The notes beneath the pieces were generated by a model. It was given only the letters and a program-made list of their open reading frames with translations, was not told where the DNA came from and ran no database searches. The translations under genes were made by a program, and so were the position numbers. 64,000 nt of DNA from Deltaproteobacteria bacterium (GTDB taxonomy: Bacteria; Myxococcota_A; Polyangia; Haliangiales; Haliangiaceae): assembly GCA_020630875.1 (NCBI GenBank), contig JAHDIH010000010.1:1-64000 (forward strand), read 5' to 3'. Below, piece after piece: positions 1-64,000 of the stretch (its first letter is position 1; each line of letters begins with the position of its first letter).

Positions 1-344
1 CGGGCGGTGGCGCTGGCGGCTCAGTCCTTATCGAAGCACCCGAGGTCGAGATATCCGGGAACGGAGGCATTGCAGCAAATGGCGGAAGTGGCGCGTGCGC
101 GACTAAAAGTGGAATCGATGGAATCTTCGGAGATCAAACGGTGCCTGGAGCAAACTGTGGCGGGAACAATGAAGGTGGTGACGGTGGCGCCGGAACTGCA
201 AAAACAGGCGGTGACGGATCTCTAGAAGGGGCTGGCGGTGGCGCCGTGGGGAGAATCGTTATCAACAACGAGGATGGTGTCTACATTAACGAAGGAAGCG
301 TTATAAGCCCAGTCCACAGCAGCGGTGGTATCACAATCGAGTGA
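1..344 (+). CDS. C-terminal end of a glycine-rich surface protein (5' end outside window)
   Basis: The frame is open from base 3 to a TGA at 342-344, so this is the last ~113 residues of a gene that begins before the window. The protein is very rich in Gly, Ala, Ser and Asn: it starts GGGAGGSVLIEA, has runs such as NGGIAANGGSG, and ends with VGRIVINNEDG. Stretches of this kind, alternating Gly-rich loops with short beta strands, are typical of secreted or outer-membrane passenger-like proteins in Myxococcota; that assignment is inference. Two cysteines (CATKSG, NCGGN) may pair. The ATG codons inside this stretch are internal, not starts. No downstream terminator is obvious. Confidence 0.75.
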   Translation, partial: GGGAGGSVLIEAPEVEISGNGGIAANGGSGACATKSGIDGIFGDQTVPGANCGGNNEGGDGGAGTAKTGGDGSLEGAGGGAVGRIVINNEDGVYINEGSVISPVHSSGGITIE

Positions 345-387
345 CCGCTAAGCGGCCCGTGACAGCATGAAATCAGAGCCACCAGAA

Positions 388-705
388 TTAGTGAGAACTT
401 TTCTGCCACAGGCATAAGCGACTCTGTCGAACATGACGGTTAACAGTTGCCTTGATTCTCTTAGCGAAGACCGAAGAGAGCGCCCAAGACTTTCTCTTGC
501 GGTTTTTGTTGTAGCAGTCGATGGTTTTCGCTCCCCAATGCGCCCAAGCTTTTACCCTATCAGCGCTGTTCTCCCTCACGATGGCATGGGAATAGACAAT
601 AGAGTCTGCTCCACATGCCACCTTGTTGAACTTGAGGCTCCGCAGCTTGGCCTCCAACAGCACCTGCTCTACCTCGACGCAGTCATCAGTGGTTGTTGCA
701 ATCAC
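388..705 (-). CDS. Doubtful ORF, weakly SLOG/DUF2493-like
   Basis: A 105-codon ORF from a GTG. The frame stays open about 60 bases further upstream (residues GEFSDILVIATTT) with no ATG, so either the start is non-standard or the gene has lost its 5' end. The part reading VACGADSIVYSHAIV followed by WAHWG vaguely recalls the 'GADxxAxxxA...AdW' pattern of small YspA/DUF2493 SLOG proteins. The C-terminal third is Lys/Arg-rich. No ribosome-binding site is clear. It may be a decayed gene. I could not decide this from sequence alone and do not assign a function. Confidence 0.25.
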   Translation of the reverse strand: MIATTTDDCVEVEQVLLEAKLRSLKFNKVACGADSIVYSHAIVRENSADRVKAWAHWGAKTIDCYNKNRKRKSWALSSVFAKRIKATVNRHVRQSRLCLWQKSSH

Positions 706-933
706 GAGGATGTCGCTGAACTCTCCCCCTGCTGCATTGCCGATTTTTTCTTGGCGAAAGGCCCTGCATCAATCAACTGCCGGAGTAAACGTCGTCGCTG
801 AACTCCCAGGAGATGATGATTCAGCAAAGGAATGACGCGGAGGGGCATGATTCGCCTTCAATCTGTCACCCAAAGAGGTGATTGCACGCTGCAACATTTA
901 AAATCGCGAACCCCCCCTTAAAACGCCGGCTTG
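706..933. other. Intergenic stretch with no supported feature
   Basis: Apart from the upstream extension of the doubtful minus-strand ORF, I see no gene, hairpin-plus-T-run or repeat between that ORF and tRNA-Pro. The plus-strand ORF across 433-801 looks like a shadow, with no recognisable pattern or ribosome-binding site. Confidence 0.5.
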
Positions 934-1007
<74 letters not shown>

Positions 1008-1191
1008 AAGCCTACAGCCAATCTATGCCCCAGCGATGGGAACTGTCAACTGTTGCGCCCTGAGAATGCTTGCTTCGTGGAGTGAACGTTACTTTGCATT
1101 TTGGTCTAATTGAAACTTAGGGTTTTAATCAAAGACGCAAGTTAGAACTCGACACTGCAAGCGCAGGCAAACTTTCTCCAACGAATGTTGG

Positions 1192-1578
1192 TCAAGGGGA
1201 AAACGCGCTGCAAATGCTACGTATTTTTTGTACTTCCGTACGAATCGAGCGGATAAGTGCGCTTCGTTGTACTGCCGCGAGGTCTAACTTTGCCTGATGG
1301 CCACCATCTTTCAGGAGTCTATTAGCCCCCTCTATGGTGTACCGGCTGTTATGAAGTAGGTCCTTAATTTGCAAAACCAATTGAACGTCCGCGCGACTGT
1401 AGACCCTTTGGTTATTCTTGGACTTTTCCGGCGAAAGCTTTTCGAAATTCTTTTCCCAAAATCGCAGTACGCTAGTTTTTACTTCCGCGATCTTGGCGAC
1501 TTCACCAATTCGAAAAAACTGCTTAGTCGGAATCCTTGGATCGGAGTAGTTCGAGTGTGCTTTCATCTGCTTCGCCAT
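1192..1578 (-). CDS. MerR-family transcriptional regulator
   Basis: A 128-residue protein with a winged-helix MerR DNA-binding domain at about residues 20-90: FFRIGEVAKIAEVKTSVLRF, then WEKNFEKLSP, the wing NNQRVYSRADV and the helix-3 region LVLQIKDLLHN...TIEGANRLL. The remaining ~35 residues form a short basic helix with no cysteine-rich effector site, so the ligand, if any, is unknown. A MerR-like gene immediately after ihfA is a conserved arrangement in Myxococcus-type genomes. The proposed start at 1578 overlaps the 3' end of ihfA by 56 bases. A second ATG at 1566 (MKAHS) is also possible, and no strong ribosome-binding site separates them. Confidence 0.85.
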   Translation of the reverse strand: MAKQMKAHSNYSDPRIPTKQFFRIGEVAKIAEVKTSVLRFWEKNFEKLSPEKSKNNQRVYSRADVQLVLQIKDLLHNSRYTIEGANRLLKDGGHQAKLDLAAVQRSALIRSIRTEVQKIRSICSAFSP

Positions 1579-1858
1579 TTAAAATTACCTTTAAAACCTG
1601 TGAAGGTTTGAACGTAAGAACACGTCGCGCCGAAATGGTGATTTCCTCACCAGTTTGAGGGTTCCTACCGACCCTTTCGTTTTTATCGCGAACCTGAAAA
1701 TTGCCGAACCCAGAGATCTTAATTTTTTCACCGCGTTCCAAAGTGTTTTTAATCATGGAAAATACTGATTCCACGACCTCTGCTGCTTCTTTTTTTGAGA
1801 AACCACCGACCTTTTCGTAAACGGTTTCAACTATATCTGCTTTTGTCATTCTGCCCAT
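1523..1858 (-). CDS. ihfA: Integration host factor alpha subunit
   Basis: A 111-residue HU/IHF-family DNA-bending protein. It shows the family signatures MTKADIVETVYEKVGGFSKK at the N-terminus, IKISGFGNFQVRDK in the beta-saddle and GRNPQTGEEITI at the tip of the DNA-binding arm, followed by RRVLTFKPSQVLK. Position downstream of pheT is the classical location of ihfA rather than hupB or ihfB. A Shine-Dalgarno sequence (TGGAGGGGAC) lies about 6 bases before the chosen ATG. Another ATG three codons in matches the usual N-terminus of the family. The C-terminal ~20 residues (GEADESTLELL...) are an acidic tail encoded in the overlap with the merR-like gene. Confidence 0.95.
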   Translation of the reverse strand: MGRMTKADIVETVYEKVGGFSKKEAAEVVESVFSMIKNTLERGEKIKISGFGNFQVRDKNERVGRNPQTGEEITISARRVLTFKPSQVLKVILNGEADESTLELLRSKDSD

Positions 1859-1934
1859 GAGGTCCCCTCCAGAAGATTACTTAGTAATTATAACTAGATA
1901 GTACTGCAAATTGTCAAATCAAACGAAACGATTC

Positions 1935-4304
1935 TTAGCGCCGCGTCGCGCCACATTCCGCTAGAATTGCTTCTACTAGTCCTTCATGGGCTTTATCGAC
2001 TTCTTTATCCTTGAGGGTCTTATCTGGGTGTTGGTACTTCGCTTCCCACAACAAGGCTTTTTTGCCGTCGGGTATATGTGCGGGATCGTCGTACACCTCC
2101 CGCAACTCGAAACTCTTGAGGATTTCTGGCCGGTTGGCTGCTACCACTTTCAAGACCCGACTCGCCGACACCTTGGCGTCAACTAGGATTGAAAGGTCTC
2201 TTGCACTCCCTGGAAACTTCGCGATGGTTCCCATCTGTGTAATCGCGGTGGAATGGGTTGGCGCAAGTACGTCTACCGCAAATACGGGTCCTTCAATATC
2301 AAACTTTTCAACAAGCGCCGGATGAAGTTCGCCAATGACGCCAGTGGCTCTGCCGCCAAGGCTCACCACGGCACATACCCCTGGGTGAAAAATGCCGGAG
2401 TTGTCTGAGCCGTTATCGTATTCTAGGCATGCTCCAGCTTGCGACATGGCATGAGAAACGGCGCCTTTTAGATCAAAGAAATCAAACGATCGCGGCGGCG
2501 AAAGCCACTCCGACTTCGCACCGCACAAAACAGCGCAGAGCCTTACGGTTTCAGAAGCTAACTTGGTTAATGAGGCAGGGTTATCATCGGCCGCCGGGTG
2601 AAATACTGTGCCGAGCTCGAACAATGCTATCTCCGATGCCCCATGCCGTTGGTTGTGAGATACCGCAGAAAGTAAGTTAGGCAACAGTGACGGCCGCATT
2701 AGCGCTTGCGAAGAACTCATCGGATTCTGAACTTTGACGCATTCGCTCGGCTCACAAAATGGTGCGGCTTTTTCTTCCGACACAAACCCATAAGTAATTG
2801 CTTCGAAGAAGCCTTGAGCCACCATTCCTTCTCTCAATCGGTCCAGGCTACTTGAGTCTTCTGATTTCTTTTGCAAGATTGGAGCGGGAAGTGTTGCAGG
2901 AACTTTATGAAAGCCGTGCATTCGAACCACCTCTTCAATAAAGTCTACCTCGCGCACGAGGTCTTCCCTAAACGTTGGTGGCGTGCACACAAGATCGTCG
3001 CCGGCGTCATCTACTGCGATCCCAAGCGCGGTAAGGCAGCTAGCAGCCTCAGATTTTTTAAACTCAATTCCGGAAAGCGCGGCCAGACGAGCCATCCGCA
3101 ATGGAACGGTGATGGACTTGACGGGATGCTGAAAAATATCTTTAACGTCTGAAACTATGGCGTCAGGACAAAGCTCCGTGAGGAGTGCGCATGCTCGCTC
3201 CAAAGCATGTGGTGCAACCGACGGATCTACGCCACGCGAAAAGCGTGCAGAAGACTCTGAGTGGAGTCCTAGCCTTCGCGCTGTTTGCCGTACGGTGGCA
3301 GCATCGAACGTTGCAGACTCAAGGAGTATTTCGGTTGTCTGCTCGTCGACTTGCGTAGAAAGTCCGCCCATTACACCAGCAAGGGCCACGGCTTTTCCGC
3401 CACTGTCGATCACTAAGTCGCTAGAAGAAAGCTCGCGCGTCTGTTCATCCAGCGTGATCAGGGACTCTCCATCTCTAACTTGCCGTACAGAAATAGCACC
3501 GGAAAGTTTTGCCTTGTCGAAAGCGTGCATCGGTTGGCCAAGTTCAAACATCACGTAATTGGTGACATCTACGATATTGGAGATTGGTCTCACGCCGACC
3601 GCCGTAAGTCTCGCTTGCAACCAACTGGGTGATGGCCCGACTTTGAGTCCCGAAATACTGCAACACATGTACCGCAGGCCGTTGTCCGTAGCGATCTTAA
3701 GATCGCCGGAGTCGGCCGCAGGCGGCTCATCGCTGCCACGTAAGGCCCCACCGGTTTTGGCTATTAATTCACGGGCGACGCCGACGTGGCCTAGGCAATC
3801 GCCTCGATTCGCGGGGATGGAGAGTTCAAATACCACATCGTCTAGATGCAGAGCCTCTTGAGCTGAAACGCCAGGCGTAGCTCCAGACAAAACTACAATT
3901 CCATCGCCATCGCTACCGATTCCAAGCTCCGTCTGTGCGCAAAGCATGCCAGGCGACTCCACGCCTTTAATCTTCTTCGGAGCTATCGTGAATCCACCGG
4001 GAAGCACCGCGCCAGGCCTTGCCCACAGCACCTGGTGACCTGGCTCTGGGACATTGGGCGCTCCGCAAACGACAGTAGCGGTTTCGGAACCAATGCTGAC
4101 ATCTACCAAGTTAAGTTTGTCGGCATTAGGATGTTTCTTTTTTCCTAAGACTTCCGCAACGACCACTCCGGAAAACCCATCTCCTGCCTTTTCAACGGCT
4201 TCTACTTCAAGGCCAAGCTGGGTTAGGACTTCGGCTGCCTTCTCCCAGGTGAGGCTACTTGGAAGATCCGCTACATCGTTTAACCATTTCCAAGAAACTC
4301 TCAT
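1935..4304 (-). CDS. pheT: Phenylalanyl-tRNA synthetase beta subunit
   Basis: A 789-residue PheRS beta chain, which forms the (alpha-beta)2 enzyme that charges tRNA-Phe. It contains the N-terminal MRVSWKWLNDV, then the EMAP-like tRNA-binding OB fold (VVAEVLGKKKHPNADKLNL), and the B3/B4 editing domain, which includes FELSIPANRGDCLGHVGVAR. Then follow the B5 domain and a catalytic-like domain (SSLDRLREGMVAQGFFEAIT). The C-terminus is the ferredoxin-fold anticodon-binding domain (FPGSARDLSILVD). The chosen ATG overlaps the pheS stop by four bases (ATGA). A start further upstream at 4418 would put 38 arginine-rich residues in front of the conserved N-terminus inside pheS and is not used. Confidence 0.97.
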   Translation of the reverse strand: MRVSWKWLNDVADLPSSLTWEKAAEVLTQLGLEVEAVEKAGDGFSGVVVAEVLGKKKHPNADKLNLVDVSIGSETATVVCGAPNVPEPGHQVLWARPGAVLPGGFTIAPKKIKGVESPGMLCAQTELGIGSDGDGIVVLSGATPGVSAQEALHLDDVVFELSIPANRGDCLGHVGVARELIAKTGGALRGSDEPPAADSGDLKIATDNGLRYMCCSISGLKVGPSPSWLQARLTAVGVRPISNIVDVTNYVMFELGQPMHAFDKAKLSGAISVRQVRDGESLITLDEQTRELSSSDLVIDSGGKAVALAGVMGGLSTQVDEQTTEILLESATFDAATVRQTARRLGLHSESSARFSRGVDPSVAPHALERACALLTELCPDAIVSDVKDIFQHPVKSITVPLRMARLAALSGIEFKKSEAASCLTALGIAVDDAGDDLVCTPPTFREDLVREVDFIEEVVRMHGFHKVPATLPAPILQKKSEDSSSLDRLREGMVAQGFFEAITYGFVSEEKAAPFCEPSECVKVQNPMSSSQALMRPSLLPNLLSAVSHNQRHGASEIALFELGTVFHPAADDNPASLTKLASETVRLCAVLCGAKSEWLSPPRSFDFFDLKGAVSHAMSQAGACLEYDNGSDNSGIFHPGVCAVVSLGGRATGVIGELHPALVEKFDIEGPVFAVDVLAPTHSTAITQMGTIAKFPGSARDLSILVDAKVSASRVLKVVAANRPEILKSFELREVYDDPAHIPDGKKALLWEAKYQHPDKTLKDKEVDKAHEGLVEAILAECGATRR

Positions 4305-5329
4305 GAGAACTGCCTCAAGAAACGCAAGTCGCCTTCGTAGTAGTATTTGATATCGTTTACGCCGTATTTGAGCATGGCCATTCGTTCGATCCCCATTCCG
4401 AAGGCAAAGCCAGTCCACGCTTCACTGTCGACATTCACGTTGGCAAAAACAGCAGGGTCGACCATGCCTGCCCCACCAATTTCAACCCATCCGGTTCCTT
4501 TGCAGACCCCACAACCTGCGCCGTCGCAAAAAGAACACTGCATGTCCACTTCTGCTCCTGGTTCGACAAAAGGGAAGTAGCTCGGCCGAAAGCGAATTTC
4601 CAGCGACTTACCAAAAAACGTATTTACAAAGTGCCAAAGCACTCCTTTTAAATCAGAAAAGCGTACGACCTTGTCGACCCAAAGTCCTTCGATCTGCATA
4701 AACATTGGAGAATGCGTGGGATCGTCATCCCGCCGGTACACCACCCCAGGAGCAATAATCGCTATTGGAGGCTCTTGGCTTTGCATCGTCCGAATCTGCA
4801 CCGGTGACGTGTGCGGCCGGAGTACCATCTCGTCTCCTAAGTAAAACGTATCTTGCATGTCACGTGCAGGATGGTTCTTGGGAATGGCTAGCGCTTCGAA
4901 ACTGTGAAAATCCGTTTCGATTTGCGGCCCCGTGGCCATGCCAAATCCAAGCCCACGAAAAATGTCAACGCACTCTTTTTGGACCTGCGTTAGAAGGTGC
5001 AACGCCCCCGTTGCTTGTTGTCGCCCGGGAACCGTTACATCGATCCAACGATTGAGGTAAGCCTTCCTCTTTTCCTCCGCAAAGCTCTGCAGCTTCGCAG
5101 CAACTTCGGTATCAATTTGCCCCTTAGCTTTGTTGAAGGCCTGCCCTACCGACTTTCGTTCGTCGCCGGACAAATCCTTCATGGACTTCATCACTTCAGA
5201 AAGAGGCCCCTTCTTACTCAAATATTTCGCTGCAAGCGCACGAACGGATTCCTCCGTAACCGCCTCAGAAAGCAGTTCGGAAAACTCCGCACATACGGCC
5301 TCGAGCTTGTCTCGGTGGCCTTGGGTCAT
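4301..5329 (-). CDS. pheS: Phenylalanyl-tRNA synthetase alpha subunit
   Basis: A 342-residue catalytic subunit of PheRS. An N-terminal coiled-coil arm (about residues 1-100, with LSKKGPLSEVMKSM) precedes a class II synthetase core. Class II motif 2 includes FRPSYFPFVEPGAEVD. The cysteine-rich insert CSFCDGAGCGVCKGTGW could bind zinc. Motif 3 is GFAFGMGIERMAMLKYG. HTSPVQIRTM marks the ATP/Phe site. The ATG has a clear GGAGG eight bases upstream. It lies between rplT (16 bases upstream) and pheT (ATGA overlap), consistent with one transcript. Confidence 0.98.
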   Translation of the reverse strand: MTQGHRDKLEAVCAEFSELLSEAVTEESVRALAAKYLSKKGPLSEVMKSMKDLSGDERKSVGQAFNKAKGQIDTEVAAKLQSFAEEKRKAYLNRWIDVTVPGRQQATGALHLLTQVQKECVDIFRGLGFGMATGPQIETDFHSFEALAIPKNHPARDMQDTFYLGDEMVLRPHTSPVQIRTMQSQEPPIAIIAPGVVYRRDDDPTHSPMFMQIEGLWVDKVVRFSDLKGVLWHFVNTFFGKSLEIRFRPSYFPFVEPGAEVDMQCSFCDGAGCGVCKGTGWVEIGGAGMVDPAVFANVNVDSEAWTGFAFGMGIERMAMLKYGVNDIKYYYEGDLRFLRQFS

Positions 5330-5345
5330 GATGTTACCTCCGCAA

Positions 5346-5690
5346 CTACGCGGCTGATTTTACGAGGTTTGAAAAACCTTGTGGATCGTTGATAGCTATC
5401 TCTGCCAACATTTTTCTGTTGAGTTCGATGTTTTGCTTACCCAGTCCGTTGATCAAACGAGAGTACGTCGTACCGTTGATTCGGGCAGCTGCGTTAATAC
5501 GTACAATCCAAAGTTTGCGATAGTCGCGTTTCTTTTGCTTACGTCCACGGTAAGCGTGTTGCCGAGCGTGCTGCACACTCTCGTTCGCGATTCGGAAGCA
5601 ACTGTTCCGCTTACCGCGAAAGCCTTTTGCTTCTTTTAGAACTCGATTACGTCGTCGACGTGCTTTATATCCTCTTTTGGCGCGTGGCAT
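5346..5690 (-). CDS. rplT: 50S ribosomal protein L20
   Basis: A 114-residue basic protein with the L20 signature: MPRAKRGYKARRRRNRVLKE, AKGFRGKRNS..RIA, and RDYRKLWIVRINAA. L20 binds 23S rRNA early in large-subunit assembly and in several bacteria represses its own operon. Whether it does so here cannot be read from the sequence. A GGAGG that overlaps the end of rpmI provides the ribosome-binding site. The rpmI stop is only six bases before the ATG. Confidence 0.98.
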   Translation of the reverse strand: MPRAKRGYKARRRRNRVLKEAKGFRGKRNSCFRIANESVQHARQHAYRGRKQKKRDYRKLWIVRINAAARINGTTYSRLINGLGKQNIELNRKMLAEIAINDPQGFSNLVKSAA

Positions 5691-5696
5691 CTGATC

Positions 5697-5897
5697 TTAT
5701 CCTCCGTACGGAAGCAGCTTTTCAAGAACTGCTTGCTTACTTTCGTCAACGTATCCAGCGTTACGTAATTGCCTTTTCCGCTTTTGGGAGCGGTTGGTCA
5801 ACATGTGTCGCTTATTGGACTTTTGATATTTGAATTTGCCACTAGCAGTTCGTTTGAACCGTTTTTTGGCACCTGAATGTGATTTCATTTTAGGCAT
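5697..5897 (-). CDS. rpmI: 50S ribosomal protein L35
   Basis: A 66-residue basic protein. MPKMKSHSGAKKRFKRTASG, then KHMLTNRSQKRKRQLR, is the standard L35 pattern at the family's usual length. An AAGGA lies just upstream of the ATG. The order infC-rpmI-rplT is conserved. Confidence 0.98.
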   Translation of the reverse strand: MPKMKSHSGAKKRFKRTASGKFKYQKSNKRHMLTNRSQKRKRQLRNAGYVDESKQAVLEKLLPYGG

Positions 5898-5964
5898 AAT
5901 AAATCCTTAGAAGCGGGTTTTTGGCATGGGTAGATGTAAATTGCAAGAGTGAAGCACGGAAACC

Positions 5965-6669
5965 TCACTCAGACTTTGCTTCCTCTGCCTCACTCTCCGC
6001 TTTCTTGTTCGCCGCTTCTAGTTCAGCAGCCGCCTGAGCAGCTCTTTCCGCCTCTTTTCGCACCTTTGCGGGAGGTAGCGCGGCAGCCTTCTTGGCTTCT
6101 TCTTGCTTGCGCTGCTTGGCTTTTCTTAGGGTTTCGCTATTTGGGGCGATGATCATCACCATACGACGCCCTTCCATATTCGGCTTTAGCTCCACCACCC
6201 CAATGTCTTTGGTCGCTTCCACTACTTTATTGAGGACGTTGACGCCGGTCTCAGGATGAGTGATTTCACGTCCACGAAAGATAATCACGAGACGGCACTT
6301 GTTGCCGTCTTCTAAGAAACGTCTTGCATGGCGGATTTTGAAATCCATGTCGTGGCCTTCGGTTTTAGGCCTGAATTTGAGTTCCTTTAGTTCAATAGTG
6401 GAGGAACTCTTGCGTGCTTGTTTCTTTTTCTTGGACTGCTCGTACTTGAATTTACCGTAGTCCATGATCTTGCATACAGGCGGACGCTCTCTGGGGGCAA
6501 TCTCTACAAGGTCAAGCCCATTTTCTTTCGCCTGGGCCAAAGCCACATGGGTCTGCATGATTCCCATCTGCTCACCACCACTCCCGATAACCCGTATCTC
6601 TGGTACGCGAATTCGATGATTCACGCGCATTAACTCTCTAGGACGACGACGGTCGTTACGATTACGAAT
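5965..6669 (-). CDS. infC: Translation initiation factor IF-3 with a probable AUU start
   Basis: IF-3 blocks premature subunit joining and checks the start codon. The N-domain (NHRIRVPEIRVIGSGGEQMG, DLVEIAP, PVCKIMDYGKFKYE) and C-domain (KELKFRPKTEGHD, FRGREITHPETG, MEGRRMVMIIAP) are complete. An alanine/glutamate/lysine-rich tail of about 50 residues extends past the usual end. I choose the ATT at 6667-6669: it has a GGAG eight bases upstream, and it places the conserved N-x-R-I-R block at residue 17, the same spacing I recall for Myxococcus xanthus IF-3, which starts from AUC. The first ATG (6630) would leave only two residues before that block. Rare AUU/AUC starts allow IF-3 to repress its own translation, a known mechanism in this family. 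Confidence 0.95.
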   Translation of the reverse strand: MRNRNDRRRPRELMRVNHRIRVPEIRVIGSGGEQMGIMQTHVALAQAKENGLDLVEIAPRERPPVCKIMDYGKFKYEQSKKKKQARKSSSTIELKELKFRPKTEGHDMDFKIRHARRFLEDGNKCRLVIIFRGREITHPETGVNVLNKVVEATKDIGVVELKPNMEGRRMVMIIAPNSETLRKAKQRKQEEAKKAAALPPAKVRKEAERAAQAAAELEAANKKAESEAEEAKSE

Positions 6670-6818
6670 GGTATTGGCTCCGGCTGGTTTGTTTCATAGG
6701 TTACCGATTATCTATCCGATTTTGCCCGAAAGGTCGATAGCCACAACTCAAATTGCAGTTGAACTAAGCTCACCCACGTCAAATTAGGGCGCTATTCGAT
6801 CTGTGGTATGGACAGAGG

Positions 6819-7115
6819 ATGAAAAACTTACTCATTTTGTCAGTTTCATTGTTCATGACGGCTTGTTTCGCCGCCGCTCCTACCCAGGCTCCTGTCGCGC
6901 CGGACACCAGGAATCAATGCGAAGCCATTTGCAGTGAAATGCAAATGGAAGTGGGAGCCGTGATGGTCATGGACAGCCACGTAGGTTGCGCTTGCGTCCC
7001 TTACAAGAGTACCGCATCGGTGGCTTGCAGCGCGGCGGTCGCGGGCTACGTACCGATTCTTCAAGCAAAGAAACAAGCCCAAAGTGCGCAACAACAACAA
7101 CAACAACAATATTAG
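6819..7115 (+). CDS. Small cysteine-containing lipoprotein with polyglutamine tail
   Basis: A 98-residue protein of unknown function. The signal peptide MKNLLILSVSLFMTAC ends in a possible lipobox (FMTAC). The mature part has five further cysteines (C-E-A-I-C, C-A-C, VAC), suggesting disulfides in the envelope. The C-terminus is a short AQSAQQQQQQQY tail encoded by a (CAA)n run. It diverges from infC and lies, with the next gene, between infC and thrS. Confidence 0.7.
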   Translation: MKNLLILSVSLFMTACFAAAPTQAPVAPDTRNQCEAICSEMQMEVGAVMVMDSHVGCACVPYKSTASVACSAAVAGYVPILQAKKQAQSAQQQQQQQY

Positions 7116-7188
7116 AACCAGGTGGAACGGCTTGGGGCGCGAGGACGTGATGCTAGTATCCGAATCAATATGAAAAGGAAGGAGCGTA

Positions 7189-8460
7189 GTGATTCTCAGA
7201 TTTAGTCCAGAAGAGTTAATACTTGTCACTGTAGCCGTGGCCCTGCTCTTCGGTTTGACAGGCGGATGGCTCGTGCATCGCATGCAGGCAAAAGAGCTGG
7301 AGGTTTTACCCGTTGTCTACTCTGCCGTGGCACGTCTACAGGACGCAACTCCTACCGTTTCCTACTACGCCGCTGTCAACGACATGGTGATGTCCGTCGC
7401 GGAAAGTTGGAATAGCGTCGCAAAAAAACGTGCTTTCCAACAATTCGATGACGAACTGAAAAAAAATCGTGGGGCATTCTTTTCAAGCGAAAGCATTGAC
7501 CACGACACTCGCTACCGAGAAATACTCAGAAGTTACGGTGAAATTTTGGAAGGAACACGTCAAAGCAACCAAGCCCTAGGCAAAGCATGGAGTTATCGTA
7601 GTCAAGATCACTATCGCACAGAGTGGGACACGGAAACGTACACCGACAGTCAGGGCAATACCCAAACACGAACCGTCTCACGGCAGGTATACGACGACTC
7701 AGAACATTGGTTCGACTTTGATCAGAATGCTGCTATTGCCTCGGAGAGACTGCTCACCGAAGCTACCATGATTCACGACTCATCGCTTTTCGATCCTAAG
7801 CTTGAAAGCTATCGAGTGTTACCTGCCGTACCACTTCGAGGACATGGCGCAAGTCCTTACCGCGAAGGCAAGGACAACAGTGCGGAAGTAAATCGAGAGC
7901 GCGACCTTTACAAGAAAACCGTGATTCGTGACGAAAGCGAGGAAATTGTAGAAGCGCAATTGGTGCACACCCTCAATCAATGGCTTCTAACCGCCCATGG
8001 TGAACATTCGATCCCACAAGCTCGCTCTGCCTACGCGGCGCTACGCAGAGGATTCACAGACAGTTTCGAAAGCATCCATGGGGCCGATGCAAACTACTAC
8101 TATCGAACCACTTCAACGAGTCACTCCGGCCCGCGCGAATACCAGACTGCACAGTCACTTGCTGCACAAATGAGTCAAGTAACCGAACCACTCGAAAGTC
8201 TTTTCGCGGCGATGCGTTCGGCCATGGAATGTGCCAAAGCGGTAACGCAATGTTTGGCGAGCGAGGATGGGTCTAAGAGAGATAACCGAGAACGGGCGAA
8301 AAGACTCTTGGATGCAGCCATCGACGCCTACAGAGCGACCTTCCCTACCTCCACCATAGACATCGACTTACGCCCGAGGACCTGGCTCACCGTGGTATCT
8401 GGATTTGCCGCAGCCAGTTTCGCAGGAACCATAACTTGGTTGGTTTGTTCTACAATGTAG
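7189..8460 (+). CDS. Membrane-anchored protein of unknown function, two terminal TM helices
   Basis: A 423-residue protein that I do not recognise. An N-terminal membrane helix (LILVTVAVALLFGLTGGWLV, about residues 10-29) and a C-terminal one (about 400-421) bracket a ~370-residue soluble domain. This domain is rich in Tyr, Ser, Arg and acidic residues, with a central TYTDSQGNTQTRTVSRQVYD stretch and helices after it. A strong AAGGAAGGAG sits before the GTG start. It converges with thrS and probably forms a transcription unit with the small lipoprotein upstream (73-base gap). Confidence 0.8.
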   Translation: MILRFSPEELILVTVAVALLFGLTGGWLVHRMQAKELEVLPVVYSAVARLQDATPTVSYYAAVNDMVMSVAESWNSVAKKRAFQQFDDELKKNRGAFFSSESIDHDTRYREILRSYGEILEGTRQSNQALGKAWSYRSQDHYRTEWDTETYTDSQGNTQTRTVSRQVYDDSEHWFDFDQNAAIASERLLTEATMIHDSSLFDPKLESYRVLPAVPLRGHGASPYREGKDNSAEVNRERDLYKKTVIRDESEEIVEAQLVHTLNQWLLTAHGEHSIPQARSAYAALRRGFTDSFESIHGADANYYYRTTSTSHSGPREYQTAQSLAAQMSQVTEPLESLFAAMRSAMECAKAVTQCLASEDGSKRDNRERAKRLLDAAIDAYRATFPTSTIDIDLRPRTWLTVVSGFAAASFAGTITWLVCSTM

Positions 8461-8501
8461 CGTTACTGCATTTTCTTTCGGGATCGCGATTGCCTGATTA
8501 G

Positions 8502-10289
8502 CTACAATTTCGGATACGCACTTTCTTCTTTGAGAACTGACACAAAGTCTACTAGCGGCATGCTGCCAAGCTGTTTGCCACCATGCTTGCGTGGTGCCAC
8601 GGCTTTGTTTTCTACTTCTTTTTCGCCGATTACGAGCACGTAAGGAATCTTGTCCAGTTGTCCTTTGCGGATCTTGGCGCCAAGCTTGGCGGCTTGCAGA
8701 TCGGCTTCTACCCGAAGTCCCGCGGCTTTCAAGGTAGCTACCACCTCTTGGGCCCATTCGTTTTGACTCTCCGATACCGTGACCACTCGCGCCTGTACTG
8801 GCGAAAGCCAAGTGGGGAACGCGCCGGCGTAATGTTCGGTGAGAATCGCAAAGAAACGCTCAATGGAGCCAAGCAGCGCGCGATGAATCATTACGACCCT
8901 TTCCTTGGATCCACTTGGTGCAATGTAGTCTAGTTCGAATCGCTCCGGGAGGTTGAAATCGAGTTGTACGGTGGAGCACTGCCAACTTCGGCCAATGGCA
9001 TCTACCAACTTGATGTCAATTTTGGGTCCGTAAAACGCCCCGCCACCTTCATCTGTTTCGTATTCCAGCCCAGAGTTTTGCAGTACTTTCAACAGTGCTG
9101 CCTCGGCTTCGTTCCAAAGCGTCTCATCGCCAACAAACTTCTTGGGGCGAGTGGAAAAGAAAAGTTTAAATTTCTCAAAACCAAATGCCTTGAGCATGTT
9201 CAAGCAAAACTTTACGGTGCGATCGAGCTCTTCCGCCATTTGATCTCTGGTGCAGAACAGATGCGCATCATCTTGCGTGAACCCTCGTACTCTAAGAAGC
9301 CCATGCAGCGTACCGGACCGTTCGTATCGATACACCGTACCAAGCTCCGCCCAGCGCAGCGGCAGCTCGCGATAAGAGCGTTGCCCCTTCTTGAAGATGG
9401 TCACATGAAACGGGCAGTTCATCGGCTTTGCCAGGTAATTCTGCCCTTCCACGTCCATGCCGGAGTACATGCTCTCTTTGTAAAACGACAGATGGCCAGA
9501 AGTGTGCCAAAGCTGCTCCCGGGCAATGTGCGGAGAGTAAACCAGCCCATAGTCGTTCTTTTGATGTTCTTGCCGCCAAAACTCCTCTAATTGATAACGA
9601 ATTGCGCCACCTTTGGGGTGCCACAAAACGAGTCCACCGCCGATAGCTTCATCGATGGAGAAAAGATCGAGCTCTTTGCCAAGTTTTCGATGATCTCGCT
9701 TTTTGGCCTCTTCCAGCTGCGTCAAATACATACGCAGCGCTTTTCTATCGCCAAACGCGGTTCCGTAAATGCGTTGCAACATCGCATTACGCTCGTCACC
9801 ACGCCAATACGCACCAGCGACGGAGAGAAGTTTGAATGCCTTGATTTTTCCGGTGGACTCGATGTGTGGCCCACGACAGAGATCGACCCAGTCGCCAGTT
9901 TCGTAACATGAAATCACAGCGTCTTCGGGCAATGCTTTGATGATTTCGACTTTGTAGGTTTCTCCCATTTTTTCAAAACGCTCGATGGCATCCGCACGGC
10001 TAAGTTCTTTGCGAACGAACGGTTCATCGGCCTTAATTATTTTCGCCATTTCTTCTTCAATGGCCTTGAGGTCCTCTTCAGCAAATGGTTTTTTGGTATC
10101 AAAATCGTAGTAGAACCCCGTGTCGATGTCTGGACCGATAGTCACTTTGGTCCCGGGAAACAGTCGCTGGACCGCCTTAGCCATGACATGAGCGGTGGAG
10201 TGACGCATGGTTTGAAGCGCAGAAAGCGTCGGTGCGCTCCCGATCACTTCATCAACTAACTCGTCTACATTTTCTGTTGCGGCGGACAT
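8502..10289 (-). CDS. thrS: Threonyl-tRNA synthetase lacking the TGS domain
   Basis: A 595-residue class II synthetase that charges tRNA-Thr. It starts almost directly at the editing domain: MRHSTAHVMAKAVQRLFPG, with the HxxxH pair, and WVDLCRGPHIESTG, with the Cys/His pair. The ~60-residue N-terminal TGS domain is therefore absent. The catalytic core has the zinc ligands (KPMNCPFH, DDAHLFC, MIHRALLGSIERF), motif 2 (YRYERSGTLHGLLRVRGFTQ) and the C-terminal anticodon-binding domain (PVQARVVTVSESQNEWAQEV). thrS often lies directly upstream of infC; here two opposite-strand genes intervene. The first ATG after the divergent lipoprotein gene is used. Confidence 0.97.
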   Translation of the reverse strand: MSAATENVDELVDEVIGSAPTLSALQTMRHSTAHVMAKAVQRLFPGTKVTIGPDIDTGFYYDFDTKKPFAEEDLKAIEEEMAKIIKADEPFVRKELSRADAIERFEKMGETYKVEIIKALPEDAVISCYETGDWVDLCRGPHIESTGKIKAFKLLSVAGAYWRGDERNAMLQRIYGTAFGDRKALRMYLTQLEEAKKRDHRKLGKELDLFSIDEAIGGGLVLWHPKGGAIRYQLEEFWRQEHQKNDYGLVYSPHIAREQLWHTSGHLSFYKESMYSGMDVEGQNYLAKPMNCPFHVTIFKKGQRSYRELPLRWAELGTVYRYERSGTLHGLLRVRGFTQDDAHLFCTRDQMAEELDRTVKFCLNMLKAFGFEKFKLFFSTRPKKFVGDETLWNEAEAALLKVLQNSGLEYETDEGGGAFYGPKIDIKLVDAIGRSWQCSTVQLDFNLPERFELDYIAPSGSKERVVMIHRALLGSIERFFAILTEHYAGAFPTWLSPVQARVVTVSESQNEWAQEVVATLKAAGLRVEADLQAAKLGAKIRKGQLDKIPYVLVIGEKEVENKAVAPRKHGGKQLGSMPLVDFVSVLKEESAYPKL

Positions 10290-10353
10290 GGCGGCATCAT
10301 TGCTTGTAGATTGATGCGTTGCAACAGAGGATGTACTGGTTTAGTGTATCGGA

Positions 10354-10707
10354 ATGAAATTCGTGTTGTTTGGAGCACTCTTGTTGGTTAGCTGCGGTGA
10401 CGACATCGAGACTGGCGTCGCTATTTTCAATCACTCAACAATGAGCTTCAGTGAGCGAACTCTGGTTTGGAATGATGGGGACGAGACGATAGCTGGCGGG
10501 TCGAACTTTGGACCTGGCCATATGTTTCTAAACTACAAGGCCTGCCATGAAATGGAAGGAATTAAGCTTAAGCCCGAGAATTCCGCTGAGACTAAGCTTT
10601 GCCCGGCCCCTGAGTGCGAAATCAGTTATTGGAAGGTTAACGGGCTCGCAATGTACGACTACGTTATCACCGACGAAAGCTTCCAAAGCGACTGCTCCCC
10701 GTTGTAG
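10354..10707 (+). CDS. Small lipoprotein of unknown function
   Basis: A 117-residue protein. MKFVLFGALLLVSCGDD is a short lipoprotein signal with lipobox LVSC, followed by aspartates, which in many Gram-negatives favour inner-membrane retention. Five cysteines occur in the mature domain. The stop codon TAG (10705-10707) overlaps the last bases of the convergent tRNA-Val gene. Divergent from thrS. I do not recognise the family. Confidence 0.7.
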   Translation: MKFVLFGALLLVSCGDDIETGVAIFNHSTMSFSERTLVWNDGDETIAGGSNFGPGHMFLNYKACHEMEGIKLKPENSAETKLCPAPECEISYWKVNGLAMYDYVITDESFQSDCSPL

Positions 10708-10776
10708 GCGTAGGCAGGATTGAACTGCCGACTTCTACCATGTCAAGGTAGCGCTCTACCACTGAGCTATACGCCT
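10705..10776 (-). tRNA. tRNA-Val (anticodon GAC)
   Basis: On the minus strand the acceptor AGGCGTA pairs with TACGCCT plus discriminator A. The D arm is GCTCAGTGGTAGAGC. The anticodon stem CTACC/GGTAG encloses TTGACAT (anticodon GAC). The T arm contains AGTTCAATCCT. CCA is not encoded. Three bases overlap the stop codon of the plus-strand lipoprotein gene. Confidence 0.95.
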
Positions 10777-10878
10777 GTACGACTACTCTTTACCGAAACC
10801 GCGGGATCCCGTCAAGAACCGGATGTCACAGACTCTCTTCCCTTCCAATATAGAGCGGTGCGGGCTACCCTAAGCGCG

Positions 10879-12654
10879 ATGAACGTAGCGGTTGGGCAAA
10901 CTCTCGGGACCTACGATGTCCTGCAGCGAGTTGGCCAAGGCGGCATGGCGGTCGTTTATCGTGGCTACGACACCTCATTGAAGCGTGAGGTCGCCATAAA
11001 GGTGTTGCACCCTCACCTTGCCAGTAAGCAAGAAGCGCGCGAACGGTTTGCACGAGAAGCGCAAGCCGTCGCCAAACTGCGTCACCCCAACATTCTTGAG
11101 ATCTACGCCTTCTCCGCGATCGACGAAGATACCAGCTACATTGTCACGGAGTTCATTCACGGTCCCACGCTCGCTTCATTCTCCGAAGGCTACACGCTGA
11201 AACATCCGGAAGTCGGCGCTATGATTTGCGCCATACTTTGCGACGGCCTCGCTAGCGCCCATGCTGGCGGAATTCTTCATCGCGATATCAAGCCAGAAAA
11301 CATCATGATTCGAGACGATGGAGTCTTAAAAATCACAGATTTTGGCATCGCGCAAATGCTAGACCACGAACGAGTTACTGCGACCGGACAACTTCTAGGT
11401 TCCCCAGCCTACATGTCCCCTGAAAACCTAGAAGGGAAACGATTGGACGAACGAAGCGATGTGTTCGCCCTGGGGGTCGTGCTGTACGAACTGATGGTCG
11501 GGCGACTTCCGTTCTCTGGGAAAAACCCTCACCAAACCATTAAGAAAATTGCGGAAGGTACCTACCCCGACCCTATTAGCTGCAACCCGTCGATCCAGCG
11601 TGCCCTATCTCACGTGGTGAAAAAGGCGCTCGCGCGTGACCGAGAACAACGCTACGCGACGGTTTCAGAGCTTGCGCAAGCCTTACGAGAGGTACTTGCC
11701 ATTTGCGAACTAAATGACCTCGAAAGTGAACTGCCGAGATTCTTTGCAACGCCAGCCCCCTACGAGATGGCGCTTTCTTCCCGATTGACAAGTTCACTCA
11801 CCACGTACGCCAAAGAAGAAAAATCTCCTCAAAAAGCAGTAGACGCTTTATCTAGAGTATTAACTATAAAACCCGATCACGAAGAATCACTTCGTCTGAT
11901 TAACGAAATTGGAAACTCAAATCGAAGCGGCAAGACGGCTTTAGTAGTCGCAGGAGCCATCGCAGGTATCGTAGGAATTGGTCTGTGGGGATTTAGAGAT
12001 GCGCCAACAGCCGGCGACGCTGTCGCTGCCACTAGCGACGCCGCAATGGCAGACGCGTTCGTTGCTGATGCCGCCAACGCCGCCTTCTTTGACGCACCGC
12101 CAGTGGACGCAGCCCCTGCTGATGCCAATGCCGCCTCTTCCGTTTCCTCGAAAATGGCGTCGTCTCGAGCGTCTTCTGTGAGGTCTAGCACAAGTTCCTC
12201 GTCCTCCGCAGAACTTGCGACGTACTCCGTTCGCTTTGCGGTTAATGCTCGAGATGCTGAAATGAGGCTGGACAGGGAACCGTGGATAAAACTTTCGGGA
12301 AATAATCTAGTCCGAGACGTCCCCGCGGGGAGTCACCGGCTTCAGGTCAAGCATCCATGCTGTATGCGCTATTCTTCAAACATCAACATCGCAAAGAGTG
12401 AGCGAATCACCGTTCGCCTCAACTTCAAACCTGCTTCATTGATAGTACAGTGCGAAGATCCCGCAACCAAAATCTTTGTTCGCGGGCGAAATATGAAGGC
12501 GGGGCGCAGGATCCCCATTCCAATTACAAGCGCACTTGGGCAAGAAAAAGTGGTAGTGTCGTTTGCGAACGCAGCGGTTGGGAACTCAAAGCAAGACGTT
12601 ATTGTCAGGCCCGCCGAATCAAAAACCATTCAATGCCCCACTTCATCACCATAG
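10879..12654 (+). CDS. Ser/Thr protein kinase with TM helix and PEGA-like C-terminus
   Basis: A 591-residue Hanks-type kinase. The cytoplasmic kinase domain (about 11-270) has the P-loop GQGGMAVVYRG, the Lys of EVAIKVL, catalytic HRDIKPENI, DFG and the activation-loop SPAYMSPE. After a helical linker comes one membrane helix (TALVVAGAIAGIVGIGLWGF). An Ala/Asp-rich then Ser-rich linker follows, and the C-terminal extracytoplasmic module with DVPAGSHRLQVKHPC resembles PEGA domains. I start at the ATG before VAVGQTLGTYDV; upstream codons in frame are antisense tRNA-Val. It is the first of a run of overlapping genes leading to the sigma54 activator, suggesting one signalling unit. Confidence 0.9.
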   Translation: MNVAVGQTLGTYDVLQRVGQGGMAVVYRGYDTSLKREVAIKVLHPHLASKQEARERFAREAQAVAKLRHPNILEIYAFSAIDEDTSYIVTEFIHGPTLASFSEGYTLKHPEVGAMICAILCDGLASAHAGGILHRDIKPENIMIRDDGVLKITDFGIAQMLDHERVTATGQLLGSPAYMSPENLEGKRLDERSDVFALGVVLYELMVGRLPFSGKNPHQTIKKIAEGTYPDPISCNPSIQRALSHVVKKALARDREQRYATVSELAQALREVLAICELNDLESELPRFFATPAPYEMALSSRLTSSLTTYAKEEKSPQKAVDALSRVLTIKPDHEESLRLINEIGNSNRSGKTALVVAGAIAGIVGIGLWGFRDAPTAGDAVAATSDAAMADAFVADAANAAFFDAPPVDAAPADANAASSVSSKMASSRASSVRSSTSSSSSAELATYSVRFAVNARDAEMRLDREPWIKLSGNNLVRDVPAGSHRLQVKHPCCMRYSSNINIAKSERITVRLNFKPASLIVQCEDPATKIFVRGRNMKAGRRIPIPITSALGQEKVVVSFANAAVGNSKQDVIVRPAESKTIQCPTSSP

Positions 12655-13472
12655 CAATACTTTTGACGTGTTGTTTTTCTGCAACAGCTGAAGAAAAAAA
12701 GCTTCCTCGTGAGGTGTTCGAAGACTCCAGGAGCGCCTTTGCCTCAGGCGACTTCGAAAAAGCCTTACCGCTGCTGACCTTCCTCCTTTACCCGCAGCCT
12801 AAACTTTCCTCCGCTTCTGACTTGGAAGAAGCCCATGTTCTTCTCGGCATTTGCCACTACGAAACAGGCAACGATGATGATGCGAGAAGAGAACTCGAAA
12901 CCGCGCTTTTTTTGAACCCAACCCTAGAACTAAGCCCCGCCATTTTTTCACCGCGTGCGCGGAAGTTTCTGGCCGAACTAAAAGCGCAAGTAGAAAAGAG
13001 CGACAAGGAAAACCGAGAAATTAAAGCCCTAGCGGACGAGCGGGATGCCCTCAGGGAGCGACTTGCCAACACGGTCATCGTTGAAAAGCGTCCGTACTAC
13101 ATCAACTTCGTGCCATTCGGCGCCGGACAGTTTCAAAATGGGCATAGGCGCACAGGACTAATATTCTTCACCAGCCAGCTCGCTTTAGGGGGGACCAGCG
13201 CCACCCTCTTCTCTTATCAAGTGGTGAAGTACGGAATCGGCGGAAGCGTGCCACCAGACGAACTCAAGCGGGTCAACAATATCAGAAAAACGCAAGTCGT
13301 CACGGGAGCAGCCTGTTTGGTGTCGATGGCGGCTGGAATTGTCCACGCGTTAATCCACCACGAAAGCGAAGTAGTGCTGGAGTCGGGAAGTAAGAAGACG
13401 GCCAACGTCATACCTTACGTCACACCAGTCGGAAGCGACGGTGTCACTTTCGGCATCGGAGGGTCTTTTTAG
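12633..13472 (+). CDS. TPR-like membrane protein
   Basis: A 279-residue protein beginning with a signal peptide (MPHFITIAILLTCCFSATAE). The first half is helical, with a TPR-like repeat (AFASGDFEKALPLLTFLL and HVLLGICHYETGNDDDARRE). A predicted coiled coil of Lys/Glu/Arg follows (KSDKENREIKALADERDALR), then two hydrophobic segments in the C-terminal half around FVPFGAGQFQNG. This architecture is common in Myxococcota operons with kinases. The ATG lies inside the last 22 bases of the kinase gene, and its own stop shares one base with the GTG of the next gene (TAGTG), so the three are probably translated together. Confidence 0.8.
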   Translation: MPHFITIAILLTCCFSATAEEKKLPREVFEDSRSAFASGDFEKALPLLTFLLYPQPKLSSASDLEEAHVLLGICHYETGNDDDARRELETALFLNPTLELSPAIFSPRARKFLAELKAQVEKSDKENREIKALADERDALRERLANTVIVEKRPYYINFVPFGAGQFQNGHRRTGLIFFTSQLALGGTSATLFSYQVVKYGIGGSVPPDELKRVNNIRKTQVVTGAACLVSMAAGIVHALIHHESEVVLESGSKKTANVIPYVTPVGSDGVTFGIGGSF

Positions 13473-15256
13473 TGGCCTACCTTCTCGTCATGGACGCTGC
13501 GGGAGAGACCTGGCAAAAAAAGTTGAGTCAACCGGTGACCACCGTGGGATCAGGGGCAGATTGCGATGTGATTCTTCCGCATCAAGACGTCCCAGAGTTC
13601 GCGGCACAAATACTTGCGACCGATGGCAACTACGTCATTTCAACGGTAGATCGAAAGACTCCCATAAGCGCCAACGGACGCAAAAGAAAGAAACACACAC
13701 TAAAACCGGGAGACTCCATTAAAATCGGAGAAGCGCTATTCATATATCACGATGGAGACCCTCCCAATCGGCGAACGACCACCACCTCTCCCACTGCGGT
13801 AATGGACGCCTACACGTCGCTCCATCGATTCTCAGTAGAACTGATGGCGACACGAGACGTCCCCACACTATTTGAGTCTGTAATCGATGAAGTAATTTCG
13901 CTGACCGCAGCCGACATGGGGTTCCTACTAATCACGAAAGACGACGGTTACACGGTGGCCGTAGCAAGAAACTTCAAAGGCCACAACATCGATCAGGCGA
14001 TAGAAGAACTGTCCGACTCTATCGTCAGGCGGGTTGTCAACGAGAAGGTCCCCGTCTTGGTCTCCGACGCACAGGAAGAGTCAGACTACGCCAACGCGGT
14101 CAGCGTGATGCGGCTGCAACTCACTTCGGCTATGTGCGCCCCATTGCTTCACCAAGGCAAACTACTAGGTGCCATTTACGTCGGAAGCAAGCGACCACTA
14201 GCGCTCTTCGACAGCGGAACCCTCGACGTGCTTACGATATTCTCCGCGCAGGCGTCACTTATTCTGGCCAGCGCCATGGCGTATAACGAACTCAAATCTC
14301 ACTCAGAGTCGCTGGAGAGCCAGCTGGACCAAAGCCGTATGGGCCAAATTATCGGCGCCTGCCCGGCGATGCAATCTCTTTACACTCAAGTAAAAAAAGT
14401 CGCCAAAGCGCAGGTCTCTGTTCTGGTCACTGGAGAAACGGGCACCGGCAAAGAGTTAATTGCCAAGGAACTCCATAGGCTGTCCCCACGCGCAGCGAAA
14501 CCATTCGTTTCTGTCAACTGCGGCGCCATCCCCGAGACACTCATGGAAGCCGAACTTTTTGGTCACGTAAAAGGAGCGTTCACTGGAGCCTCCGCCAGCC
14601 GAAACGGCAAGTTCGCCGAAGCGCACCTTGGCACGCTCTTCCTTGATGAAATTGGTGAGATGCCAGCAAGTCTTCAAGTCAAAATGCTTAGAGCACTGCA
14701 AGAGCAAACCATCCGCCCCCTTGGCTCAGAAAAAGATGTCAAGGTAGACATTCGAGTCATCGCAGCAACCCACAGAGACTTGGCGAAAGACGTCGAAACT
14801 GGCAGGTTCAGAGAAGACCTGTTTTATCGACTCAACGTAATCAAATTGGACGTTCCTGCGCTACGCGACAGAGGGAGCGATGTCGTACTGCTAGCCAAAT
14901 ACTTTCTGCAGAAAAACATCTCATCGCACCACTCTCACAACTTCACCCCGCAAGCTACAAGAGCACTGCGAAGGCACGAATGGCCAGGGAACGTTCGGGA
15001 ACTTGAAAACAGAATACACAAGGCTTGCATACTTTCTGACGGGCCGACGATTGACGCAACCGACTTGGGGCTGGATGAAAGTACCCTGCCCGCCATTCTT
15101 CCACTCAACCACGCCAAAGAAAAATTTCAATTGCAATACATTGAAGAAGTGCTTGCCATCGTTGATGGCAACAGAACCAAAGCCGCGGAACTTTTAGGGG
15201 TAGACCCACGTACTATCTTTCGCTACCTAAAGAAGAAAGGGAGTGCTCATGCGTGA
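13472..15256 (+). CDS. FHA-GAF sigma54-dependent transcriptional activator
   Basis: A 594-residue enhancer-binding protein. An N-terminal FHA phosphothreonine-binding domain (about 1-100; TTVGSGADCDVILPH) is followed by a GAF domain (about 120-275) and an AAA+ sigma54-interaction domain. The latter has Walker A GETGTGKE, the sigma54-contact loop GAFTGA, Walker B LFLDEIGEMP and the R-finger region FREDLFYRLNV. A Fis-type helix-turn-helix (NRTKAAELLGVDPRTIFRYL) ends the protein. FHA-bEBPs of this kind are typically controlled by Ser/Thr kinases. The kinase two genes upstream is the obvious candidate (inference from context). GTG start overlaps the preceding stop by one base. Confidence 0.95.
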   Translation: MAYLLVMDAAGETWQKKLSQPVTTVGSGADCDVILPHQDVPEFAAQILATDGNYVISTVDRKTPISANGRKRKKHTLKPGDSIKIGEALFIYHDGDPPNRRTTTTSPTAVMDAYTSLHRFSVELMATRDVPTLFESVIDEVISLTAADMGFLLITKDDGYTVAVARNFKGHNIDQAIEELSDSIVRRVVNEKVPVLVSDAQEESDYANAVSVMRLQLTSAMCAPLLHQGKLLGAIYVGSKRPLALFDSGTLDVLTIFSAQASLILASAMAYNELKSHSESLESQLDQSRMGQIIGACPAMQSLYTQVKKVAKAQVSVLVTGETGTGKELIAKELHRLSPRAAKPFVSVNCGAIPETLMEAELFGHVKGAFTGASASRNGKFAEAHLGTLFLDEIGEMPASLQVKMLRALQEQTIRPLGSEKDVKVDIRVIAATHRDLAKDVETGRFREDLFYRLNVIKLDVPALRDRGSDVVLLAKYFLQKNISSHHSHNFTPQATRALRRHEWPGNVRELENRIHKACILSDGPTIDATDLGLDESTLPAILPLNHAKEKFQLQYIEEVLAIVDGNRTKAAELLGVDPRTIFRYLKKKGSAHA

Positions 15257-15806
15257 CAATGCTGTCGCCTTTTCCCGCACCCACTCCAGGGAATTCAGTG
15301 GCTTACAAAGTTTGGCACTAATGTTGCTTTGTCTTTATCTTATGATCGTTTCCCAGATCGGTTGCGTAGTACCGCCGCCGCTAGAGTTAGAGCAAGCCGA
15401 CGCTCCGCCCAACAGTCCGCCTGTGATTCTGGGGACCACCGACGACATCACCTTGGGATTCCCTGGGCCGATTATTATCGATTCCACAATCGAAACACCG
15501 ATAACCCTACGAGTAAGTGACAACGACTTCCAAGACACCGTCTATCTGAATTTTTACGTCGACTATGGCGCTCCCAGTCCGACCCCCAGCATCATCACCT
15601 GCGCCGGAGCGCCTGGTGCGATAGAGCGACTGGTTGACTGCAGTAGCCTTGGTCTGTTGTGCCTGCAGATTTCGGACAACAATTTTCATACCGTCGAACT
15701 GATGGCTTCGGACCGCCCTCTGCTGTTTTCAGGAGAGCCTGTATTTCGCGCCGTGCCGTCTGACGCTCAAATTTCATTTAGAAGTTGGCAAATGCAATGC
15801 ATCTGA
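15249..15806 (+). CDS. Lipoprotein of unknown function
   Basis: A 185-residue protein. The N-terminus carries a hydrophobic segment ending in VSQIGC, a plausible lipobox, followed by a Pro-rich stretch. The rest looks like beta-sandwich sequence (ITLRVSDNDFQDTVYLNFYV) with several cysteines. The ATG at 15249 overlaps the end of the activator gene by 8 bases; a GTG six bases earlier is an alternative. A perfect sigma54 promoter core lies inside the signal-peptide codons. Confidence 0.7.
   Translation: MRDNAVAFSRTHSREFSGLQSLALMLLCLYLMIVSQIGCVVPPPLELEQADAPPNSPPVILGTTDDITLGFPGPIIIDSTIETPITLRVSDNDFQDTVYLNFYVDYGAPSPTPSIITCAGAPGAIERLVDCSSLGLLCLQISDNNFHTVELMASDRPLLFSGEPVFRAVPSDAQISFRSWQMQCI
15313..15328 (+). 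promoter_or_regulatory. Sequence matching a sigma54 (-24/-12) promoter core
   Basis: TGGCAC, five bases, then TTGCT: an exact GG-N10-GC match to the sigma54 consensus, on the coding strand, 57 bases after the end of the sigma54 activator gene. It lies within codons for a hydrophobic signal peptide (LALMLL), whose composition favours such a match by chance. If active, it would drive transcription starting near 15340, and the ATG at 15342 would then be almost leaderless, while the gene at 15797 would be expressed normally. Confidence 0.3.
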
Positions 15807-17419
15807 TTAGGACTATATTCCTGCTGTACACTGCAGCCTCCTGCGGAGGTGCTGCAGATTTTGGGACTGAGTTTATCTGCGGCCAATGTCCGACCGACTC
15901 TTTCTGTGAAAGCGATGGCTTCTGCCGTGGCGATGCGGCCCCCAGCAATGGCGAGCTGTTTTACGTTTACCGTCCCGATGATCCAAGCACACACCCCTCA
16001 TTTTTCTCCAACAGTCTCGAAACGCTCAGCATCAACAACTTAGAAAACGTGGGAAGAATTGAGCTCGATTGTCAGTCTCCTTTTCCTTGCATGCAAGGAG
16101 TCCCACTTCCAGCTGTCCTGACCCTAACCACCCCTTCGCCATACGTTGGCGGGCGAGACATTACTCAAACCGTAGCGTACGACACTTCGTTTCGCTATTT
16201 GACCGCAGAGCAGAACTCAACGCTCAGCATCACACCTACCGACGAACAAATCCCGCCAGCGGCGGTCCCGGCCCATCCCGTCACCAACCCAATTGTGCTG
16301 GGCCCCAACTTTCCACAAGTCTCATTAACGCTACCGACTGCATTTTTGCAACTCAACGCGAAGGCATGGATCGAAACGTTAACGGGACAGCGTGTCTCAG
16401 GAAAAGCATCCACCAGTGGGGTCACCAACGTGGCGCTGTATAAACGCCCTGGCGACGTGGGCCCCCACCTGCTTAAAATTGAGGTCGCGGTGGGAGACTC
16501 CCCACAACAGTCGCAAACAGCCTACTACACCATTCCTATCGATCTTGTTGCCGGCGACTTGAATTTAGGGACGATCAGTCTGTCCCCGATAAGGGAGACC
16601 AAACCAGTCGCACTTTCGGTGTCGGGTTTCTCACCTGATGGCAGCAGACTCCCCACCGTTGGTGCTAGCGTTCGACTGCAAACGCAGGTTTCTGGGTCTC
16701 CGGGAGAAGAACCCTACCAACTAGTCGTGAGATCCATTACCGACACCGAAGGAACAGCAAGCATGCAACTGATGCAGGGAACACCTACAGTCCCGCTTCA
16801 ATACGACGCCGTGGTTTTGCCCGCTCGTACAGAACGCTCTGCAACGTCACTTACCCATCAAATAGAAGTGACGTCCCTGCAAAACAACGACGAACTACCG
16901 GAGCTATTGCTAGGAACAAGACTAGTCGTTACAGGTACGTTGCTAGACACCATTGGCACCCCCTCGATTGGCACAGACTTGTACCTCCGGTTTTCACAAG
17001 AGTACCTCGATTCGTTGCCAAGTGACATTCGCGCCAGGCACGATCAAATCCTTTTGCCACAGACAACCACGGACGAAGGCGGTCAATTTTCTTTCTTTGT
17101 GGATCCATCCTACGCAGACTTCGCTCCACGGTTTGAGCTCTTTGCAAGTCCAAGTACTTCCATCGGAACGTTCCTAACTAGTTTTGAAACGACGCAAGGA
17201 AGCGATGGGCTCTTAGAACTAACAGAAGTGATTTTGCCAACCCACTATTGGATCCCCCTTCCTACCAAAGAACTTCCTGCCGGAACCATCTCTCTGTACC
17301 AAATCGCTTCGCAAAACTACTGTGAGGGACGAGTTGACTGCGCGATCCCTGCAACTCTGGTTGACATACAACGCAATGACGCGGGCGAGGTGCGTGTACC
17401 TGTCCAGCAATTGCGCTAG
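15797..17419 (+). CDS. Large lipoprotein with cysteine-rich N-terminus and beta-sandwich repeats
   Basis: A 540-residue surface-type lipoprotein. The signal MHLIRTIFLLYTAASC is followed by a compact cysteine knot-like motif (CGQCPTDSFCESDGFC), common after the lipobox in Myxococcota lipoproteins. Several beta-rich segments follow. Near residues 350-480 are stretches resembling carboxypeptidase-regulatory-like folds (RLVVTGTLLDTIGTPSIGTD and TTDEGGQFSFFVDP). The ATG overlaps the last 10 bases of the preceding lipoprotein gene; a TTG 12 bases earlier is possible. Function unknown. Co-transcription with the kinase/activator genes suggests a regulated or sensing envelope component (inference). 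Confidence 0.75.
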   Translation: MHLIRTIFLLYTAASCGGAADFGTEFICGQCPTDSFCESDGFCRGDAAPSNGELFYVYRPDDPSTHPSFFSNSLETLSINNLENVGRIELDCQSPFPCMQGVPLPAVLTLTTPSPYVGGRDITQTVAYDTSFRYLTAEQNSTLSITPTDEQIPPAAVPAHPVTNPIVLGPNFPQVSLTLPTAFLQLNAKAWIETLTGQRVSGKASTSGVTNVALYKRPGDVGPHLLKIEVAVGDSPQQSQTAYYTIPIDLVAGDLNLGTISLSPIRETKPVALSVSGFSPDGSRLPTVGASVRLQTQVSGSPGEEPYQLVVRSITDTEGTASMQLMQGTPTVPLQYDAVVLPARTERSATSLTHQIEVTSLQNNDELPELLLGTRLVVTGTLLDTIGTPSIGTDLYLRFSQEYLDSLPSDIRARHDQILLPQTTTDEGGQFSFFVDPSYADFAPRFELFASPSTSIGTFLTSFETTQGSDGLLELTEVILPTHYWIPLPTKELPAGTISLYQIASQNYCEGRVDCAIPATLVDIQRNDAGEVRVPVQQLR

Positions 17420-17447
17420 TCCCAACTAACGGCTATGTTTCAGCGTA

Positions 17448-17957
17448 TTGTCCACCAGTGAACCACCAGAATTCTATCAGTACCACCGACGCCTAAAAAT
17501 ATTACTGGTGGGCTTTTGCTGTGCCGGAGGACTACTAATTGTTTCCTCGGTGGTCAGCTCACTATTCCGTTCGACTAGTGGGGAAAGCAACACTCCCCCA
17601 CCAAACCTCAAACAACTTCGTGAATGCGCGACAGACCTTGAACTGTTGTCCTCTGACATCGAGCGTACTGCCATGAAGGCAATCCAGAGCCCAAATGGAG
17701 TCACCGAATGGAAGAGTTTCAATAGCGGTTGGATGGACCGCTGGACGCAGATCGGCAGTCGATGTCACTTCTCAACCGGACTAGTCACCGAAAAGTCCAA
17801 AGCTCATGCTAGGCTCTCGGAAGCATACGATCAGTTACCTCAAATCAAACTCAGATACCAAGACATCGTCTTGCGTTTTGCAGACAGGCATCAGTCTGAA
17901 ATCCTGCGTATTCAGAGCGAATTAGAGCTAGCAACTTCGCAAATACCAAAGGAATAA
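17448..17957 (+). CDS. Single-TM protein of unknown function
   Basis: A 169-residue protein starting at a TTG. One membrane helix (LLVGFCCAGGLLIVSSVVSS, about residues 20-40) is followed by an acidic/polar domain with amphipathic helices, including a C-terminal helix (RIQSELELATSQIPKE). The stop is two bases before the helicase start. No strong ribosome-binding site precedes the TTG. Unrecognised. Confidence 0.65.
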   Translation: MSTSEPPEFYQYHRRLKILLVGFCCAGGLLIVSSVVSSLFRSTSGESNTPPPNLKQLRECATDLELLSSDIERTAMKAIQSPNGVTEWKSFNSGWMDRWTQIGSRCHFSTGLVTEKSKAHARLSEAYDQLPQIKLRYQDIVLRFADRHQSEILRIQSELELATSQIPKE

Positions 17958-17959
17958 CC

Positions 17960-19783
17960 TTGTCCGAACACGAAAATTCATTCGACAGCTTTAAACTAGA
18001 TCCTCGCATCCACTCGGCGCTCACCGCCATGGGATTTACCGCGCCAACAGACGTTCAAAGTGAGACCTACGCCATCGCAAGGGAGGGCAAGGATCTTATT
18101 GTACAATCTCATACTGGTTCGGGCAAGACCGCGGCTTTTGGGGTCCCTACAATACAACGTTTGTTAGACACCGATCAGACTGGCACTACCGTACTAATCC
18201 TCGCTCCCACTCGTGAATTGGCTAAGCAAGTCAACGTGGAACTTGAGCGAATCGTCGCAAACACCGATCTTACGACTCACGCCGTCTACGGCGGCGCGGC
18301 CATCGGACCGCAAATCAAAGCTCTGGAAGAAGGGGTCAACATTATTTCCGGAACTCCCGGCCGGGTGCTTGATCACATACGACGGAAAACATTGAAGGTA
18401 TCTGAACTTAAAGTTCTCATCCTCGACGAATGCGATGAAATGTTGTCCATGGGTTTTCAGGATGAGCTAGATGAGATATTCGCAAAGCTCCCTAAAGCCG
18501 GCCAACGTCAAACGTTGCTTTTTTCTGCAACGGTCCCTGCTGCCATCCGGCGAATCGCGACCACCGAGATGCAAGACCCAACGCAAATTTCAATGGGCGA
18601 AGGTTCCGTCGACGTAGCCGAGATCGAGCACCGCTACTACATTACCAACGGCGTACAAAAGCTCAAACAGCTTTGGGCCGTGCTGCTCCAAGAAAAACCA
18701 GAGCACACCATCATATTTTGCAATACACGAGATTCGGTCAACACCGTCTCCAAATACCTGCGGCGGCAAGGATTCGACGCTGCCGCTCTTTCCGGGGAAA
18801 TGAGTCAGAAAGACAGAGAAAAGTCCATGAGCCGAATGCGCAACAGAGAGCTGCAATACCTGGTAGCCACTGACGTTGCAGCGCGAGGCATTGACATCAA
18901 CGACCTTTCTCACGTCATCAACTACGAATTCCCGGACTCTCCTGAGAGTTACGTCCACCGTTCGGGGCGAACGGGGAGAGCAGGAAAAAAGGGAATATCC
19001 ATATCCTTTATCGGGCCACGAGAAATCGGTTCGTTTTACAAACTAAAAAAAATCTACGATATCATTCCAACAGAACACGAACTTCCGGACACCGACAAAC
19101 TCGAAAAAACCATCGCCACGGAGACACTGACTAAAGTAGTTGCATGGGCCAAGGCATGCACCCCCTCGCAAAATCATCAAGCTGCAGCAACGGAACTGCT
19201 TCAACACAAACGTGCACTTTCTGCGCTCACTGCCTTGCTTGCCAAAACTAACGTCGGAAAGAACCATTCGACAACCAGCGAGACCAAAAGCGAGACACTT
19301 GAACCTTCGGCTATCGTCGAGACGGTCATAAAGTGGTCAGGTAGTATCGTAGCCAAACCTTCTTTTAGAGATGTAGCGGCTCAACTAATGGCTGACAGTT
19401 CCAATGCACAAACGACAACAGCTGCACTACTTGCCCAAGCTGAAGCTACCGGCGTAACCACCGCGCAAGAATCGTCAGAGAGCAGACGTAAGCCGAAACC
19501 GAAAAGCAAGGAGCGCAGCGGAAAGTCCAAAAAGCATTCTGCTCCAGCACCGAACGGCCCAACCCGGCTATTCATCAATATCGGTAGCAGTACCGTTTCA
19601 GACCCGAAAGAAATTTTAGCGGCATTGTTTGGAGAAAACGTTCCTGACCCTGAACCGCGAGTATTGCTAAGAAAAACTCACAGCTACGTCAGGGTCTCCG
19701 CAGCCGCCGCATCAGCTCTGCTTAAACGAGAAGATATCAGCATTGGTGAGACGCAGATTAAAGTAGAAGTAGCAAAGCGCTGA
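17960..19783 (+). CDS. DEAD-box RNA helicase, DECD variant, with DbpA-type C-terminal domain
   Basis: A 607-residue ATP-dependent RNA helicase. It has the Q motif (FTAPTDVQSETYAI), Walker A (SHTGSGKTAAF), the motif PTRELA, Walker B reading DECD instead of DEAD, motif III SAT, and motif VI HRSGRTGRAG. A ~170-residue helical region and a Lys/Ser-rich linker lead to a C-terminal RRM-like fold (TRLFINIGSSTVSDPKEI to VEVAKR) of the DbpA/CsdA RNA-binding type. Such helicases act in ribosome assembly or RNA remodelling. A good AAAGGA precedes the TTG start. DECD is unusual among bacterial DEAD-box proteins. Confidence 0.92.
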   Translation: MSEHENSFDSFKLDPRIHSALTAMGFTAPTDVQSETYAIAREGKDLIVQSHTGSGKTAAFGVPTIQRLLDTDQTGTTVLILAPTRELAKQVNVELERIVANTDLTTHAVYGGAAIGPQIKALEEGVNIISGTPGRVLDHIRRKTLKVSELKVLILDECDEMLSMGFQDELDEIFAKLPKAGQRQTLLFSATVPAAIRRIATTEMQDPTQISMGEGSVDVAEIEHRYYITNGVQKLKQLWAVLLQEKPEHTIIFCNTRDSVNTVSKYLRRQGFDAAALSGEMSQKDREKSMSRMRNRELQYLVATDVAARGIDINDLSHVINYEFPDSPESYVHRSGRTGRAGKKGISISFIGPREIGSFYKLKKIYDIIPTEHELPDTDKLEKTIATETLTKVVAWAKACTPSQNHQAAATELLQHKRALSALTALLAKTNVGKNHSTTSETKSETLEPSAIVETVIKWSGSIVAKPSFRDVAAQLMADSSNAQTTTAALLAQAEATGVTTAQESSESRRKPKPKSKERSGKSKKHSAPAPNGPTRLFINIGSSTVSDPKEILAALFGENVPDPEPRVLLRKTHSYVRVSAAAASALLKREDISIGETQIKVEVAKR

Positions 19784-19794
19784 CTGGGGGCGAT

Positions 19795-21327
19795 CTACCG
19801 CTGAGTCGCAGGATTCTTCAGCTCTGGCAGGCCCACGGTGCCTGGATCCCACTCCGGCGCCTTACTCGACTTAGGTTTGGCAACCTTGGACTTGGCAGAC
19901 TTCGACTTCGCTGTTTTGACTTTACTACCCTTTTTCTTTGAATTTTTCACGGTTTGCTTGGCAGTAGACGAACTCGACGTAACTCGTTTACTTGCCGCCG
20001 AGGAGGAAGACGAAGCAATATTTACTTGAGGAACCTTAGACAGTACCTCGTTAAATGTAGTCTTTTCTTCTGGCGCAAACGTCACTGACTTATCCGAGTG
20101 CCCAGCCAGCGCCAGTGTGTAGTTTCTCCGTTCAGACGACTTTGCCAATTCTCCAGACCACGGAGTTACGCCCAACAGCTCTCCCTTGTCATCTGTCACC
20201 GAAGCACCAACCGGTGTTGAGTTGATCGTAATCTTAACCTTTTCCACGACAATTGCAGGCTGCTTGGTGGCCGAGGCTTCTTGCTTCGCCTCGGCCTTTC
20301 CATTGACAGCAAAGTAGCCGCCTACTGCTGCCGCGCAAACCAGCCCGCCCATCGCGAGGTAGAGCCACTTGCGACTTTTCGCCTGAACCGCCGCCCGCGC
20401 GCTGGTGAGCGACAAGCCCTGTTCCACTTCACGTATCACCTCGGCCATTTCTTGGATACTGCCGTAGCGATCGTTGCGCTCTTTAGCAAGAGACAACGAA
20501 AGTACCCTTCCTATTTCCATTGGCGCTCCAATGTCAGCCATCGTTTCCGCCGCAATGGGTTCTGGAACTTCAGTGAGGTGCTTGGTTAACACGCTCATAA
20601 AATTGTCAGCTGAAAATGGTGTTTTCCCAGCAATCATTTGATAAAGAATGCAGCCCATCGCGTAGATGTCGACTCGGTGATCTGGTTTTAGCCCTTTGGC
20701 TTGTTCCGGCGACATGTACTCGGGCGTACCAAAAAGCATTCCCGTTTTTGTTAGTTTGGGAGTACCAGGCGGGGAGTCAGCCTCGTCGGTAACTTTTGCA
20801 ATGCCAAAATCTAGTAGCTTCACGAAGTCGGCACTACCGCCCCGCTCGATGAGGTAGATATTCTCGGGCTTGAGATCGCGATGAATAATCCCCATGTCGT
20901 GCGCAGCTTGCAACGCAGAACAAACTTGCAAGAAAATTGCTTTGGTGCGCTGCCAACTTAGCCGTCGACCTGCTAATCGCTCTTCCTCAAGAAGCTCATG
21001 AAGGTCTTTGCCTTCTAATCGCTCCATCGTGAAAAAGGCCCATCCTTGCGGGGTCGTTCCGAAATCCGTGATGTCGATAACGTTTTGATGACGAATGCGA
21101 GAGGCGGCTCTCGCTTCTTGCAGAAAACGTCCTACCAGTTCAGGTTTACGAGAGTACTCGCCATGAAGCACCTTGAGAGCGACATCTTTTTGAAGCGTGG
21201 TGTGAGTTGCCAGGTAGACACTTCCCATTCCGCCTTCCCCAAGCTTTTGCTTGACGTGGTAGCGTTCCATCAAAGTGGTTCCGAGGAGCGGATCGCCGCC
21301 CTCTACGCCGTGTTCGTTGCCTGTCAC
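19795..21327 (-). CDS. Ser/Thr protein kinase with TM helix, PEGA-like domain and basic tail
   Basis: A 510-residue Hanks-type kinase. The kinase domain (about 20-295) has GEGGMGSVYLA, ALKVLH, HRDLKPENI, DFGIAKV and GTPEYMSPEQAKG. A membrane helix follows near residue 320 (LYLAMGGLVCAAAVGGYFAV), then a PEGA-like repeat (ITINSTPVGASVTDDKGELL, GVTPWSGEL). The last ~90 residues are Ser runs followed by Lys/Ser/Ala repeats and a short WDPGTVGLPEL tail. GTG start. It converges with the helicase (11-base gap) and diverges from the AgmX-like gene. Confidence 0.92.
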   Translation of the reverse strand: MTGNEHGVEGGDPLLGTTLMERYHVKQKLGEGGMGSVYLATHTTLQKDVALKVLHGEYSRKPELVGRFLQEARAASRIRHQNVIDITDFGTTPQGWAFFTMERLEGKDLHELLEEERLAGRRLSWQRTKAIFLQVCSALQAAHDMGIIHRDLKPENIYLIERGGSADFVKLLDFGIAKVTDEADSPPGTPKLTKTGMLFGTPEYMSPEQAKGLKPDHRVDIYAMGCILYQMIAGKTPFSADNFMSVLTKHLTEVPEPIAAETMADIGAPMEIGRVLSLSLAKERNDRYGSIQEMAEVIREVEQGLSLTSARAAVQAKSRKWLYLAMGGLVCAAAVGGYFAVNGKAEAKQEASATKQPAIVVEKVKITINSTPVGASVTDDKGELLGVTPWSGELAKSSERRNYTLALAGHSDKSVTFAPEEKTTFNEVLSKVPQVNIASSSSSAASKRVTSSSSTAKQTVKNSKKKGSKVKTAKSKSAKSKVAKPKSSKAPEWDPGTVGLPELKNPATQR

Positions 21328-21460
21328 CGCATAAATAATATCAGAAATCTCGCTGGTGGCAAAACGTGATATTCAACAGATAAGCGACTTTGACCTTGGT
21401 AGGAGCCTAGCACCAAATGTCTACATAGCGCCGCCTGACGTCGGTTGCTACACTAGTCGG

Positions 21461-21973
21461 ATGGGAAACAAGTTAAACCGGGAAGTCGATCTGCCAAAGT
21501 CATCCACAGGCTCTTTATGGAGTCTGAGCCTTACCTGCTCACTAGGAATGATGTTGACCATGTTCACTGCCCAGGCGCTGATGTCGGTTCCCGTGCCATC
21601 AAAGGTCAACGCCGCTTCAGTGCACGCTCGTGATTCTTACACGCCGCCAGCGAGTTCTGCCTACGTTCCCTACACAGAAGAAGCGAAAAACAGCGATGAG
21701 TTACCCAATCAACTGTCCAAAGAAGACATCAAATCGGTAATGCAACCAGTTGCCAGACGAGCGAAATTGGCCTGTGGCGACCTAGCCAAACCAAAAGAGA
21801 AGATAAAAATTTCTATCAAAGTAGCTTCACATGGTCGCGTGCTGAGCGCCAAAGAAAGAGTACCAGCCTCTGCGGCGACGGCTTGCGTGAAAAAAGTGAT
21901 CACGACATCCGCTGTTTTTAGGTCTACTCAAACCGGGCGCTCATTCACCTACCCGTTTGTTCTCTGGAAATAG
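21461..21973 (+). CDS. AgmX/PglI C-terminal-domain-like protein
   Basis: A 170-residue protein with an N-terminal membrane helix or uncleaved signal (LWSLSLTCSLGMMLTMFTAQ). Its C-terminal domain matches the pattern of the AgmX/PglI family: KSVMQPVARRAKLACGD, a beta strand KIKISIKVASHGRVLSAKE, a second Cys (TACVKKVI), and the closing FTYPFVL. In myxobacteria, AgmX/PglI proteins are linked to gliding and envelope complexes; isolated domains like this one are widespread and of unknown role. I start at the ATG of MGNKLNREVDL; an in-frame ATG about 100 bases upstream would lie in the divergent promoter region. Confidence 0.7.
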   Translation: MGNKLNREVDLPKSSTGSLWSLSLTCSLGMMLTMFTAQALMSVPVPSKVNAASVHARDSYTPPASSAYVPYTEEAKNSDELPNQLSKEDIKSVMQPVARRAKLACGDLAKPKEKIKISIKVASHGRVLSAKERVPASAATACVKKVITTSAVFRSTQTGRSFTYPFVLWK

Positions 21974-23242
21974 CTATCCTTCTCGAGCGGCTTCGAGCAG
22001 GTTTGCAAGTTGCTTAGACTCGACGATATTGTCCTCAATCGAACAGTAAGTCCAACGACCATAGCGACCAACGGAATGAATCCCCTGGCATGAAAGCTCG
22101 TCGCGTACGGTTGCACTAGTCCTTTCGCTCTCCATAGTCATGTGAACGTAGGCGGGATCAAGAACCACCGAATGCTGCGAAATGAGGCTTTGGGACGTAA
22201 CAATCCCCTCCCGTTTCAAACCAACCATGACGGAATCGAGATGCGACGGAACGTCCAAAGCCCCGACACCGCTTGGCAAACCGATCTCGACGTAAAGACT
22301 CATCCGATCGCCGCCGAGAATATTATCGTAAAACCCAACTCTGTAAAATGGCAGCGACTTATCTGGGAAGTACATCCAGTGAACGTCTTCCAACCCCTTG
22401 CTATCAAACCCAAGGTTAAAAACTAAAACTCGATTCCAACTATAACTGCCAACGTTTCGGCCGCACTGCTGCAAAAGGCTTGGCAGAGGCATCGTACTCA
22501 CCAGCTGACCGTAAGAAATTTGTCTTTTTTCGGTGCGAACCGACTTGGAAGATTCATCGATTGCAATGGCAGCCTCATCCAGCGCTACTTCTGTATTCTT
22601 AAGACCAGAAGCAAGACCGTTTACGAATGCAACCGCGCCGCCTTCAGGATAGATAAACTGGCTGTTGTAGCTTCGGTTATCGGGCCGCTGGGAGTTGGCC
22701 AAAGTCTCCGCAAAATTGGTAGAAGGAAAGAACCGCCCCATAGCTTCGGCATCGAGCAAATCTAAGTCGCACGCATAAAGTTTTTCGTTGTACGGAATCA
22801 GAAACAAGTCGCTGATCGAATCTCCTAGTTTGCCTCGAACCATCTCCTTGAAGGTGCGGTACTCTCGCTTTGGGTCGGCGTGGTAAAGATCGTGCAAACA
22901 GCGCAGGCAACTTTCCTTGCTCAACTGATGAACGTTTTTCTGGAACGGAAAATCGACATCCACCCCCTCTACGCGGATCAGCGCTCTTTTATTAACTCGA
23001 TGGATAACTTCCTCTGGCATTTTTGCTAACAGCCAACGCTCTATGTCTTGGTGGCGAAAGTGGAAAAAGTGCCCCGAATAGTCCCAAACGAAACCATCTT
23101 GCTTAACGGTGCGACAGTACCCGCCAAGACTGGCTTCCTTTTCAAGCAAAAGCACTGAAGCATCGCCAAGTTCTTCGATCCAGTTGGCAAAAGAGAGCCC
23201 CGTCACTCCTCCCCCAATCACGATGTAGTCGTAGTGGTCCAC
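21974..23242 (-). CDS. FAD-dependent oxidoreductase, amine-oxidase/UDP-galactopyranose-mutase-like
   Basis: A 422-residue flavoprotein. It has an N-terminal dinucleotide-binding fold (DYIVIGGGVTGLSFANWIEE), the flavin loop EASLGGYCRT, a substrate-domain motif FLIPYNEKLYACDLD, and a C-terminal FAD-contact region (GIHSVGRYGRWTYCSIEDNI). The pattern SGHFFHFRHQDIERWL and the IPYNEKL motif recall the amine-oxidase/protoporphyrinogen-oxidase-like enzymes that accompany nucleotide-sugar and polysaccharide genes. The true substrate is unknown. It starts two bases after the stop of the next gene, so the two form an operon. Confidence 0.8.
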   Translation of the reverse strand: MDHYDYIVIGGGVTGLSFANWIEELGDASVLLLEKEASLGGYCRTVKQDGFVWDYSGHFFHFRHQDIERWLLAKMPEEVIHRVNKRALIRVEGVDVDFPFQKNVHQLSKESCLRCLHDLYHADPKREYRTFKEMVRGKLGDSISDLFLIPYNEKLYACDLDLLDAEAMGRFFPSTNFAETLANSQRPDNRSYNSQFIYPEGGAVAFVNGLASGLKNTEVALDEAAIAIDESSKSVRTEKRQISYGQLVSTMPLPSLLQQCGRNVGSYSWNRVLVFNLGFDSKGLEDVHWMYFPDKSLPFYRVGFYDNILGGDRMSLYVEIGLPSGVGALDVPSHLDSVMVGLKREGIVTSQSLISQHSVVLDPAYVHMTMESERTSATVRDELSCQGIHSVGRYGRWTYCSIEDNIVESKQLANLLEAAREG

Positions 23243-23244
23243 GA

Positions 23245-24888
23245 TTACCCTTGTTTTTCGCGTTCGAAAATTCTGTTAATGATTGCGATTGCAGAAGCGT
23301 AGGTCGCATCGACCCCGAAAAACGACATACTTTTTGAAAGCAATTCCTGCCTACGTGAATAAGGTGTGTCGGACGCATAGTGGATCACTCCAACTTCCAA
23401 ATCGAGCAGCGAATTCAGTCTTACGATTTCATTCGTCGGATGGCGTTTGGGGCTTACCATCTCGTACAAAGCAGACAAATACGGCCCGGCTTCCATTTCG
23501 AGCACCGTATACCCCTCTTGGTAAAACACACTCATGTATTCGTGATTTTGCAGAAAGGCACTTCGAACGGTAACGGCTTTCTGGTGGTCGAGAACGCTGC
23601 CCTCACGTAAAATCAAACTGAGATCGTGCGCCTTGAACTGATTCTCGAAAACGTAGGTATTCTTAGAGTGCTCGTCGTACACCACCTCAGAGACCATGAC
23701 GTCCCCAACCCTTCCGTTGAGGGTCGCTGCTTTCCCCATGATGTAGATGCCTCGCAAATCGGCTCCAAGAGACATCTCTGCAAGATGATGATACGCTCCC
23801 ATTCCCAAGGGATAGTCGATATTGACGATGACGGACTTACTGTTTTTGAGTTCCTCTTTCGTAATCCCAAGCAATCTAGGGTCAAAAAGATCCGGATCTA
23901 GCGAAGAGAGTGCAATCACTTGAGCGTCGACATCGACACCTCCGACGCTTTGCACGGAAATGATGCCAACTTTTTTATCGTGCGCTTTTACTTGATCTGC
24001 CAGCTCTGATGACTGCGCCAAGAAAGATCGCAGCGCATAGTAATAGATGCTGCTTTCCATCGCCTGATCGCCTCTGGACTTTGCTAACTTCAACTCCTCT
24101 GCCAGCCCCTCCGGATCTTTTTCGAGTACAAAATCATCAAGCGTCTTTCTATTTTCTCTAACGTAGCCTCCCAACAAGTTAGGAAGAGAGTGAGAGTTAG
24201 AGGAAACAAAATAGACTTGAGCGTCATCTGGCAGCTCCGCCTCAATTGCGTTCCACCAATGGCGTGCGGTTCGTCTGTACTCACGGTGAGAGCCGTCCAA
24301 CAATCGAACGACCCTGTTGCTTCGGCGCTCGGTGATCGCTGCCAGTCCCGCGTCGATTCCTCCATCAAACGCACGAGTCAGCTTTTCAACGCCGTCGTCA
24401 CCTATTGATAGCGCTTTGCCTGGTGTTTTTCCTCCACTGCCATGAGAAAGCAGCAAGTTCATTTTGTTCCATTCGATTTGGTAGGCCGTGAGAATCGGAA
24501 TGATATCGTCGATGTCGCTCGCGCTTGTAATGTAGACCGCCAGTGTCTCTCCCCCATCCCATTTCATTAAGCGACGCCGTCCACGAGCACGAACGCGCTG
24601 ATAAGTAGTAACAGGAAACCCTGCCCGTTCGAATTGGTCGGTGCTTTGGCCTAACACCACTCGCGTGACCGAAATCATACAAGCGGGCAGCCGCGCTGCC
24701 GCATAAGCAAAAGCACCAAGATCAACCTTCTGAGAACGCGCGTCCACATGCAAACTACTGTTGCTGTACAAGTGCGTCTCTTCGAAAGAACGAACCCGGA
24801 CATCTCCGCTCGTTCTCAATAGCGAGTAATAAGTTCTGATGTAGAGATCAATCTCATCACTGGTTGTCTTTGGGGGGCGTCTATCCAT
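23245..24888 (-). CDS. Large uncharacterised protein, C-terminal half nucleoside-phosphorylase-like
   Basis: A 547-residue soluble protein without signal or membrane segments. The N-terminal ~270 residues are not recognised. The C-terminal half contains KKVGIISVQSVGG, SVIVNIDYPLGMGAYHHLAE and LRGIYIMGKAATLNGRVGDV. Near the end is a GYTVLEMEAGPYLSALYE segment, like the 'VEMEgaA' active-site signature of the purine nucleoside phosphorylase/MTA-SAH nucleosidase superfamily. I infer that fold with moderate confidence and do not assign an activity. The protein is co-transcribed with the flavoenzyme downstream and may act on the same metabolite. Confidence 0.75.
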   Translation of the reverse strand: MDRRPPKTTSDEIDLYIRTYYSLLRTSGDVRVRSFEETHLYSNSSLHVDARSQKVDLGAFAYAAARLPACMISVTRVVLGQSTDQFERAGFPVTTYQRVRARGRRRLMKWDGGETLAVYITSASDIDDIIPILTAYQIEWNKMNLLLSHGSGGKTPGKALSIGDDGVEKLTRAFDGGIDAGLAAITERRSNRVVRLLDGSHREYRRTARHWWNAIEAELPDDAQVYFVSSNSHSLPNLLGGYVRENRKTLDDFVLEKDPEGLAEELKLAKSRGDQAMESSIYYYALRSFLAQSSELADQVKAHDKKVGIISVQSVGGVDVDAQVIALSSLDPDLFDPRLLGITKEELKNSKSVIVNIDYPLGMGAYHHLAEMSLGADLRGIYIMGKAATLNGRVGDVMVSEVVYDEHSKNTYVFENQFKAHDLSLILREGSVLDHQKAVTVRSAFLQNHEYMSVFYQEGYTVLEMEAGPYLSALYEMVSPKRHPTNEIVRLNSLLDLEVGVIHYASDTPYSRRQELLSKSMSFFGVDATYASAIAIINRIFEREKQG

Positions 24889-25158
24889 TACGTTTCTCCA
24901 CTAATTCGCCACGCATCAACGTGACTTTCCTCACGCACGGATGGTTGAACGCAACCACATGAACTTTCCTTATCGGTATTCTCGACGAATTTACGAGGTT
25001 TAAGATGTATGGGGGCACCTCAATGGGCTGAAATCGCATACGCAACTATAGAGTACACTGAGACAGCAGACAACGTTTCGGCACCCCCACTTTCAATAAT
25101 TTCGTGCGCTTAGCTGAATCCTACTAGCAGTTTCGTCCAGCAGATGGTAGAAGAAGCC

Positions 25159-25377
25159 GTGAGTAAAGAAGAACTAGTTCAATTAGAAGGTGAGGTCATC
25201 CTCATCGCCAAGGGCGGAAACTTCCGTGTTCGTTGTGAAAACAACCACGAAGTTCTCGCAAAACTTGCGGGTCGCGTACGTCGTAATCGAATTCGAGTCG
25301 TTTTAGGCGACAAAGTTACTGTTGCGGTATCTCCGTACGACCCAAGCCGAGGATTTATAGTTTACCGACAACGCTAG
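25159..25377 (+). CDS. infA: Translation initiation factor IF-1
   Basis: A small OB-fold factor. MSKEELVQLEGEV, GNFRVRCENNHEVLAKLAG, RRNRIRVVLGDKVTV and SPYDPSRGFIVYR match IF-1 end to end. Starting at the GTG gives exactly 72 residues, the family's standard length. An ATG five codons upstream (25144) would add MVEEA and cannot be excluded. The gene stands outside the ribosomal-protein cluster; whether another infA exists is not visible here. A ~270-base upstream region separates it from the minus-strand genes. Confidence 0.93.
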   Translation: MSKEELVQLEGEVILIAKGGNFRVRCENNHEVLAKLAGRVRRNRIRVVLGDKVTVAVSPYDPSRGFIVYRQR

Positions 25378-25413
25378 TTGGCGCCGGGCGCCTCTGATGA
25401 TAAGGATCTGATT

Positions 25414-25947
25414 ATGGACTCAAATCTACTCAATCTCGTACTACAAACCGCTGGCCCGTCTATCATGCAACAACTTGGTAGCAAGGTCGGCTTGTCGCAA
25501 TCGCAAGCAAGCACCGCGGTTCAGTTTTTGATGCCAGTAGTAAGCAAAGCTATTGCCGGAAACTCTGTCTCACCAAACGGACTTAGCTCTCTTCTAGGGG
25601 CTCTCACTCAAGGAAACCATCAACAATACGTTGAAAACCCAGAAACGTTGGCGTCTGACGACACCATCGCTGACGGCAACGGAATCTTAGGACACATCTT
25701 TGGAAGTAAGCATACAAGCCGTGCCAAAGCGCAAGAAGTAGCTGACGAAACTGGTCTACCATTTGATGCTCTAAAAAAGGCTCTTCCCCTTGTCGCAAGT
25801 CTTGCCATGGGCGGACTATCGAAAGCCCAAGCTCAAAATCAAGCGCAGCCTCAAAGCCAAGACTTTGGTTCCCAAATAGGCAACCTTCTGGGTAGCGTTG
25901 CAGAGTCTGGTGCCCTCGGTAACATCCTTAGCTCCGTTCTAAAGTAA
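25414..25947 (+). CDS. DUF937-family protein
   Basis: A 177-residue protein rich in Gly, Ser, Gln and Leu. The order is MDSNLLNLVLQTAGPSIMQQ, LGSKVGLSQSQASTAVQFLM, LSSLLGAL, DDTIADGNGILGHIFGSKHT, and a Gln-rich C-terminal part with QIGNLLGS. These blocks are diagnostic for DUF937, a small helical family of unknown biochemical role found in many bacteria. AAGGA lies about 10 bases before the chosen ATG. A strong terminator follows. Confidence 0.85.
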   Translation: MDSNLLNLVLQTAGPSIMQQLGSKVGLSQSQASTAVQFLMPVVSKAIAGNSVSPNGLSSLLGALTQGNHQQYVENPETLASDDTIADGNGILGHIFGSKHTSRAKAQEVADETGLPFDALKKALPLVASLAMGGLSKAQAQNQAQPQSQDFGSQIGNLLGSVAESGALGNILSSVLK

Positions 25948-25966
25948 CTGCCATTGAATCAAACTG

Positions 25967-25995
25967 AAGGGACGCTACGTAGCGTCCCTTTTTTT
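25967..25995 (+). terminator. Rho-independent terminator
   Basis: A perfect 24-base palindrome (arm AAGGGACGCTAC, mirror GTAGCGTCCCTT) followed by a run of seven T. It lies 20 bases after the DUF937 stop and ends the infA-DUF937 unit. Confidence 0.92.
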
Positions 25996-26079
25996 GGTTC
26001 CTTTGCCCACGTTCTTCCTGCCAGTCGACTTCCAGGCAGAAGGACTTGTCTTCACTACGCTCTTCAATGGTAAAACAGA

Positions 26080-26559
26080 TTGGTGCTACGATTACTTTTC
26101 CTCGTTGGCGTTGTCACGTTCCTCACGCCAGCTCCAGCTAAAGCCGAACAAATGCATGCCACGATGTATGGCGGAGGCTTTTATGTAGCCAAGCAAACAC
26201 CGACCAGAGTCTCAAAAGTGTCCCCGCATACTTCCGCCGAATGGGGACTGAGCCTTACGAGCCGTTCAACGGTAAAGTTTCGAAGTGACTTTTACAGAAT
26301 CGATGGCATCAATATGAACCTGGTCCTACTTGCGGAACAGCAAGTGCTTCCTTTTTTAAGCGTTTTCCTGGGCTCTGGAATCTCTGTCGGAGAAGCTTCT
26401 GGCCCCGGCGGAATATTGACAACCGGCGTAGTTCCATTCATTGAGTTTTCGTCTCACTGGTCGTTACGACTTGAACTAGCGGTAGCCGCTGCTTTGAGAA
26501 ATGACTTTGGAGGTACGGGAGTGCGTATGCAAGCGGGGCTAGGATATTCGTGGAACTGA
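26080..26559 (+). CDS. Outer-membrane beta-barrel-like protein
   Basis: A 159-residue protein. A signal peptide (LFLVGVVTFLTPAPAKAEQM) is followed by beta-rich sequence with alternating hydrophobic and glycine residues (ATMYGGGFYV, LSVFLGSGISVGEA, MQAGLGYSWN), typical of a small outer-membrane barrel. There is no ATG in frame: the TTG at 26080 or the GTG at 26083 starts it, the in-frame stop upstream being at 26071. The 3' end overlaps the next gene by 10 bases. Confidence 0.65.
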   Translation: MVLRLLFLVGVVTFLTPAPAKAEQMHATMYGGGFYVAKQTPTRVSKVSPHTSAEWGLSLTSRSTVKFRSDFYRIDGINMNLVLLAEQQVLPFLSVFLGSGISVGEASGPGGILTTGVVPFIEFSSHWSLRLELAVAAALRNDFGGTGVRMQAGLGYSWN

Positions 26560-27638
26560 CAATTGCACTGGTCACCATGCTTGTAATCGGTTGCACTCCA
26601 ACTCCCGGCAAACCAGACGTGCAACTTCCCCCAGTGCAAAGCAATGATTACCAAGCTCAAAGCGTGCTTACGTTTTTCGCCGGACGTAACGTTCGAGAAT
26701 TGGAGGTGGTGGGCACCACCCTGTACGTGGGCCATGACCTCGGACTCGCTCTGTTTGACATTGCCTCCCCTGCCAACCCGCTTCTTCTATCCGAGCTGTC
26801 ACTGCACCGCGCCGATTCTATTGCTACAGACGGTCAAACACTCTACGCAATCGACATCAGTGGCACGAATGCACTGAGCACCATCGACGTATCCGCACCT
26901 ACAACTCCCGAGTTGATCGCATCCGACGACGCCACCACACTCACTTTTGGAGGACTGGCGCTAAACGATGACCTTCTTTGGCGTGCGGTAGGATCTAATC
27001 CACCTTCCCAGGTATACCAACGGCAAGCTCCTTTAACGTCATGCAATGCACCGGACAAAGAGCGCGGTGTGATGGACGTCTGGCTAACGCCTCACTGGGG
27101 ATTCGCCTCAGTCCACTTCGACGACTATGCTGGCGATGGGTTAGATGGAAATGGAAGCTACGGAATGGTCGCTTATCGGTTAACGACAACGAATGACTGC
27201 CCCACCCTTGAGTCCACCGACATATTCTTTTTTGACACACACGCAAAAAACAGAAGCACGTACGAGCGCTCTTCTAATAGCGATCTCCAGTTCGCAAGCT
27301 TAGCGAATCTCGACCGTATTTACCTCTCTGGAGAACAAACGCTACGTAGCCTCTCCTTTGACCAAGACTCTGGAACATTTGGCTTACTTGCAGAGCTCCC
27401 AATACCGGAGCTACTTGACGTAGACGTCGCCGTCACAAGCGAGGGAGACGAACTGCTCGGGCTCGCCAATGGTAACTTTCAGCTCGTAGACGCAGCGAAC
27501 CATGCTTCCCTTCTGTACGTACAAGAAGTCTCAACTTCTGACGTATCACGACTCGTACGAGACGCCAGGGATGGTCGGCATTTTTACATCGCGGGGGACG
27601 ACGGAATCACCATAATAGAATACGAGAAAAGCCAATGA
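26550..27638 (+). CDS. LVIVD-type beta-propeller lipoprotein
   Basis: A 362-residue lipoprotein. The signal MELTIALVTMLVIGC ends in lipobox VIGC. Repeats such as LELEVVGTTLYVGHDLGLAL-type blades (ELEVVGTTLYVGHDLGLALF), DGQTLYAIDISG and LANLDRIYLSG follow, the pattern of LVIVD/beta-propeller surface lipoproteins. About six such blades can be counted by eye. Two cysteines (LTSCNAP, DCPTLES) probably pair in one insertion. GTG start within the preceding stop region; the stop overlaps the next ATG (ATGA). Confidence 0.8.
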   Translation: MELTIALVTMLVIGCTPTPGKPDVQLPPVQSNDYQAQSVLTFFAGRNVRELEVVGTTLYVGHDLGLALFDIASPANPLLLSELSLHRADSIATDGQTLYAIDISGTNALSTIDVSAPTTPELIASDDATTLTFGGLALNDDLLWRAVGSNPPSQVYQRQAPLTSCNAPDKERGVMDVWLTPHWGFASVHFDDYAGDGLDGNGSYGMVAYRLTTTNDCPTLESTDIFFFDTHAKNRSTYERSSNSDLQFASLANLDRIYLSGEQTLRSLSFDQDSGTFGLLAELPIPELLDVDVAVTSEGDELLGLANGNFQLVDAANHASLLYVQEVSTSDVSRLVRDARDGRHFYIAGDDGITIIEYEKSQ

Positions 27639-28114
27639 AGATCGCACTGTCCATCCTCGTCATGGCGATGTCCGCGGAAGCAGAAGTTCACCAGTTCCAT
27701 GAGCTTTCAGCTCTAGTATCACTAGGGCAAAGTCAGTCTCTCGACACCAACGCGTCAAACTTTGCGCCGCCATCAGTGGAACTGCGTTACGGCTATCAGT
27801 TTAAGCCAATGCTCAAACTAGAGGCCGGCGTCGCCATTGTCGCGTTCCCTGAAGTTGTGCCAGAGCTCAGGTTCGCCATCAACACCAAGCCCTTAGCAAT
27901 CACCAACGTAGTAGTACTACGCGATCTTTACGTTCGCGCAGGGCCACAGCTACTCGCTGTTACAAAAGGCAGTGACTGGTCCTTGCACGCAGAAGGCGGT
28001 CTTTCCGTTACAGCCGCCCGCGTAACGTTCACGTTGGGGCTGGCGATCGCTCGTCATATTCGCGGCCCAAGACTAAACCGAGAATTGCGCACGGGCGTAG
28101 GCTTCGCTTTCTAG
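27635..28114 (+). CDS. Small outer-membrane beta-barrel-like protein
   Basis: A 159-residue protein. A short signal (MKIALSILVMAMSAEA) is followed by barrel-like strands: VELRYGYQFKPMLKLEAGVA, VAFPEVVPELRFAIN, DLYVRAGPQLLAVT, and a terminal GVGFAF with closing Phe, a usual feature of outer-membrane barrels. Coupled to the propeller gene by ATGA. It resembles the barrel-like protein upstream in size and style but not clearly in sequence. Confidence 0.65.
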   Translation: MKIALSILVMAMSAEAEVHQFHELSALVSLGQSQSLDTNASNFAPPSVELRYGYQFKPMLKLEAGVAIVAFPEVVPELRFAINTKPLAITNVVVLRDLYVRAGPQLLAVTKGSDWSLHAEGGLSVTAARVTFTLGLAIARHIRGPRLNRELRTGVGFAF

Positions 28115-28167
28115 TAAAAACGTAGCCTAATCGGGACAAAGGATTGGTGTTGCTCTACTATCTGCGC

Positions 28168-30483
28168 ATGGATCTTCATCTAGGAAAATCGAGCGACTCC
28201 CAACCTCACTTAGCTGATGCAACAGACCTCAAAACCCACGCTGTAATCGTAGGGATGACAGGTTCCGGAAAAACAGGACTTGGCGTGGTCCTACTCGAAG
28301 AACTGCGAAGAAAAGGAGTGCCGCTTATCATCATCGACCCGAAAGGTGACATGACAAACCTGGCACTAACGTTCCCTGACTTTGCGGCTGAAAGTTTCGC
28401 TCCTTGGTGCGGTAAGCAAGCCCCGGAAGAAGTCGCTAACCGGTGGAAGTCTGGCACCGCCAATAGCGGAATTGATGCCGCGGCATACGCAGAACTGCAA
28501 AAGTCAAAACTGTCGATTTATTCCCCTGGTTCAAGTGCCGCCACCCCGATCAACCTTCTTGGCAAAATGGACGCTCCCAAGAACTGGGAAGATGCCGAAG
28601 AGGACGCCAGACAAGAAATCAACGCACTCATCTCAGGATTGCTGGGCTTGGCCGGAATCCAAAGTGACCCTTTATCAAGCAAAGAACACATACTTCTTGC
28701 CAACTTGGTGGAGCATGCATGGCAAAATGGAGCGGCTATCGACTTGCCGACCCTTGTGGGACAGACCATGAATCCCCCGATTCGAAAGCTTGGCGTGCTG
28801 CCGCTTGAATCGTTCTTCCCCAAGAAAGAACGAGAAAAGTTATCCCTTAAGTTGAATGGACTCCTTGCCAGCCCAGGGTTTTCGAGCTGGCTGGAAGGGC
28901 CGCCACTAGATATCCAGTCGCTCCTGTACGACACCGATGGATCTGCAAAAGTATCAATTGTGTACATGGCCCACCTCTCCGAGGAAGAACGCCAGCTGGT
29001 TGTCTCGACGTTAATGGGAAAAGTAAATACATGGATGCGCGGGCAAGCCGGTTCAGAAGAGTTGCGCGCATGCGTCTACATGGACGAAGTTTTTGGTTAC
29101 GTCCCCCCCACCGCCAATCCTCCGTCCAAAGCCCCTATTCTAACCATGTTAAAGCAAGCTCGCGCTTTCGGGGTGGGCTTAGTGCTTTCGACTCAAAACC
29201 CCGTAGATCTTGACTACAAAGCCATGTCCAATGCGGGCACTTGGTTTATTGGCAGGCTGCAAACCGAACGCGACAAAGCAAGAATCATCGAGGGACTCAG
29301 CACGCAAGGCGCAGATACGGGCAAGCTCGCCACGCTAGTATCAGAACTCGAGAAACGGCAATTTATCCACCACTCGGTAAAGAGAGATGCACCGGTAACG
29401 TTTAACACCCGATACGCGATGTCCTACCTGGCTGGACCTGTTGCCAAAGGCCAGCTCGCCAGTCTTCCCAACGTGTACCAACCTACTTTTGATAGTAGTG
29501 CCGAGACGAAAGACAAGGAGGCACATACAGGCGCAGGAGCTGGCTCACCAGTTCGTCCTGACGTCCACCAAAGCATCAAACAATCCTTCGTTTCAGCTAG
29601 TACCCCCTGGCTTGCGGAGGTTGGTGGGCAGTCGGGTAACCATGATTTACAAGCGGGTGCTGCCATCAGAGTCTCGCTTCGATTCGATGAGAAAAAAGCC
29701 AAGATAAATCATAAAGAAGAGTACGAATGGGTACTATTTCCTTTGATTCCGCACGCAGATGCGGACTCTGGGGTTATCGTCGACTTTGACGATCGCGACT
29801 TTGAAGACGTAAAATCCGATGCGACTTACCAAACGCCAGAGGTTGAGCTTGGATCCAAAACGTACTTTACCGCCCTGCAAAAGCAGTTGAAGGCCAGCTT
29901 GCTGTCGGACCTATCCAAAGAAATATTTTTTAACCCCAGTCTAAAAATGTACTCTCGCGTCGGAGAGTCAGAAGACAACTTTCAGATCCGGTGCGACGCG
30001 GAAGCACAGTCCCGCGGTGACGCAGAAGTCCTAAAAGTACGAGAAAAAGCGGAAAAGAAACTCGCAAGAATCGACCGACAGCTTGCCACCGCCGAGCAGC
30101 GGGTTGCCGATGCACAGCAAGCGGCTAGTAGCATTAAAAGCTCCGAGATGATCTCTGGGGCAGGCTCTGTTCTAGGGGTTCTTTTAGGAGGAAGAATGAA
30201 CTCTCGCTCTATGGCACGACGCGCAGCGCGCAGTGCGAGCAGTGCGGCTTCTCGGCGCACAAGAACCGCCAAAGCAAACCAGCGAGTTGAATCGGCAAAA
30301 GAAAAGTTGGCGATCAAGGCAACGCAAATTGACGAGCTGGAAATCGAGCTTCAAAACGACATCACGGAAATCAACGACAAATGGGAAAGCGCTGCAGCCG
30401 ACATTGAAACCATCGAGGTAGGCCTCGAGCGTGATGACGTTTCCATCGATGACATCAGACTGTTTTGGGCTCAGCCGCTTTAG
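28168..30483 (+). CDS. HerA-like P-loop ATPase
   Basis: A 771-residue ATPase of the HerA/FtsK superfamily (related to DUF853/DUF87 proteins). Walker A (GMTGSGKTGLG) near residue 35, a Walker B-like YMDEVFGYVPP, and STQNPVDLDYKAMSNA with the sensor region typical of HerA follow in order. The C-terminal half has coiled-coil segments (REKAEKKLARIDRQLATAE), a short Arg/Ser-rich stretch, and a final helical domain. It could translocate DNA or act on proteins; no NurA, Sir2 or other usual HerA partner is next to it. I start at the ATG before DLHLGKSSD; a GTG/TTG 7-8 codons upstream is possible. Its end overlaps the convergent prmC by 4 bases. Confidence 0.8.
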   Translation: MDLHLGKSSDSQPHLADATDLKTHAVIVGMTGSGKTGLGVVLLEELRRKGVPLIIIDPKGDMTNLALTFPDFAAESFAPWCGKQAPEEVANRWKSGTANSGIDAAAYAELQKSKLSIYSPGSSAATPINLLGKMDAPKNWEDAEEDARQEINALISGLLGLAGIQSDPLSSKEHILLANLVEHAWQNGAAIDLPTLVGQTMNPPIRKLGVLPLESFFPKKEREKLSLKLNGLLASPGFSSWLEGPPLDIQSLLYDTDGSAKVSIVYMAHLSEEERQLVVSTLMGKVNTWMRGQAGSEELRACVYMDEVFGYVPPTANPPSKAPILTMLKQARAFGVGLVLSTQNPVDLDYKAMSNAGTWFIGRLQTERDKARIIEGLSTQGADTGKLATLVSELEKRQFIHHSVKRDAPVTFNTRYAMSYLAGPVAKGQLASLPNVYQPTFDSSAETKDKEAHTGAGAGSPVRPDVHQSIKQSFVSASTPWLAEVGGQSGNHDLQAGAAIRVSLRFDEKKAKINHKEEYEWVLFPLIPHADADSGVIVDFDDRDFEDVKSDATYQTPEVELGSKTYFTALQKQLKASLLSDLSKEIFFNPSLKMYSRVGESEDNFQIRCDAEAQSRGDAEVLKVREKAEKKLARIDRQLATAEQRVADAQQAASSIKSSEMISGAGSVLGVLLGGRMNSRSMARRAARSASSAASRRTRTAKANQRVESAKEKLAIKATQIDELEIELQNDITEINDKWESAAADIETIEVGLERDDVSIDDIRLFWAQPL

Positions 30484-31313
30484 GCAAGCCCAGAAGTCAC
30501 GCGGTCCCTGCCCGCCAAGTCTTTCGTCACCACCACCTCCCGATAGCCATGGGACTTCAGCAGCGCTGACACTTGCTCCCCTTGTTCCCATCCATGTTCA
30601 ATAGCCAACAGACCACCAGGTGCAAGGCACGACTTTGCGTCCCCCACTAACCTCTCGATGACCTCAAGGCCCGACGCTCCACCATCTAACGCAAGCGCAG
30701 GCTCACGTTTCACATCCTTCGGCAGCTGCACCATTTCCGCGCTTGCAATGTAGGGAGGGTTGGAAACTACAACATCAAAGGTTTGGTCCTTAAATGGAGC
30801 CAACAAGTCTCCCTCTGCGATTGTAACCGCTAAGTTTAGCGCCTCCGAGTTCTTTCGCGCCACCGTGGCCGCCGCCGGAGAAAGCTCGCTTGCCGACACA
30901 GACGCATCAGGAAGCTCGGATTTGATTGCTAGCGCAATAGCGCCACTCCCGGTACAAACGTCAACGACTGACGTCGGGTTATCGGCTCGCTCCATCGCAA
31001 CCCGAACCAGAATCTCCGAGTCGCCACGCGGAACTAGTACGTCAGGAGTAATATGGAGGTTCAAGGACCAAAATTCCTTGCGTCCCAAGATGTAGGCTAC
31101 GGGCTCGCCGTCTAATCGTCGTTTGATCATCTGCCGGTAGGTTGCACGCTCTTCCTCACCGAGCGGCTTATCAAACTGCGTATATAAGTGAATGCGAGTG
31201 CATCCCATCGCTTTCGCCAACATCAACTGGGCGTCCAACCGAGCAGAATCTATCCCCTCGTCTTCGAACTTTTTGGTCGTCCAATTAAGAACTTCAAGCG
31301 TGGTCCACTTCAC
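30480..31313 (-). CDS. prmC: Peptide chain release factor glutamine methyltransferase
   Basis: A 277-residue class I methyltransferase that methylates the GGQ glutamine of release factors. The N-terminal helical domain (DSARLDAQLMLAKAMG) precedes the SAM-binding fold (VVDVCTGSGAIALAI), and the catalytic motif NPPYIAS that defines PrmC/HemK is present. RRLDGEPVAYILGRKEFWS is another family hallmark. It starts at a GTG. prmC usually lies near prfA; here its neighbours are a zinc-ribbon protein and an aminotransferase. Confidence 0.95.
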   Translation of the reverse strand: MKWTTLEVLNWTTKKFEDEGIDSARLDAQLMLAKAMGCTRIHLYTQFDKPLGEEERATYRQMIKRRLDGEPVAYILGRKEFWSLNLHITPDVLVPRGDSEILVRVAMERADNPTSVVDVCTGSGAIALAIKSELPDASVSASELSPAAATVARKNSEALNLAVTIAEGDLLAPFKDQTFDVVVSNPPYIASAEMVQLPKDVKREPALALDGGASGLEVIERLVGDAKSCLAPGGLLAIEHGWEQGEQVSALLKSHGYREVVVTKDLAGRDRVTSGLA

Positions 31314-31354
31314 CGTGACTTGCTACCACAGTTACCTGAGTGAGCGCAGCTCAA

Positions 31355-31684
31355 TCAGCGGTACGGTCCTTCTTTGTCGCGTCTGGTGCTCACTTTATGC
31401 AGCTTGTCTTTGATTGCGTGAATTCCTTCGGTAAACATTTGAGTGTATCCGCAATTGCAGCAAATGTAACTTTGCAAGACACCATGTAATTTTTCTATTC
31501 CCTCCATCATGAGAATCGTCGGTGGTTTGGATGTATAGGTAATGCACAGGTCCCGCTGGATCAATTCTCCATCAGGGGCATGTATATCCGGGCCTTCTCT
31601 CTTGTCCACCACACTGTGTCGTTCCGAAACTACCTCATTGCCGCTGCATAAAGGACAAGTTCCTTTGCGTAGGTCTAGTTGAGT
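31355..31684 (-). CDS. Small zinc-ribbon-like protein
   Basis: A 109-residue soluble protein with two CxxC-type pairs: CPLCSG near residue 11 and CCNCGYTQ near residue 77, likely a split zinc ribbon. Between them is a basic/hydrophobic domain with KPPTILMMEGIEKLHG. I use the ATG before TQLDLRKG; 11 upstream codons in frame are possible. Function unknown. Confidence 0.7.
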   Translation of the reverse strand, partial: TQLDLRKGTCPLCSGNEVVSERHSVVDKREGPDIHAPDGELIQRDLCITYTSKPPTILMMEGIEKLHGVLQSYICCNCGYTQMFTEGIHAIKDKLHKVSTRRDKEGPYR

Positions 31685-31732
31685 CATAGCGAATATTACA
31701 CTACTTTCAACGCCCACCCTCTTTTTTTTTGT

Positions 31733-32920
31733 TTAGATTGACAAAAGCTCTTCGTTAATTCGTTGAATTCCTTCTACTAACTTTTCATTTGGCACAGAGG
31801 TGAAGCAAAGCCGCGCGTACTGGGCGTATTCCCTGCCAAAAGCAGCGCCAGGCGCCAATAAAACCCCGCGGTCGGCGAATCGTTCAAGTAAAGGCACGCA
31901 GTCGCTGGCTTCGCACCACTTACTAAAGTCGACAAATAGATAGGTACTTCCCATCGGAACCTCGACGTCAGCGGAAATGGATTGAATGGCAAGGTCCCGG
32001 CGACTTTGGTAGTCCGCCCTGGTTGCAGCCACAAACTCATCGTCTGCCAAAGCTCGTGTCGCACAATGTTGGGTGACAAACGGAACGGAGTAGATTGTCG
32101 TGTTTGCCATTTTCTGGATCGAAACCGCAACATCACGTGGCGCGACAGCGTACCCGAGCCTAAGTCCGGCGAGACCAAAAGTCTTAGAAAACGAAAATGC
32201 GGAAATGGTCTTTTCCCACATTCCTGGCCAGGTCGCGATACTCAAATGCTTGTCACCGGAGTAGATGTACGACTCGTACACTTCGTCGGAAACCACCCAA
32301 AGGTTGTGCCGGTTAGCTACCGCGGCGACGGCGCTTATCTCTTTTTCGCCATAGACAAACCCATCGGGATTGTTGGGAGTGGACATGTAGAGCGCGGCTG
32401 TTGCCGGAGTGATGTATTGTTCTAGGGCCTGCTCCAGATCCTTCTGAGTGGGGCAACCGTTTCTAACTTTCGCGCAGAATGGAACTTCCACAGGTTTCAC
32501 AGAGCAAGATGCTGCAATGCCATTGATCAAAGGCCAATGTGGAGACAACACCAAAAGTTCATCACCGGGATCAAGTACGGCGCGAATCGCACACGACAAT
32601 GCGTGGGTTGCGCCTGAGGTAATCTGAACGTTGGCCGCACTGGCCATAGACATATTATTCTCGGTACGAAGCTTGGCCACAATCATCTCGCGAAGTTGTT
32701 CAATGCCTTTGGGTGGAGAATATGCGTAGAGCTTCTTGGCTTCGATCTCTTCAAAAGCGATACTTTGGAGTCTCGCGGCTTCAGGAGGAAGCACCGAGGT
32801 ATCGCCAATTTGCAGTGGGATCACTTCTCCTGAGAAGTTCTCCAACCGGTCGTAGAGCCTGGTAAATATCGATAATGGCAGCTTTTGGCTAGCCTTGGAC
32901 AGCTTCGGCACTTTCCCCAC
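31733..32920 (-). CDS. PLP-dependent class I/II aminotransferase
   Basis: A 395-residue fold-type I aminotransferase. TSGATHALSCAIRAVLDPGD, MSTPNNPDGFVYG, VVSDEVYESYIYSG and the lysine-bearing SFSKTFGLAGLRLGY are all present. The Lys of SFSKT carries PLP. LCFTSVPNEKLVEGIQRI at the end is typical. This subfamily includes aspartate/aromatic aminotransferases; the substrate is not resolvable. It starts at a GTG. Confidence 0.92.
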   Translation of the reverse strand: MGKVPKLSKASQKLPLSIFTRLYDRLENFSGEVIPLQIGDTSVLPPEAARLQSIAFEEIEAKKLYAYSPPKGIEQLREMIVAKLRTENNMSMASAANVQITSGATHALSCAIRAVLDPGDELLVLSPHWPLINGIAASCSVKPVEVPFCAKVRNGCPTQKDLEQALEQYITPATAALYMSTPNNPDGFVYGEKEISAVAAVANRHNLWVVSDEVYESYIYSGDKHLSIATWPGMWEKTISAFSFSKTFGLAGLRLGYAVAPRDVAVSIQKMANTTIYSVPFVTQHCATRALADDEFVAATRADYQSRRDLAIQSISADVEVPMGSTYLFVDFSKWCEASDCVPLLERFADRGVLLAPGAAFGREYAQYARLCFTSVPNEKLVEGIQRINEELLSI

Positions 32921-32975
32921 AAAGAAAGCTTACCACGGGCTTATTCCCATTGGAGCCACTGGCGGCTAGTATCCG

Positions 32976-35384
32976 ATGGTGACGCGAGATACCGCCATCG
33001 GGCTCAAACATTTAGCCCTCTTCTCCGCCTTAGCCACGATGCTGCTCACTTGGGCAACCTGGCAGTACAGCTTGGTAGACCCCTGGGAAACTCATTACGG
33101 TGAAGTTGGCCGACGGATGCTCGCGCAAGGCGATTGGGTACGTACCCAGTGGCAAGACGAAGGATTTCGCTCCAAACCGATTCTGACGTTTTGGCTAATC
33201 GCTGCGGGACTCCAAACCTTCGGCCTTGACCAAGGATACAGCGGTGAGATGGTTTCCAGCGGCGCAGTAATGACCGCCATCCGTCTGCCCTTCATTCTTT
33301 TTGCGGTAATGGGACTTGGAGTAATGTTCCATACCGTCAGAAGGTTCGCTGGAATCGCCGCAGCGTGGGCTACCGGAGTCATCCTTCTCGCTTCCCCATT
33401 CTACTTTTTCGTAGGCAGGCAAGCGATTACCGACATGCCAATGGTGGCATGCTTATGCGGCGCAATGATGTGCTTTGTCACTGCCGTTGCCGAGGATCCG
33501 CGACCGCTGCCCCCCCTTTTCCGTCGATTCACACTCGGTCACGTTTTCGTGATCGTCGTGGTGACGTTTCTTTTATGGCAAACCATTGCCTTCACGCTGA
33601 GATTTGAACGCCTGGGCGCGGCTTCGTCCCTTGCGTTCCTTGTCCCGATTTCGACCGCGGTTGCAGCCGCTGTCGTGCTTCTACTTCACTATTTCTTCCC
33701 AATAAAAAACAGCCGTCAACTTGCAATGGAAATGTACTTCGCCTTCTTGGGCGTAAGTGTTTTGGCCAAAGGGCTACCGGGGGTGGCTGTGGCGGGTTTG
33801 GTATCCGCGAGCTACATCATACTCACCAATCGCTGGAAACTACTAAAGGAGCTCAGATTACCCATAGGCTTCATCGTAGGGTTTTCCATTCTGTTTCCTT
33901 GGCATTGGGCTATGACGATGGCCGACGGGCTGGCCTTCTACATGGAGTACGTCGGACGTCATCTGTTCGGCAGGGCCTTCGGGAAAAGCGCGGTTAATGG
34001 CGACCACGATGTATTTCGTTATTATTTTCAACAGCTTGGCTACGGTTTTTGGCCTTGGGTAGCCCTGGTTCCCGCTGCGCTCACCCACGCACTAACAAGC
34101 AAACATCGACTGCAAGATCCTAAGTCGGTACTCACATTCGTTGCGGTTTGTTGGACCATCGTATCGATTTCATTCTTCTGCTTGGTCCAAACGAAATTCC
34201 ATCACTACATTCTTCCGGCGGTGCCAGCGCTCGCCCTTCTTTGTGGATTGTTTGTCGCAGATATCAAAAATAGAACCATCGACTTCCTCCCCTTACTCAT
34301 TGTTGGCGCACTCGTTGCTTGCGTAGTTGGTTACGATTTATTCAATGAGCCTGCGTTATTCATAGAAATGTTCGTTTTCCGCTACGATCGACCTTGGCCT
34401 GACTCGGTTGACCTCACGCAAAGCTTTCTTATCATTAGTTGCCTTTTTGCACTGTTGTTTTCAACATGGGCCTTACGACAAATTCCACAAAAGCAAAAAG
34501 TCGTATGGATCGCGAGTTTGCTCGGTATCGCTGCGGTTTCGATGTTACTGCCGAACCATGGGGGATGGGCCCAGTTTGCAAGCAGCCCCATGCTGAGAGT
34601 GATTTTTACTACCGTGGCCGCCGCAATCCTCTTCAGTTTAGTGCCATTACCTACTTTTGGTCTTGGTGGTGCATTTGCGGTGGCATTCTGCGCGTGGATG
34701 GGGGTGGTGTACATGCCGGCGGCGGGGAAGCATTGGGGCCAGCGAGATGCGATTGCTCACTACTATCAAAAACGACAGGTTCATGGGATCAACATCAGAT
34801 TTGAGTCAGGCGAAGCAGCCGCCGCCTACGCGAAGGAAAACGACTGGTGCGCGACCCACAGCCTTCGCTACCTGACTGGGGCGAGCGTGTCCGACACGCC
34901 AACAGCGACGTTATGGATCAAAAACCAACGGATTACGTCCCACCCTGCGACGATCAGCACCAAGGCAACCAACGGCCAATCTACCGAGATAAAAATTACC
35001 AGTCGATGTGAGCCATTCCGTGTCGACTTGGCAAATTACAAGCCTCAAGCGGCGGGCGGTTCGCCCAAAGTCGATCTCGATGCGGACGTGCTACTTCCGT
35101 GGCGGCTGTATTGGCGGGGAGAGAACTTCTGGACTGCCGATGAGGTCTGGGGCCCCACAGACGCCCAAAAAACAGTTGTTGAATCTTATACAAAACGAAA
35201 GAAGACCTTAGTCAAATACTTGGCCGACTTTGGCGTTTCGGGTCGAAAATACTGGATTATCACCGAAACCGGTCATTCTTCCGCACTAGCCTCAACCTTG
35301 GGGCCGAAGATGAAAGAATCCATCAAAGAGGAAAATACCGAGAGCAATAAGTTCTCTTTAATGTCTTTTGTTTATCAAAAGTAA
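32976..35384 (+). CDS. Membrane glycosyltransferase of the GT39 (PMT/ArnT) type
   Basis: An 802-residue polytopic protein. After the first membrane helix comes DPWETHYGEVGRRMLAQGDW, the GT39 signature with the acidic residues of the first periplasmic loop, and then FRSKPILTFW. About 11-13 hydrophobic helices follow. A C-terminal ~200-residue soluble domain (from about residue 605) is unusual for ArnT-like enzymes. Family members transfer sugars from polyprenyl-phosphate carriers to lipid A or proteins. It diverges from the aminotransferase. Confidence 0.85.
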   Translation: MVTRDTAIGLKHLALFSALATMLLTWATWQYSLVDPWETHYGEVGRRMLAQGDWVRTQWQDEGFRSKPILTFWLIAAGLQTFGLDQGYSGEMVSSGAVMTAIRLPFILFAVMGLGVMFHTVRRFAGIAAAWATGVILLASPFYFFVGRQAITDMPMVACLCGAMMCFVTAVAEDPRPLPPLFRRFTLGHVFVIVVVTFLLWQTIAFTLRFERLGAASSLAFLVPISTAVAAAVVLLLHYFFPIKNSRQLAMEMYFAFLGVSVLAKGLPGVAVAGLVSASYIILTNRWKLLKELRLPIGFIVGFSILFPWHWAMTMADGLAFYMEYVGRHLFGRAFGKSAVNGDHDVFRYYFQQLGYGFWPWVALVPAALTHALTSKHRLQDPKSVLTFVAVCWTIVSISFFCLVQTKFHHYILPAVPALALLCGLFVADIKNRTIDFLPLLIVGALVACVVGYDLFNEPALFIEMFVFRYDRPWPDSVDLTQSFLIISCLFALLFSTWALRQIPQKQKVVWIASLLGIAAVSMLLPNHGGWAQFASSPMLRVIFTTVAAAILFSLVPLPTFGLGGAFAVAFCAWMGVVYMPAAGKHWGQRDAIAHYYQKRQVHGINIRFESGEAAAAYAKENDWCATHSLRYLTGASVSDTPTATLWIKNQRITSHPATISTKATNGQSTEIKITSRCEPFRVDLANYKPQAAGGSPKVDLDADVLLPWRLYWRGENFWTADEVWGPTDAQKTVVESYTKRKKTLVKYLADFGVSGRKYWIITETGHSSALASTLGPKMKESIKEENTESNKFSLMSFVYQK

Positions 35385-35447
35385 GTATTTTGGATCGTCA
35401 AACAGCAGTGCGCGTTTCATCCAAAGTGCTACACTAGTGCATTGCCT

Positions 35448-37643
35448 ATGGAACCAGCAAAGCAGCCAACTACCAGAATCGATAGTCTCCTCAACCGAGC
35501 GAGCCGTCGCTATCGAACTCATCGAGCCTTACAAGGTAGCTCGATTGCTCTTTTGGTAGCAGCCGTCATCGCTACGGTGGTAGGTCTCCTACTCTACCAG
35601 TGCGGAATATCCGTTAAAGCTGCTGCCATTTCGTGGTTGGCATGTGGCGCGGTGGTGGTTGCTACCGCCCTCTTCTTTTGGTCGCAAAAACCACCCAAGC
35701 ACGTGCTTGCCGCCGCAATCGACAAAGCGTCTGGCCTTTCAAGTCGAATCTCCTCGGCGTACGAATTTACGCGCGACAAACGGCAAGGATTTCTTATTCA
35801 GGAGGCCATCACCGATGCGCATCGCCATGCGGAGAAAGCCGACGTCGCTGCAGCAACCCCGATACCATTTCCCAAGTTGTTGGTACCGGCGCTAGTGATT
35901 ACCGCTATTTCCGTCGGCGTCGGCTACCTCGGGGTCGTGGTGCCACCTGAAGTTAATGCAGTCTTCCACAAAGATGGCAAAATACTTTCGTCAAAGACGT
36001 TCGTCTTGAATGGGGAGAAGTTCCGTCGTTCTGGCGAAACCACCAAACTGTCGCTGACCCAGGTAGCAGTTGGCCGCACCGGTCGAGATGAAGATGGCGA
36101 ACCGATGATCGCATGGGAGAAGACGAGCGGAACCACGACATCGTCTCAGGTATCAACCCCAGCGATGCGCTCCCTCAGCGCGATGGCACCTTCGGTGGCA
36201 AGTCCGGCTAAGTTTGAGTTAGTGGTGATAAGGGGAGCCAGAAAAAGTGAACCATTCACATTTGAAGTTTGGACCTCAAAAGCGAAAAAGTTCATCGAAA
36301 ACCCAGACCGCCTCGACTTGCGGGATCTGGAAGATATCGAGAACCAGAACCGCGATCTCCTGCAAAGCATTGACCCTGATGACGAAGACTTGAAGCAGCT
36401 GGTTCAAAAGACACAAGAACTGATTGAAAAGGCAAAGCAAGGACTGGTGACCAAACGCGAATTTCAACAAGCCTTAGCCAAACTTCAAAACGACTACATG
36501 CAACGTTCGACCGACAAGCACAATGACGTCAAAAAGACCATGAAGTCTCTCGCTCAGTCGCTGGCTAAGAACAAAGCTACCAAGTCCTTGGGCAAAGCTT
36601 TGCAAAACGGCGATCAAAAGAAAGCGCAGGAAGAATTCGAAAAGCTAGCTAAGAAACTTGAGTCTGGGACAATGAGCGAAAAAGAGGAGCAGGAACTCGC
36701 GAAAGCGTTAGAAAAAGCGTCTGACGCCATCAAGAAAAGCCAAGACAATGAGCAAGAGCAGCAAACAAAGAAGCAGCAACGTCTGCAGAACGAAATTGAT
36801 GAGCTCAACAAAAAAGCAAACAACGAAACCGACAAAGACAAAAAGAAGGAGATGTCGGATAAAGCCGAAAAGAAAAAGCGCGAGCTCAAACAGCTCAAGC
36901 GCGACGAGGAAAAGAAACAAAAGTCAGAGTCGCGCAGACAACTCAAAAAGTTGCAACGAAATTTACGTGAAGCTGCTCAAACCATAAAGAAACAGAAAAA
37001 CGTCCCTCCTGCGCAGAAGCAAGCAAGCCGCAAACAAGCTGCAAAACTAATGAGAGGGGCTAAGAAAAATTCGGGAGCGATAGACCGAGACCAGCGCAAA
37101 CTCCGCAACAAGCAAAAGTCGCAGTCGCGAATGAAAGACATGAAGGAAGCGGCAAGAAGAATGAGAAAAAAGGCACGCAACAAACAGCGCAGCAAATTCG
37201 GAAAGAACAAAAGCAAAAAGGGCAAAGGAAAGGGCCAAGGCCAAGGGCAAGGCCAAGGTCAAGGTGGCCAAGGGCCTGGTCAGGGTGGCAACGGCCAAGG
37301 CCAAGGGCAAGGCCAAGGTCAAGGTGGCCAAGGGCCTGGTCAGGGTGGCAACGGCCAAGGAGATGGAACCGATGGCAACTTCACTGGAGATCTGACAAAG
37401 AAACGTGACGGCGTCACTGACGATGGCGTCACCGGAGAAGTTACCGGAGATGGGGTCTCAGTGAAAGAAACCATTACTTCTGCTGCACAGAAAGGGTTTT
37501 CTGGGACTGGTTACAAACGCGTCTACAAAAACTACAAACATCACGCAGAAGAAGTCATGCAAAAAGAGAAAATTCCGACGGGCTACAGGCACTACATTCG
37601 GAAATATTACAGTAGGATACGGCATCAAGGAGAAGCGCCATGA
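35448..37643 (+). CDS. Large coiled-coil membrane protein (DUF4175-like)
   Basis: A 731-residue protein with two N-terminal membrane helices (LLVAAVIATVVGLLLYQC and a second near residue 55) and a third near 140-160. A beta-rich domain follows, then a long Lys/Glu/Gln-rich coiled coil (about 290-590), a Gly/Gln repeat stretch and a C-terminal GYKRVYKNYKHHAEEVMQ segment. This matches the DUF4175-type proteins that sit upstream of moxR/DUF58/VWA genes in several phyla. The ATG at 35448 is preferred over a TTG six bases earlier. Its stop overlaps the moxR ATG (ATGA). Confidence 0.8.
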   Translation: MEPAKQPTTRIDSLLNRASRRYRTHRALQGSSIALLVAAVIATVVGLLLYQCGISVKAAAISWLACGAVVVATALFFWSQKPPKHVLAAAIDKASGLSSRISSAYEFTRDKRQGFLIQEAITDAHRHAEKADVAAATPIPFPKLLVPALVITAISVGVGYLGVVVPPEVNAVFHKDGKILSSKTFVLNGEKFRRSGETTKLSLTQVAVGRTGRDEDGEPMIAWEKTSGTTTSSQVSTPAMRSLSAMAPSVASPAKFELVVIRGARKSEPFTFEVWTSKAKKFIENPDRLDLRDLEDIENQNRDLLQSIDPDDEDLKQLVQKTQELIEKAKQGLVTKREFQQALAKLQNDYMQRSTDKHNDVKKTMKSLAQSLAKNKATKSLGKALQNGDQKKAQEEFEKLAKKLESGTMSEKEEQELAKALEKASDAIKKSQDNEQEQQTKKQQRLQNEIDELNKKANNETDKDKKKEMSDKAEKKKRELKQLKRDEEKKQKSESRRQLKKLQRNLREAAQTIKKQKNVPPAQKQASRKQAAKLMRGAKKNSGAIDRDQRKLRNKQKSQSRMKDMKEAARRMRKKARNKQRSKFGKNKSKKGKGKGQGQGQGQGQGGQGPGQGGNGQGQGQGQGQGGQGPGQGGNGQGDGTDGNFTGDLTKKRDGVTDDGVTGEVTGDGVSVKETITSAAQKGFSGTGYKRVYKNYKHHAEEVMQKEKIPTGYRHYIRKYYSRIRHQGEAP
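37233..37352 (+). repeat. Two-copy 60-bp tandem repeat inside the DUF4175-like gene
   Basis: Two exact 60-base units (37233-37292 and 37293-37352), with a further partial start of the unit, encode Gly/Gln-rich peptide (GQGQGQGQGQGGQGPGQGGN per unit). The reading frame is kept because 60 is divisible by three. Repeats of this type change copy number by slippage, so length may vary between strains. Confidence 0.85.
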
Positions 37644-38626
37644 GTGAAAGCAAGCAAAAAGTAGAAGCATTTCAAAGTGACCTCGCGGCATTGCGTCAAG
37701 AAATAGGACGTTACATTGTGGGGCAAGACGATCTAATCAGGGACGTACTGATCTGCATTCTCGGACGCGGCCATGCCTTGCTTGAGGGAGTTCCAGGGCT
37801 GGGAAAAACCGTTCTTGTAAAAACGATAGCCAGCGCCGTTGACGCCGATTTCTCCCGCGTGCAGTTCACTCCCGATCTAATGCCGGCAGACATCGTCGGT
37901 ACCAACATGATCGTAGAAGATGAAAAGGGGAAACGTTACGAGTTCCAGCGCGGTCCAGTCTTCGCGAACATTGTACTTGCTGACGAGATCAACCGCGCCA
38001 CTCCCAAAACGCAGAGTGCCTTACTTGAAGCAATGAGTGAGGCGTCGGTGACGGTGGGAAATACCACCTACCCGCTCAAGCCGCCTTTCTTTGTTCTTGC
38101 TACCCAAAACCCATTAGAAATGGAAGGCACCTACCCTCTGCCCGAGGCGCAACTTGACAGATTTTTCTACAAGCTTACCGTCCCCTTCCCGAATCGCGAG
38201 GCGCTGCACCAAATCCTAGAGCGCACCACCAGTGCAGAGAAACCTACTATCAACAAAGTGATTTCGAGACAGCGTCTCACAGAAATGAGCGACTTTGTTC
38301 GACAGGTGCCAATTGCCAAGTCCGTACAAGACTTCGCGATCCGAGTGCTGCTTGCGACGCACCCAGATGGACCAGGAGCGACCGAGGCCACCAAAAAGTA
38401 CGTACGCTTCGGTGGTTCTCCACGGGGGGCCCAGACGTTGATTCTCGCCGGTAAGATCAACGCGCTTTTGGAAGGACGATTTGCAGTCGCCACAGATGAC
38501 ATAAGAACGGCAGCCAAACCAGCGCTTAGGCATCGGCTGGGACTCAACTTTGAAGGTCAAGCAGAGGGCATCACCGCGGACCAAGTAATCGAGCAAATTC
38601 TGGACAAAACACCTGAAGCGGTCTAA
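37640..38626 (+). CDS. MoxR-family AAA+ ATPase
   Basis: A 328-residue AAA+ protein. GVPGLGKTVLVKTIA is Walker A, LADEINRATPKTQSALLEAM Walker B and the following MoxR signature, and ATQNPLEMEGTYPLPEAQLD the sensor/pre-sensor region. MoxR ATPases act as chaperone-like partners of VWA proteins encoded beside them, which is the case here. ATGA overlap upstream, TAATG overlap downstream. Confidence 0.95.
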   Translation: MSESKQKVEAFQSDLAALRQEIGRYIVGQDDLIRDVLICILGRGHALLEGVPGLGKTVLVKTIASAVDADFSRVQFTPDLMPADIVGTNMIVEDEKGKRYEFQRGPVFANIVLADEINRATPKTQSALLEAMSEASVTVGNTTYPLKPPFFVLATQNPLEMEGTYPLPEAQLDRFFYKLTVPFPNREALHQILERTTSAEKPTINKVISRQRLTEMSDFVRQVPIAKSVQDFAIRVLLATHPDGPGATEATKKYVRFGGSPRGAQTLILAGKINALLEGRFAVATDDIRTAAKPALRHRLGLNFEGQAEGITADQVIEQILDKTPEAV

Positions 38627-39519
38627 TGGCAAAAGAGAAACAGCCAGTCGTTTTTGACGATGAGTTCCAAAAGAAGCTCGAATACTTGCACATCGTAGCG
38701 AAAAAACTGTTCAGCGGTGCGAATAGAGCGGATAGGAAAACCAAACTTGTTGGCTCTGGAATCGAGTTTGCCGATCACCGCAACTACTCTCCAGGAGACG
38801 ACTTTCGTTACATCGACTGGAACCTCTACGGTCGCATCGACAAGTTGATGCTTCGTCTCTTCGAAGAAGAGGAAGACCTATTCGTATACTTTCTGGTGGA
38901 CTGTTCATCTTCGATGGCAATCGGCAAACCTTCGAAGCATCACTACGCACTTAAGGTGGCCGCGGCACTAGGTTACGTGGCGTTGGCCAACCTAGACCGG
39001 GCGAGTTATGTACTCTTTGGTGACAAAATCAAGGACAACATGCCCCCCGCACGCGGCAAGGCACGAATCTTCAACATACTTGACTTCCTCTCCGCAAGCC
39101 GGTGCGAAGGGACCACAAGTTTGAACGACATCACCAAATCCTTCGTGTTGAAGCAAAAACGTAAAGGGTTAGTCGTCCTAATTTCAGATTTCTACGACGC
39201 AGAAGGCTACCAGAGCGCTATTGATACCCTTCGCTATCATAAGTTCGACCCTTTTGTCGTCCAGGTCACCGATCCCAAAGAAGCGGAACCGGATCTGTAT
39301 GGCGACCTTGCCATCGTGGACTGTGAAGGTGGCGCGGCGAAGAACATTACCGTGTCACGCGAGTTACTCAAGGCCTACAAAAAAGCCCACGCAGACTACT
39401 GCAAAGAAATTGCGGACTACTGCACCTCGGTAGCGGTCCCCTACTTTCGAACTACCACGGCCCTGCCATTTGACGAACTCGTCTTAAAAATATTCCGAGT
39501 TGGAGGTTTTCTTAAGTGA
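38626..39519 (+). CDS. DUF58 protein
   Basis: A 297-residue protein. DDFRYIDWNLYGRIDKLMLR is the DUF58 signature. FLVDCSSSMAIG carries a VWA-like metal site (DxSxS pattern). The pairing of MoxR and DUF58 is one of the most conserved in this protein group. The stop overlaps the next GTG start (GTGA). Confidence 0.92.
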   Translation: MAKEKQPVVFDDEFQKKLEYLHIVAKKLFSGANRADRKTKLVGSGIEFADHRNYSPGDDFRYIDWNLYGRIDKLMLRLFEEEEDLFVYFLVDCSSSMAIGKPSKHHYALKVAAALGYVALANLDRASYVLFGDKIKDNMPPARGKARIFNILDFLSASRCEGTTSLNDITKSFVLKQKRKGLVVLISDFYDAEGYQSAIDTLRYHKFDPFVVQVTDPKEAEPDLYGDLAIVDCEGGAAKNITVSRELLKAYKKAHADYCKEIADYCTSVAVPYFRTTTALPFDELVLKIFRVGGFLK

Positions 39520-41426
39520 CGGGACTGTCCACCTTACCCTCCACACTTCTTCTCATTGCTCTCGCAGTGGGGGCGATACTTATTGTGGCTGCCTATTTTC
39601 TGAAAATGAAAAGAAGGCGTTTTGAAGTACCGTTTGCGCACCTTTGGCAGCGAGTACTCAAAGATGTGGAATCTAAGAGCTTATTCCATCGTCTTCGCAA
39701 ACTGCTGTCCTTACTGCTTCAGCTTGCTATTTTTGCGATGTTAGCTGGTACGGCCTTCCTTACGACGTGTGGCCAAAAAGAAGCAAATCCACGGAACACC
39801 GTATACCTAGTGGACACTTCGGCCTCGATGGGAACCACCGATGTCAACGCCCTCCCTAGATTACGTGCGGCCAAAGCTGAGCTTCGCCGCATGCTCAAAA
39901 GCAAAGACGAAAACGACGCGGCCATTATCGTCGGACTTGACCATCTCGGAGCGCCTGTTTCCCGATTCACCTCCGATCTCGGAGAGTTGCTCAGGCAATC
40001 CGACTCTTTATCTCTCGAGGGGTCTCGCGCGGATATTAAAAAAGCCCTCCATGTCGCAGAAAACTTGCTTGATGGCCGACAAAGACCTGAAATCGTCATA
40101 CTAGGCGATGGGCAGTATGCAGAAACTTTAATGAACTACCAAAGCAAGACATCGGGGGTTAAGATTTTTCACAAAACCTTCGGGTCCGCCACCGAGAATA
40201 TCGCACTCACAGGTTTTAGCGTACGGCGTTACCCTACCAACCGGCTCTCTTTTGAAGGAATGCTAGAAGTTAGCAACACCGGCGAAAAATCGCGTAAATC
40301 TACGCTTCAAGTTTCAATCGACGAATCCGTGATTGAAGAAAAAACGATTGAATTGGATCCTGGCGAATCCAAAGTCGTGCTGCTTCCGGATCTTGGCGGC
40401 TCGGATGGAAATCGTCTGACTGCCAAACTACTAAATACGGCAGACCTATTTACTGCCGACGATACGGCATATGCCATTGTTCCAGACAGCAAGCTTCAAA
40501 AACTACTGGTGGTCACCAGCAACAACAAGTTTCTCAGCAAAGGACTTGAGGCGTACAGCGACATAGTCGAAGCAAAGACGGTGTCGCCAGCTGACTTCGA
40601 AAGAATGCCAGCAAGCAAACTCAAAAGCTATGAGGCCATTGTCTTTGATGACTACACCCCAAAAACGCTGCCAGAGAACGCCAACATCCTGATGTTCAAT
40701 CCTGACGCGGCATCCTCTCCGATCCCTACTAAGTCCAAACTGAATTCCCCGAGAATCACCAAACTAACCAATCACCCCGTAGCTCGCTGGCTGGTACTAA
40801 GCGATGTTAACTTTGTGGAGTCTAAAGTGTTCTCACTAGACAGAAGCAAACGAGATAAAGCAGTCGCTCTTTCCATTCGATCGCCAATAATTGCTGCTAG
40901 AAATGAGGGCCACCGGCAAATCGTTGTGGCAGGATTCTCGCTCGGCAAAACCGACCTGGTGCTGAGGGTCGGGTTCCCACTGCTTTTGATCAACGTGCTG
41001 GATTGGTTTTCCAATTCAACGACCACCTACCTCGCAAGCATTCCAACAGGGCAAAGCAGAAGAATTGCGGTAGAAAACACATCAGAAAACGAGCATTCGA
41101 CGGTGACTCTTATCGGCGAGAACGAGCAGTTTGTGGTGCCGGTCACGCGAGGCATTGCAGAAGTAAACATATCTGCTCCGGGGTTCTACGACATCGTTGA
41201 TGAAAACGAGACTACCATTGCCACCGTCGCGGCCAACATTGCCGACCGAAGAGAGTCAACCATCGCCCCCACCGCTAAAGTGATGATGGGTAATACGTCG
41301 ATAAGTGAACCAAGCATCGCAAAGAAGCGCAGGACCAACTTTGTAATCTGGCGTTATCTAGTGCTTGCTGCGATTCTACTGTTGTTTGTAGAATGGGGCA
41401 CCTACCATCGGAGGATCACCCTATGA
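39516..41426 (+). CDS. BatA-like VWA membrane protein
   Basis: A 636-residue membrane protein. Two N-terminal helices surround RRRFEVPFAHLW, the BatA-type double-TM motif. A VWA domain with VYLVDTSASMGTTD (metal site DxSxS) follows, then beta-rich domains and a GATase-like segment, and a C-terminal helix (YLVLAAILLLFVEW). The GTG start overlaps the DUF58 stop; its stop overlaps the next ATG. Confidence 0.88.
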   Translation: MTGLSTLPSTLLLIALAVGAILIVAAYFLKMKRRRFEVPFAHLWQRVLKDVESKSLFHRLRKLLSLLLQLAIFAMLAGTAFLTTCGQKEANPRNTVYLVDTSASMGTTDVNALPRLRAAKAELRRMLKSKDENDAAIIVGLDHLGAPVSRFTSDLGELLRQSDSLSLEGSRADIKKALHVAENLLDGRQRPEIVILGDGQYAETLMNYQSKTSGVKIFHKTFGSATENIALTGFSVRRYPTNRLSFEGMLEVSNTGEKSRKSTLQVSIDESVIEEKTIELDPGESKVVLLPDLGGSDGNRLTAKLLNTADLFTADDTAYAIVPDSKLQKLLVVTSNNKFLSKGLEAYSDIVEAKTVSPADFERMPASKLKSYEAIVFDDYTPKTLPENANILMFNPDAASSPIPTKSKLNSPRITKLTNHPVARWLVLSDVNFVESKVFSLDRSKRDKAVALSIRSPIIAARNEGHRQIVVAGFSLGKTDLVLRVGFPLLLINVLDWFSNSTTTYLASIPTGQSRRIAVENTSENEHSTVTLIGENEQFVVPVTRGIAEVNISAPGFYDIVDENETTIATVAANIADRRESTIAPTAKVMMGNTSISEPSIAKKRRTNFVIWRYLVLAAILLLFVEWGTYHRRITL

Positions 41427-44113
41427 AAAGGACTGCCGCTCTTCTCATCGCTGTCATCGCGTCTGTCGCAATCGTTGGAGGCGTCTATTGGCTTTTGGCT
41501 CACGGCATTCCCACGCTCCCCTGGGGCGACAAGTCTATCGACCTAGCTGCACCTATTTGGCTATACGGATTGGCCGTCGTTCCATTCTTCTACGCGTTCA
41601 CGACATTCTCTCTTACCGATCTGAGCCTGGCGCAACATATCCTTCAAGCCACCCTCAGAACACTGGTAGTCACCGCAGCGATCCTCGCATTGGCAAGGCC
41701 TCAGACCACTTCGCGTTCGTCGAGGGTGGCTATTGCGATCCTTGTAGACGTATCGGCATCTGTTACGGACGAACAAATAGACAGTGCCAAACAGTACATC
41801 GCCGCGGTGGAAAAATCGAAAGCAGAAGGCACCGCCATTGAAGTAATTACGTTTGCCGGGCAGGCGCGAAAAGAAACAAAAAATGAGGGAACTTGGCAAC
41901 TATCCAGACATTCTACAGAAGCGAAGACGGACATCGAGTCTGCCCTTCATCTGGCTTATGGCGTACTGCCTGCCGGATACGTTCCCCAGGTAATCCTGCT
42001 GTCGGATGGAAACCATACCGAAGGCAGCCTTGTTACTTCTGCCGGCCGAGCTCAATCCTTTGGCATTCCCATATCATGGGGAGAGCTTCCAGAGAGTGAC
42101 GCGGTAGAAGTTCGGGTGCAAAGCATCAGCGCCCCTACCGACGTGAGAGCGGGCGAGCCATTCAATGTCACTGTAGAGCTTTGGAGCAGTCGTGAGCAAG
42201 AAGTCACCGTCTTTCTAAAGCAAGATGACTTCGCCAACCCACTCGCTCCCAAAATTACCGAATCCATACCGGCGGGTCGCTCTACCCTTAAATTTAAGAG
42301 TAAGTCTCCTCGCGCTGGGGTCACCCGCTATACTGCGACGATCCAGAAACCAACCCACGATACTCAAGCTAGCAACAATACGGCGACTTTCATTGTTCCG
42401 GTGATTGGCAAACCCAACGTTCTATACGTAGAAGGAGGATTGCTGAGGGACAGAAACACCGCCAGCTACCTTCGTCGCGCGCTTGAAGCACAGCACATCG
42501 ATGTGGAAGTCCGTGGTCCCAGGAGCTTACCAACCACCGTTGCCTCGCTTAAAAAGTTCGACATGGTCATCGTCTCAGACGTTGCGGCCAAACTAATGAG
42601 TCTTTCGCAAATGAATACCCTTGATCGCTTTGTTCGTAGCGAAGGTGGCGGTTTAGTCATGGCGGGCGGGGAAGACTCATTCGGCTCAGGCGGATACCAA
42701 GGCACGAAGATCGAAAAACTGCTGCCGGTTCGCTTTGATTCAGAAACCATCCGTGAACAGCCCAACGTAGCAATAGTCTTGGTAATTGACAGGTCGGGCT
42801 CTATGTCTGGCGCTAAAATTGAAGCCGCCAAGACTTCTGCAAGAGCAACTTCTGAAGTTTTATCCTCTCGAGACCTGATTGCTGTGGTAGCTCATGACAG
42901 CCGACCCGAAGTAATTGTGAGACTGCAGCGCGCCGCTAACAGAACCAAGATCTCAAACGACATTGGCCGTATCCGCCCGGGAGGGGGAACTCATATCGCG
43001 CCAGCTCTGCGAGAAGCGCACAACATCTTGCAGAATGCCAGTGCAAAAGTAAAACATGTAATTGTTCTGAGTGACGGACAAGCCCCTTACCAAGGAATCG
43101 CCGATTTGTGCGATGACATGCGAAGCAGCGGCATTACCATTTCAGCAGTTGGTATCGGTGACGCTGACAAAGACTTACTTACCCTGATCACCGACCATGG
43201 CGAAGGTCGTTTGTACCTAACCCAAGACTTATCGCGACTTCCACGAATTTTCGCGCAAGAAACCAGCGAAGCGCAACGAAATGCATTGGTGGAAGAGCCA
43301 GTCGCTGTCCGAGTCGTCAAACGTACAGCCCTGATTGAAGGTACTGGCGTAGATAAAGCTCCGCCACTAAAAGGTTACGTATCGGTAAAAGCTAAACCTA
43401 CAGCTGACCTGGTACTCGCAGTAAACACCGGAGAGCCACTGCTCGCATCCTGGCGCGTTGGCGCAGGAACAGCCATCGCCTGGACCAGTGACGTAAAAAA
43501 CAGATGGTCGGTAAATTGGCTGCGTTGGCCGGGGTACAGTCGTTTTTGGGCGCAGCTGGTTCGCTCCAGCATGAGGAAGAAAGCTTTTGATTCCTACGAC
43601 ATCACTTCTACCATTGACGGCGACCAAGCAATCGTGACCGTCAATGCGTTAGATAACAATGAGAAGTTCGTCAACAAGTTATCGACAGAGCTACTATTAG
43701 TAGATCCCAAATCCGACAAAGTCGTCAAAAGTCTCGCCATGCCGCAAGTGGCCGCGGGGATGTACCAGGCGGCAATATCAATGAATGGCCAAGCCAACCT
43801 GATAGCCAAGGCGATTCACAAGCGCGATGGTCGTAAAGTCGCAGAGTCGGTAACGGCCCTTTCGATTCCTTACCCTTCCGAGTTTTCGACTACCGAGAGC
43901 AATATCAGCACCCTCGACTACCTCGCTGAAGCTACGGGTGGCATAAGCGCCGCCAAACCGGAAGTGGCAGCCAAGATTGAAGCTGCCGAGCCCATTATCT
44001 ACACCGCCGAACTGTGGCCGTGGGTTCTGCTATTTGCGGGACTCTTGCTAATACTTGATCTGTACTCTAAACGCGTCAGATTGTTCGGATACAGAGCTAT
44101 CAAGTTTTCGTAG
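41423..44113 (+). CDS. Membrane protein with two VWA domains and a GATase-like domain
   Basis: An 896-residue protein. Three membrane helices precede a first VWA domain (IAILVDVSASVTDEQI). A beta-rich domain leads to a class I glutamine-amidotransferase-like fold (NVLYVEGGLLRDRNTASYLR to GGGLVMAGGEDSFGSGGYQG), and a second VWA domain (VLVIDRSGSMSGAKIEAAKT) lies near residue 455. A C-terminal helix ends the protein. I use the ATG at 41423: GGAGG lies 7 bases upstream and it overlaps the preceding stop. Proteins of this build (DUF1355/GATase1-like with VWA) are regular members of MoxR operons. Confidence 0.88.
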   Translation: MKRTAALLIAVIASVAIVGGVYWLLAHGIPTLPWGDKSIDLAAPIWLYGLAVVPFFYAFTTFSLTDLSLAQHILQATLRTLVVTAAILALARPQTTSRSSRVAIAILVDVSASVTDEQIDSAKQYIAAVEKSKAEGTAIEVITFAGQARKETKNEGTWQLSRHSTEAKTDIESALHLAYGVLPAGYVPQVILLSDGNHTEGSLVTSAGRAQSFGIPISWGELPESDAVEVRVQSISAPTDVRAGEPFNVTVELWSSREQEVTVFLKQDDFANPLAPKITESIPAGRSTLKFKSKSPRAGVTRYTATIQKPTHDTQASNNTATFIVPVIGKPNVLYVEGGLLRDRNTASYLRRALEAQHIDVEVRGPRSLPTTVASLKKFDMVIVSDVAAKLMSLSQMNTLDRFVRSEGGGLVMAGGEDSFGSGGYQGTKIEKLLPVRFDSETIREQPNVAIVLVIDRSGSMSGAKIEAAKTSARATSEVLSSRDLIAVVAHDSRPEVIVRLQRAANRTKISNDIGRIRPGGGTHIAPALREAHNILQNASAKVKHVIVLSDGQAPYQGIADLCDDMRSSGITISAVGIGDADKDLLTLITDHGEGRLYLTQDLSRLPRIFAQETSEAQRNALVEEPVAVRVVKRTALIEGTGVDKAPPLKGYVSVKAKPTADLVLAVNTGEPLLASWRVGAGTAIAWTSDVKNRWSVNWLRWPGYSRFWAQLVRSSMRKKAFDSYDITSTIDGDQAIVTVNALDNNEKFVNKLSTELLLVDPKSDKVVKSLAMPQVAAGMYQAAISMNGQANLIAKAIHKRDGRKVAESVTALSIPYPSEFSTTESNISTLDYLAEATGGISAAKPEVAAKIEAAEPIIYTAELWPWVLLFAGLLLILDLYSKRVRLFGYRAIKFS

Positions 44114-44118
44114 TCGTA

Positions 44119-44289
44119 TTAAGGCTTCTTTGTGCGCTCTAAAAATGAAACCTCTTTCTCTACGGACCTAAGCGTTCCTTCAATTGTATCGAAAACTTCC
44201 TGCCGACAGCTAGATTCGGTATCTTCTATTAACTTCTCGAACTCCACAACCTCCAATTCCCCTTTATGCAAACCGAGGATTTGAAGCAT
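44119..44289 (-). CDS. Tiny acidic/helical protein
   Basis: A 56-residue ORF: MLQILGLHKGELEVVEFEKL, then ending in LERTKKP. It is rich in Glu and Lys with heptad-like spacing, so probably helical. It starts three bases after the stop of the 71-residue ORF and uses the same strand. No family recognised. Confidence 0.5.
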   Translation of the reverse strand: MLQILGLHKGELEVVEFEKLIEDTESSCRQEVFDTIEGTLRSVEKEVSFLERTKKP

Positions 44290-44292
44290 AGC

Positions 44293-44508
44293 CTATCTCT
44301 GTGCGACCATCCCCTTCTGCTCAGCGACAACACTCATTAACTCGTTCGTTCGCGAACTTTTTCCAAGTTTATCAATTCGCTCCATTAGTGGATAAATAAT
44401 ATCGTACAGAGGCTGGAAACGGTGAGCGTTTGCATTTCTTAAGTGAGACACCCTAGTCTCGAGTTGAGACCGTTTATCTTTTTCCACTTTATGTGAAACT
44501 TCTTTCAC
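44293..44508 (-). CDS. Small helical protein
   Basis: A 71-residue ORF from a GTG (first residues MKEVSHKVEKDKRSQLETRV). It is basic at the start, with heptad-like leucines and a PLYDIIYPLMERIDKLG centre. The GTG overlaps the stop of the upstream lipoprotein ORF (GTGA), a sign of translational coupling. No known family. Confidence 0.5.
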   Translation of the reverse strand: MKEVSHKVEKDKRSQLETRVSHLRNANAHRFQPLYDIIYPLMERIDKLGKSSRTNELMSVVAEQKGMVAQR

Positions 44509-44612
44509 GAATACGCGCGCGCAGACGTTTCGCTCTTAACTGGATAATCCGTCTTTCTCTCCTGTGCGCACCCAAAAACCAGGACTATAGCCAAACAACT
44601 TCTCGCGGTCAT
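44505..44612 (-). CDS. Tiny lipoprotein
   Basis: A 35-residue ORF. MTARSCLAIVLVFGC is a complete short lipoprotein signal with lipobox VFGC; the mature part would be 21 residues, starting CAQERKTDYPVKS. Such size is close to bacteriocin-lysis or entericidin-like lipoproteins, a resemblance in size only. The stop shares bases with the GTG of the next ORF. Confidence 0.45.
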   Translation of the reverse strand: MTARSCLAIVLVFGCAQERKTDYPVKSETSARAYS

Positions 44613-44721
44613 AGCATAAGTTAACAAAGCCACCGTCGACAGACAATCGACAATATCGAAATCAACTTAGAAGATACGGACGTGAATGGCATAGAGTCGG
44701 CGATAACGGTATATTCCTAAG

Positions 44722-45396
44722 ATGACAAAGGTAGTCATCATCCTACTCCTATGCAGCTGCTCTCAAACTAAGTCGCTTCCGGAGGCCACCACGCAAGTTG
44801 CCCAAACCACCACAGTCGAGGACTACGACTCACAGTGCAGAGACTTCTTGGGTGTGGTAGACGAGGATGAAGTAACGTCCGAGCTAGAGCATGATTTGAT
44901 AGTATGCGCTACAGACTCATCAGTGGTAAGCAAAGAATGCCATTGCGAGCAAAACGATGTAACGCCGCAGAACCACAACGAAGAACCGGATGAAAATGGC
45001 TGTTTGTCCTGGCAAGCTTATGAATGCGCTGAATTTTCGTATGGCGTTTGGACAAAAGCTGGAGAAAAGCTACACGAAGGCAGAGATACGTACTACGGCA
45101 AGTCATTCGCAACCAAAGTCATCACTTTTGAAAAACGCAAATTCTTTGTGCTTTCTACGCATAGTTCGGACTCCCACAGCACAGAATGGACGCTTCTTCG
45201 CCCAGAAAGCTCCAGCAGGCCAAGTTTAGAAGTACGTAACGGCACAGTAGACGTCGTTGGCGCGAAGGTTATCGTGACTACGAACCAAGGCCGTCAACAA
45301 CTGGTCTGGGACGAAGAGCATGACAACTTCTGCGTAGCGACAGGCAATGCGTTTGACTGCGACACTCCTGTATTCATCAACGGTCACTCTAAGTAG
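44722..45396 (+). CDS. Lipoprotein of unknown function
   Basis: A 224-residue lipoprotein. MTKVVIILLLCSC gives lipobox LLCSC. The mature region has nine cysteines, with the stretch ECHCEQNDVTPQN, and a beta-rich C-terminal half (KVITFEKRKFFVLSTHSSDS, QQLVWDEEHDNFCVATG). It diverges from the three-ORF cassette. The two neighbouring lipoprotein genes share a loosely similar C-terminal pattern (QLVWDEE / LIWADDP followed by Cys), which could mean distant homology. Confidence 0.7.
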   Translation: MTKVVIILLLCSCSQTKSLPEATTQVAQTTTVEDYDSQCRDFLGVVDEDEVTSELEHDLIVCATDSSVVSKECHCEQNDVTPQNHNEEPDENGCLSWQAYECAEFSYGVWTKAGEKLHEGRDTYYGKSFATKVITFEKRKFFVLSTHSSDSHSTEWTLLRPESSSRPSLEVRNGTVDVVGAKVIVTTNQGRQQLVWDEEHDNFCVATGNAFDCDTPVFINGHSK

Positions 45397-45450
45397 AAAA
45401 TGCCTCCCGTGCTCTGAACGTAAGCACAGGTCAAACATGAGCAAAATTTC

Positions 45451-46182
45451 TTAGTCGCGCGCTAATTCTAAATAGTCTTTTCCACTAAACCGGTAGCGTT
45501 TTTCTTCCGAGCTATGTTTCGTCTCAGGAAGAGAAGGATCATGATACTGATGCTCGACTCTCTCTTTGATAACTACTAGGTCAAACAGTCCTTCATTTCT
45601 TTGAGAAGCAATCTTAACTTGGCACGTCTCGATGGTATCCCCCTCGCCCCCAGACGACGTCGTATCGCAACTCAATATAGCGGGAGCACTTGGATCATCA
45701 GCCCAAATCAGCTAGAGCTTGCTAATTTGCGAGGAAGTATCCCCCTCCCCCTGCAGAGAAGTAGTGTGCTTGATCTGCATCGCGCGTCGGTCACCAAGTG
45801 AAATGAATTTGTAGTCAACGCTCTGCGCTCCAGAGATGTCATCATCTTCGACTTGCCAGTCTTCCAGCTCAAGTTCCACAACGACACTCTTTTGTTCATC
45901 CAAAATAACAAAAATACCCTGACGCCCCTTTGCGGAGGGATGGTCGCCAATTCCCTTGCTGTCCGCGCCCCATGCTTCGCAAATCGTGCCACCTTCAAAA
46001 GCAACGGGCTTAAGGGTCCCCCCATCTCGGGAAGCCAGTGCGGACTGGCAAGCCACAGAAGAAGGAGTAGGTAACCTAGCTGCTTTAGCAGTCAGCTTGG
46101 TGGCCGCGGCATCATTCAGCGGCTTGCTGCTGCACGCACTGGAATAAATTAGCAGCATTAATGAGAATATTGCTTGTCTCAC
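45451..46182 (-). pseudogene. Lipoprotein gene interrupted by an in-frame amber codon
   Basis: A GTG-started lipoprotein (signal MRQAIFSLMLLIYSSACSSK, lipobox SSAC) runs for 156 codons to a TAG at 45712-45714. In the same frame translation continues with LIWADDPSAPAILSCDTT and 70 more residues to a TGA or TAA stop at 45451. Together 244 codons with one amber codon give a protein the size of its neighbour (224). I read it as one gene broken by a point mutation. Alternatives are a sequencing error, readthrough, or two independent genes. Confidence 0.6.
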
Positions 46183-46240
46183 CTGAAAACTTTAGCAGCA
46201 CAACGCAACCAAGCAACAGCTACCGTCACTTGCAGCGTTT

Positions 46241-48013
46241 TTAGTAGCGGAAGCCAAGTCGTGCAAATAAGGTGAACTGTGAAATCCTAGGCACGTCCAA
46301 AAGTGGCGCTCTAGCAGCGTCGATGATCTTTACCTTTTGAAATCCATAGGTTCCGAAACCGGTCAGATACATTTTCTTAGAAAGTCTTGCGCTGGCCTGC
46401 GCGGTGATGCCTAGGCCATCGTACTGCGAACGACCAAAGCAAGTTGCAACTGTGGTACAAGGAGACCTATTTTGATCCACGGACGACTGATACCAGAACC
46501 TCAGCGCAGCGTTGAGACGCTCCTCGAGAAACCATCGTTCAAACGCAACATCGAATCGTCCCACATTTGGCGTTCCAATCTTCTTTCCAAGGCCTTGGAT
46601 TCTGGCATAGCTAGCAGTCGCGCGAAGCCCGCCCCAAAACTTTCTGTCCACGATCTTAGCCCCTACTTCGGCACTTTTGGCAGCCGGAATAATGGCGCTT
46701 GGATCGGTCTGCTTAGCTCCGTCAATGAAAAACAGAACTGGCGACTGACGATGTCTGTATTGTCCCCAGGTAGAAATTTCAAGACGCCTATCGAAAAGCG
46801 CGAGAGAGCCAGCAAGTCGCGCCGACTGCCGCGAAATTCGAAGCAGTTCAAGGTTGTTTTGAATCACTGTAGAAACGGGGGCATTAGGGTCATTAGGATC
46901 ATTGTAAGCAAGATCAAAAGTCTGCTGAGCGTTAACCTGAAGTGTTTCCACATCTACATGGTTGTATGCCGCGGTCAGAATAACTTGAGGGTGCGGCTTA
47001 ACGTTGGCGCCAAGACTAAAGTTGGTAAACTGAGTACCCGCAAAACCAAACACATCGGTAACGCCATAGTGATATAAGTCAAAAAGACCGTTGGGGCGCC
47101 AATAAAGCTGGCTTGTAATAGCGATTCGCATAACCTCCGGCTCGCCCATACCACCAAGTTGACGAGGAGGCAGCACGTCGCCCATCGGCAGCACCCCAAA
47201 GGCGCCTAGCGCCCCCCACAGTCCGCGACCTTCAAATCGCGTTGCTGCACCAAAGGCTATTGGCTTTGCAGCGGAGTAATCGCTATCAATGGAGCGGGAA
47301 CTGCGGCGAGGGTAAAGGCCACCAAAGCCAACAAGAGAGACCTTTGGTGACATTTTATATTGAAGCTTGATCCCATCAAGTTTCGAGCTCGCCGCTTCCT
47401 CTACAAACTGCCGACCCAAAACTGCAGAAAATTTACTGCCGGTATAGGTTCCTTGGAATTCGCGAATGTCGTATTCGTTAGTGCCGTAGGTACCAGACTG
47501 TTGACCGTTAGAATACCGCAGTCGAATATCTGAGGTAAAGTCTAGCTTTTCACTCCCATAGGAGAGTCGATTGCGCGCATCTCCAAAAAAGCGCGCGTTA
47601 GGACTTGCCGGTTCGACAGGAACATCAGCGTTGGCAAAGGCTGGACCTGTAGCTGCTGACTCACCATAGTAAAAGCTCGTCAACGTAAACGAGCCATGCC
47701 AGCCTTCGCGAGCACGAAAGAAGCGATCGACGCGCTTATCATTTTTGTCAGGGACACGTTCATCTTCTACCCCATCAAGCTCTTCGTCTTGGTCGTCTTG
47801 CTCTGCAGCGATTTGTGCGGCCTTTTTTTCTTTCTTCTTTTTGCGACGTTTTTTGGGGGCCGGCTCTTCTTCGTCATCATCCCCGACGCCGTCATCAAAT
47901 TCTTCGTCGTCTAATACTTCTTCATCGTCGTCAAAGTCATCGTCAACACCATCCTGAGCCCAAGCCAGTTGGACTGAAATGAGGAGCATCAACAGAAAGC
48001 GGGCTAACGGCAT
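46241..48013 (-). CDS. Outer-membrane beta-barrel protein with highly charged N-terminus
   Basis: A 590-residue protein. Signal peptide MPLARFLLMLLISVQLAWAQ, then an exceptional block of Asp/Glu (about 25 acidic residues), a Lys/Arg block (PKKRRKKKKEKKAAQ) and another acidic stretch. From about residue 100 come alternating amphipathic strands ending in FTLFARLGFRY with terminal Tyr, as in large outer-membrane barrels; about 18-26 strands could fit. One cysteine pair (CTTVATC) is in a loop. GGGAGGGA lies before the ATG, inside the last codons of the cytochrome gene. It probably serves as the porin partner of the cytochrome (inference). Confidence 0.8.
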   Translation of the reverse strand: MPLARFLLMLLISVQLAWAQDGVDDDFDDDEEVLDDEEFDDGVGDDDEEEPAPKKRRKKKKEKKAAQIAAEQDDQDEELDGVEDERVPDKNDKRVDRFFRAREGWHGSFTLTSFYYGESAATGPAFANADVPVEPASPNARFFGDARNRLSYGSEKLDFTSDIRLRYSNGQQSGTYGTNEYDIREFQGTYTGSKFSAVLGRQFVEEAASSKLDGIKLQYKMSPKVSLVGFGGLYPRRSSRSIDSDYSAAKPIAFGAATRFEGRGLWGALGAFGVLPMGDVLPPRQLGGMGEPEVMRIAITSQLYWRPNGLFDLYHYGVTDVFGFAGTQFTNFSLGANVKPHPQVILTAAYNHVDVETLQVNAQQTFDLAYNDPNDPNAPVSTVIQNNLELLRISRQSARLAGSLALFDRRLEISTWGQYRHRQSPVLFFIDGAKQTDPSAIIPAAKSAEVGAKIVDRKFWGGLRATASYARIQGLGKKIGTPNVGRFDVAFERWFLEERLNAALRFWYQSSVDQNRSPCTTVATCFGRSQYDGLGITAQASARLSKKMYLTGFGTYGFQKVKIIDAARAPLLDVPRISQFTLFARLGFRY

Positions 48014-50322
48014 ATCGAGTCCCTCCCCGTTCCGTTTCCTGGCGCCCACGTCGTAGTATTGTGACACCCACTGCCAGTACAAGTCGAGCGAAGCCCGTGA
48101 TTAGCTCTTTGCGTATCATTAGCATGACAGCTTACGCACTGCGGCGAGAGCCCGATGAAGTTACCAGACCGGTGACAGTCAAAGCATGGCAGCGTGCGAT
48201 GCAGTCCTGAGAGGTTGCAACCAACGCCGGTGTGATCAAATTGCGCAGGGGCGAAAGAAAATTGACTATGGCACTCGCCGCAACGAGGCGACAGCGAGTT
48301 ATTGTGAATGTCGTCCTGGCGATGGCAGGTGATGCACATGTCGCCGGTTCCAGCGAGGGCCCGATTGTTTTTATGACACCGTTCGCAATCTACCTGATCG
48401 TGTTGGCCGTTCAGCGAGAACGAGCCGACGTCATGCAATGGTTTGATATTCTTAAAGCTACTGGTGTTGTGGCAGGTTTCGCAAACCGTGCCAAACTTGC
48501 CTTTGTGGACCTTTGGCTCTTCATGGCAGGAGAAACAATTGGTTGCCAAAGGTTTAAAGTCTACGGTTTTGTGACAAGACGAACAAGCCACTTTGAGATG
48601 CTGCCCTTCCAAAGGATAACGACTCATGGTGTTGTGATTGAACGTAATCTCGCCAGTTTCCACATGACACTTCTCGCAACGGTCCCCTAACGCACCATTG
48701 TGGGCGTCATCGCTCTTGTGGCAGCCTGATGCGGAACAATTGGTAGGCGTGTTGGCAAAACGTTTTTTCTGATGGCAGTCCTGACATTTAGGAACCGTCT
48801 TGTGCAGGCCTATCAGCGGGTACTGAGTGTCTCGGTCGTGATCGAACTTGTACGGCCACCAACTTCCTGGCGTATGGCATTTAGAGCACGTTTTTCCCAG
48901 ACGTCCTTGGTGGAAGTCTTTATGACATTGCGGCCCGCACTCTGTCGGCGTGTTTTTGTAAGTCGTTTTTCCAGTCTTTGGGTTCTTGTGGCATTTTCGA
49001 CAAGTCACCCCAGAATGTTTTTTTACAAGTTTGAAGCTTCCATTTTTACCGTGCGCTTCTTGGAAGGCAGGAAGTTTGTCAGGACGCTTGAGATTCGGAT
49101 TCCCTGGTGTTTTGTGACACTTGGTGCACTGCGAGTTTTTGTACTCTCGATCATGGACATTTTTGTGCGCATGGCAATCCATGCACTTGATGCGACGAGA
49201 AAACTTCTCAAACTTATCTGGCGTCTTCCCTCTATGACAATCCTTACACTCTGCCACCGCATGCTTGGCCACCAGCTTAAACTTGGTGCGCCGGTTGTGA
49301 TTGAATATGGACTCGGCCTTCCAACTCGTCGCTTTGTGGCATATTTCGCACGCGGGTGGATTGCCGAACTGCTTGAAACGGTTGCCGTGAGGGCTGTCTG
49401 ACTTGTGACAATCTTTACAACGCTTGGACGGCTTACGCGTCCCTCGGGATTTAGTGTGGCACGTATAGCAAGCCACGTCACGATGGGCGCTACTGAGCTT
49501 AAAGCGCGTTCGATCGTGGTTGAATGAAAATTTTTCTAGCGACTTATTTTTTGGAGAATGACAGCGCTCGCAGTTTTTGTCGAACAGATGCCTTTTGTGA
49601 GGACTCTTGTGACAGTGACCGCACAGATCGGCGTTCTTGCGTCCTAGATTAAATTTAGCTCGAGGATGGCACTTAGCGCAGGCGACGTCAGCATGATTGC
49701 CAACCAGCCCGACGGCAGCATCTTTTTTGCTATTGTGGTTAAAGTCCAGCTTGCGTTTTGGCGGCTTCCAAACGCCTTGCGTATGACAGCGTTCGCAATG
49801 CATCATGGCGCGGCGGTCAAAGTTGTGAGGCTGGTCTTTCTTGTGGCAACTGCCGCACAACTGGTCCTCGCCTAAAAATACTCGTAGGCCCTGACGGTTT
49901 TTCTTTTTGTGGCAGTTTTCGCATGGCACCGTGGCATGCCGCCCCTTTAGCGACCAACCGGCCTTATCATGGTCAAAGTTCCGCATGCCGCCTACGGCCC
50001 GCCAACCCATAAGATCGAAACTTCGACCGCGATGATCTTTGTGGCACGACTCGCAGGACCTTCCGCGAACTTTCGAAGTTGCGTGATAACCTTTCCCTTG
50101 GTCAATGCGTTTCTTTAGGTCTCGATGATCGTGGCATCCCAAACACTTTGCATTGCTCGTCGCAGGAGTACCGTCATGACAATCGTTGCAATGCGCAGCA
50201 CCTTCCAAAGAGGCATGACTGGTTGCCAACTTTCCAGGTGACGTACTCGCAAAGTCCGAACCATTCGCAATGTTTGCGATGCTAAGTATTACGAGAATTA
50301 GTATATTAGGAAAATGCCCCAA
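48004..50322 (-). CDS. Multihaem c-type cytochrome with 27 CxxCH plus 3 stretched sites
   Basis: A 772-residue exported cytochrome. Signal MGHFPNILILVILSIANIAN. Counting by eye gives 27 CxxCH haem sites, one CxxxCH (CGPQCH) and two CxxxxCH (CSASGCH, CTGSGCH), so up to 30 haems. Most of the protein is a tandem repeat: a F-x-H-D/N motif, about 6-10 residues, x-L-x-x-x-H, then V-x-C-x-x-CH. Nine repeats can be seen, such as FNHDRTRFKLSSAHRDVACY. The extra His of each unit is a good distal ligand. It starts at a TTG and is followed by the porin gene with overlap. Long multihaem wires of this kind bridge the periplasm. Confidence 0.95.
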   Translation of the reverse strand: MGHFPNILILVILSIANIANGSDFASTSPGKLATSHASLEGAAHCNDCHDGTPATSNAKCLGCHDHRDLKKRIDQGKGYHATSKVRGRSCESCHKDHRGRSFDLMGWRAVGGMRNFDHDKAGWSLKGRHATVPCENCHKKKNRQGLRVFLGEDQLCGSCHKKDQPHNFDRRAMMHCERCHTQGVWKPPKRKLDFNHNSKKDAAVGLVGNHADVACAKCHPRAKFNLGRKNADLCGHCHKSPHKRHLFDKNCERCHSPKNKSLEKFSFNHDRTRFKLSSAHRDVACYTCHTKSRGTRKPSKRCKDCHKSDSPHGNRFKQFGNPPACEICHKATSWKAESIFNHNRRTKFKLVAKHAVAECKDCHRGKTPDKFEKFSRRIKCMDCHAHKNVHDREYKNSQCTKCHKTPGNPNLKRPDKLPAFQEAHGKNGSFKLVKKHSGVTCRKCHKNPKTGKTTYKNTPTECGPQCHKDFHQGRLGKTCSKCHTPGSWWPYKFDHDRDTQYPLIGLHKTVPKCQDCHQKKRFANTPTNCSASGCHKSDDAHNGALGDRCEKCHVETGEITFNHNTMSRYPLEGQHLKVACSSCHKTVDFKPLATNCFSCHEEPKVHKGKFGTVCETCHNTSSFKNIKPLHDVGSFSLNGQHDQVDCERCHKNNRALAGTGDMCITCHRQDDIHNNSLSPRCGECHSQFSFAPAQFDHTGVGCNLSGLHRTLPCFDCHRSGNFIGLSPQCVSCHANDTQRANHGLRSTCTGSGCHNTTTWAPGNGTGRDSICR

Positions 50323-50365
50323 CCCTCTGAAAGCTTAACACGAGAAGATGGGCACAAATCAACGG

Positions 50366-52543
50366 CTAGTAGGAGGAATCCGCGACCCAACGCCAATCTC
50401 GATAAATGTGATATGCAGAAAAAATCACGAGCAGGATTGTAAAAGGAACGTGGACCTGTTTCCACGAGTGCAGTAGTTGTTGCGCTCGTGAAGCCAGGAC
50501 CTTGCGACGGTTTGCAAGTAATACCCGCCCCGTCCGATGGGTAAACTCTTTGTTCAGCGCTTTGGCTACGCCGGCTTTCTTAAATTTTTTCTTTCGACTA
50601 AGCCAGCGGTACGGGCGTTTCAGATCTTCTAAGATTAGCCACGCAAAGGCGTGAAAGAACCCTGGTTTGACCGCTACAGCGTCTGCACGGCGAGAATGCG
50701 ACTCACTCTCTTCGTGGATCATTTTGTACAGTCCTGGGTGACTTGACGCCAAAGCGCTAATTGCGCGTTTGTGATCTAACTCTTCAAGCTCCCGGCCGTT
50801 CAATAAGTCTGGTACCTGCGTATAGATGTATCGACCAAGTACCCCAGAGACCACCACGATGACCATGCACCAAAACGCGAGCATCGCCCACCAGATTTCA
50901 AATGCTAAGGCACAGTGAATGACAATGAACATGGGACCTACAGTTCCCGACATCATGTGAAAGTCAAACCACATGGTGTTACTCGCGAGAAAGCGAAACG
51001 CTGAAAACCGCCGAAACATGGGATAGATCGCAGCAACTGCCATTAATACGGTACCGATGTAGCCCGTCCACATCGACAACTTGGTACCGTCCTTGTACCG
51101 AACCTCTTCTTTGAGAAACTCCAACGCTAGCCCGGCTTTTTCAGGATCCGCGGTGATCTGAGCGTATGCCCAAGAATATTCGGGCCACCACGTTCGTAGC
51201 GCAACTTCTACTAATGCCAGTAGAAACGCCCCAAGTCCCAGCGCCCAAAACAGAATCCCCGCAAAACGAAATCGACGTACACGAGCGATCCCTGCGTTCC
51301 TAAGACCGATCCCCTCGGTGAACGGCGCGGTAGGCAAAATTTCGTTTTTAAGCTTCGGTAGCGGTTCGTTATAGCCGGCTGCCGCAATCTTTTTAACTTC
51401 TTTCGATCGTTCGTTAAAAAGTTCGTAGGCATTCAGCTCCACCAACGCACCGGTCGGACAAGCTGAAACGCAAGCCTGGTCTCGATAGCTGCCGCAGTGG
51501 TCGCACTTGTTTGCAATACGTCTGGCACGAGCCACCCGAGGAGTCCCAGAACCAAACTTGAGACTGCCGTCCTGCTCGAGCCTGGAGAAAAACCCGGGCT
51601 CAAATCCAGGGCTTGCGGGGTTTACAACGTCCACCATCGTAATTGCCTCGTAGGGACAAGACTGCGCGCAAGCGCTGCATCCCGTACAAGAGGCTTCGTT
51701 GATAACGACTTCCTTTTTGGTGGTATCGTAGGAAATAGAGTCGTACTCGCACGGATCGATGCAACGTTGGTCCGTACACGTCCGGCAAGTAAATACAAAG
51801 TCGAGCATTCCCAGTTGGTAGCCACCAAGCGTAAGTCGCTGCGCCCCGTAGCGATCGGTGCATGCTTTTTCACAAAGTTTGCAGTCGATGCAAAGGTCGA
51901 GTTGCCGAACGCGAACCATCGGTCCGGATACTGAAATTCCGTGACGAACGTAGAAATCTAGGACTTCTTGTTTTACGTCTACTAAGCGCTCTAGACGCTC
52001 TAATCCAGCCAGTGCGGCTTTTTGCAACCTACCAGAGAAGTCTTGGCTTCTCCCGGCGAGTTCCGTGACCAAACGTTCTGACATCAAGAATGCCGTAGTG
52101 GGGGCACTTGCGAACAAACCTACGCACTGTTCTTTGCGGGATGTACTCGCTGCCGGCAGAAGAGCCCGACTGTTAATTACATCTCCAGCCATGAATATCG
52201 CAAGGTTCTTAAATGAGATACGTGCCAGAGGTTCGGGTTTGATTAACGATGCTTCGTTCCCCTTACCTCCGGTTGGTGCATTCTGCTTCGCAATTCGAGC
52301 ACGAAAATCTTCTTCGTCAAAAACACCAAGAGAAAGTTGCCCCGCCGCCACAAACACCATCTGCCTATCTAGTTCGACAATGCCATCGCGATCCAAAGTG
52401 ATGTATTTCAGTTCGCCCTTCTCTGCAGCCCTTGAGGTTATCTCAGACGGAATACCTTGAAAAAGAGAGAAACCACTAGCATGCATCATGCAGTCGCGAT
52501 CACTTGACACCCCCAATTGCCCATCCCCCATTACGACCACCAT
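50366..52543 (-). CDS. Membrane FeS protein with cyclic-nucleotide-like N-domain and cytochrome b-like C-domain
   Basis: A 725-residue protein. Residues about 1-190 resemble a degenerate cyclic-nucleotide-binding domain (FSLFQGIPSEITSRAAEKGE). Then come four ferredoxin-like cysteine groups (CIDCKLCEKAC, CRTCTDQRCIDPC, CTGCSACAQSCPYEAI, CDHCGSYRDQACVSACPTG), enough for four [4Fe-4S] clusters. The C-terminal part has about six membrane helices with paired histidines (FDFHMMSGTVGPMFIVIHCA and HVPFTILLVIFSAYHIY) that could hold b-haems. Myxococcota-type genomes often contain such proteins, and it precedes the cytochrome in the same orientation. It could pass electrons from the quinone pool or a cytoplasmic donor to the cytochrome (inference). 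Confidence 0.8.
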   Translation of the reverse strand: MVVVMGDGQLGVSSDRDCMMHASGFSLFQGIPSEITSRAAEKGELKYITLDRDGIVELDRQMVFVAAGQLSLGVFDEEDFRARIAKQNAPTGGKGNEASLIKPEPLARISFKNLAIFMAGDVINSRALLPAASTSRKEQCVGLFASAPTTAFLMSERLVTELAGRSQDFSGRLQKAALAGLERLERLVDVKQEVLDFYVRHGISVSGPMVRVRQLDLCIDCKLCEKACTDRYGAQRLTLGGYQLGMLDFVFTCRTCTDQRCIDPCEYDSISYDTTKKEVVINEASCTGCSACAQSCPYEAITMVDVVNPASPGFEPGFFSRLEQDGSLKFGSGTPRVARARRIANKCDHCGSYRDQACVSACPTGALVELNAYELFNERSKEVKKIAAAGYNEPLPKLKNEILPTAPFTEGIGLRNAGIARVRRFRFAGILFWALGLGAFLLALVEVALRTWWPEYSWAYAQITADPEKAGLALEFLKEEVRYKDGTKLSMWTGYIGTVLMAVAAIYPMFRRFSAFRFLASNTMWFDFHMMSGTVGPMFIVIHCALAFEIWWAMLAFWCMVIVVVSGVLGRYIYTQVPDLLNGRELEELDHKRAISALASSHPGLYKMIHEESESHSRRADAVAVKPGFFHAFAWLILEDLKRPYRWLSRKKKFKKAGVAKALNKEFTHRTGRVLLANRRKVLASRAQQLLHSWKQVHVPFTILLVIFSAYHIYRDWRWVADSSY

Positions 52544-52583
52544 AGCATGAGAAATCAGGGATTTGCGCTACCCTCGCGGAAAA

Positions 52584-53243
52584 TTACAGGGCTTGGCTCG
52601 CGTTTGTACGTAAAGCTTTAATCTGCGCAGCATAGTCGTTTCCCCCAAATACGCCACTACCGGAAACAAACACGTTAGCTCCCGCGGCGGCTATCTCCCC
52701 GATATTTTCAACCTTTACCCCACCATCGACTTGAACGTCGATAGAGCGAGTTCCAATCATGGTTCTTAGCTTTTCAAGCTTAGCCTTCGTTTGAGGAATG
52801 TAGGACTGTCCACCAAAGCCTGGGTTGACCGACATCACGAGAACCATGTCCAAGTGATCGAGTACGTTTTCGATCGAGCTCAAAGGAGTTGCAGGATTCA
52901 AGGCTGCACATGCTTTTTTGCCAAGTTGTCTGATTTTGTTCAATACCCGATGCAAGTGCACACACGCTTCCACGTGAACCGAAATAATATCTGCTCCCGC
53001 TTTGGCGTAGCGTTCCACGTACTCTCCAGGTCGTTCAATCATCAAGTGAACGTCTAGTGGTTTAGTGGTGGTCTTTCTCAATGCCGCGACAATCGGAAGA
53101 CCGATGGTAAGGTTTGGCACAAAGTGCCCATCCATCACATCGACATGGATGTAATCTGCACCGCCCTGGTCGATGGCTGTAACCTCTTCGCCAAGCCGCA
53201 TAAAGTCAGCACTAAGGATCGATGGAGCAATCTTGATAGCCAT
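52584..53243 (-). CDS. rpe: Ribulose-phosphate 3-epimerase
   Basis: A 219-residue TIM barrel of the pentose phosphate pathway. [59 protein letters not shown] and [20 protein letters not shown] cover all active-site and metal residues of the family. It follows rsmB with a 21-base gap. Confidence 0.98.
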
Positions 53244-53264
53244 GCACGAACACTACTTCAACAA

Positions 53265-54509
53265 TCACGAATTGTCAGCTGTGAACCTAGCTACAAAAAA
53301 CGCATCCGCATTGTCTACGTGCGGCCATGTGCGGGACGTCTCCACTAGGCTGTAACGAGGATAACCTTCAAGGAACCAATCGACCACCTCACCTGTCTCG
53401 CGCCCAGTGAAAGAGCAGACCGAGTAAACAATATGCGGTGGGGAGAGCTGAGCCGCAGCGGCAAGAAGCGACTTCTGTAAGGACGCCATACTTTCTATTA
53501 GTTCTGATCCCTCATTCCACTTTTTCTCAGGTTGCCGCCGAATAACGCCTAACCCACTACAAGGTGCGTCAATTAACACCACATCGTATGGCACCGCAGT
53601 CTCATAATTTTGCAAATCTGAACACACCATTTCGCTTGGACGTGTGCCAAGTCTCAATGCGGTTTCACTCAGCAGTTTCAATTGCGTTTCAGAGTTGTCC
53701 AATGCGGTCACGGCATCAACCCCGGCCTCGAGCAGCTGAAAGGTCTTCCCTCCGTTCCCAGCACACGCGTCTAGAACGTGGCTGTCTTTCCCAAACTTCA
53801 ATGCAAAGTTTCCCACGGTCTGAGACCCAAAGTCTTGTACGGACCAGTGTCCTTCCTGAAAAGCTTTGTGCCTGTGGACCGCCCCAACGTTTTTGACAAG
53901 TAGCGCATTCCCCCTTACCTCTTCCACCGACGCACCGAGCGCTTCGAGCCCCTGGACGACCTCAGGCGCAGTGGTCTTTTGGGAGTTAACGCGCAACCAA
54001 ATGCCAGGCCTCGCGGCAAAGCCAGCAGCGGCTTTTTCCAAAGCATCGCCATCGAAATATTGCTTTATCTCTCGAAAAATCCATGATGGCAGAGAATTCT
54101 GTTGGGCCAGAGTCAGTTGCGTCACATCAAATTGAGAACACGATCGAATTACCGCATTAACGAAACCCGCAACTTGTTTACCAAATCGCACTTTAGCAAT
54201 TTCCACATACTCATTGGTTACGGCATGAAGAGGGGTCCTCGTGAAACGTGTCTCGTAGCCCGCCACCAACAAAAGGTTGCGAATCATCTGACTGTTTTTC
54301 TTAAACTTCCCTGCTGTCACGCTATTAAGTATTTTTTCGAGACAAAGCTTATTTCTGATGGTGCCGTAGCAAAGATCGGTGACCTTTGCTCTCCGGTCTA
54401 ACTCTACCACTTTTAGATGTTTATCAATTAACGGCTTCAGTCTCTGCGGAGAGCTGGTCCATTCATTGAGTATTTTCAGGCTGTCAGTCCGCGCGGAGTC
54501 AATCGCCAA
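53265..54509 (-). CDS. rsmB: 16S rRNA m5C967 methyltransferase
   Basis: A 414-residue RsmB/Sun protein. The NusB-like N-terminal domain (LDRRAKVTDLCYGTIRNK) is followed by the SAM-binding fold (HVLDACAGNGGKTFQLLE), motif IV DAPCSGLGVIRR with the first active cysteine, and motif VI YSVCSF with the second. It starts at TTG and overlaps the fmt stop by 11 bases. Confidence 0.96.
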   Translation of the reverse strand: MAIDSARTDSLKILNEWTSSPQRLKPLIDKHLKVVELDRRAKVTDLCYGTIRNKLCLEKILNSVTAGKFKKNSQMIRNLLLVAGYETRFTRTPLHAVTNEYVEIAKVRFGKQVAGFVNAVIRSCSQFDVTQLTLAQQNSLPSWIFREIKQYFDGDALEKAAAGFAARPGIWLRVNSQKTTAPEVVQGLEALGASVEEVRGNALLVKNVGAVHRHKAFQEGHWSVQDFGSQTVGNFALKFGKDSHVLDACAGNGGKTFQLLEAGVDAVTALDNSETQLKLLSETALRLGTRPSEMVCSDLQNYETAVPYDVVLIDAPCSGLGVIRRQPEKKWNEGSELIESMASLQKSLLAAAAQLSPPHIVYSVCSFTGRETGEVVDWFLEGYPRYSLVETSRTWPHVDNADAFFVARFTADNS

Positions 54510-55419
54510 AACGATCTCCGACCGAGATTTTTGCCCCCCTCAAGTAGTCACTAGCAGCTACGCGTTTTCGCCCGGGCGCTTGAATCTCTCGAATCTCTAT
54601 AGCGTCGCTGCCGCATGCAACGATTAGACGCTCATCTGCTTGCATTATGGTCCCTGGACTACCGCTTGATTCAACAACTAAGGGAGCAAATAGTTTGTGC
54701 GCGCTGCCAGCCAAGTTTGCTTGCGCTCCGGGCCAAGGATCAACCCCTCTCATGCGAGCCGAAACCTCTGTAGCTGGCAAATTCCAGTCCACTTGCCCTT
54801 CGGACTTTTCAAGCATCGACGCAAGTGTAGCTTGGTCATGATCTTGAGCGATAAACTCAGCGGTCCCTTCTTCAAGTTTTCGAAGCGATTCCACCAAGGC
54901 ATCGGCGCCAATCTCTGCCAATTTGTTGAACATGGTGGAGCTTGTATCGATCGGAGAAATGCCGCACGTTTTTTGGAGCATTACGGGCCCAGTATCTAGT
55001 CCTTCTTCCAGTCGCATAATCGAAACACCTGTCACATCGTCACCATTCATCACAGCACGTTGTATGGGAGCGGCTCCTCGATACTTTGGAAGTAAAGAGG
55101 CGTGCACGTTCAGGCACCCGTGAGGAAACGCTTCCAGCACGCCAAGAGGGAGAATCCGTCCGTACGCCACCACAACCCCAACATCAGCGTTTTGCTCCAC
55201 ACAAAGCTTAGCAAAGCTTCCGTCACGAACTTTCTTCGGTTGCACCAACGGGAGACCTAACTCAGTTGCAGCGATCGCCACTGCGGGCATTTGTAATTTC
55301 TTTCCGCGGCCTTTAGGCCTCGATGGCTGAGACACCACCAACGCCACCTCGTGATGCTTCTGAACTTCGACTAACGATTTAGCCGCGAATTCGGGCGAAC
55401 CCATGAATACTATGCGCAT
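54499..55419 (-). CDS. fmt: Methionyl-tRNA formyltransferase
   Basis: A 306-residue enzyme that formylates the initiator Met-tRNA. MRIVFMGSPEFAAKSLVEV, VVAYGRILP, NVHASLLPKYRGAAPIQRAV (with the Asn, His and Arg of the active site) and EEGLDTGPVMLQ are typical. The C-terminal domain (RMRGVDPWPGAQANLAG) binds the tRNA. The def gene usually found beside fmt is not in this window. Confidence 0.97.
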   Translation of the reverse strand: MRIVFMGSPEFAAKSLVEVQKHHEVALVVSQPSRPKGRGKKLQMPAVAIAATELGLPLVQPKKVRDGSFAKLCVEQNADVGVVVAYGRILPLGVLEAFPHGCLNVHASLLPKYRGAAPIQRAVMNGDDVTGVSIMRLEEGLDTGPVMLQKTCGISPIDTSSTMFNKLAEIGADALVESLRKLEEGTAEFIAQDHDQATLASMLEKSEGQVDWNLPATEVSARMRGVDPWPGAQANLAGSAHKLFAPLVVESSGSPGTIMQADERLIVACGSDAIEIREIQAPGRKRVAASDYLRGAKISVGDRFGD

Positions 55420-55464
55420 TTATCCAAAGCTCGCAAAGATCAAAGGACGACGCAATAACAAACG

Positions 55465-57204
55465 TCAATCAAGATTCTCTCGGTACTTTTTGGCCAATTC
55501 AACGTCGGTGAGTACCGAGTGAGCCTCAACAGTAACTTCTTGAATCTCTTGTAGTTCGTCTTTAAACGTTTCCCTAACACTCGACTCAAACTGCGCGGGA
55601 GAAAACCTGCGAAGGGAACGCTGCAAGGCCAAGTCAATGTCAGCAGTACTTGCGCCAGCTTCCACCCCTAACACAGCGAAGTAATCTCCATCGTAGATAT
55701 GGAGTAGCTTCTCCTTAATTTGCTGCTCTTCGATTTCAGCGAGCCTTGTCGAGTCGAAAGAATGTGCATCTTGAATCGCCCCAATGCCAAGCACGCAAAT
55801 TCCGTAGACCAAACGATCAAAAGAGCCTTTCGCTATTCCGGTTTCCTCGAGGATTACACTTCTTGGTTTTCCGGCTCGAATCAGCCCTAGTGCTTCTCTC
55901 TGTTGTGAATTTAGACTCGCTACGCGAATGAGTTCTTCGTACCTGTCAGGGGTACGAATGGCAATAAAGAGGTCTTCTTCCCCAACAAAATTGGACGCCT
56001 CTTCAGTGTTAAGCTTACGATTTACCCCCTCGATAATTAGCGCTAGTGGGTGCTTCTCTATGACTACCGACTCCTCGCTACCTGGACTGTCCTCGATCTC
56101 ATATTTGCCTCGTCCCCAACTGAACACTGAATAAATAATCTCTTCCACATGGCGACGAATCGCTGGCAGCAGCTCAGCCTGCGTAATCAGATTTCGAGAG
56201 ACCATCACTTCGCCAAAGCGCATCCCCTGCTCTACAGACTTTGAACGACAAACATCGTTTTGTTCTTGGTTAATCTTTCCTTCACGGTAAAGCAAATCTC
56301 CTAGCCTATCATGAGGAAGTGTTGACATAGCAAAAGTGGGAACGCCGTTGACGCAGGTGACGACCTTCCGAACGTCGTCCCTTATGAAGCGAACTTTGCA
56401 CGTCAAATTAGCCAAAGCCACCTGCGCAAGAATCGCAGCGGCATCGCTTTTTCCTCGCACGATGGTCCCACTCATTGCGACTCCCCCCAGGCGCTCTTCT
56501 ATCTCGGGCTCTTCGCTTGGCAGCGTTAACCCCAAATCAATGTCGGCGCTGTAACTAACGCCGGTATCTATCGTTGGCGGACGGTTGGGAAACAGGTTTT
56601 GCGAGACCCGCTTCATCTGGTCTCTCACACGTTGACCTACCGACTCCTCACCAGTCAGGTCGATCTCCAAGGATTGAGGTGAAACAGCTTCTGACATAAC
56701 GCTATTCTTCGCTTTTAAAACGAAGGTACTTTCGCGGGGCTCCGGTGCCGGAGCTTCAACCGGTTCCTGGATTGCAGCCTCCATGCCTTGCTCCCCCAGC
56801 GACGCGATGGCATCAGTAACAAACTCATCGATGGCGCTTTCCACTAACCCATCTAGCTTTGCGACGCCACTTTGTCCTAATGCAAAAAATAACGCGTTGG
56901 CGCTCACGGGGCGATTAATGAAAGCGTCTACCCCCTTGGAAGAAACATCGAGTGGCGTTCTGAACACCCCTTCCGTATCGGCGATGTATACTACTGGCAC
57001 TTGACCAAAACGTTGCCTTAGATCGGAAACGAGCGGCTCTAAGTTCTCGCACTCCGCCACCACTACCCCATCCGGACTTTTTTCGCAGTCCGTCCCCCAT
57101 TCGTTCACTAGCTTTGTCTCACAACTGGCACCGCGGGACCGAACTACGTCAGTCAGCATTTCTGCATCTTTGGCATCGGCTACTATTAAAAAGTGTGGCG
57201 GCAC
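55465..57204 (-). CDS. DUF4388 protein with receiver-like N-domain and J-like C-domain
   Basis: A 579-residue soluble protein. The N-terminal ~110 residues resemble a pseudo-receiver fold (LIVADAKDAEMLTDVVRSRG, VPVVYIADTEGVF, INRPVSANALFFALG). A PATAN/DUF4388-type region with LGDLLYREGKINQEQND and RHVEEIIYSVFSWGRGKYEI is in the middle. The C-terminal ~80 residues (GDYFAVLGVEAGASTADIDL, YRENLD) look like a J domain without HPD. DUF4388 proteins act in signalling and motility in Myxococcota. GTG start. It lies between priA and fmt, which may be chance. Confidence 0.8.
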   Translation of the reverse strand: MPPHFLIVADAKDAEMLTDVVRSRGASCETKLVNEWGTDCEKSPDGVVVAECENLEPLVSDLRQRFGQVPVVYIADTEGVFRTPLDVSSKGVDAFINRPVSANALFFALGQSGVAKLDGLVESAIDEFVTDAIASLGEQGMEAAIQEPVEAPAPEPRESTFVLKAKNSVMSEAVSPQSLEIDLTGEESVGQRVRDQMKRVSQNLFPNRPPTIDTGVSYSADIDLGLTLPSEEPEIEERLGGVAMSGTIVRGKSDAAAILAQVALANLTCKVRFIRDDVRKVVTCVNGVPTFAMSTLPHDRLGDLLYREGKINQEQNDVCRSKSVEQGMRFGEVMVSRNLITQAELLPAIRRHVEEIIYSVFSWGRGKYEIEDSPGSEESVVIEKHPLALIIEGVNRKLNTEEASNFVGEEDLFIAIRTPDRYEELIRVASLNSQQREALGLIRAGKPRSVILEETGIAKGSFDRLVYGICVLGIGAIQDAHSFDSTRLAEIEEQQIKEKLLHIYDGDYFAVLGVEAGASTADIDLALQRSLRRFSPAQFESSVRETFKDELQEIQEVTVEAHSVLTDVELAKKYRENLD

Positions 57205-57241
57205 GCCTGTAGTATGCCCGACTCAGAAGGTCTTCGCTAAC

Positions 57242-59590
57242 TTACAGCGCCGAAAGCGGATCTACATCTACGGTAACCCGTACGCCTGGAAATTCTGCAC
57301 CTCGCACCGCCACAAGTACACGACGCAGCGAGCCACGGTCGGCACTCACAAGCCACAAGTGCCAGCGGTATTTCCCTCGCAAACGAGACAGTGGCGCGGG
57401 CGCAGGGCCAAGCAAACGTAACTCGCTAGAAGCTAAGCGAGCCGCAACGCCACGGGCGGCTTGCTGAACCGCATGTTCACTCACTCCGTCAAATCGAATG
57501 GCAGCAGTATGGCCATAAGGCGGGTACCCCAACGCTTCACGTCGCTGGAGCTCTTTCTCGTAAAAGCCTTCGTAATCATGATGGCTCGCCATTGCGACCG
57601 CGGGAGAGGAAGAACGATACGCTTGTACCACAACCTTGCCTGGCCTATCTCCTCGTCCTGCTCGTCCAGAAACCTGAAGAAGCAATTGGAACGTTTTCTC
57701 AGTTGCTCGAAAGTCGGGAAGTGAAAGCCCCATATCCGCACACAAAACTCCCACCAAAGTAACCGCGGGGAAGTCGTGGCCTTTCGCAATCATTTGAGTA
57801 CCGATAAGAATATCGATTTCGCGATTTCTCATGCGCGACACAATACTTTCGATACGCTTCAGTGAAGAAGTGTCGCGATCAAGTCTTGCTACCTTTGCTT
57901 CCGGAAAAAGAGACTCAATTTCTATTTCTAGTTTTTCCGTGCCCACGCCCCTTTCAATTACGCCTTCACTATCGCCACAACTTTTGCATGATTGCCGCGC
58001 CTTCTCATGGAAGCCACAGTAGTGACAAGAGAACAAATCTTGACGCTTATGCTTGGTTAGCGAAACCGCGCAATTTTCGCACTCCACATGGCTTCCGCAA
58101 GACTTACAGAAGAGAAATGTAGAGTACCCCCTGCGGTTGAGAAACAACACCACTTGTTCCCCGCGCTCTAAGGTGTCTTTGATAGCGACAGAAAGGGGCG
58201 ACGAAAGAAACGACGACTTATCAGGTTGGTACGTCTTCAAATCCACTACTTCCACGCTAGGAAGTACGTTCCCAGTCGGTCGTTCGGTAAGCTTTAGCAG
58301 TTGGTGTTTGCCGCGCTCTGCGGCGAAATAGGTTTCCACGCTAGGGGAAGCCGACCCCAGGACGCAAGCGGCCCCCTCCCTTTTCGCTCGAACTAACGCT
58401 ACGGAACGCGCGTGGTAGTGTACGCCATCATCTTGCTTAAACGAGCCGTCATGCTCTTCGTCTACCACAATAATCCCCAGATTTGACACTGGTGCGAATA
58501 TTGCTGACCGCGCTCCTACCGCAATGCGCGCTTTCCCTTGCTGCAGTCTCCGCCACTCATCGAAACGTTGCCTTGGAGTCAACCCACTGTGGAGCACCGC
58601 AACTTGCGGGCCAAATCGCTCTCGAAATCGAGAAGCTAGCTGTGGAGTCAGAGATATTTCCGGAACCAAGACAATAGCACCTTGTTCTTTGGACAGCGCC
58701 ACTGCAATGGCAGCCAAGTACACCTCGGTTTTCCCAGACCCAGTGATCCCATGCAGCAAAAATGAAGCAAACCCGCCGAAAGACGAAGCGATGGAGTCTG
58801 CTGCGAACTGCTGCTCACTCGTGAGCTTGGGCGGCACAGAAAGTGGCTCCCCGACACGTTCGCCTTCACCAGTCATGGCTTCAGTTACCAGAGTGGCCAG
58901 CCCTAAATCCAACAGCAGTCTTCCGTGACTACGGTTTGTTCCTTTGAACTCAACCCTTTCAGATTTTAGTCTTTCAAAAAGCTTTAGTTTTGCCGGCTTG
59001 CGGGCGAATTCTGGAGGAGGAGGAAGTGCCTTAGCGGACACTGCAATCTCAAGAAACTCGCGAGTTTTAACCTTAACTCCTCTTTGCGCAACCACACGAT
59101 TGAAGGTAACAACCCCCGCGGTCTGCAGCGCCCCCAGTTCCGAAGCACTAACTTTTGCAAGCCTTAGCAAATCCTTCTTTCGGATTGCTCCTTGCTGCAA
59201 TTCAGACAAGACCCGCAAAGCAACGTCGCCGGTGCCTTCCGTAGCACCTATTTGCACATAGACCTCGTACTTGTCATTAGACGCTGGCGGAAGGCCCAAC
59301 CGAATACTTTCCCCTGGAGGTGCCTCGTAATACTTAGCGACCCACAGGCAAAGACCTAGTACTTCCGAGCTCATCGCTGAGTCCTTAACGCTGCTGATTC
59401 TACGCAGCTTAAATTTGGACTCGCTAGCTTCGGCGCTAGCGCGAACGACGACCCCTGTAGCAAACCTCCCCCCGAGCGGCACTACTACCCTATCACCGAC
59501 CTTAGCCCGCCCTTCTTTGTCTGGCAGATAACTTAAAAGCGTGGGGAGCGGCCCTAGAACAGCTACTTCCCAAACCCAAGGTTCACCCAT
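57242..59590 (-). CDS. priA: Primosomal protein N' (replication restart helicase)
   Basis: A 782-residue superfamily 2 helicase. The N-terminal 3'-OH DNA-binding domain is followed by Walker A (GITGSGKTEVYL), DEEHDGSFKQDD, zinc-binding cysteines (CKSCGSHVECENC, CHYCGF, CKSCGD) and motif V/VI (QMIAKGHDFP, QVSGRAGRGDRPG). It overlaps galU by 8 bases from the ATG (TTG one codon earlier is possible). Confidence 0.97.
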   Translation of the reverse strand: MGEPWVWEVAVLGPLPTLLSYLPDKEGRAKVGDRVVVPLGGRFATGVVVRASAEASESKFKLRRISSVKDSAMSSEVLGLCLWVAKYYEAPPGESIRLGLPPASNDKYEVYVQIGATEGTGDVALRVLSELQQGAIRKKDLLRLAKVSASELGALQTAGVVTFNRVVAQRGVKVKTREFLEIAVSAKALPPPPEFARKPAKLKLFERLKSERVEFKGTNRSHGRLLLDLGLATLVTEAMTGEGERVGEPLSVPPKLTSEQQFAADSIASSFGGFASFLLHGITGSGKTEVYLAAIAVALSKEQGAIVLVPEISLTPQLASRFRERFGPQVAVLHSGLTPRQRFDEWRRLQQGKARIAVGARSAIFAPVSNLGIIVVDEEHDGSFKQDDGVHYHARSVALVRAKREGAACVLGSASPSVETYFAAERGKHQLLKLTERPTGNVLPSVEVVDLKTYQPDKSSFLSSPLSVAIKDTLERGEQVVLFLNRRGYSTFLFCKSCGSHVECENCAVSLTKHKRQDLFSCHYCGFHEKARQSCKSCGDSEGVIERGVGTEKLEIEIESLFPEAKVARLDRDTSSLKRIESIVSRMRNREIDILIGTQMIAKGHDFPAVTLVGVLCADMGLSLPDFRATEKTFQLLLQVSGRAGRGDRPGKVVVQAYRSSSPAVAMASHHDYEGFYEKELQRREALGYPPYGHTAAIRFDGVSEHAVQQAARGVAARLASSELRLLGPAPAPLSRLRGKYRWHLWLVSADRGSLRRVLVAVRGAEFPGVRVTVDVDPLSAL

Positions 59591-60452
59591 CAATCAGTTT
59601 TCGAAGTGCGGGAACCAGCCGACTTTTTAATTCAGGTCTGAGGAGCGCATATCTCACGTTAGCCAGAATAAACCCAGCCACATCTCCGGCGTCAAGCCTC
59701 TCGCCAACCATCTCCACAGCATCTAGTCCCCTAGAACGTGCAAGAACGTCAAGCGCATCTGTTAGTTGCAACTCACCACCGACTCCGGGGGTAAGCTCTG
59801 CAAGGAGCGGCCAAATTTCGGCGGGGAGTACGTAGCGGCCAATTATTGCTAAGTCGCTAGGAGCGTCTTGTGGTGCGGGCTTTTCGACAAGAGAACTGAC
59901 TTGCCAAGGGCCATCTGGCGCCAACTCTTTGGGAGCAACCATCCCGTATTTGCTCGAGTCCTTCTTGTCGATTCTCACCACACCGATGCAACCGCGACCG
60001 CTAGTTTCGAAGTGTTCCATCATATCCCCGATCGCGGGCGATTCAGAACAAACAAGATCGTCTCCGAGAAGAACTGCCACGGGTTCGCCCGCAGCCACTG
60101 GTGCAGCGCAAGCGACCGCGTGCCCCAACCCAAGCGGACGTTTTTGCCGAACAGAAACAATCTCAACGTCCTCTGTCAACCAGCGCAGTTTCTCAAGCTC
60201 TTCGCTTTTACCTTTGGCAGTAAGTGCCGCCTCTAGCTCGACGTTATGATCGAAATGGTTTTCTATCGATGGTTTGTTGCGACCGTTTACTATTACCACT
60301 CGTTTTATGCCAGCCTTCACGCACTCTTCGATATTGAGTTCAACGGTAGGACGGTCAACGATGGGTAGCATTTCCTTGGGAATGCTTTTCGTGACTGGCA
60401 GAAAACGTGTGCCCAATCCAGCTGCGGGGATTACCGCCGTGCGGACTTTCAT
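59583..60452 (-). CDS. galU: UTP-glucose-1-phosphate uridylyltransferase
   Basis: A 289-residue nucleotidyltransferase making UDP-glucose. VIPAAGLGTRFLPVTKSIPK is the nucleotide-binding loop, EMLPIVDRPTVELNIEECVK and VNGRNKPSIENHFD the active-site region, LLGDDLVC the metal-binding area. The ATG overlaps the preceding lipoprotein stop (ATGA); an upstream start (60461) is less likely. Confidence 0.96.
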   Translation of the reverse strand: MKVRTAVIPAAGLGTRFLPVTKSIPKEMLPIVDRPTVELNIEECVKAGIKRVVIVNGRNKPSIENHFDHNVELEAALTAKGKSEELEKLRWLTEDVEIVSVRQKRPLGLGHAVACAAPVAAGEPVAVLLGDDLVCSESPAIGDMMEHFETSGRGCIGVVRIDKKDSSKYGMVAPKELAPDGPWQVSSLVEKPAPQDAPSDLAIIGRYVLPAEIWPLLAELTPGVGGELQLTDALDVLARSRGLDAVEMVGERLDAGDVAGFILANVRYALLRPELKSRLVPALRKLIDG

Positions 60453-61915
60453 TGAGTGCATGGCTGTATATCAGCAGCTAGTCGTGGGGACAGTTCGTGA
60501 TTCCAGTTTGCGGGATCCGCATCAAAGTTGTTTAGCGTCACGATACCTCGTACGGAAACGCAAGCTCCTTGAACAGGCGTGAACGGCGTGGCGCCGGTGG
60601 TCCAATCGTAGATGTCATCGTCGACAAACAGCTCCGTGCCAGCCACACCGATAGTGAAACCGCTACCAGCTGCCGCATTCACAATCGGTCCTTCTAACTC
60701 TACCAATGCACTTTCAAAAGCAGCTCCCATCGTAACGTCACGAACCACGGGGATTGTAGCCCCAGAAATAATCGCGGGATTCGAAAGCGTGTCTGTACTG
60801 GGTACAATGGTTGGTGGGTTCGTAATTTCAGAAAGACCTTTGAACTTGATGAATTTTCCGTTTACCGACACTCGACGTCCTATCTCAATCTCTGGCGGAA
60901 GCGTTTTACTGCTGTTTTGATAAATGAACAGGCCGTTGTGGGGAGTGTCTACAATCGGATAATTTTGAACGTAGAAGCTGCTGCCTTTCACCGCAGTAAC
61001 AACACCATCAATGGCGACCAAGGTATCCTCTGGAACCGCATCACTTTGAACTCCCGACACCGTTTCATTAGTGAAACAAGCCTGAACGGTCTCTTGACAT
61101 GAGAAGTCAGCGCAATCCGAGAAACCATCCTTGTCGTTGTCTTCCATATCCATGCAGTCCCCAATCGCTTCATTGGCGAGGCAGTTTGTCGAAGCTGCTC
61201 CGATATCAGCCGCGGTTCGCGGAATAATCTTGTAGGAGAAGAAGTAGTCGATGATACCCGTAATCGAAGCTACGCAATCATCTTGTGCAAGGCTGTCCAC
61301 CGATGTAAGCGACGACTGCAGCTCCAATGGCCCTGTGATAAACGCACGTTTTTGATCTTCGACATCTCCAGTTGGCGTCCCGAACAACCGGACGTCGTTT
61401 ACGGTCACCAACACACCTTCCCACGTTTCCAGCATTGCTTCGTCCGCAATCTCTTCGAGAGTCAGAATATGCGGGGCAGGAACGGTACCGTCGCCAACCT
61501 TAGTCACGGTGATCGCACCATTTTGAGGAGGACTAATTTCCGTGAGGGTTCGACCGCTGGTATCTGCAGTGAGTGCGAACTCTATTTTCTCGCCCCCTTC
61601 TAGGTCTACCAAATCTCCAACGGAGATCGATGCAGCTTCGGTGCCTCGAAGAAACACAAACACTCCAGAGTTGGCGCCACCTTCCGGCTCCATCACGTAA
61701 ATTCCACCAGTACGGTCGCCATACGTGTCGATTGCAACTACCACAACACCACGTACCGTCACAGCAGTATTCGGTGGCATAGAATCACTTTGGATCTCTT
61801 GGATGGTTAAGTCGTCACTGACGTTCCCGCCGCCAGCATCAACATCGCCTGAAGGAGTATTGGAGCTACTACGGCAACCAAGAAACAAGACCAGAGACAA
61901 CAATAAAAAACGCAT
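60449..61915 (-). CDS. Surface lipoprotein with two duplicated beta domains
   Basis: A 488-residue lipoprotein. Signal MRFLLLSLVLFLGC with lipobox FLGC. Two halves start with the same phrase, IQSDSMPPNTAVTVRGVVV (near residue 43) and VQSDAVPEDTLVAIDGVVT (near 290), so the domain is duplicated. The beta-strand pattern resembles OB-like repeats found in front of secreted nucleases. Between them lies CMDMEDNDKDGFSDCADFSC, a Myxococcota-style Cys/Asp-rich calcium-like motif. No nuclease domain is attached. It is coupled to galU and follows the rplQ terminator. Confidence 0.8.
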   Translation of the reverse strand: MRFLLLSLVLFLGCRSSSNTPSGDVDAGGGNVSDDLTIQEIQSDSMPPNTAVTVRGVVVVAIDTYGDRTGGIYVMEPEGGANSGVFVFLRGTEAASISVGDLVDLEGGEKIEFALTADTSGRTLTEISPPQNGAITVTKVGDGTVPAPHILTLEEIADEAMLETWEGVLVTVNDVRLFGTPTGDVEDQKRAFITGPLELQSSLTSVDSLAQDDCVASITGIIDYFFSYKIIPRTAADIGAASTNCLANEAIGDCMDMEDNDKDGFSDCADFSCQETVQACFTNETVSGVQSDAVPEDTLVAIDGVVTAVKGSSFYVQNYPIVDTPHNGLFIYQNSSKTLPPEIEIGRRVSVNGKFIKFKGLSEITNPPTIVPSTDTLSNPAIISGATIPVVRDVTMGAAFESALVELEGPIVNAAAGSGFTIGVAGTELFVDDDIYDWTTGATPFTPVQGACVSVRGIVTLNNFDADPANWNHELSPRLAADIQPCTQ

Positions 61916-61960
61916 GAAGGTTCATACCCAGTGACCTGCCCACATGCAAATCAGTTTTTA

Positions 61961-61992
61961 CAAAAACAAAAAACCCTCGCCGAAGCGAGGGT
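61961..61992 (-). terminator. Rho-independent terminator of the alpha operon
   Basis: On the minus strand, ACCCTCGC, tetraloop TTCG, GCGAGGGT, followed by TTTTTTGTTTTTG. It lies 22 bases after the rplQ stop. Confidence 0.92.
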
Positions 61993-62013
61993 CTGAATCA
62001 CCGTCGTTAGGTG

Positions 62014-62427
62014 CTAGCTGTTAGTTACAAGCTCGATGTACGCCATCTTTGCGGCGTCGCCTTTTCGAAATCGAGTTTTGAGTACGCGAGTGTAGCCTCC
62101 GGGCCTTCCTTTAAAAGTAGGACCTACGTCACTGAACAGCATGTCTAGAACCCGTTGTTGCTTGCAAACCCGCTGTGCCATGCGTTTGGCATGCACAAGC
62201 TTTACTCGTTCTTCTGCGGTCCTGCTGTCAGGTTTCTTCTGAGCGATTTCCGCCACGTTCACAGCCCAAGTAATTGTCTTTTCAGCAATCCCACGCAGCT
62301 CCTTCGCTTTTGCCTCTGTGGTCTCAATACGGCCATGCTCGATGAGCGAAGCAACCATGTTTGAGAACATTGCTTTTCGATGCGAGGAGTTACGTCCAAG
62401 CTTTCTTCCACTTTTTTGATGTCGCAT
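62014..62427 (-). CDS. rplQ: 50S ribosomal protein L17
   Basis: A 137-residue protein: [20 protein letters not shown], then [20 protein letters not shown] and [20 protein letters not shown] are L17 throughout. It follows rpoA by 12 bases and is the last gene before a strong terminator. Confidence 0.98.
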
Positions 62428-62439
62428 TTTCTTATTTCC

Positions 62440-63525
62440 TTACTTAGGCAGTGGCGTAGGCCCAGGCCAATTGTCCACTTTCATTCCGAGGGATAGTCCC
62501 ATCGCTGTTAAAATCTCTTTAATTTCTTTGAGTGACTTACGCCCGAAGTTCTTTGTTTTGAGCATTTCAACTTCTGTACGTTGCACCAACTCACCAATGT
62601 ATTTGATGTTTGCATTTTGAAGGCAGTTTGCGGACCGAACTGAAAGTTCTAGCTCTTCTACCATCCTCCAAAGATTTTCGTTGAGTTTTTCTTGCTCTTC
62701 GTCAACCGCAGAAGCTTCTGGCTCAGCAACTTCTTGGAAGTTGATGAAGATGTTCAGCTGCTCTTTAAGAATCTTTGCTGCGAACGCAACACTGTTATCT
62801 GGTGTCACAGAACCATCGGTCCACACTTCCAAAGTCAACTTATCGTAATCTGTCTGCTGACCTACACGAGCGTTGTTGACTTGAAAGTTCACCTTGCGAA
62901 TCGGTGAGAACAACGCATCAATTGGGATTGTTCCAACTGGCATGGTTTCCACCTCTGCTGCATGTCGCTCGGCCGGGTGATAAGCGCGGCCTGTTTTCAC
63001 CGTTAAGTCAAGAGCCAATCTTCCGTCACCGGAGATTGTCGCAATCTTCTTGTCGGTGTTTAAAACGGTCACTCCAGGTGGGGTCTGAATGTCTCCAGCC
63101 AGCACTGGTCCCGCTCCAGTTTTCTCTAATCGAACGTTGAAAGTGTTATCTTCGTCAACGCGCAAGAGTACTTCTTTCAAGTTGAGAATGATATCTGTCA
63201 CGTCTTCCACTACACCGGGAAGGTTAGTGAATTCGTGCAACGCTCCGTCGATTCGAACATGAGTGATCGCTGCACCTTGAAGAGAAGAAAGTAGAATTCT
63301 TCGCAGAGAGTTACCGATGGTAATCCCGAACCCTCTTTCTAAGGGCTCGCAGCTGAACTTACCGTAGGTGTCGGTCTTTACTTCAGTCTCAAGAGCACGT
63401 GGTCGAATAAGATCACGCCAGTTCTTCACCATCAACGGCGGCTGATTTTCGCCGACCTCCGGAGTTGGCGGCGTAATAGCAGTTTCTGTGGTTGACGGTG
63501 TCATTGTTGGTTCAATTGGTTCCAT
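62440..63525 (-). CDS. rpoA: RNA polymerase alpha subunit with extended N-terminus
   Basis: A 361-residue alpha subunit. From [11 protein letters not shown] the alpha-NTD follows ([20 protein letters not shown]), and the C-terminal domain with [19 protein letters not shown] and [15 protein letters not shown] binds DNA and regulators. Before VKNWRDL are 32 extra residues rich in Pro, Thr and Glu. They are really translated if the strong TAAGGAGG six bases before the first ATG is used; the internal ATG at residue 32 has no such site. Confidence 0.97.
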
Positions 63526-63557
63526 GGGGCCTCCTTAGAGTTTAAAAAATGAGCTGC

Positions 63558-63938
63558 TTAAACGCGACGTCTCTTACGGGGACGACACCCATTGTGTGGC
63601 ACTGGCGTTACATCACGTATTTTTGTGATTTTAAAACCTACCGAATTCAATGCCCTAAGCGCTGACTCACGTCCTGCACCTGGACCGTTCACAAGCACGG
63701 ACACGGTTTTCACGCCGTGCTCTTGTGCTTTTCTGCCGGCTCCTTCTGCAGCAAGCTGTGCGGCGAAAGGAGTAGACTTCCTAGAGCCTTTAAAACCGCA
63801 GGCTCCTGCGGAAGACCAAGAAATCACATTTCCGGACACGTCTGTAATCGTAACAATCGTGTTGTTGAACGTTGCCAAAATATGAGCAACGCCAGACGGA
63901 ATATTCTTTTTTACTTTTTTCTTTTTTGGCTGGGCCAT
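63558..63938 (-). CDS. rpsK: 30S ribosomal protein S11
   Basis: A 126-residue protein. [40 protein letters not shown], and the C-terminal [17 protein letters not shown] are S11. It lies directly between rpsM and rpoA; rpsD, usually third, is absent. Confidence 0.98.
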
Positions 63939-63945
63939 GAGTCAC

Positions 63946-64000
63946 CTATTTCTTTGCTGCGCCTTGACGCTTCACTGCAGCGCGCTTCTTGCCTTTTCGA
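63946..64000 (-). CDS. rpsM: 30S ribosomal protein S13 (C-terminal end)
   Basis: The last 17 codons, RKGKKRAAVKRQGAAKK and TAG, run off the window edge. The basic RKG...AAKK tail and the position seven bases before rpsK identify S13. Confidence 0.85.
   Translation of the reverse strand, partial: RKGKKRAAVKRQGAAKK

Follow-up and report, generated by a model that had tools for sequence, protein, structure and literature searches.

A probable electron conduit across both membranes, akin to PCC3 and PCC4, encoded by three adjacent genes in Myxococcota

The window (the whole stretch of 64,000 nucleotides analysed here, from an uncultured myxobacterium) carries three genes on the minus strand, hereafter FES, CYT and BAR, whose open reading frames lie where a preliminary description had placed them. 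The last two overlap, as it had also stated: the ATG of BAR (48013) and the stop codon of CYT fall within a shared stretch of 10 nucleotides (ATGCCGTTAG). The features of the locus are the following:

50366..52543, minus strand: FES, 725 aa, a fused CNB-like/four-cluster ferredoxin/di-haem-b membrane protein with homologues in 58 loci, proposed as the conduit's entry or exit at the inner membrane
51974..52486, minus strand: degenerate CRP/CNB-like domain of FES (residues ~20-190; hhalign A7-A8)
51452..51898, minus strand: four [4Fe-4S]-type cysteine groups of FES (residues 216-364)
50384..51271, minus strand: membrane domain of FES, about five helices, with two b-haem sites and the PCC3/PCC4 inner-membrane protein signature
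48004..50322, minus strand: CYT, 772 aa, a secreted 30-haem c-type cytochrome of ten tri-haem units
46241..48013, minus strand: BAR, 590 aa, an outer-membrane beta-barrel with a signal peptide and an acidic N-terminal linker
52584..53243, minus strand: rpe (ribulose-phosphate 3-epimerase), upstream of FES after a 40-nt gap

The last of these is a housekeeping neighbour (rpe-rsmB-fmt) outside the conduit. Flanking genes vary by family, and no conserved fourth gene was found alongside FES-CYT-BAR; some members of the window's group are flanked by rpe-rsmB-fmt, and families f32 and f43 have a Cys-rich lipoprotein there. No other CxxCH-rich ORF lies beside the three genes, and the CxxCHK pattern, searched genome-wide, clusters in CYT alone.

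The preliminary description had attributed to FES four ferredoxin-like cysteine groups and paired histidines in helices, and both are strongly conserved. The cysteine groups (C218-228, C253-265, C286-296 and C347-362) keep 16/16 cysteines invariant in 58 homologues, and PF13247 (Fer4_11) matches FES with 31.4 bits (cut-off 26.2) and 57 of the 58 homologues at E<=0.01. The membrane domain contains the motif WX3HX13H twice, on TM3 (W525/H529/H543) and on TM5 (W694/H698/H712), and SGxxG on TM4; H529, H543 and H698 are present in 58/58 homologues and H712 in 57/58. This domain is homologous to the inner-membrane protein of Emticicia (hhalign E=6e-29), and loop charges predict a cytoplasmic location for the FeS and CNB parts. 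The CNB-like domain proposed earlier stands as a matter of fold homology, although the window copy has decayed: its N-terminus has neither a PF00027 match nor any other direct CNB match, but the profile of the window clade (A7) aligns with that of a distant clade (A8; hhalign, 95%, E=3.9e-8), which in turn matches PF00027 (1.8e-7) and solved CRP/PKA folds (4.5e-10). Profile comparison thus indicates a domain that is real but degenerate, seen via the distant clade alone. Since the canonical cNMP phosphate-binding cassette (G-E-L/I-A ... R-A/S) is not recognisable by eye in either the window or the f32 consensus, gating of the conduit by this domain is speculative; it probably has a structural role or senses something other than cAMP.

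CYT starts with a hydrophobic signal and reaches the 30 haem sites that had been given as its upper limit: 27 CxxCH, one CxxxCH and two CxxxxCH. The three atypical sites face ordinary CxxCH in the aligned homologues and are therefore real haem sites, and the haem-attachment Cys-His positions are invariant (30/30) across 39 homologues. Together with ~29-30 conserved distal histidines they form ten tri-haem units with the ligand order distal-distal-haem-haem-distal-haem. The solved structures nearest to the CYT profile are GSU1996 (1.5e-8) and then MtrA of 6r2q (2.6e-5); the NrfB-like family PF22678 has no match anywhere in the window's genome. The AlphaFold2 model of CYT is unusable (pLDDT 61, pTM 0.29). 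GSU1996, a dodecahaem c7-polymer (3ov0), resembles CYT in its serial tri-haem c7-like units but has 12 haems instead of 30, and to our knowledge it has no porin partner.

BAR, described earlier as a 590-residue outer-membrane-type barrel, is modelled by AlphaFold2 with 22 strands, the mean pLDDT being mostly 80-97 in the strand blocks. The model matches outer-membrane porins, including MtrB, in Foldseek, a fold-level likeness that is common to many porins; no sequence relatives were found in Pfam, NCBIfam or PDB. The barrel of MtrB has 26 strands, against 22 in BAR. The barrels of the distant clade are shorter than BAR.

The preliminary description had staked its reading on the co-occurrence of the three genes, and they do occur together. 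The FES-CYT-BAR order is kept at 33 loci of the named genome scan. A barrel is present with all 37 near-complete cytochromes having downstream sequence (within 250 nt in 35 cases, on rough start calls), and CYT and BAR stay paired where FES has moved (loci L075-L077, L126-L128, L131 and L132). Among 284 genomes of the phylum, CYT is found in 19/19 that bear FES (Fisher p=2e-25, a value that ignores relatedness and is inflated by kin). Judged from their distribution and order, the three genes are an evolutionarily fixed set and not a chance grouping. Full-text literature searches returned no description of this combination in Myxococcota.

The most similar published systems are PCC3 and PCC4, made up of a porin, multihaem cytochromes in the periplasm and an inner-membrane protein that shows the motifs of FES (He et al. 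2017, PMC5566968). Because they already combine these parts, the "undescribed type" of the preliminary description was too strong, even if the variant itself is new: likened via published descriptions, FES-CYT-BAR is very probably a new variant of PCC3/PCC4, systems which are known but little-tested. The locus shares with PCC3 a porin in the cluster (here BAR), an inner-membrane protein with five TM, two WX3HX13H and SGxxG (here FES), and a large periplasmic cytochrome with haems in threes; those of PCC3 carry 21, 24 or 27 haems and are said to be long enough to bridge the periplasm (PMC10734462, a Gallionellaceae survey), and CYT carries 30. In contrast, PCC3 includes an extracellular cytochrome (median 34 haems) that is absent from the locus, its inner-membrane protein is ~300 aa long and lacks the fusion to FeS/CNB domains that is seen in FES, its porins reach 42 predicted strands compared to the 22 of BAR, and it has been reported from Alpha-, Beta- and Gammaproteobacteria, whereas FES-CYT-BAR comes from Myxococcota. 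Subgroup II of PCC4, also described by He et al. (2017), resembles the locus in having a porin and no extracellular cytochrome, and its same-motif inner-membrane protein is encoded beside a pfam13247 FeS gene; for Oceanospirillum beijerinckii the two are reported to be a single gene. Nevertheless, PCC4 has three periplasmic cytochromes (4, 5 and 10 haems) in place of the single 30-haem CYT, and the description of subgroup II does not mention a CNB domain such as that of FES.

Other systems are more distant. The cluster on plasmid pEMTOL02 of Emticicia oligotrophica (NC_018749) encodes the homologous inner-membrane protein mentioned above, adjoined by an FeS/flavin NAD(P) oxidoreductase, and a 23-haem cytochrome that is 33% identical; yet the FeS/flavoprotein is a separate gene, a second cytochrome has 40 haems, and the outer-membrane candidate is different from BAR (hhalign probability 5.6%). 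MtrA/MtrB and Pcc are also porin-cytochrome pairs, and CYT weakly matches the MtrA chain of 6r2q; MtrA has 10 haems, and the largest Pcc periplasmic cytochrome then known had 14 (2014, PMC4245776). Family scores led us to reject identity with MtrAB, and they also separate the locus from MtoAB and PioAB: CYT reaches 23.5 bits on the DmsE/MtrA family TIGR03508, far below the cut-off of 192.2, and BAR has no MtrB/PioB family match in Pfam or NCBIfam. What is new at the locus is the fused CNB, four-cluster and cytochrome-b entry protein, the exactly 30 haems arranged as ten tri-haem units, the fact that no surface cytochrome is dedicated to the system, and the distribution in Myxococcota. The locus would extend PCC3/PCC4-like conduits to this phylum in a minimal, three-gene version, and its strictly conserved 30-haem wire could serve structural studies as a ruler-like target.

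The strict co-occurrence of the genes, their order and the domain anatomy of their products give good support to the trans-envelope path put forward in the preliminary description, and FES-CYT-BAR probably encodes a single, complete route for electrons through both membranes, of the same kind as PCC3/PCC4. The FeS clusters of FES would receive electrons from a donor in the cytoplasm that is linked to ferredoxin or NAD(P)H; the electrons would cross the inner membrane through the two b haems of FES, run along the 30-haem CYT in the periplasm and exit via BAR, into which the end of CYT may be plugged as MtrA is in MtrB, towards an acceptor outside the cell (e.g. Fe(III), Mn(IV), humics or another cell). 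In related clusters NAD(P)H/FAD/FeS oxidoreductases adjoin the same type of membrane protein, which supports a cytoplasmic, non-quinone donor; no CNB domains were found in the flavin/FeS oxidoreductases of the Emticicia, Tardibacter and Pontibacter clusters. The flow in the window's organism is likely outward, because no haem-copper or bd oxidase was found in its genome (97% complete, complex I present), where c-haem maturation genes were found. Haem-copper oxidases do occur in 12/13 tested relatives carrying the conduit genes, so the conduit is not bound to anaerobic life generally. Two features tell against the conduit reading: the strand number of BAR is below that of MtrB, and no surface cytochrome goes with the three genes. 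A bolder version of the outward reading would make this a quinone-independent, possibly signal-gated conduit, in which one 30-haem polypeptide leads from the inner membrane to the surface, from cytoplasmic ferredoxin/NAD(P)H to the exterior, as the main respiratory outlet of a myxobacterium lacking oxygen reductases; all of this together is unlikely.

Several other scenarios deserve consideration. It is possible, although we do not favor it, that the membrane domain of FES oxidises quinol or reduces quinone, which is what He et al. took to be the case in PCC3/PCC4, and that the FeS/CNB parts are regulatory or a side branch. This two-haem domain does resemble cytochrome-b/FRD, and the genome's complex I needs a quinol outlet when no terminal oxidase is found. 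Yet the four FeS groups are fully conserved and, through the fusion, lie in line with the b haems, and flavin/FeS oxidoreductases adjoin the same membrane protein elsewhere. The fused FeS module and these flavin/NAD(P) counterparts argue that the inner-membrane protein family takes its electrons from the cytoplasm and not from quinol, which would revise the published PCC3/PCC4 model in a testable way.

Alternatively, the conduit could run inward, in which case Fe(II), Mn(II) or a partner cell would feed electrons to the BAR-CYT end and FES would deliver them to quinone or cytoplasmic carriers. PCC3/PCC4 have been proposed for Fe(II) oxidisers, a surface cytochrome is missing as in MtoAB/PioAB and PCC4, and the haem-copper oxidases of many relatives are a possible final sink. 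Nevertheless, transfer from Fe(II) to low-potential FeS clusters is uphill, the NAD(P)H/FAD oxidoreductases of related clusters typify outward flow, and neither RuBisCO nor an oxygen reductase was found in the window's genome, which makes this direction rather unlikely there.

Compared to the conduit that we prefer, it seems quite improbable that BAR exports or anchors CYT and that the latter is an extracellular wire or electron store instead of a trans-envelope plug. The very many haems and the c7-like repeats, both features of capacitor/wire cytochromes, would suit such a role, and the unusable CYT model does not contradict it, but a wire or store is expected to vary in length, like the extracellular cytochromes of PCC3 (10-35), whereas the 30 haems are invariant and CYT forms a fixed pair with an entry protein of the inner membrane. 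Finally, that these are unrelated genes made neighbours by chance, as the adjacent housekeeping genes rpe-rsmB-fmt might suggest, has next to no probability and is refuted by synteny, since the same three-gene order and haem register are conserved across distant families and the CYT-BAR pairing holds in 37/37 cases.

The three open reading frames of the proposed electron conduit were confirmed, all on the minus strand; as the preliminary description had claimed, the last two overlap, by 10 nt:

50366-52543, minus strand: FES, the inner-membrane protein, 725 aa, with four cysteine groups of the ferredoxin type and, within membrane helices, four histidines
48004-50322, minus strand: CYT, the cytochrome, 772 aa, TTG start, hydrophobic N-terminus, 27 CxxCH, one CxxxCH and two CxxxxCH sites
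48013 (ATG) to 46241, minus strand: BAR, the barrel, 590 aa, overlapping the CYT stop

Their anatomy and synteny bear out the trans-envelope path that had been drawn from them and suggest that the trio is a real, conserved three-gene conduit; its biochemical function, direction, donor and gating are what we infer. Pfam searches matched FES to Fer4 families and CYT to repeated cytochrome c7/c3 domains, and returned zero matches for BAR.

The cysteine groups and membrane histidines of FES are evident in the sequence, as previously described, and are conserved in 58 homologues: all 16 cysteines are invariant, H529, H543 and H698 are present in 58/58 and H712 in 57/58. W525 is kept in 55 and W694 in 45 (otherwise Y), and the [ST]GxxG motif occurs in all 58. 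Loop charges suggest that the N-terminal FeS and CNB-like parts are cytoplasmic, in which case the two HX13H pairs would form two b-haem sites, one close to either face of the membrane. The N-terminal domain is CNB-like, since its counterpart in a distant clade matches PF00027 and CRP/PKA structures and the window clade aligns with that counterpart. No canonical cNMP cassette can be recognised in it by eye, and the earlier idea that this domain could gate the conduit therefore lacks support as far as cNMP is concerned. Elsewhere in the phylum, in families other than these (L136, L137, L138, L140, L141), the cytochrome-b part of FES is found alone, in open frames of ~220-480 aa beside 20-23-haem and 10-haem cytochromes; no barrel was recognised there by the profiles used.

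The 30 second-Cys/His pairs of CYT are all invariant in an alignment of 39 homologues, in agreement with the up to 30 haem sites first counted. The atypical sites of the window align with CxxCH in the homologues, and the 28-29 sites that some homologues score under a CX2-4CH pattern are read as longer spacers at unchanged positions. At haem 2, an alignment effect puts the histidine of the window's own clade two residues out of register. About 29-30 further histidines are conserved and, therefore, every haem can be bis-His. The ligand order distal-distal-haem-haem-distal-haem recurs in nine repeats which, with an N-terminal tri-haem unit, make ten tri-haem units. The best solved relatives of the CYT profile are 3ov0 (GSU1996, 1.5e-8), the 16-haem HmcA, and chain A of 6r2q (2.6e-5), which is the MtrA of the Mtr complex. 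AlphaFold2 yielded no usable model of CYT. Since the 10-haem MtrA is already reported as a 104 Å rod (PMC4245776), an extended 30-haem CYT could be long enough to bridge the periplasm and the outer membrane. Related giant cytochromes occur in other Myxococcota, with 47 haems (L134:3-3986, a 1328-aa open frame) and 36 haems (L050:13481-16318, 945 aa).

The view of BAR as an outer-membrane-type barrel agrees with an AlphaFold2 model from 27 homologues, which has 22 strands and pLDDT values mostly of 80-97 in the strand blocks (mean 75, because the N-terminus and loops are disordered). Foldseek matches to this model are outer-membrane porins, with a best query TM among the listed rows of 0.41, to the TonB-type receptors Cir and PfeA; MtrB ranks 35th. 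Cir and PfeA are 22-stranded, and barrels of this size can hold a plug, as TonB receptors do.

The order FES-CYT-BAR recurs in the window's own family (L031) and in a distant family, f32 (L035, L037, L040, L042-L047), where FES-FES identity is down to 22-24%. A pattern-based genome scan found the full trio in this order at 33 loci. A barrel accompanies 37/37 near-complete CYT with downstream sequence, at ≤250 nt in 35 of them (start calls are rough); for the 38th, the contig ends 3 nt away. The CYT-BAR pair is kept where FES is on a separate contig (families f43 and f7) or divergently transcribed (L075-L077). In these last Kofleriaceae loci, FES is a second paralogue (41-43% identical) with a divergently oriented CYT-BAR, and the standard trio is also present in the MAGs of at least two of them (L058/L075, L057/L076). 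The FES, CYT and BAR distances correlate among themselves (r 0.96-0.98), which vertical inheritance alone would also produce. Two neighbours are absent from the window: a conserved Cys-rich lipoprotein gene adjoining FES in the distant clade (L042:5075-6571 and f32/f43 homologues), which stays beside FES where CYT-BAR has relocated, and a response-regulator-like ORF located upstream of FES, and on the other strand, at ~10 Kofleriaceae loci (e.g. L051:8383-9009).

The co-occurrence proposed for checking was found among 284 genomes of the phylum: FES (E<1e-25) is present in 19, and CYT (profile search, E<1e-120) in all 19 of these and in five others (24/284), in two of which a partial FES stands beside CYT at the contig edge (L129, L130). 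The association has a Fisher p of 2e-25, uncorrected for the relatedness of the genomes. The MAGs behind the 65 homologue loci of the scan carry the labels Kofleriaceae, Myxococcales, Nannocystineae or 'Deltaproteobacteria' (Myxococcota), and none of the loci belongs to a named isolate; since the scan relies on short peptide patterns, it does not establish absence from other phyla.

The His/Trp/SGxxG motifs of FES are those described for the inner-membrane proteins of the porin-cytochrome systems PCC3 and PCC4 (He et al. 2017, PMC5566968). The trio is a new member of this kind and not a kind of its own, so that the 'undescribed type' initially suggested is only partly borne out. In Gallionellaceae, the periplasmic cytochromes of PCC3 carry 21, 24 or 27 haems, a length described as sufficient to span the periplasm (PMC10734462). 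The cultured Bacteroidota species Emticicia oligotrophica, a possible laboratory model, also has a PCC3-like cluster, carried on its plasmid pEMTOL02 (L165). The cluster encodes an inner-membrane protein that is homologous to the membrane domain of FES (hhalign E=6e-29) and has both WX3HX13H motifs, together with an FeS/flavin NAD(P) oxidoreductase. Two of its other products are cytochromes, one of 23 haems (33% identical to CYT) and one of 40 haems, and a third, a signal-bearing protein of 538 aa, may be the barrel. On Tardibacter and Pontibacter plasmids, a membrane protein of this type is paired with a 7-haem cytochrome and a FAD/NAD/2Fe-2S protein. Every time, a redox protein with flavin and/or FeS lies beside the membrane protein, a role that seems to have been taken over in Myxococcota by the fused FeS module of FES. 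Because such proteins accompany the related membrane proteins, a cytoplasmic electron donor would be favoured over quinol, contrary to the published assumption for PCC3/PCC4.

As for direction, outward respiration is favoured in the window's organism because its genome (4.07 Mb, 97% complete) has complex I and c-haem maturation genes, the CxxCHK pattern clusters only in CYT, no RuBisCO was found, and an oxygen-reductase search covering haem-copper and bd oxidases detected neither (the haem-copper match at 8.5e-4 falls at the position of a cytochrome-assembly gene). One FdhF/YdeP-like molybdoenzyme is also present. The lack of a detected oxidase despite complex I differs from 12 of the 13 tested relatives carrying the conduit genes, which have haem-copper oxidases. 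Elsewhere in the same assembly, at least 17.9 kb are 100% identical and inverted between two contigs (C7:118000-137000, L160; C13:10000-29000, L163), either a duplicate assembly or a very recent large inverted repeat, and this duplication may be behind the 6.1% 'contamination' of the assembly.
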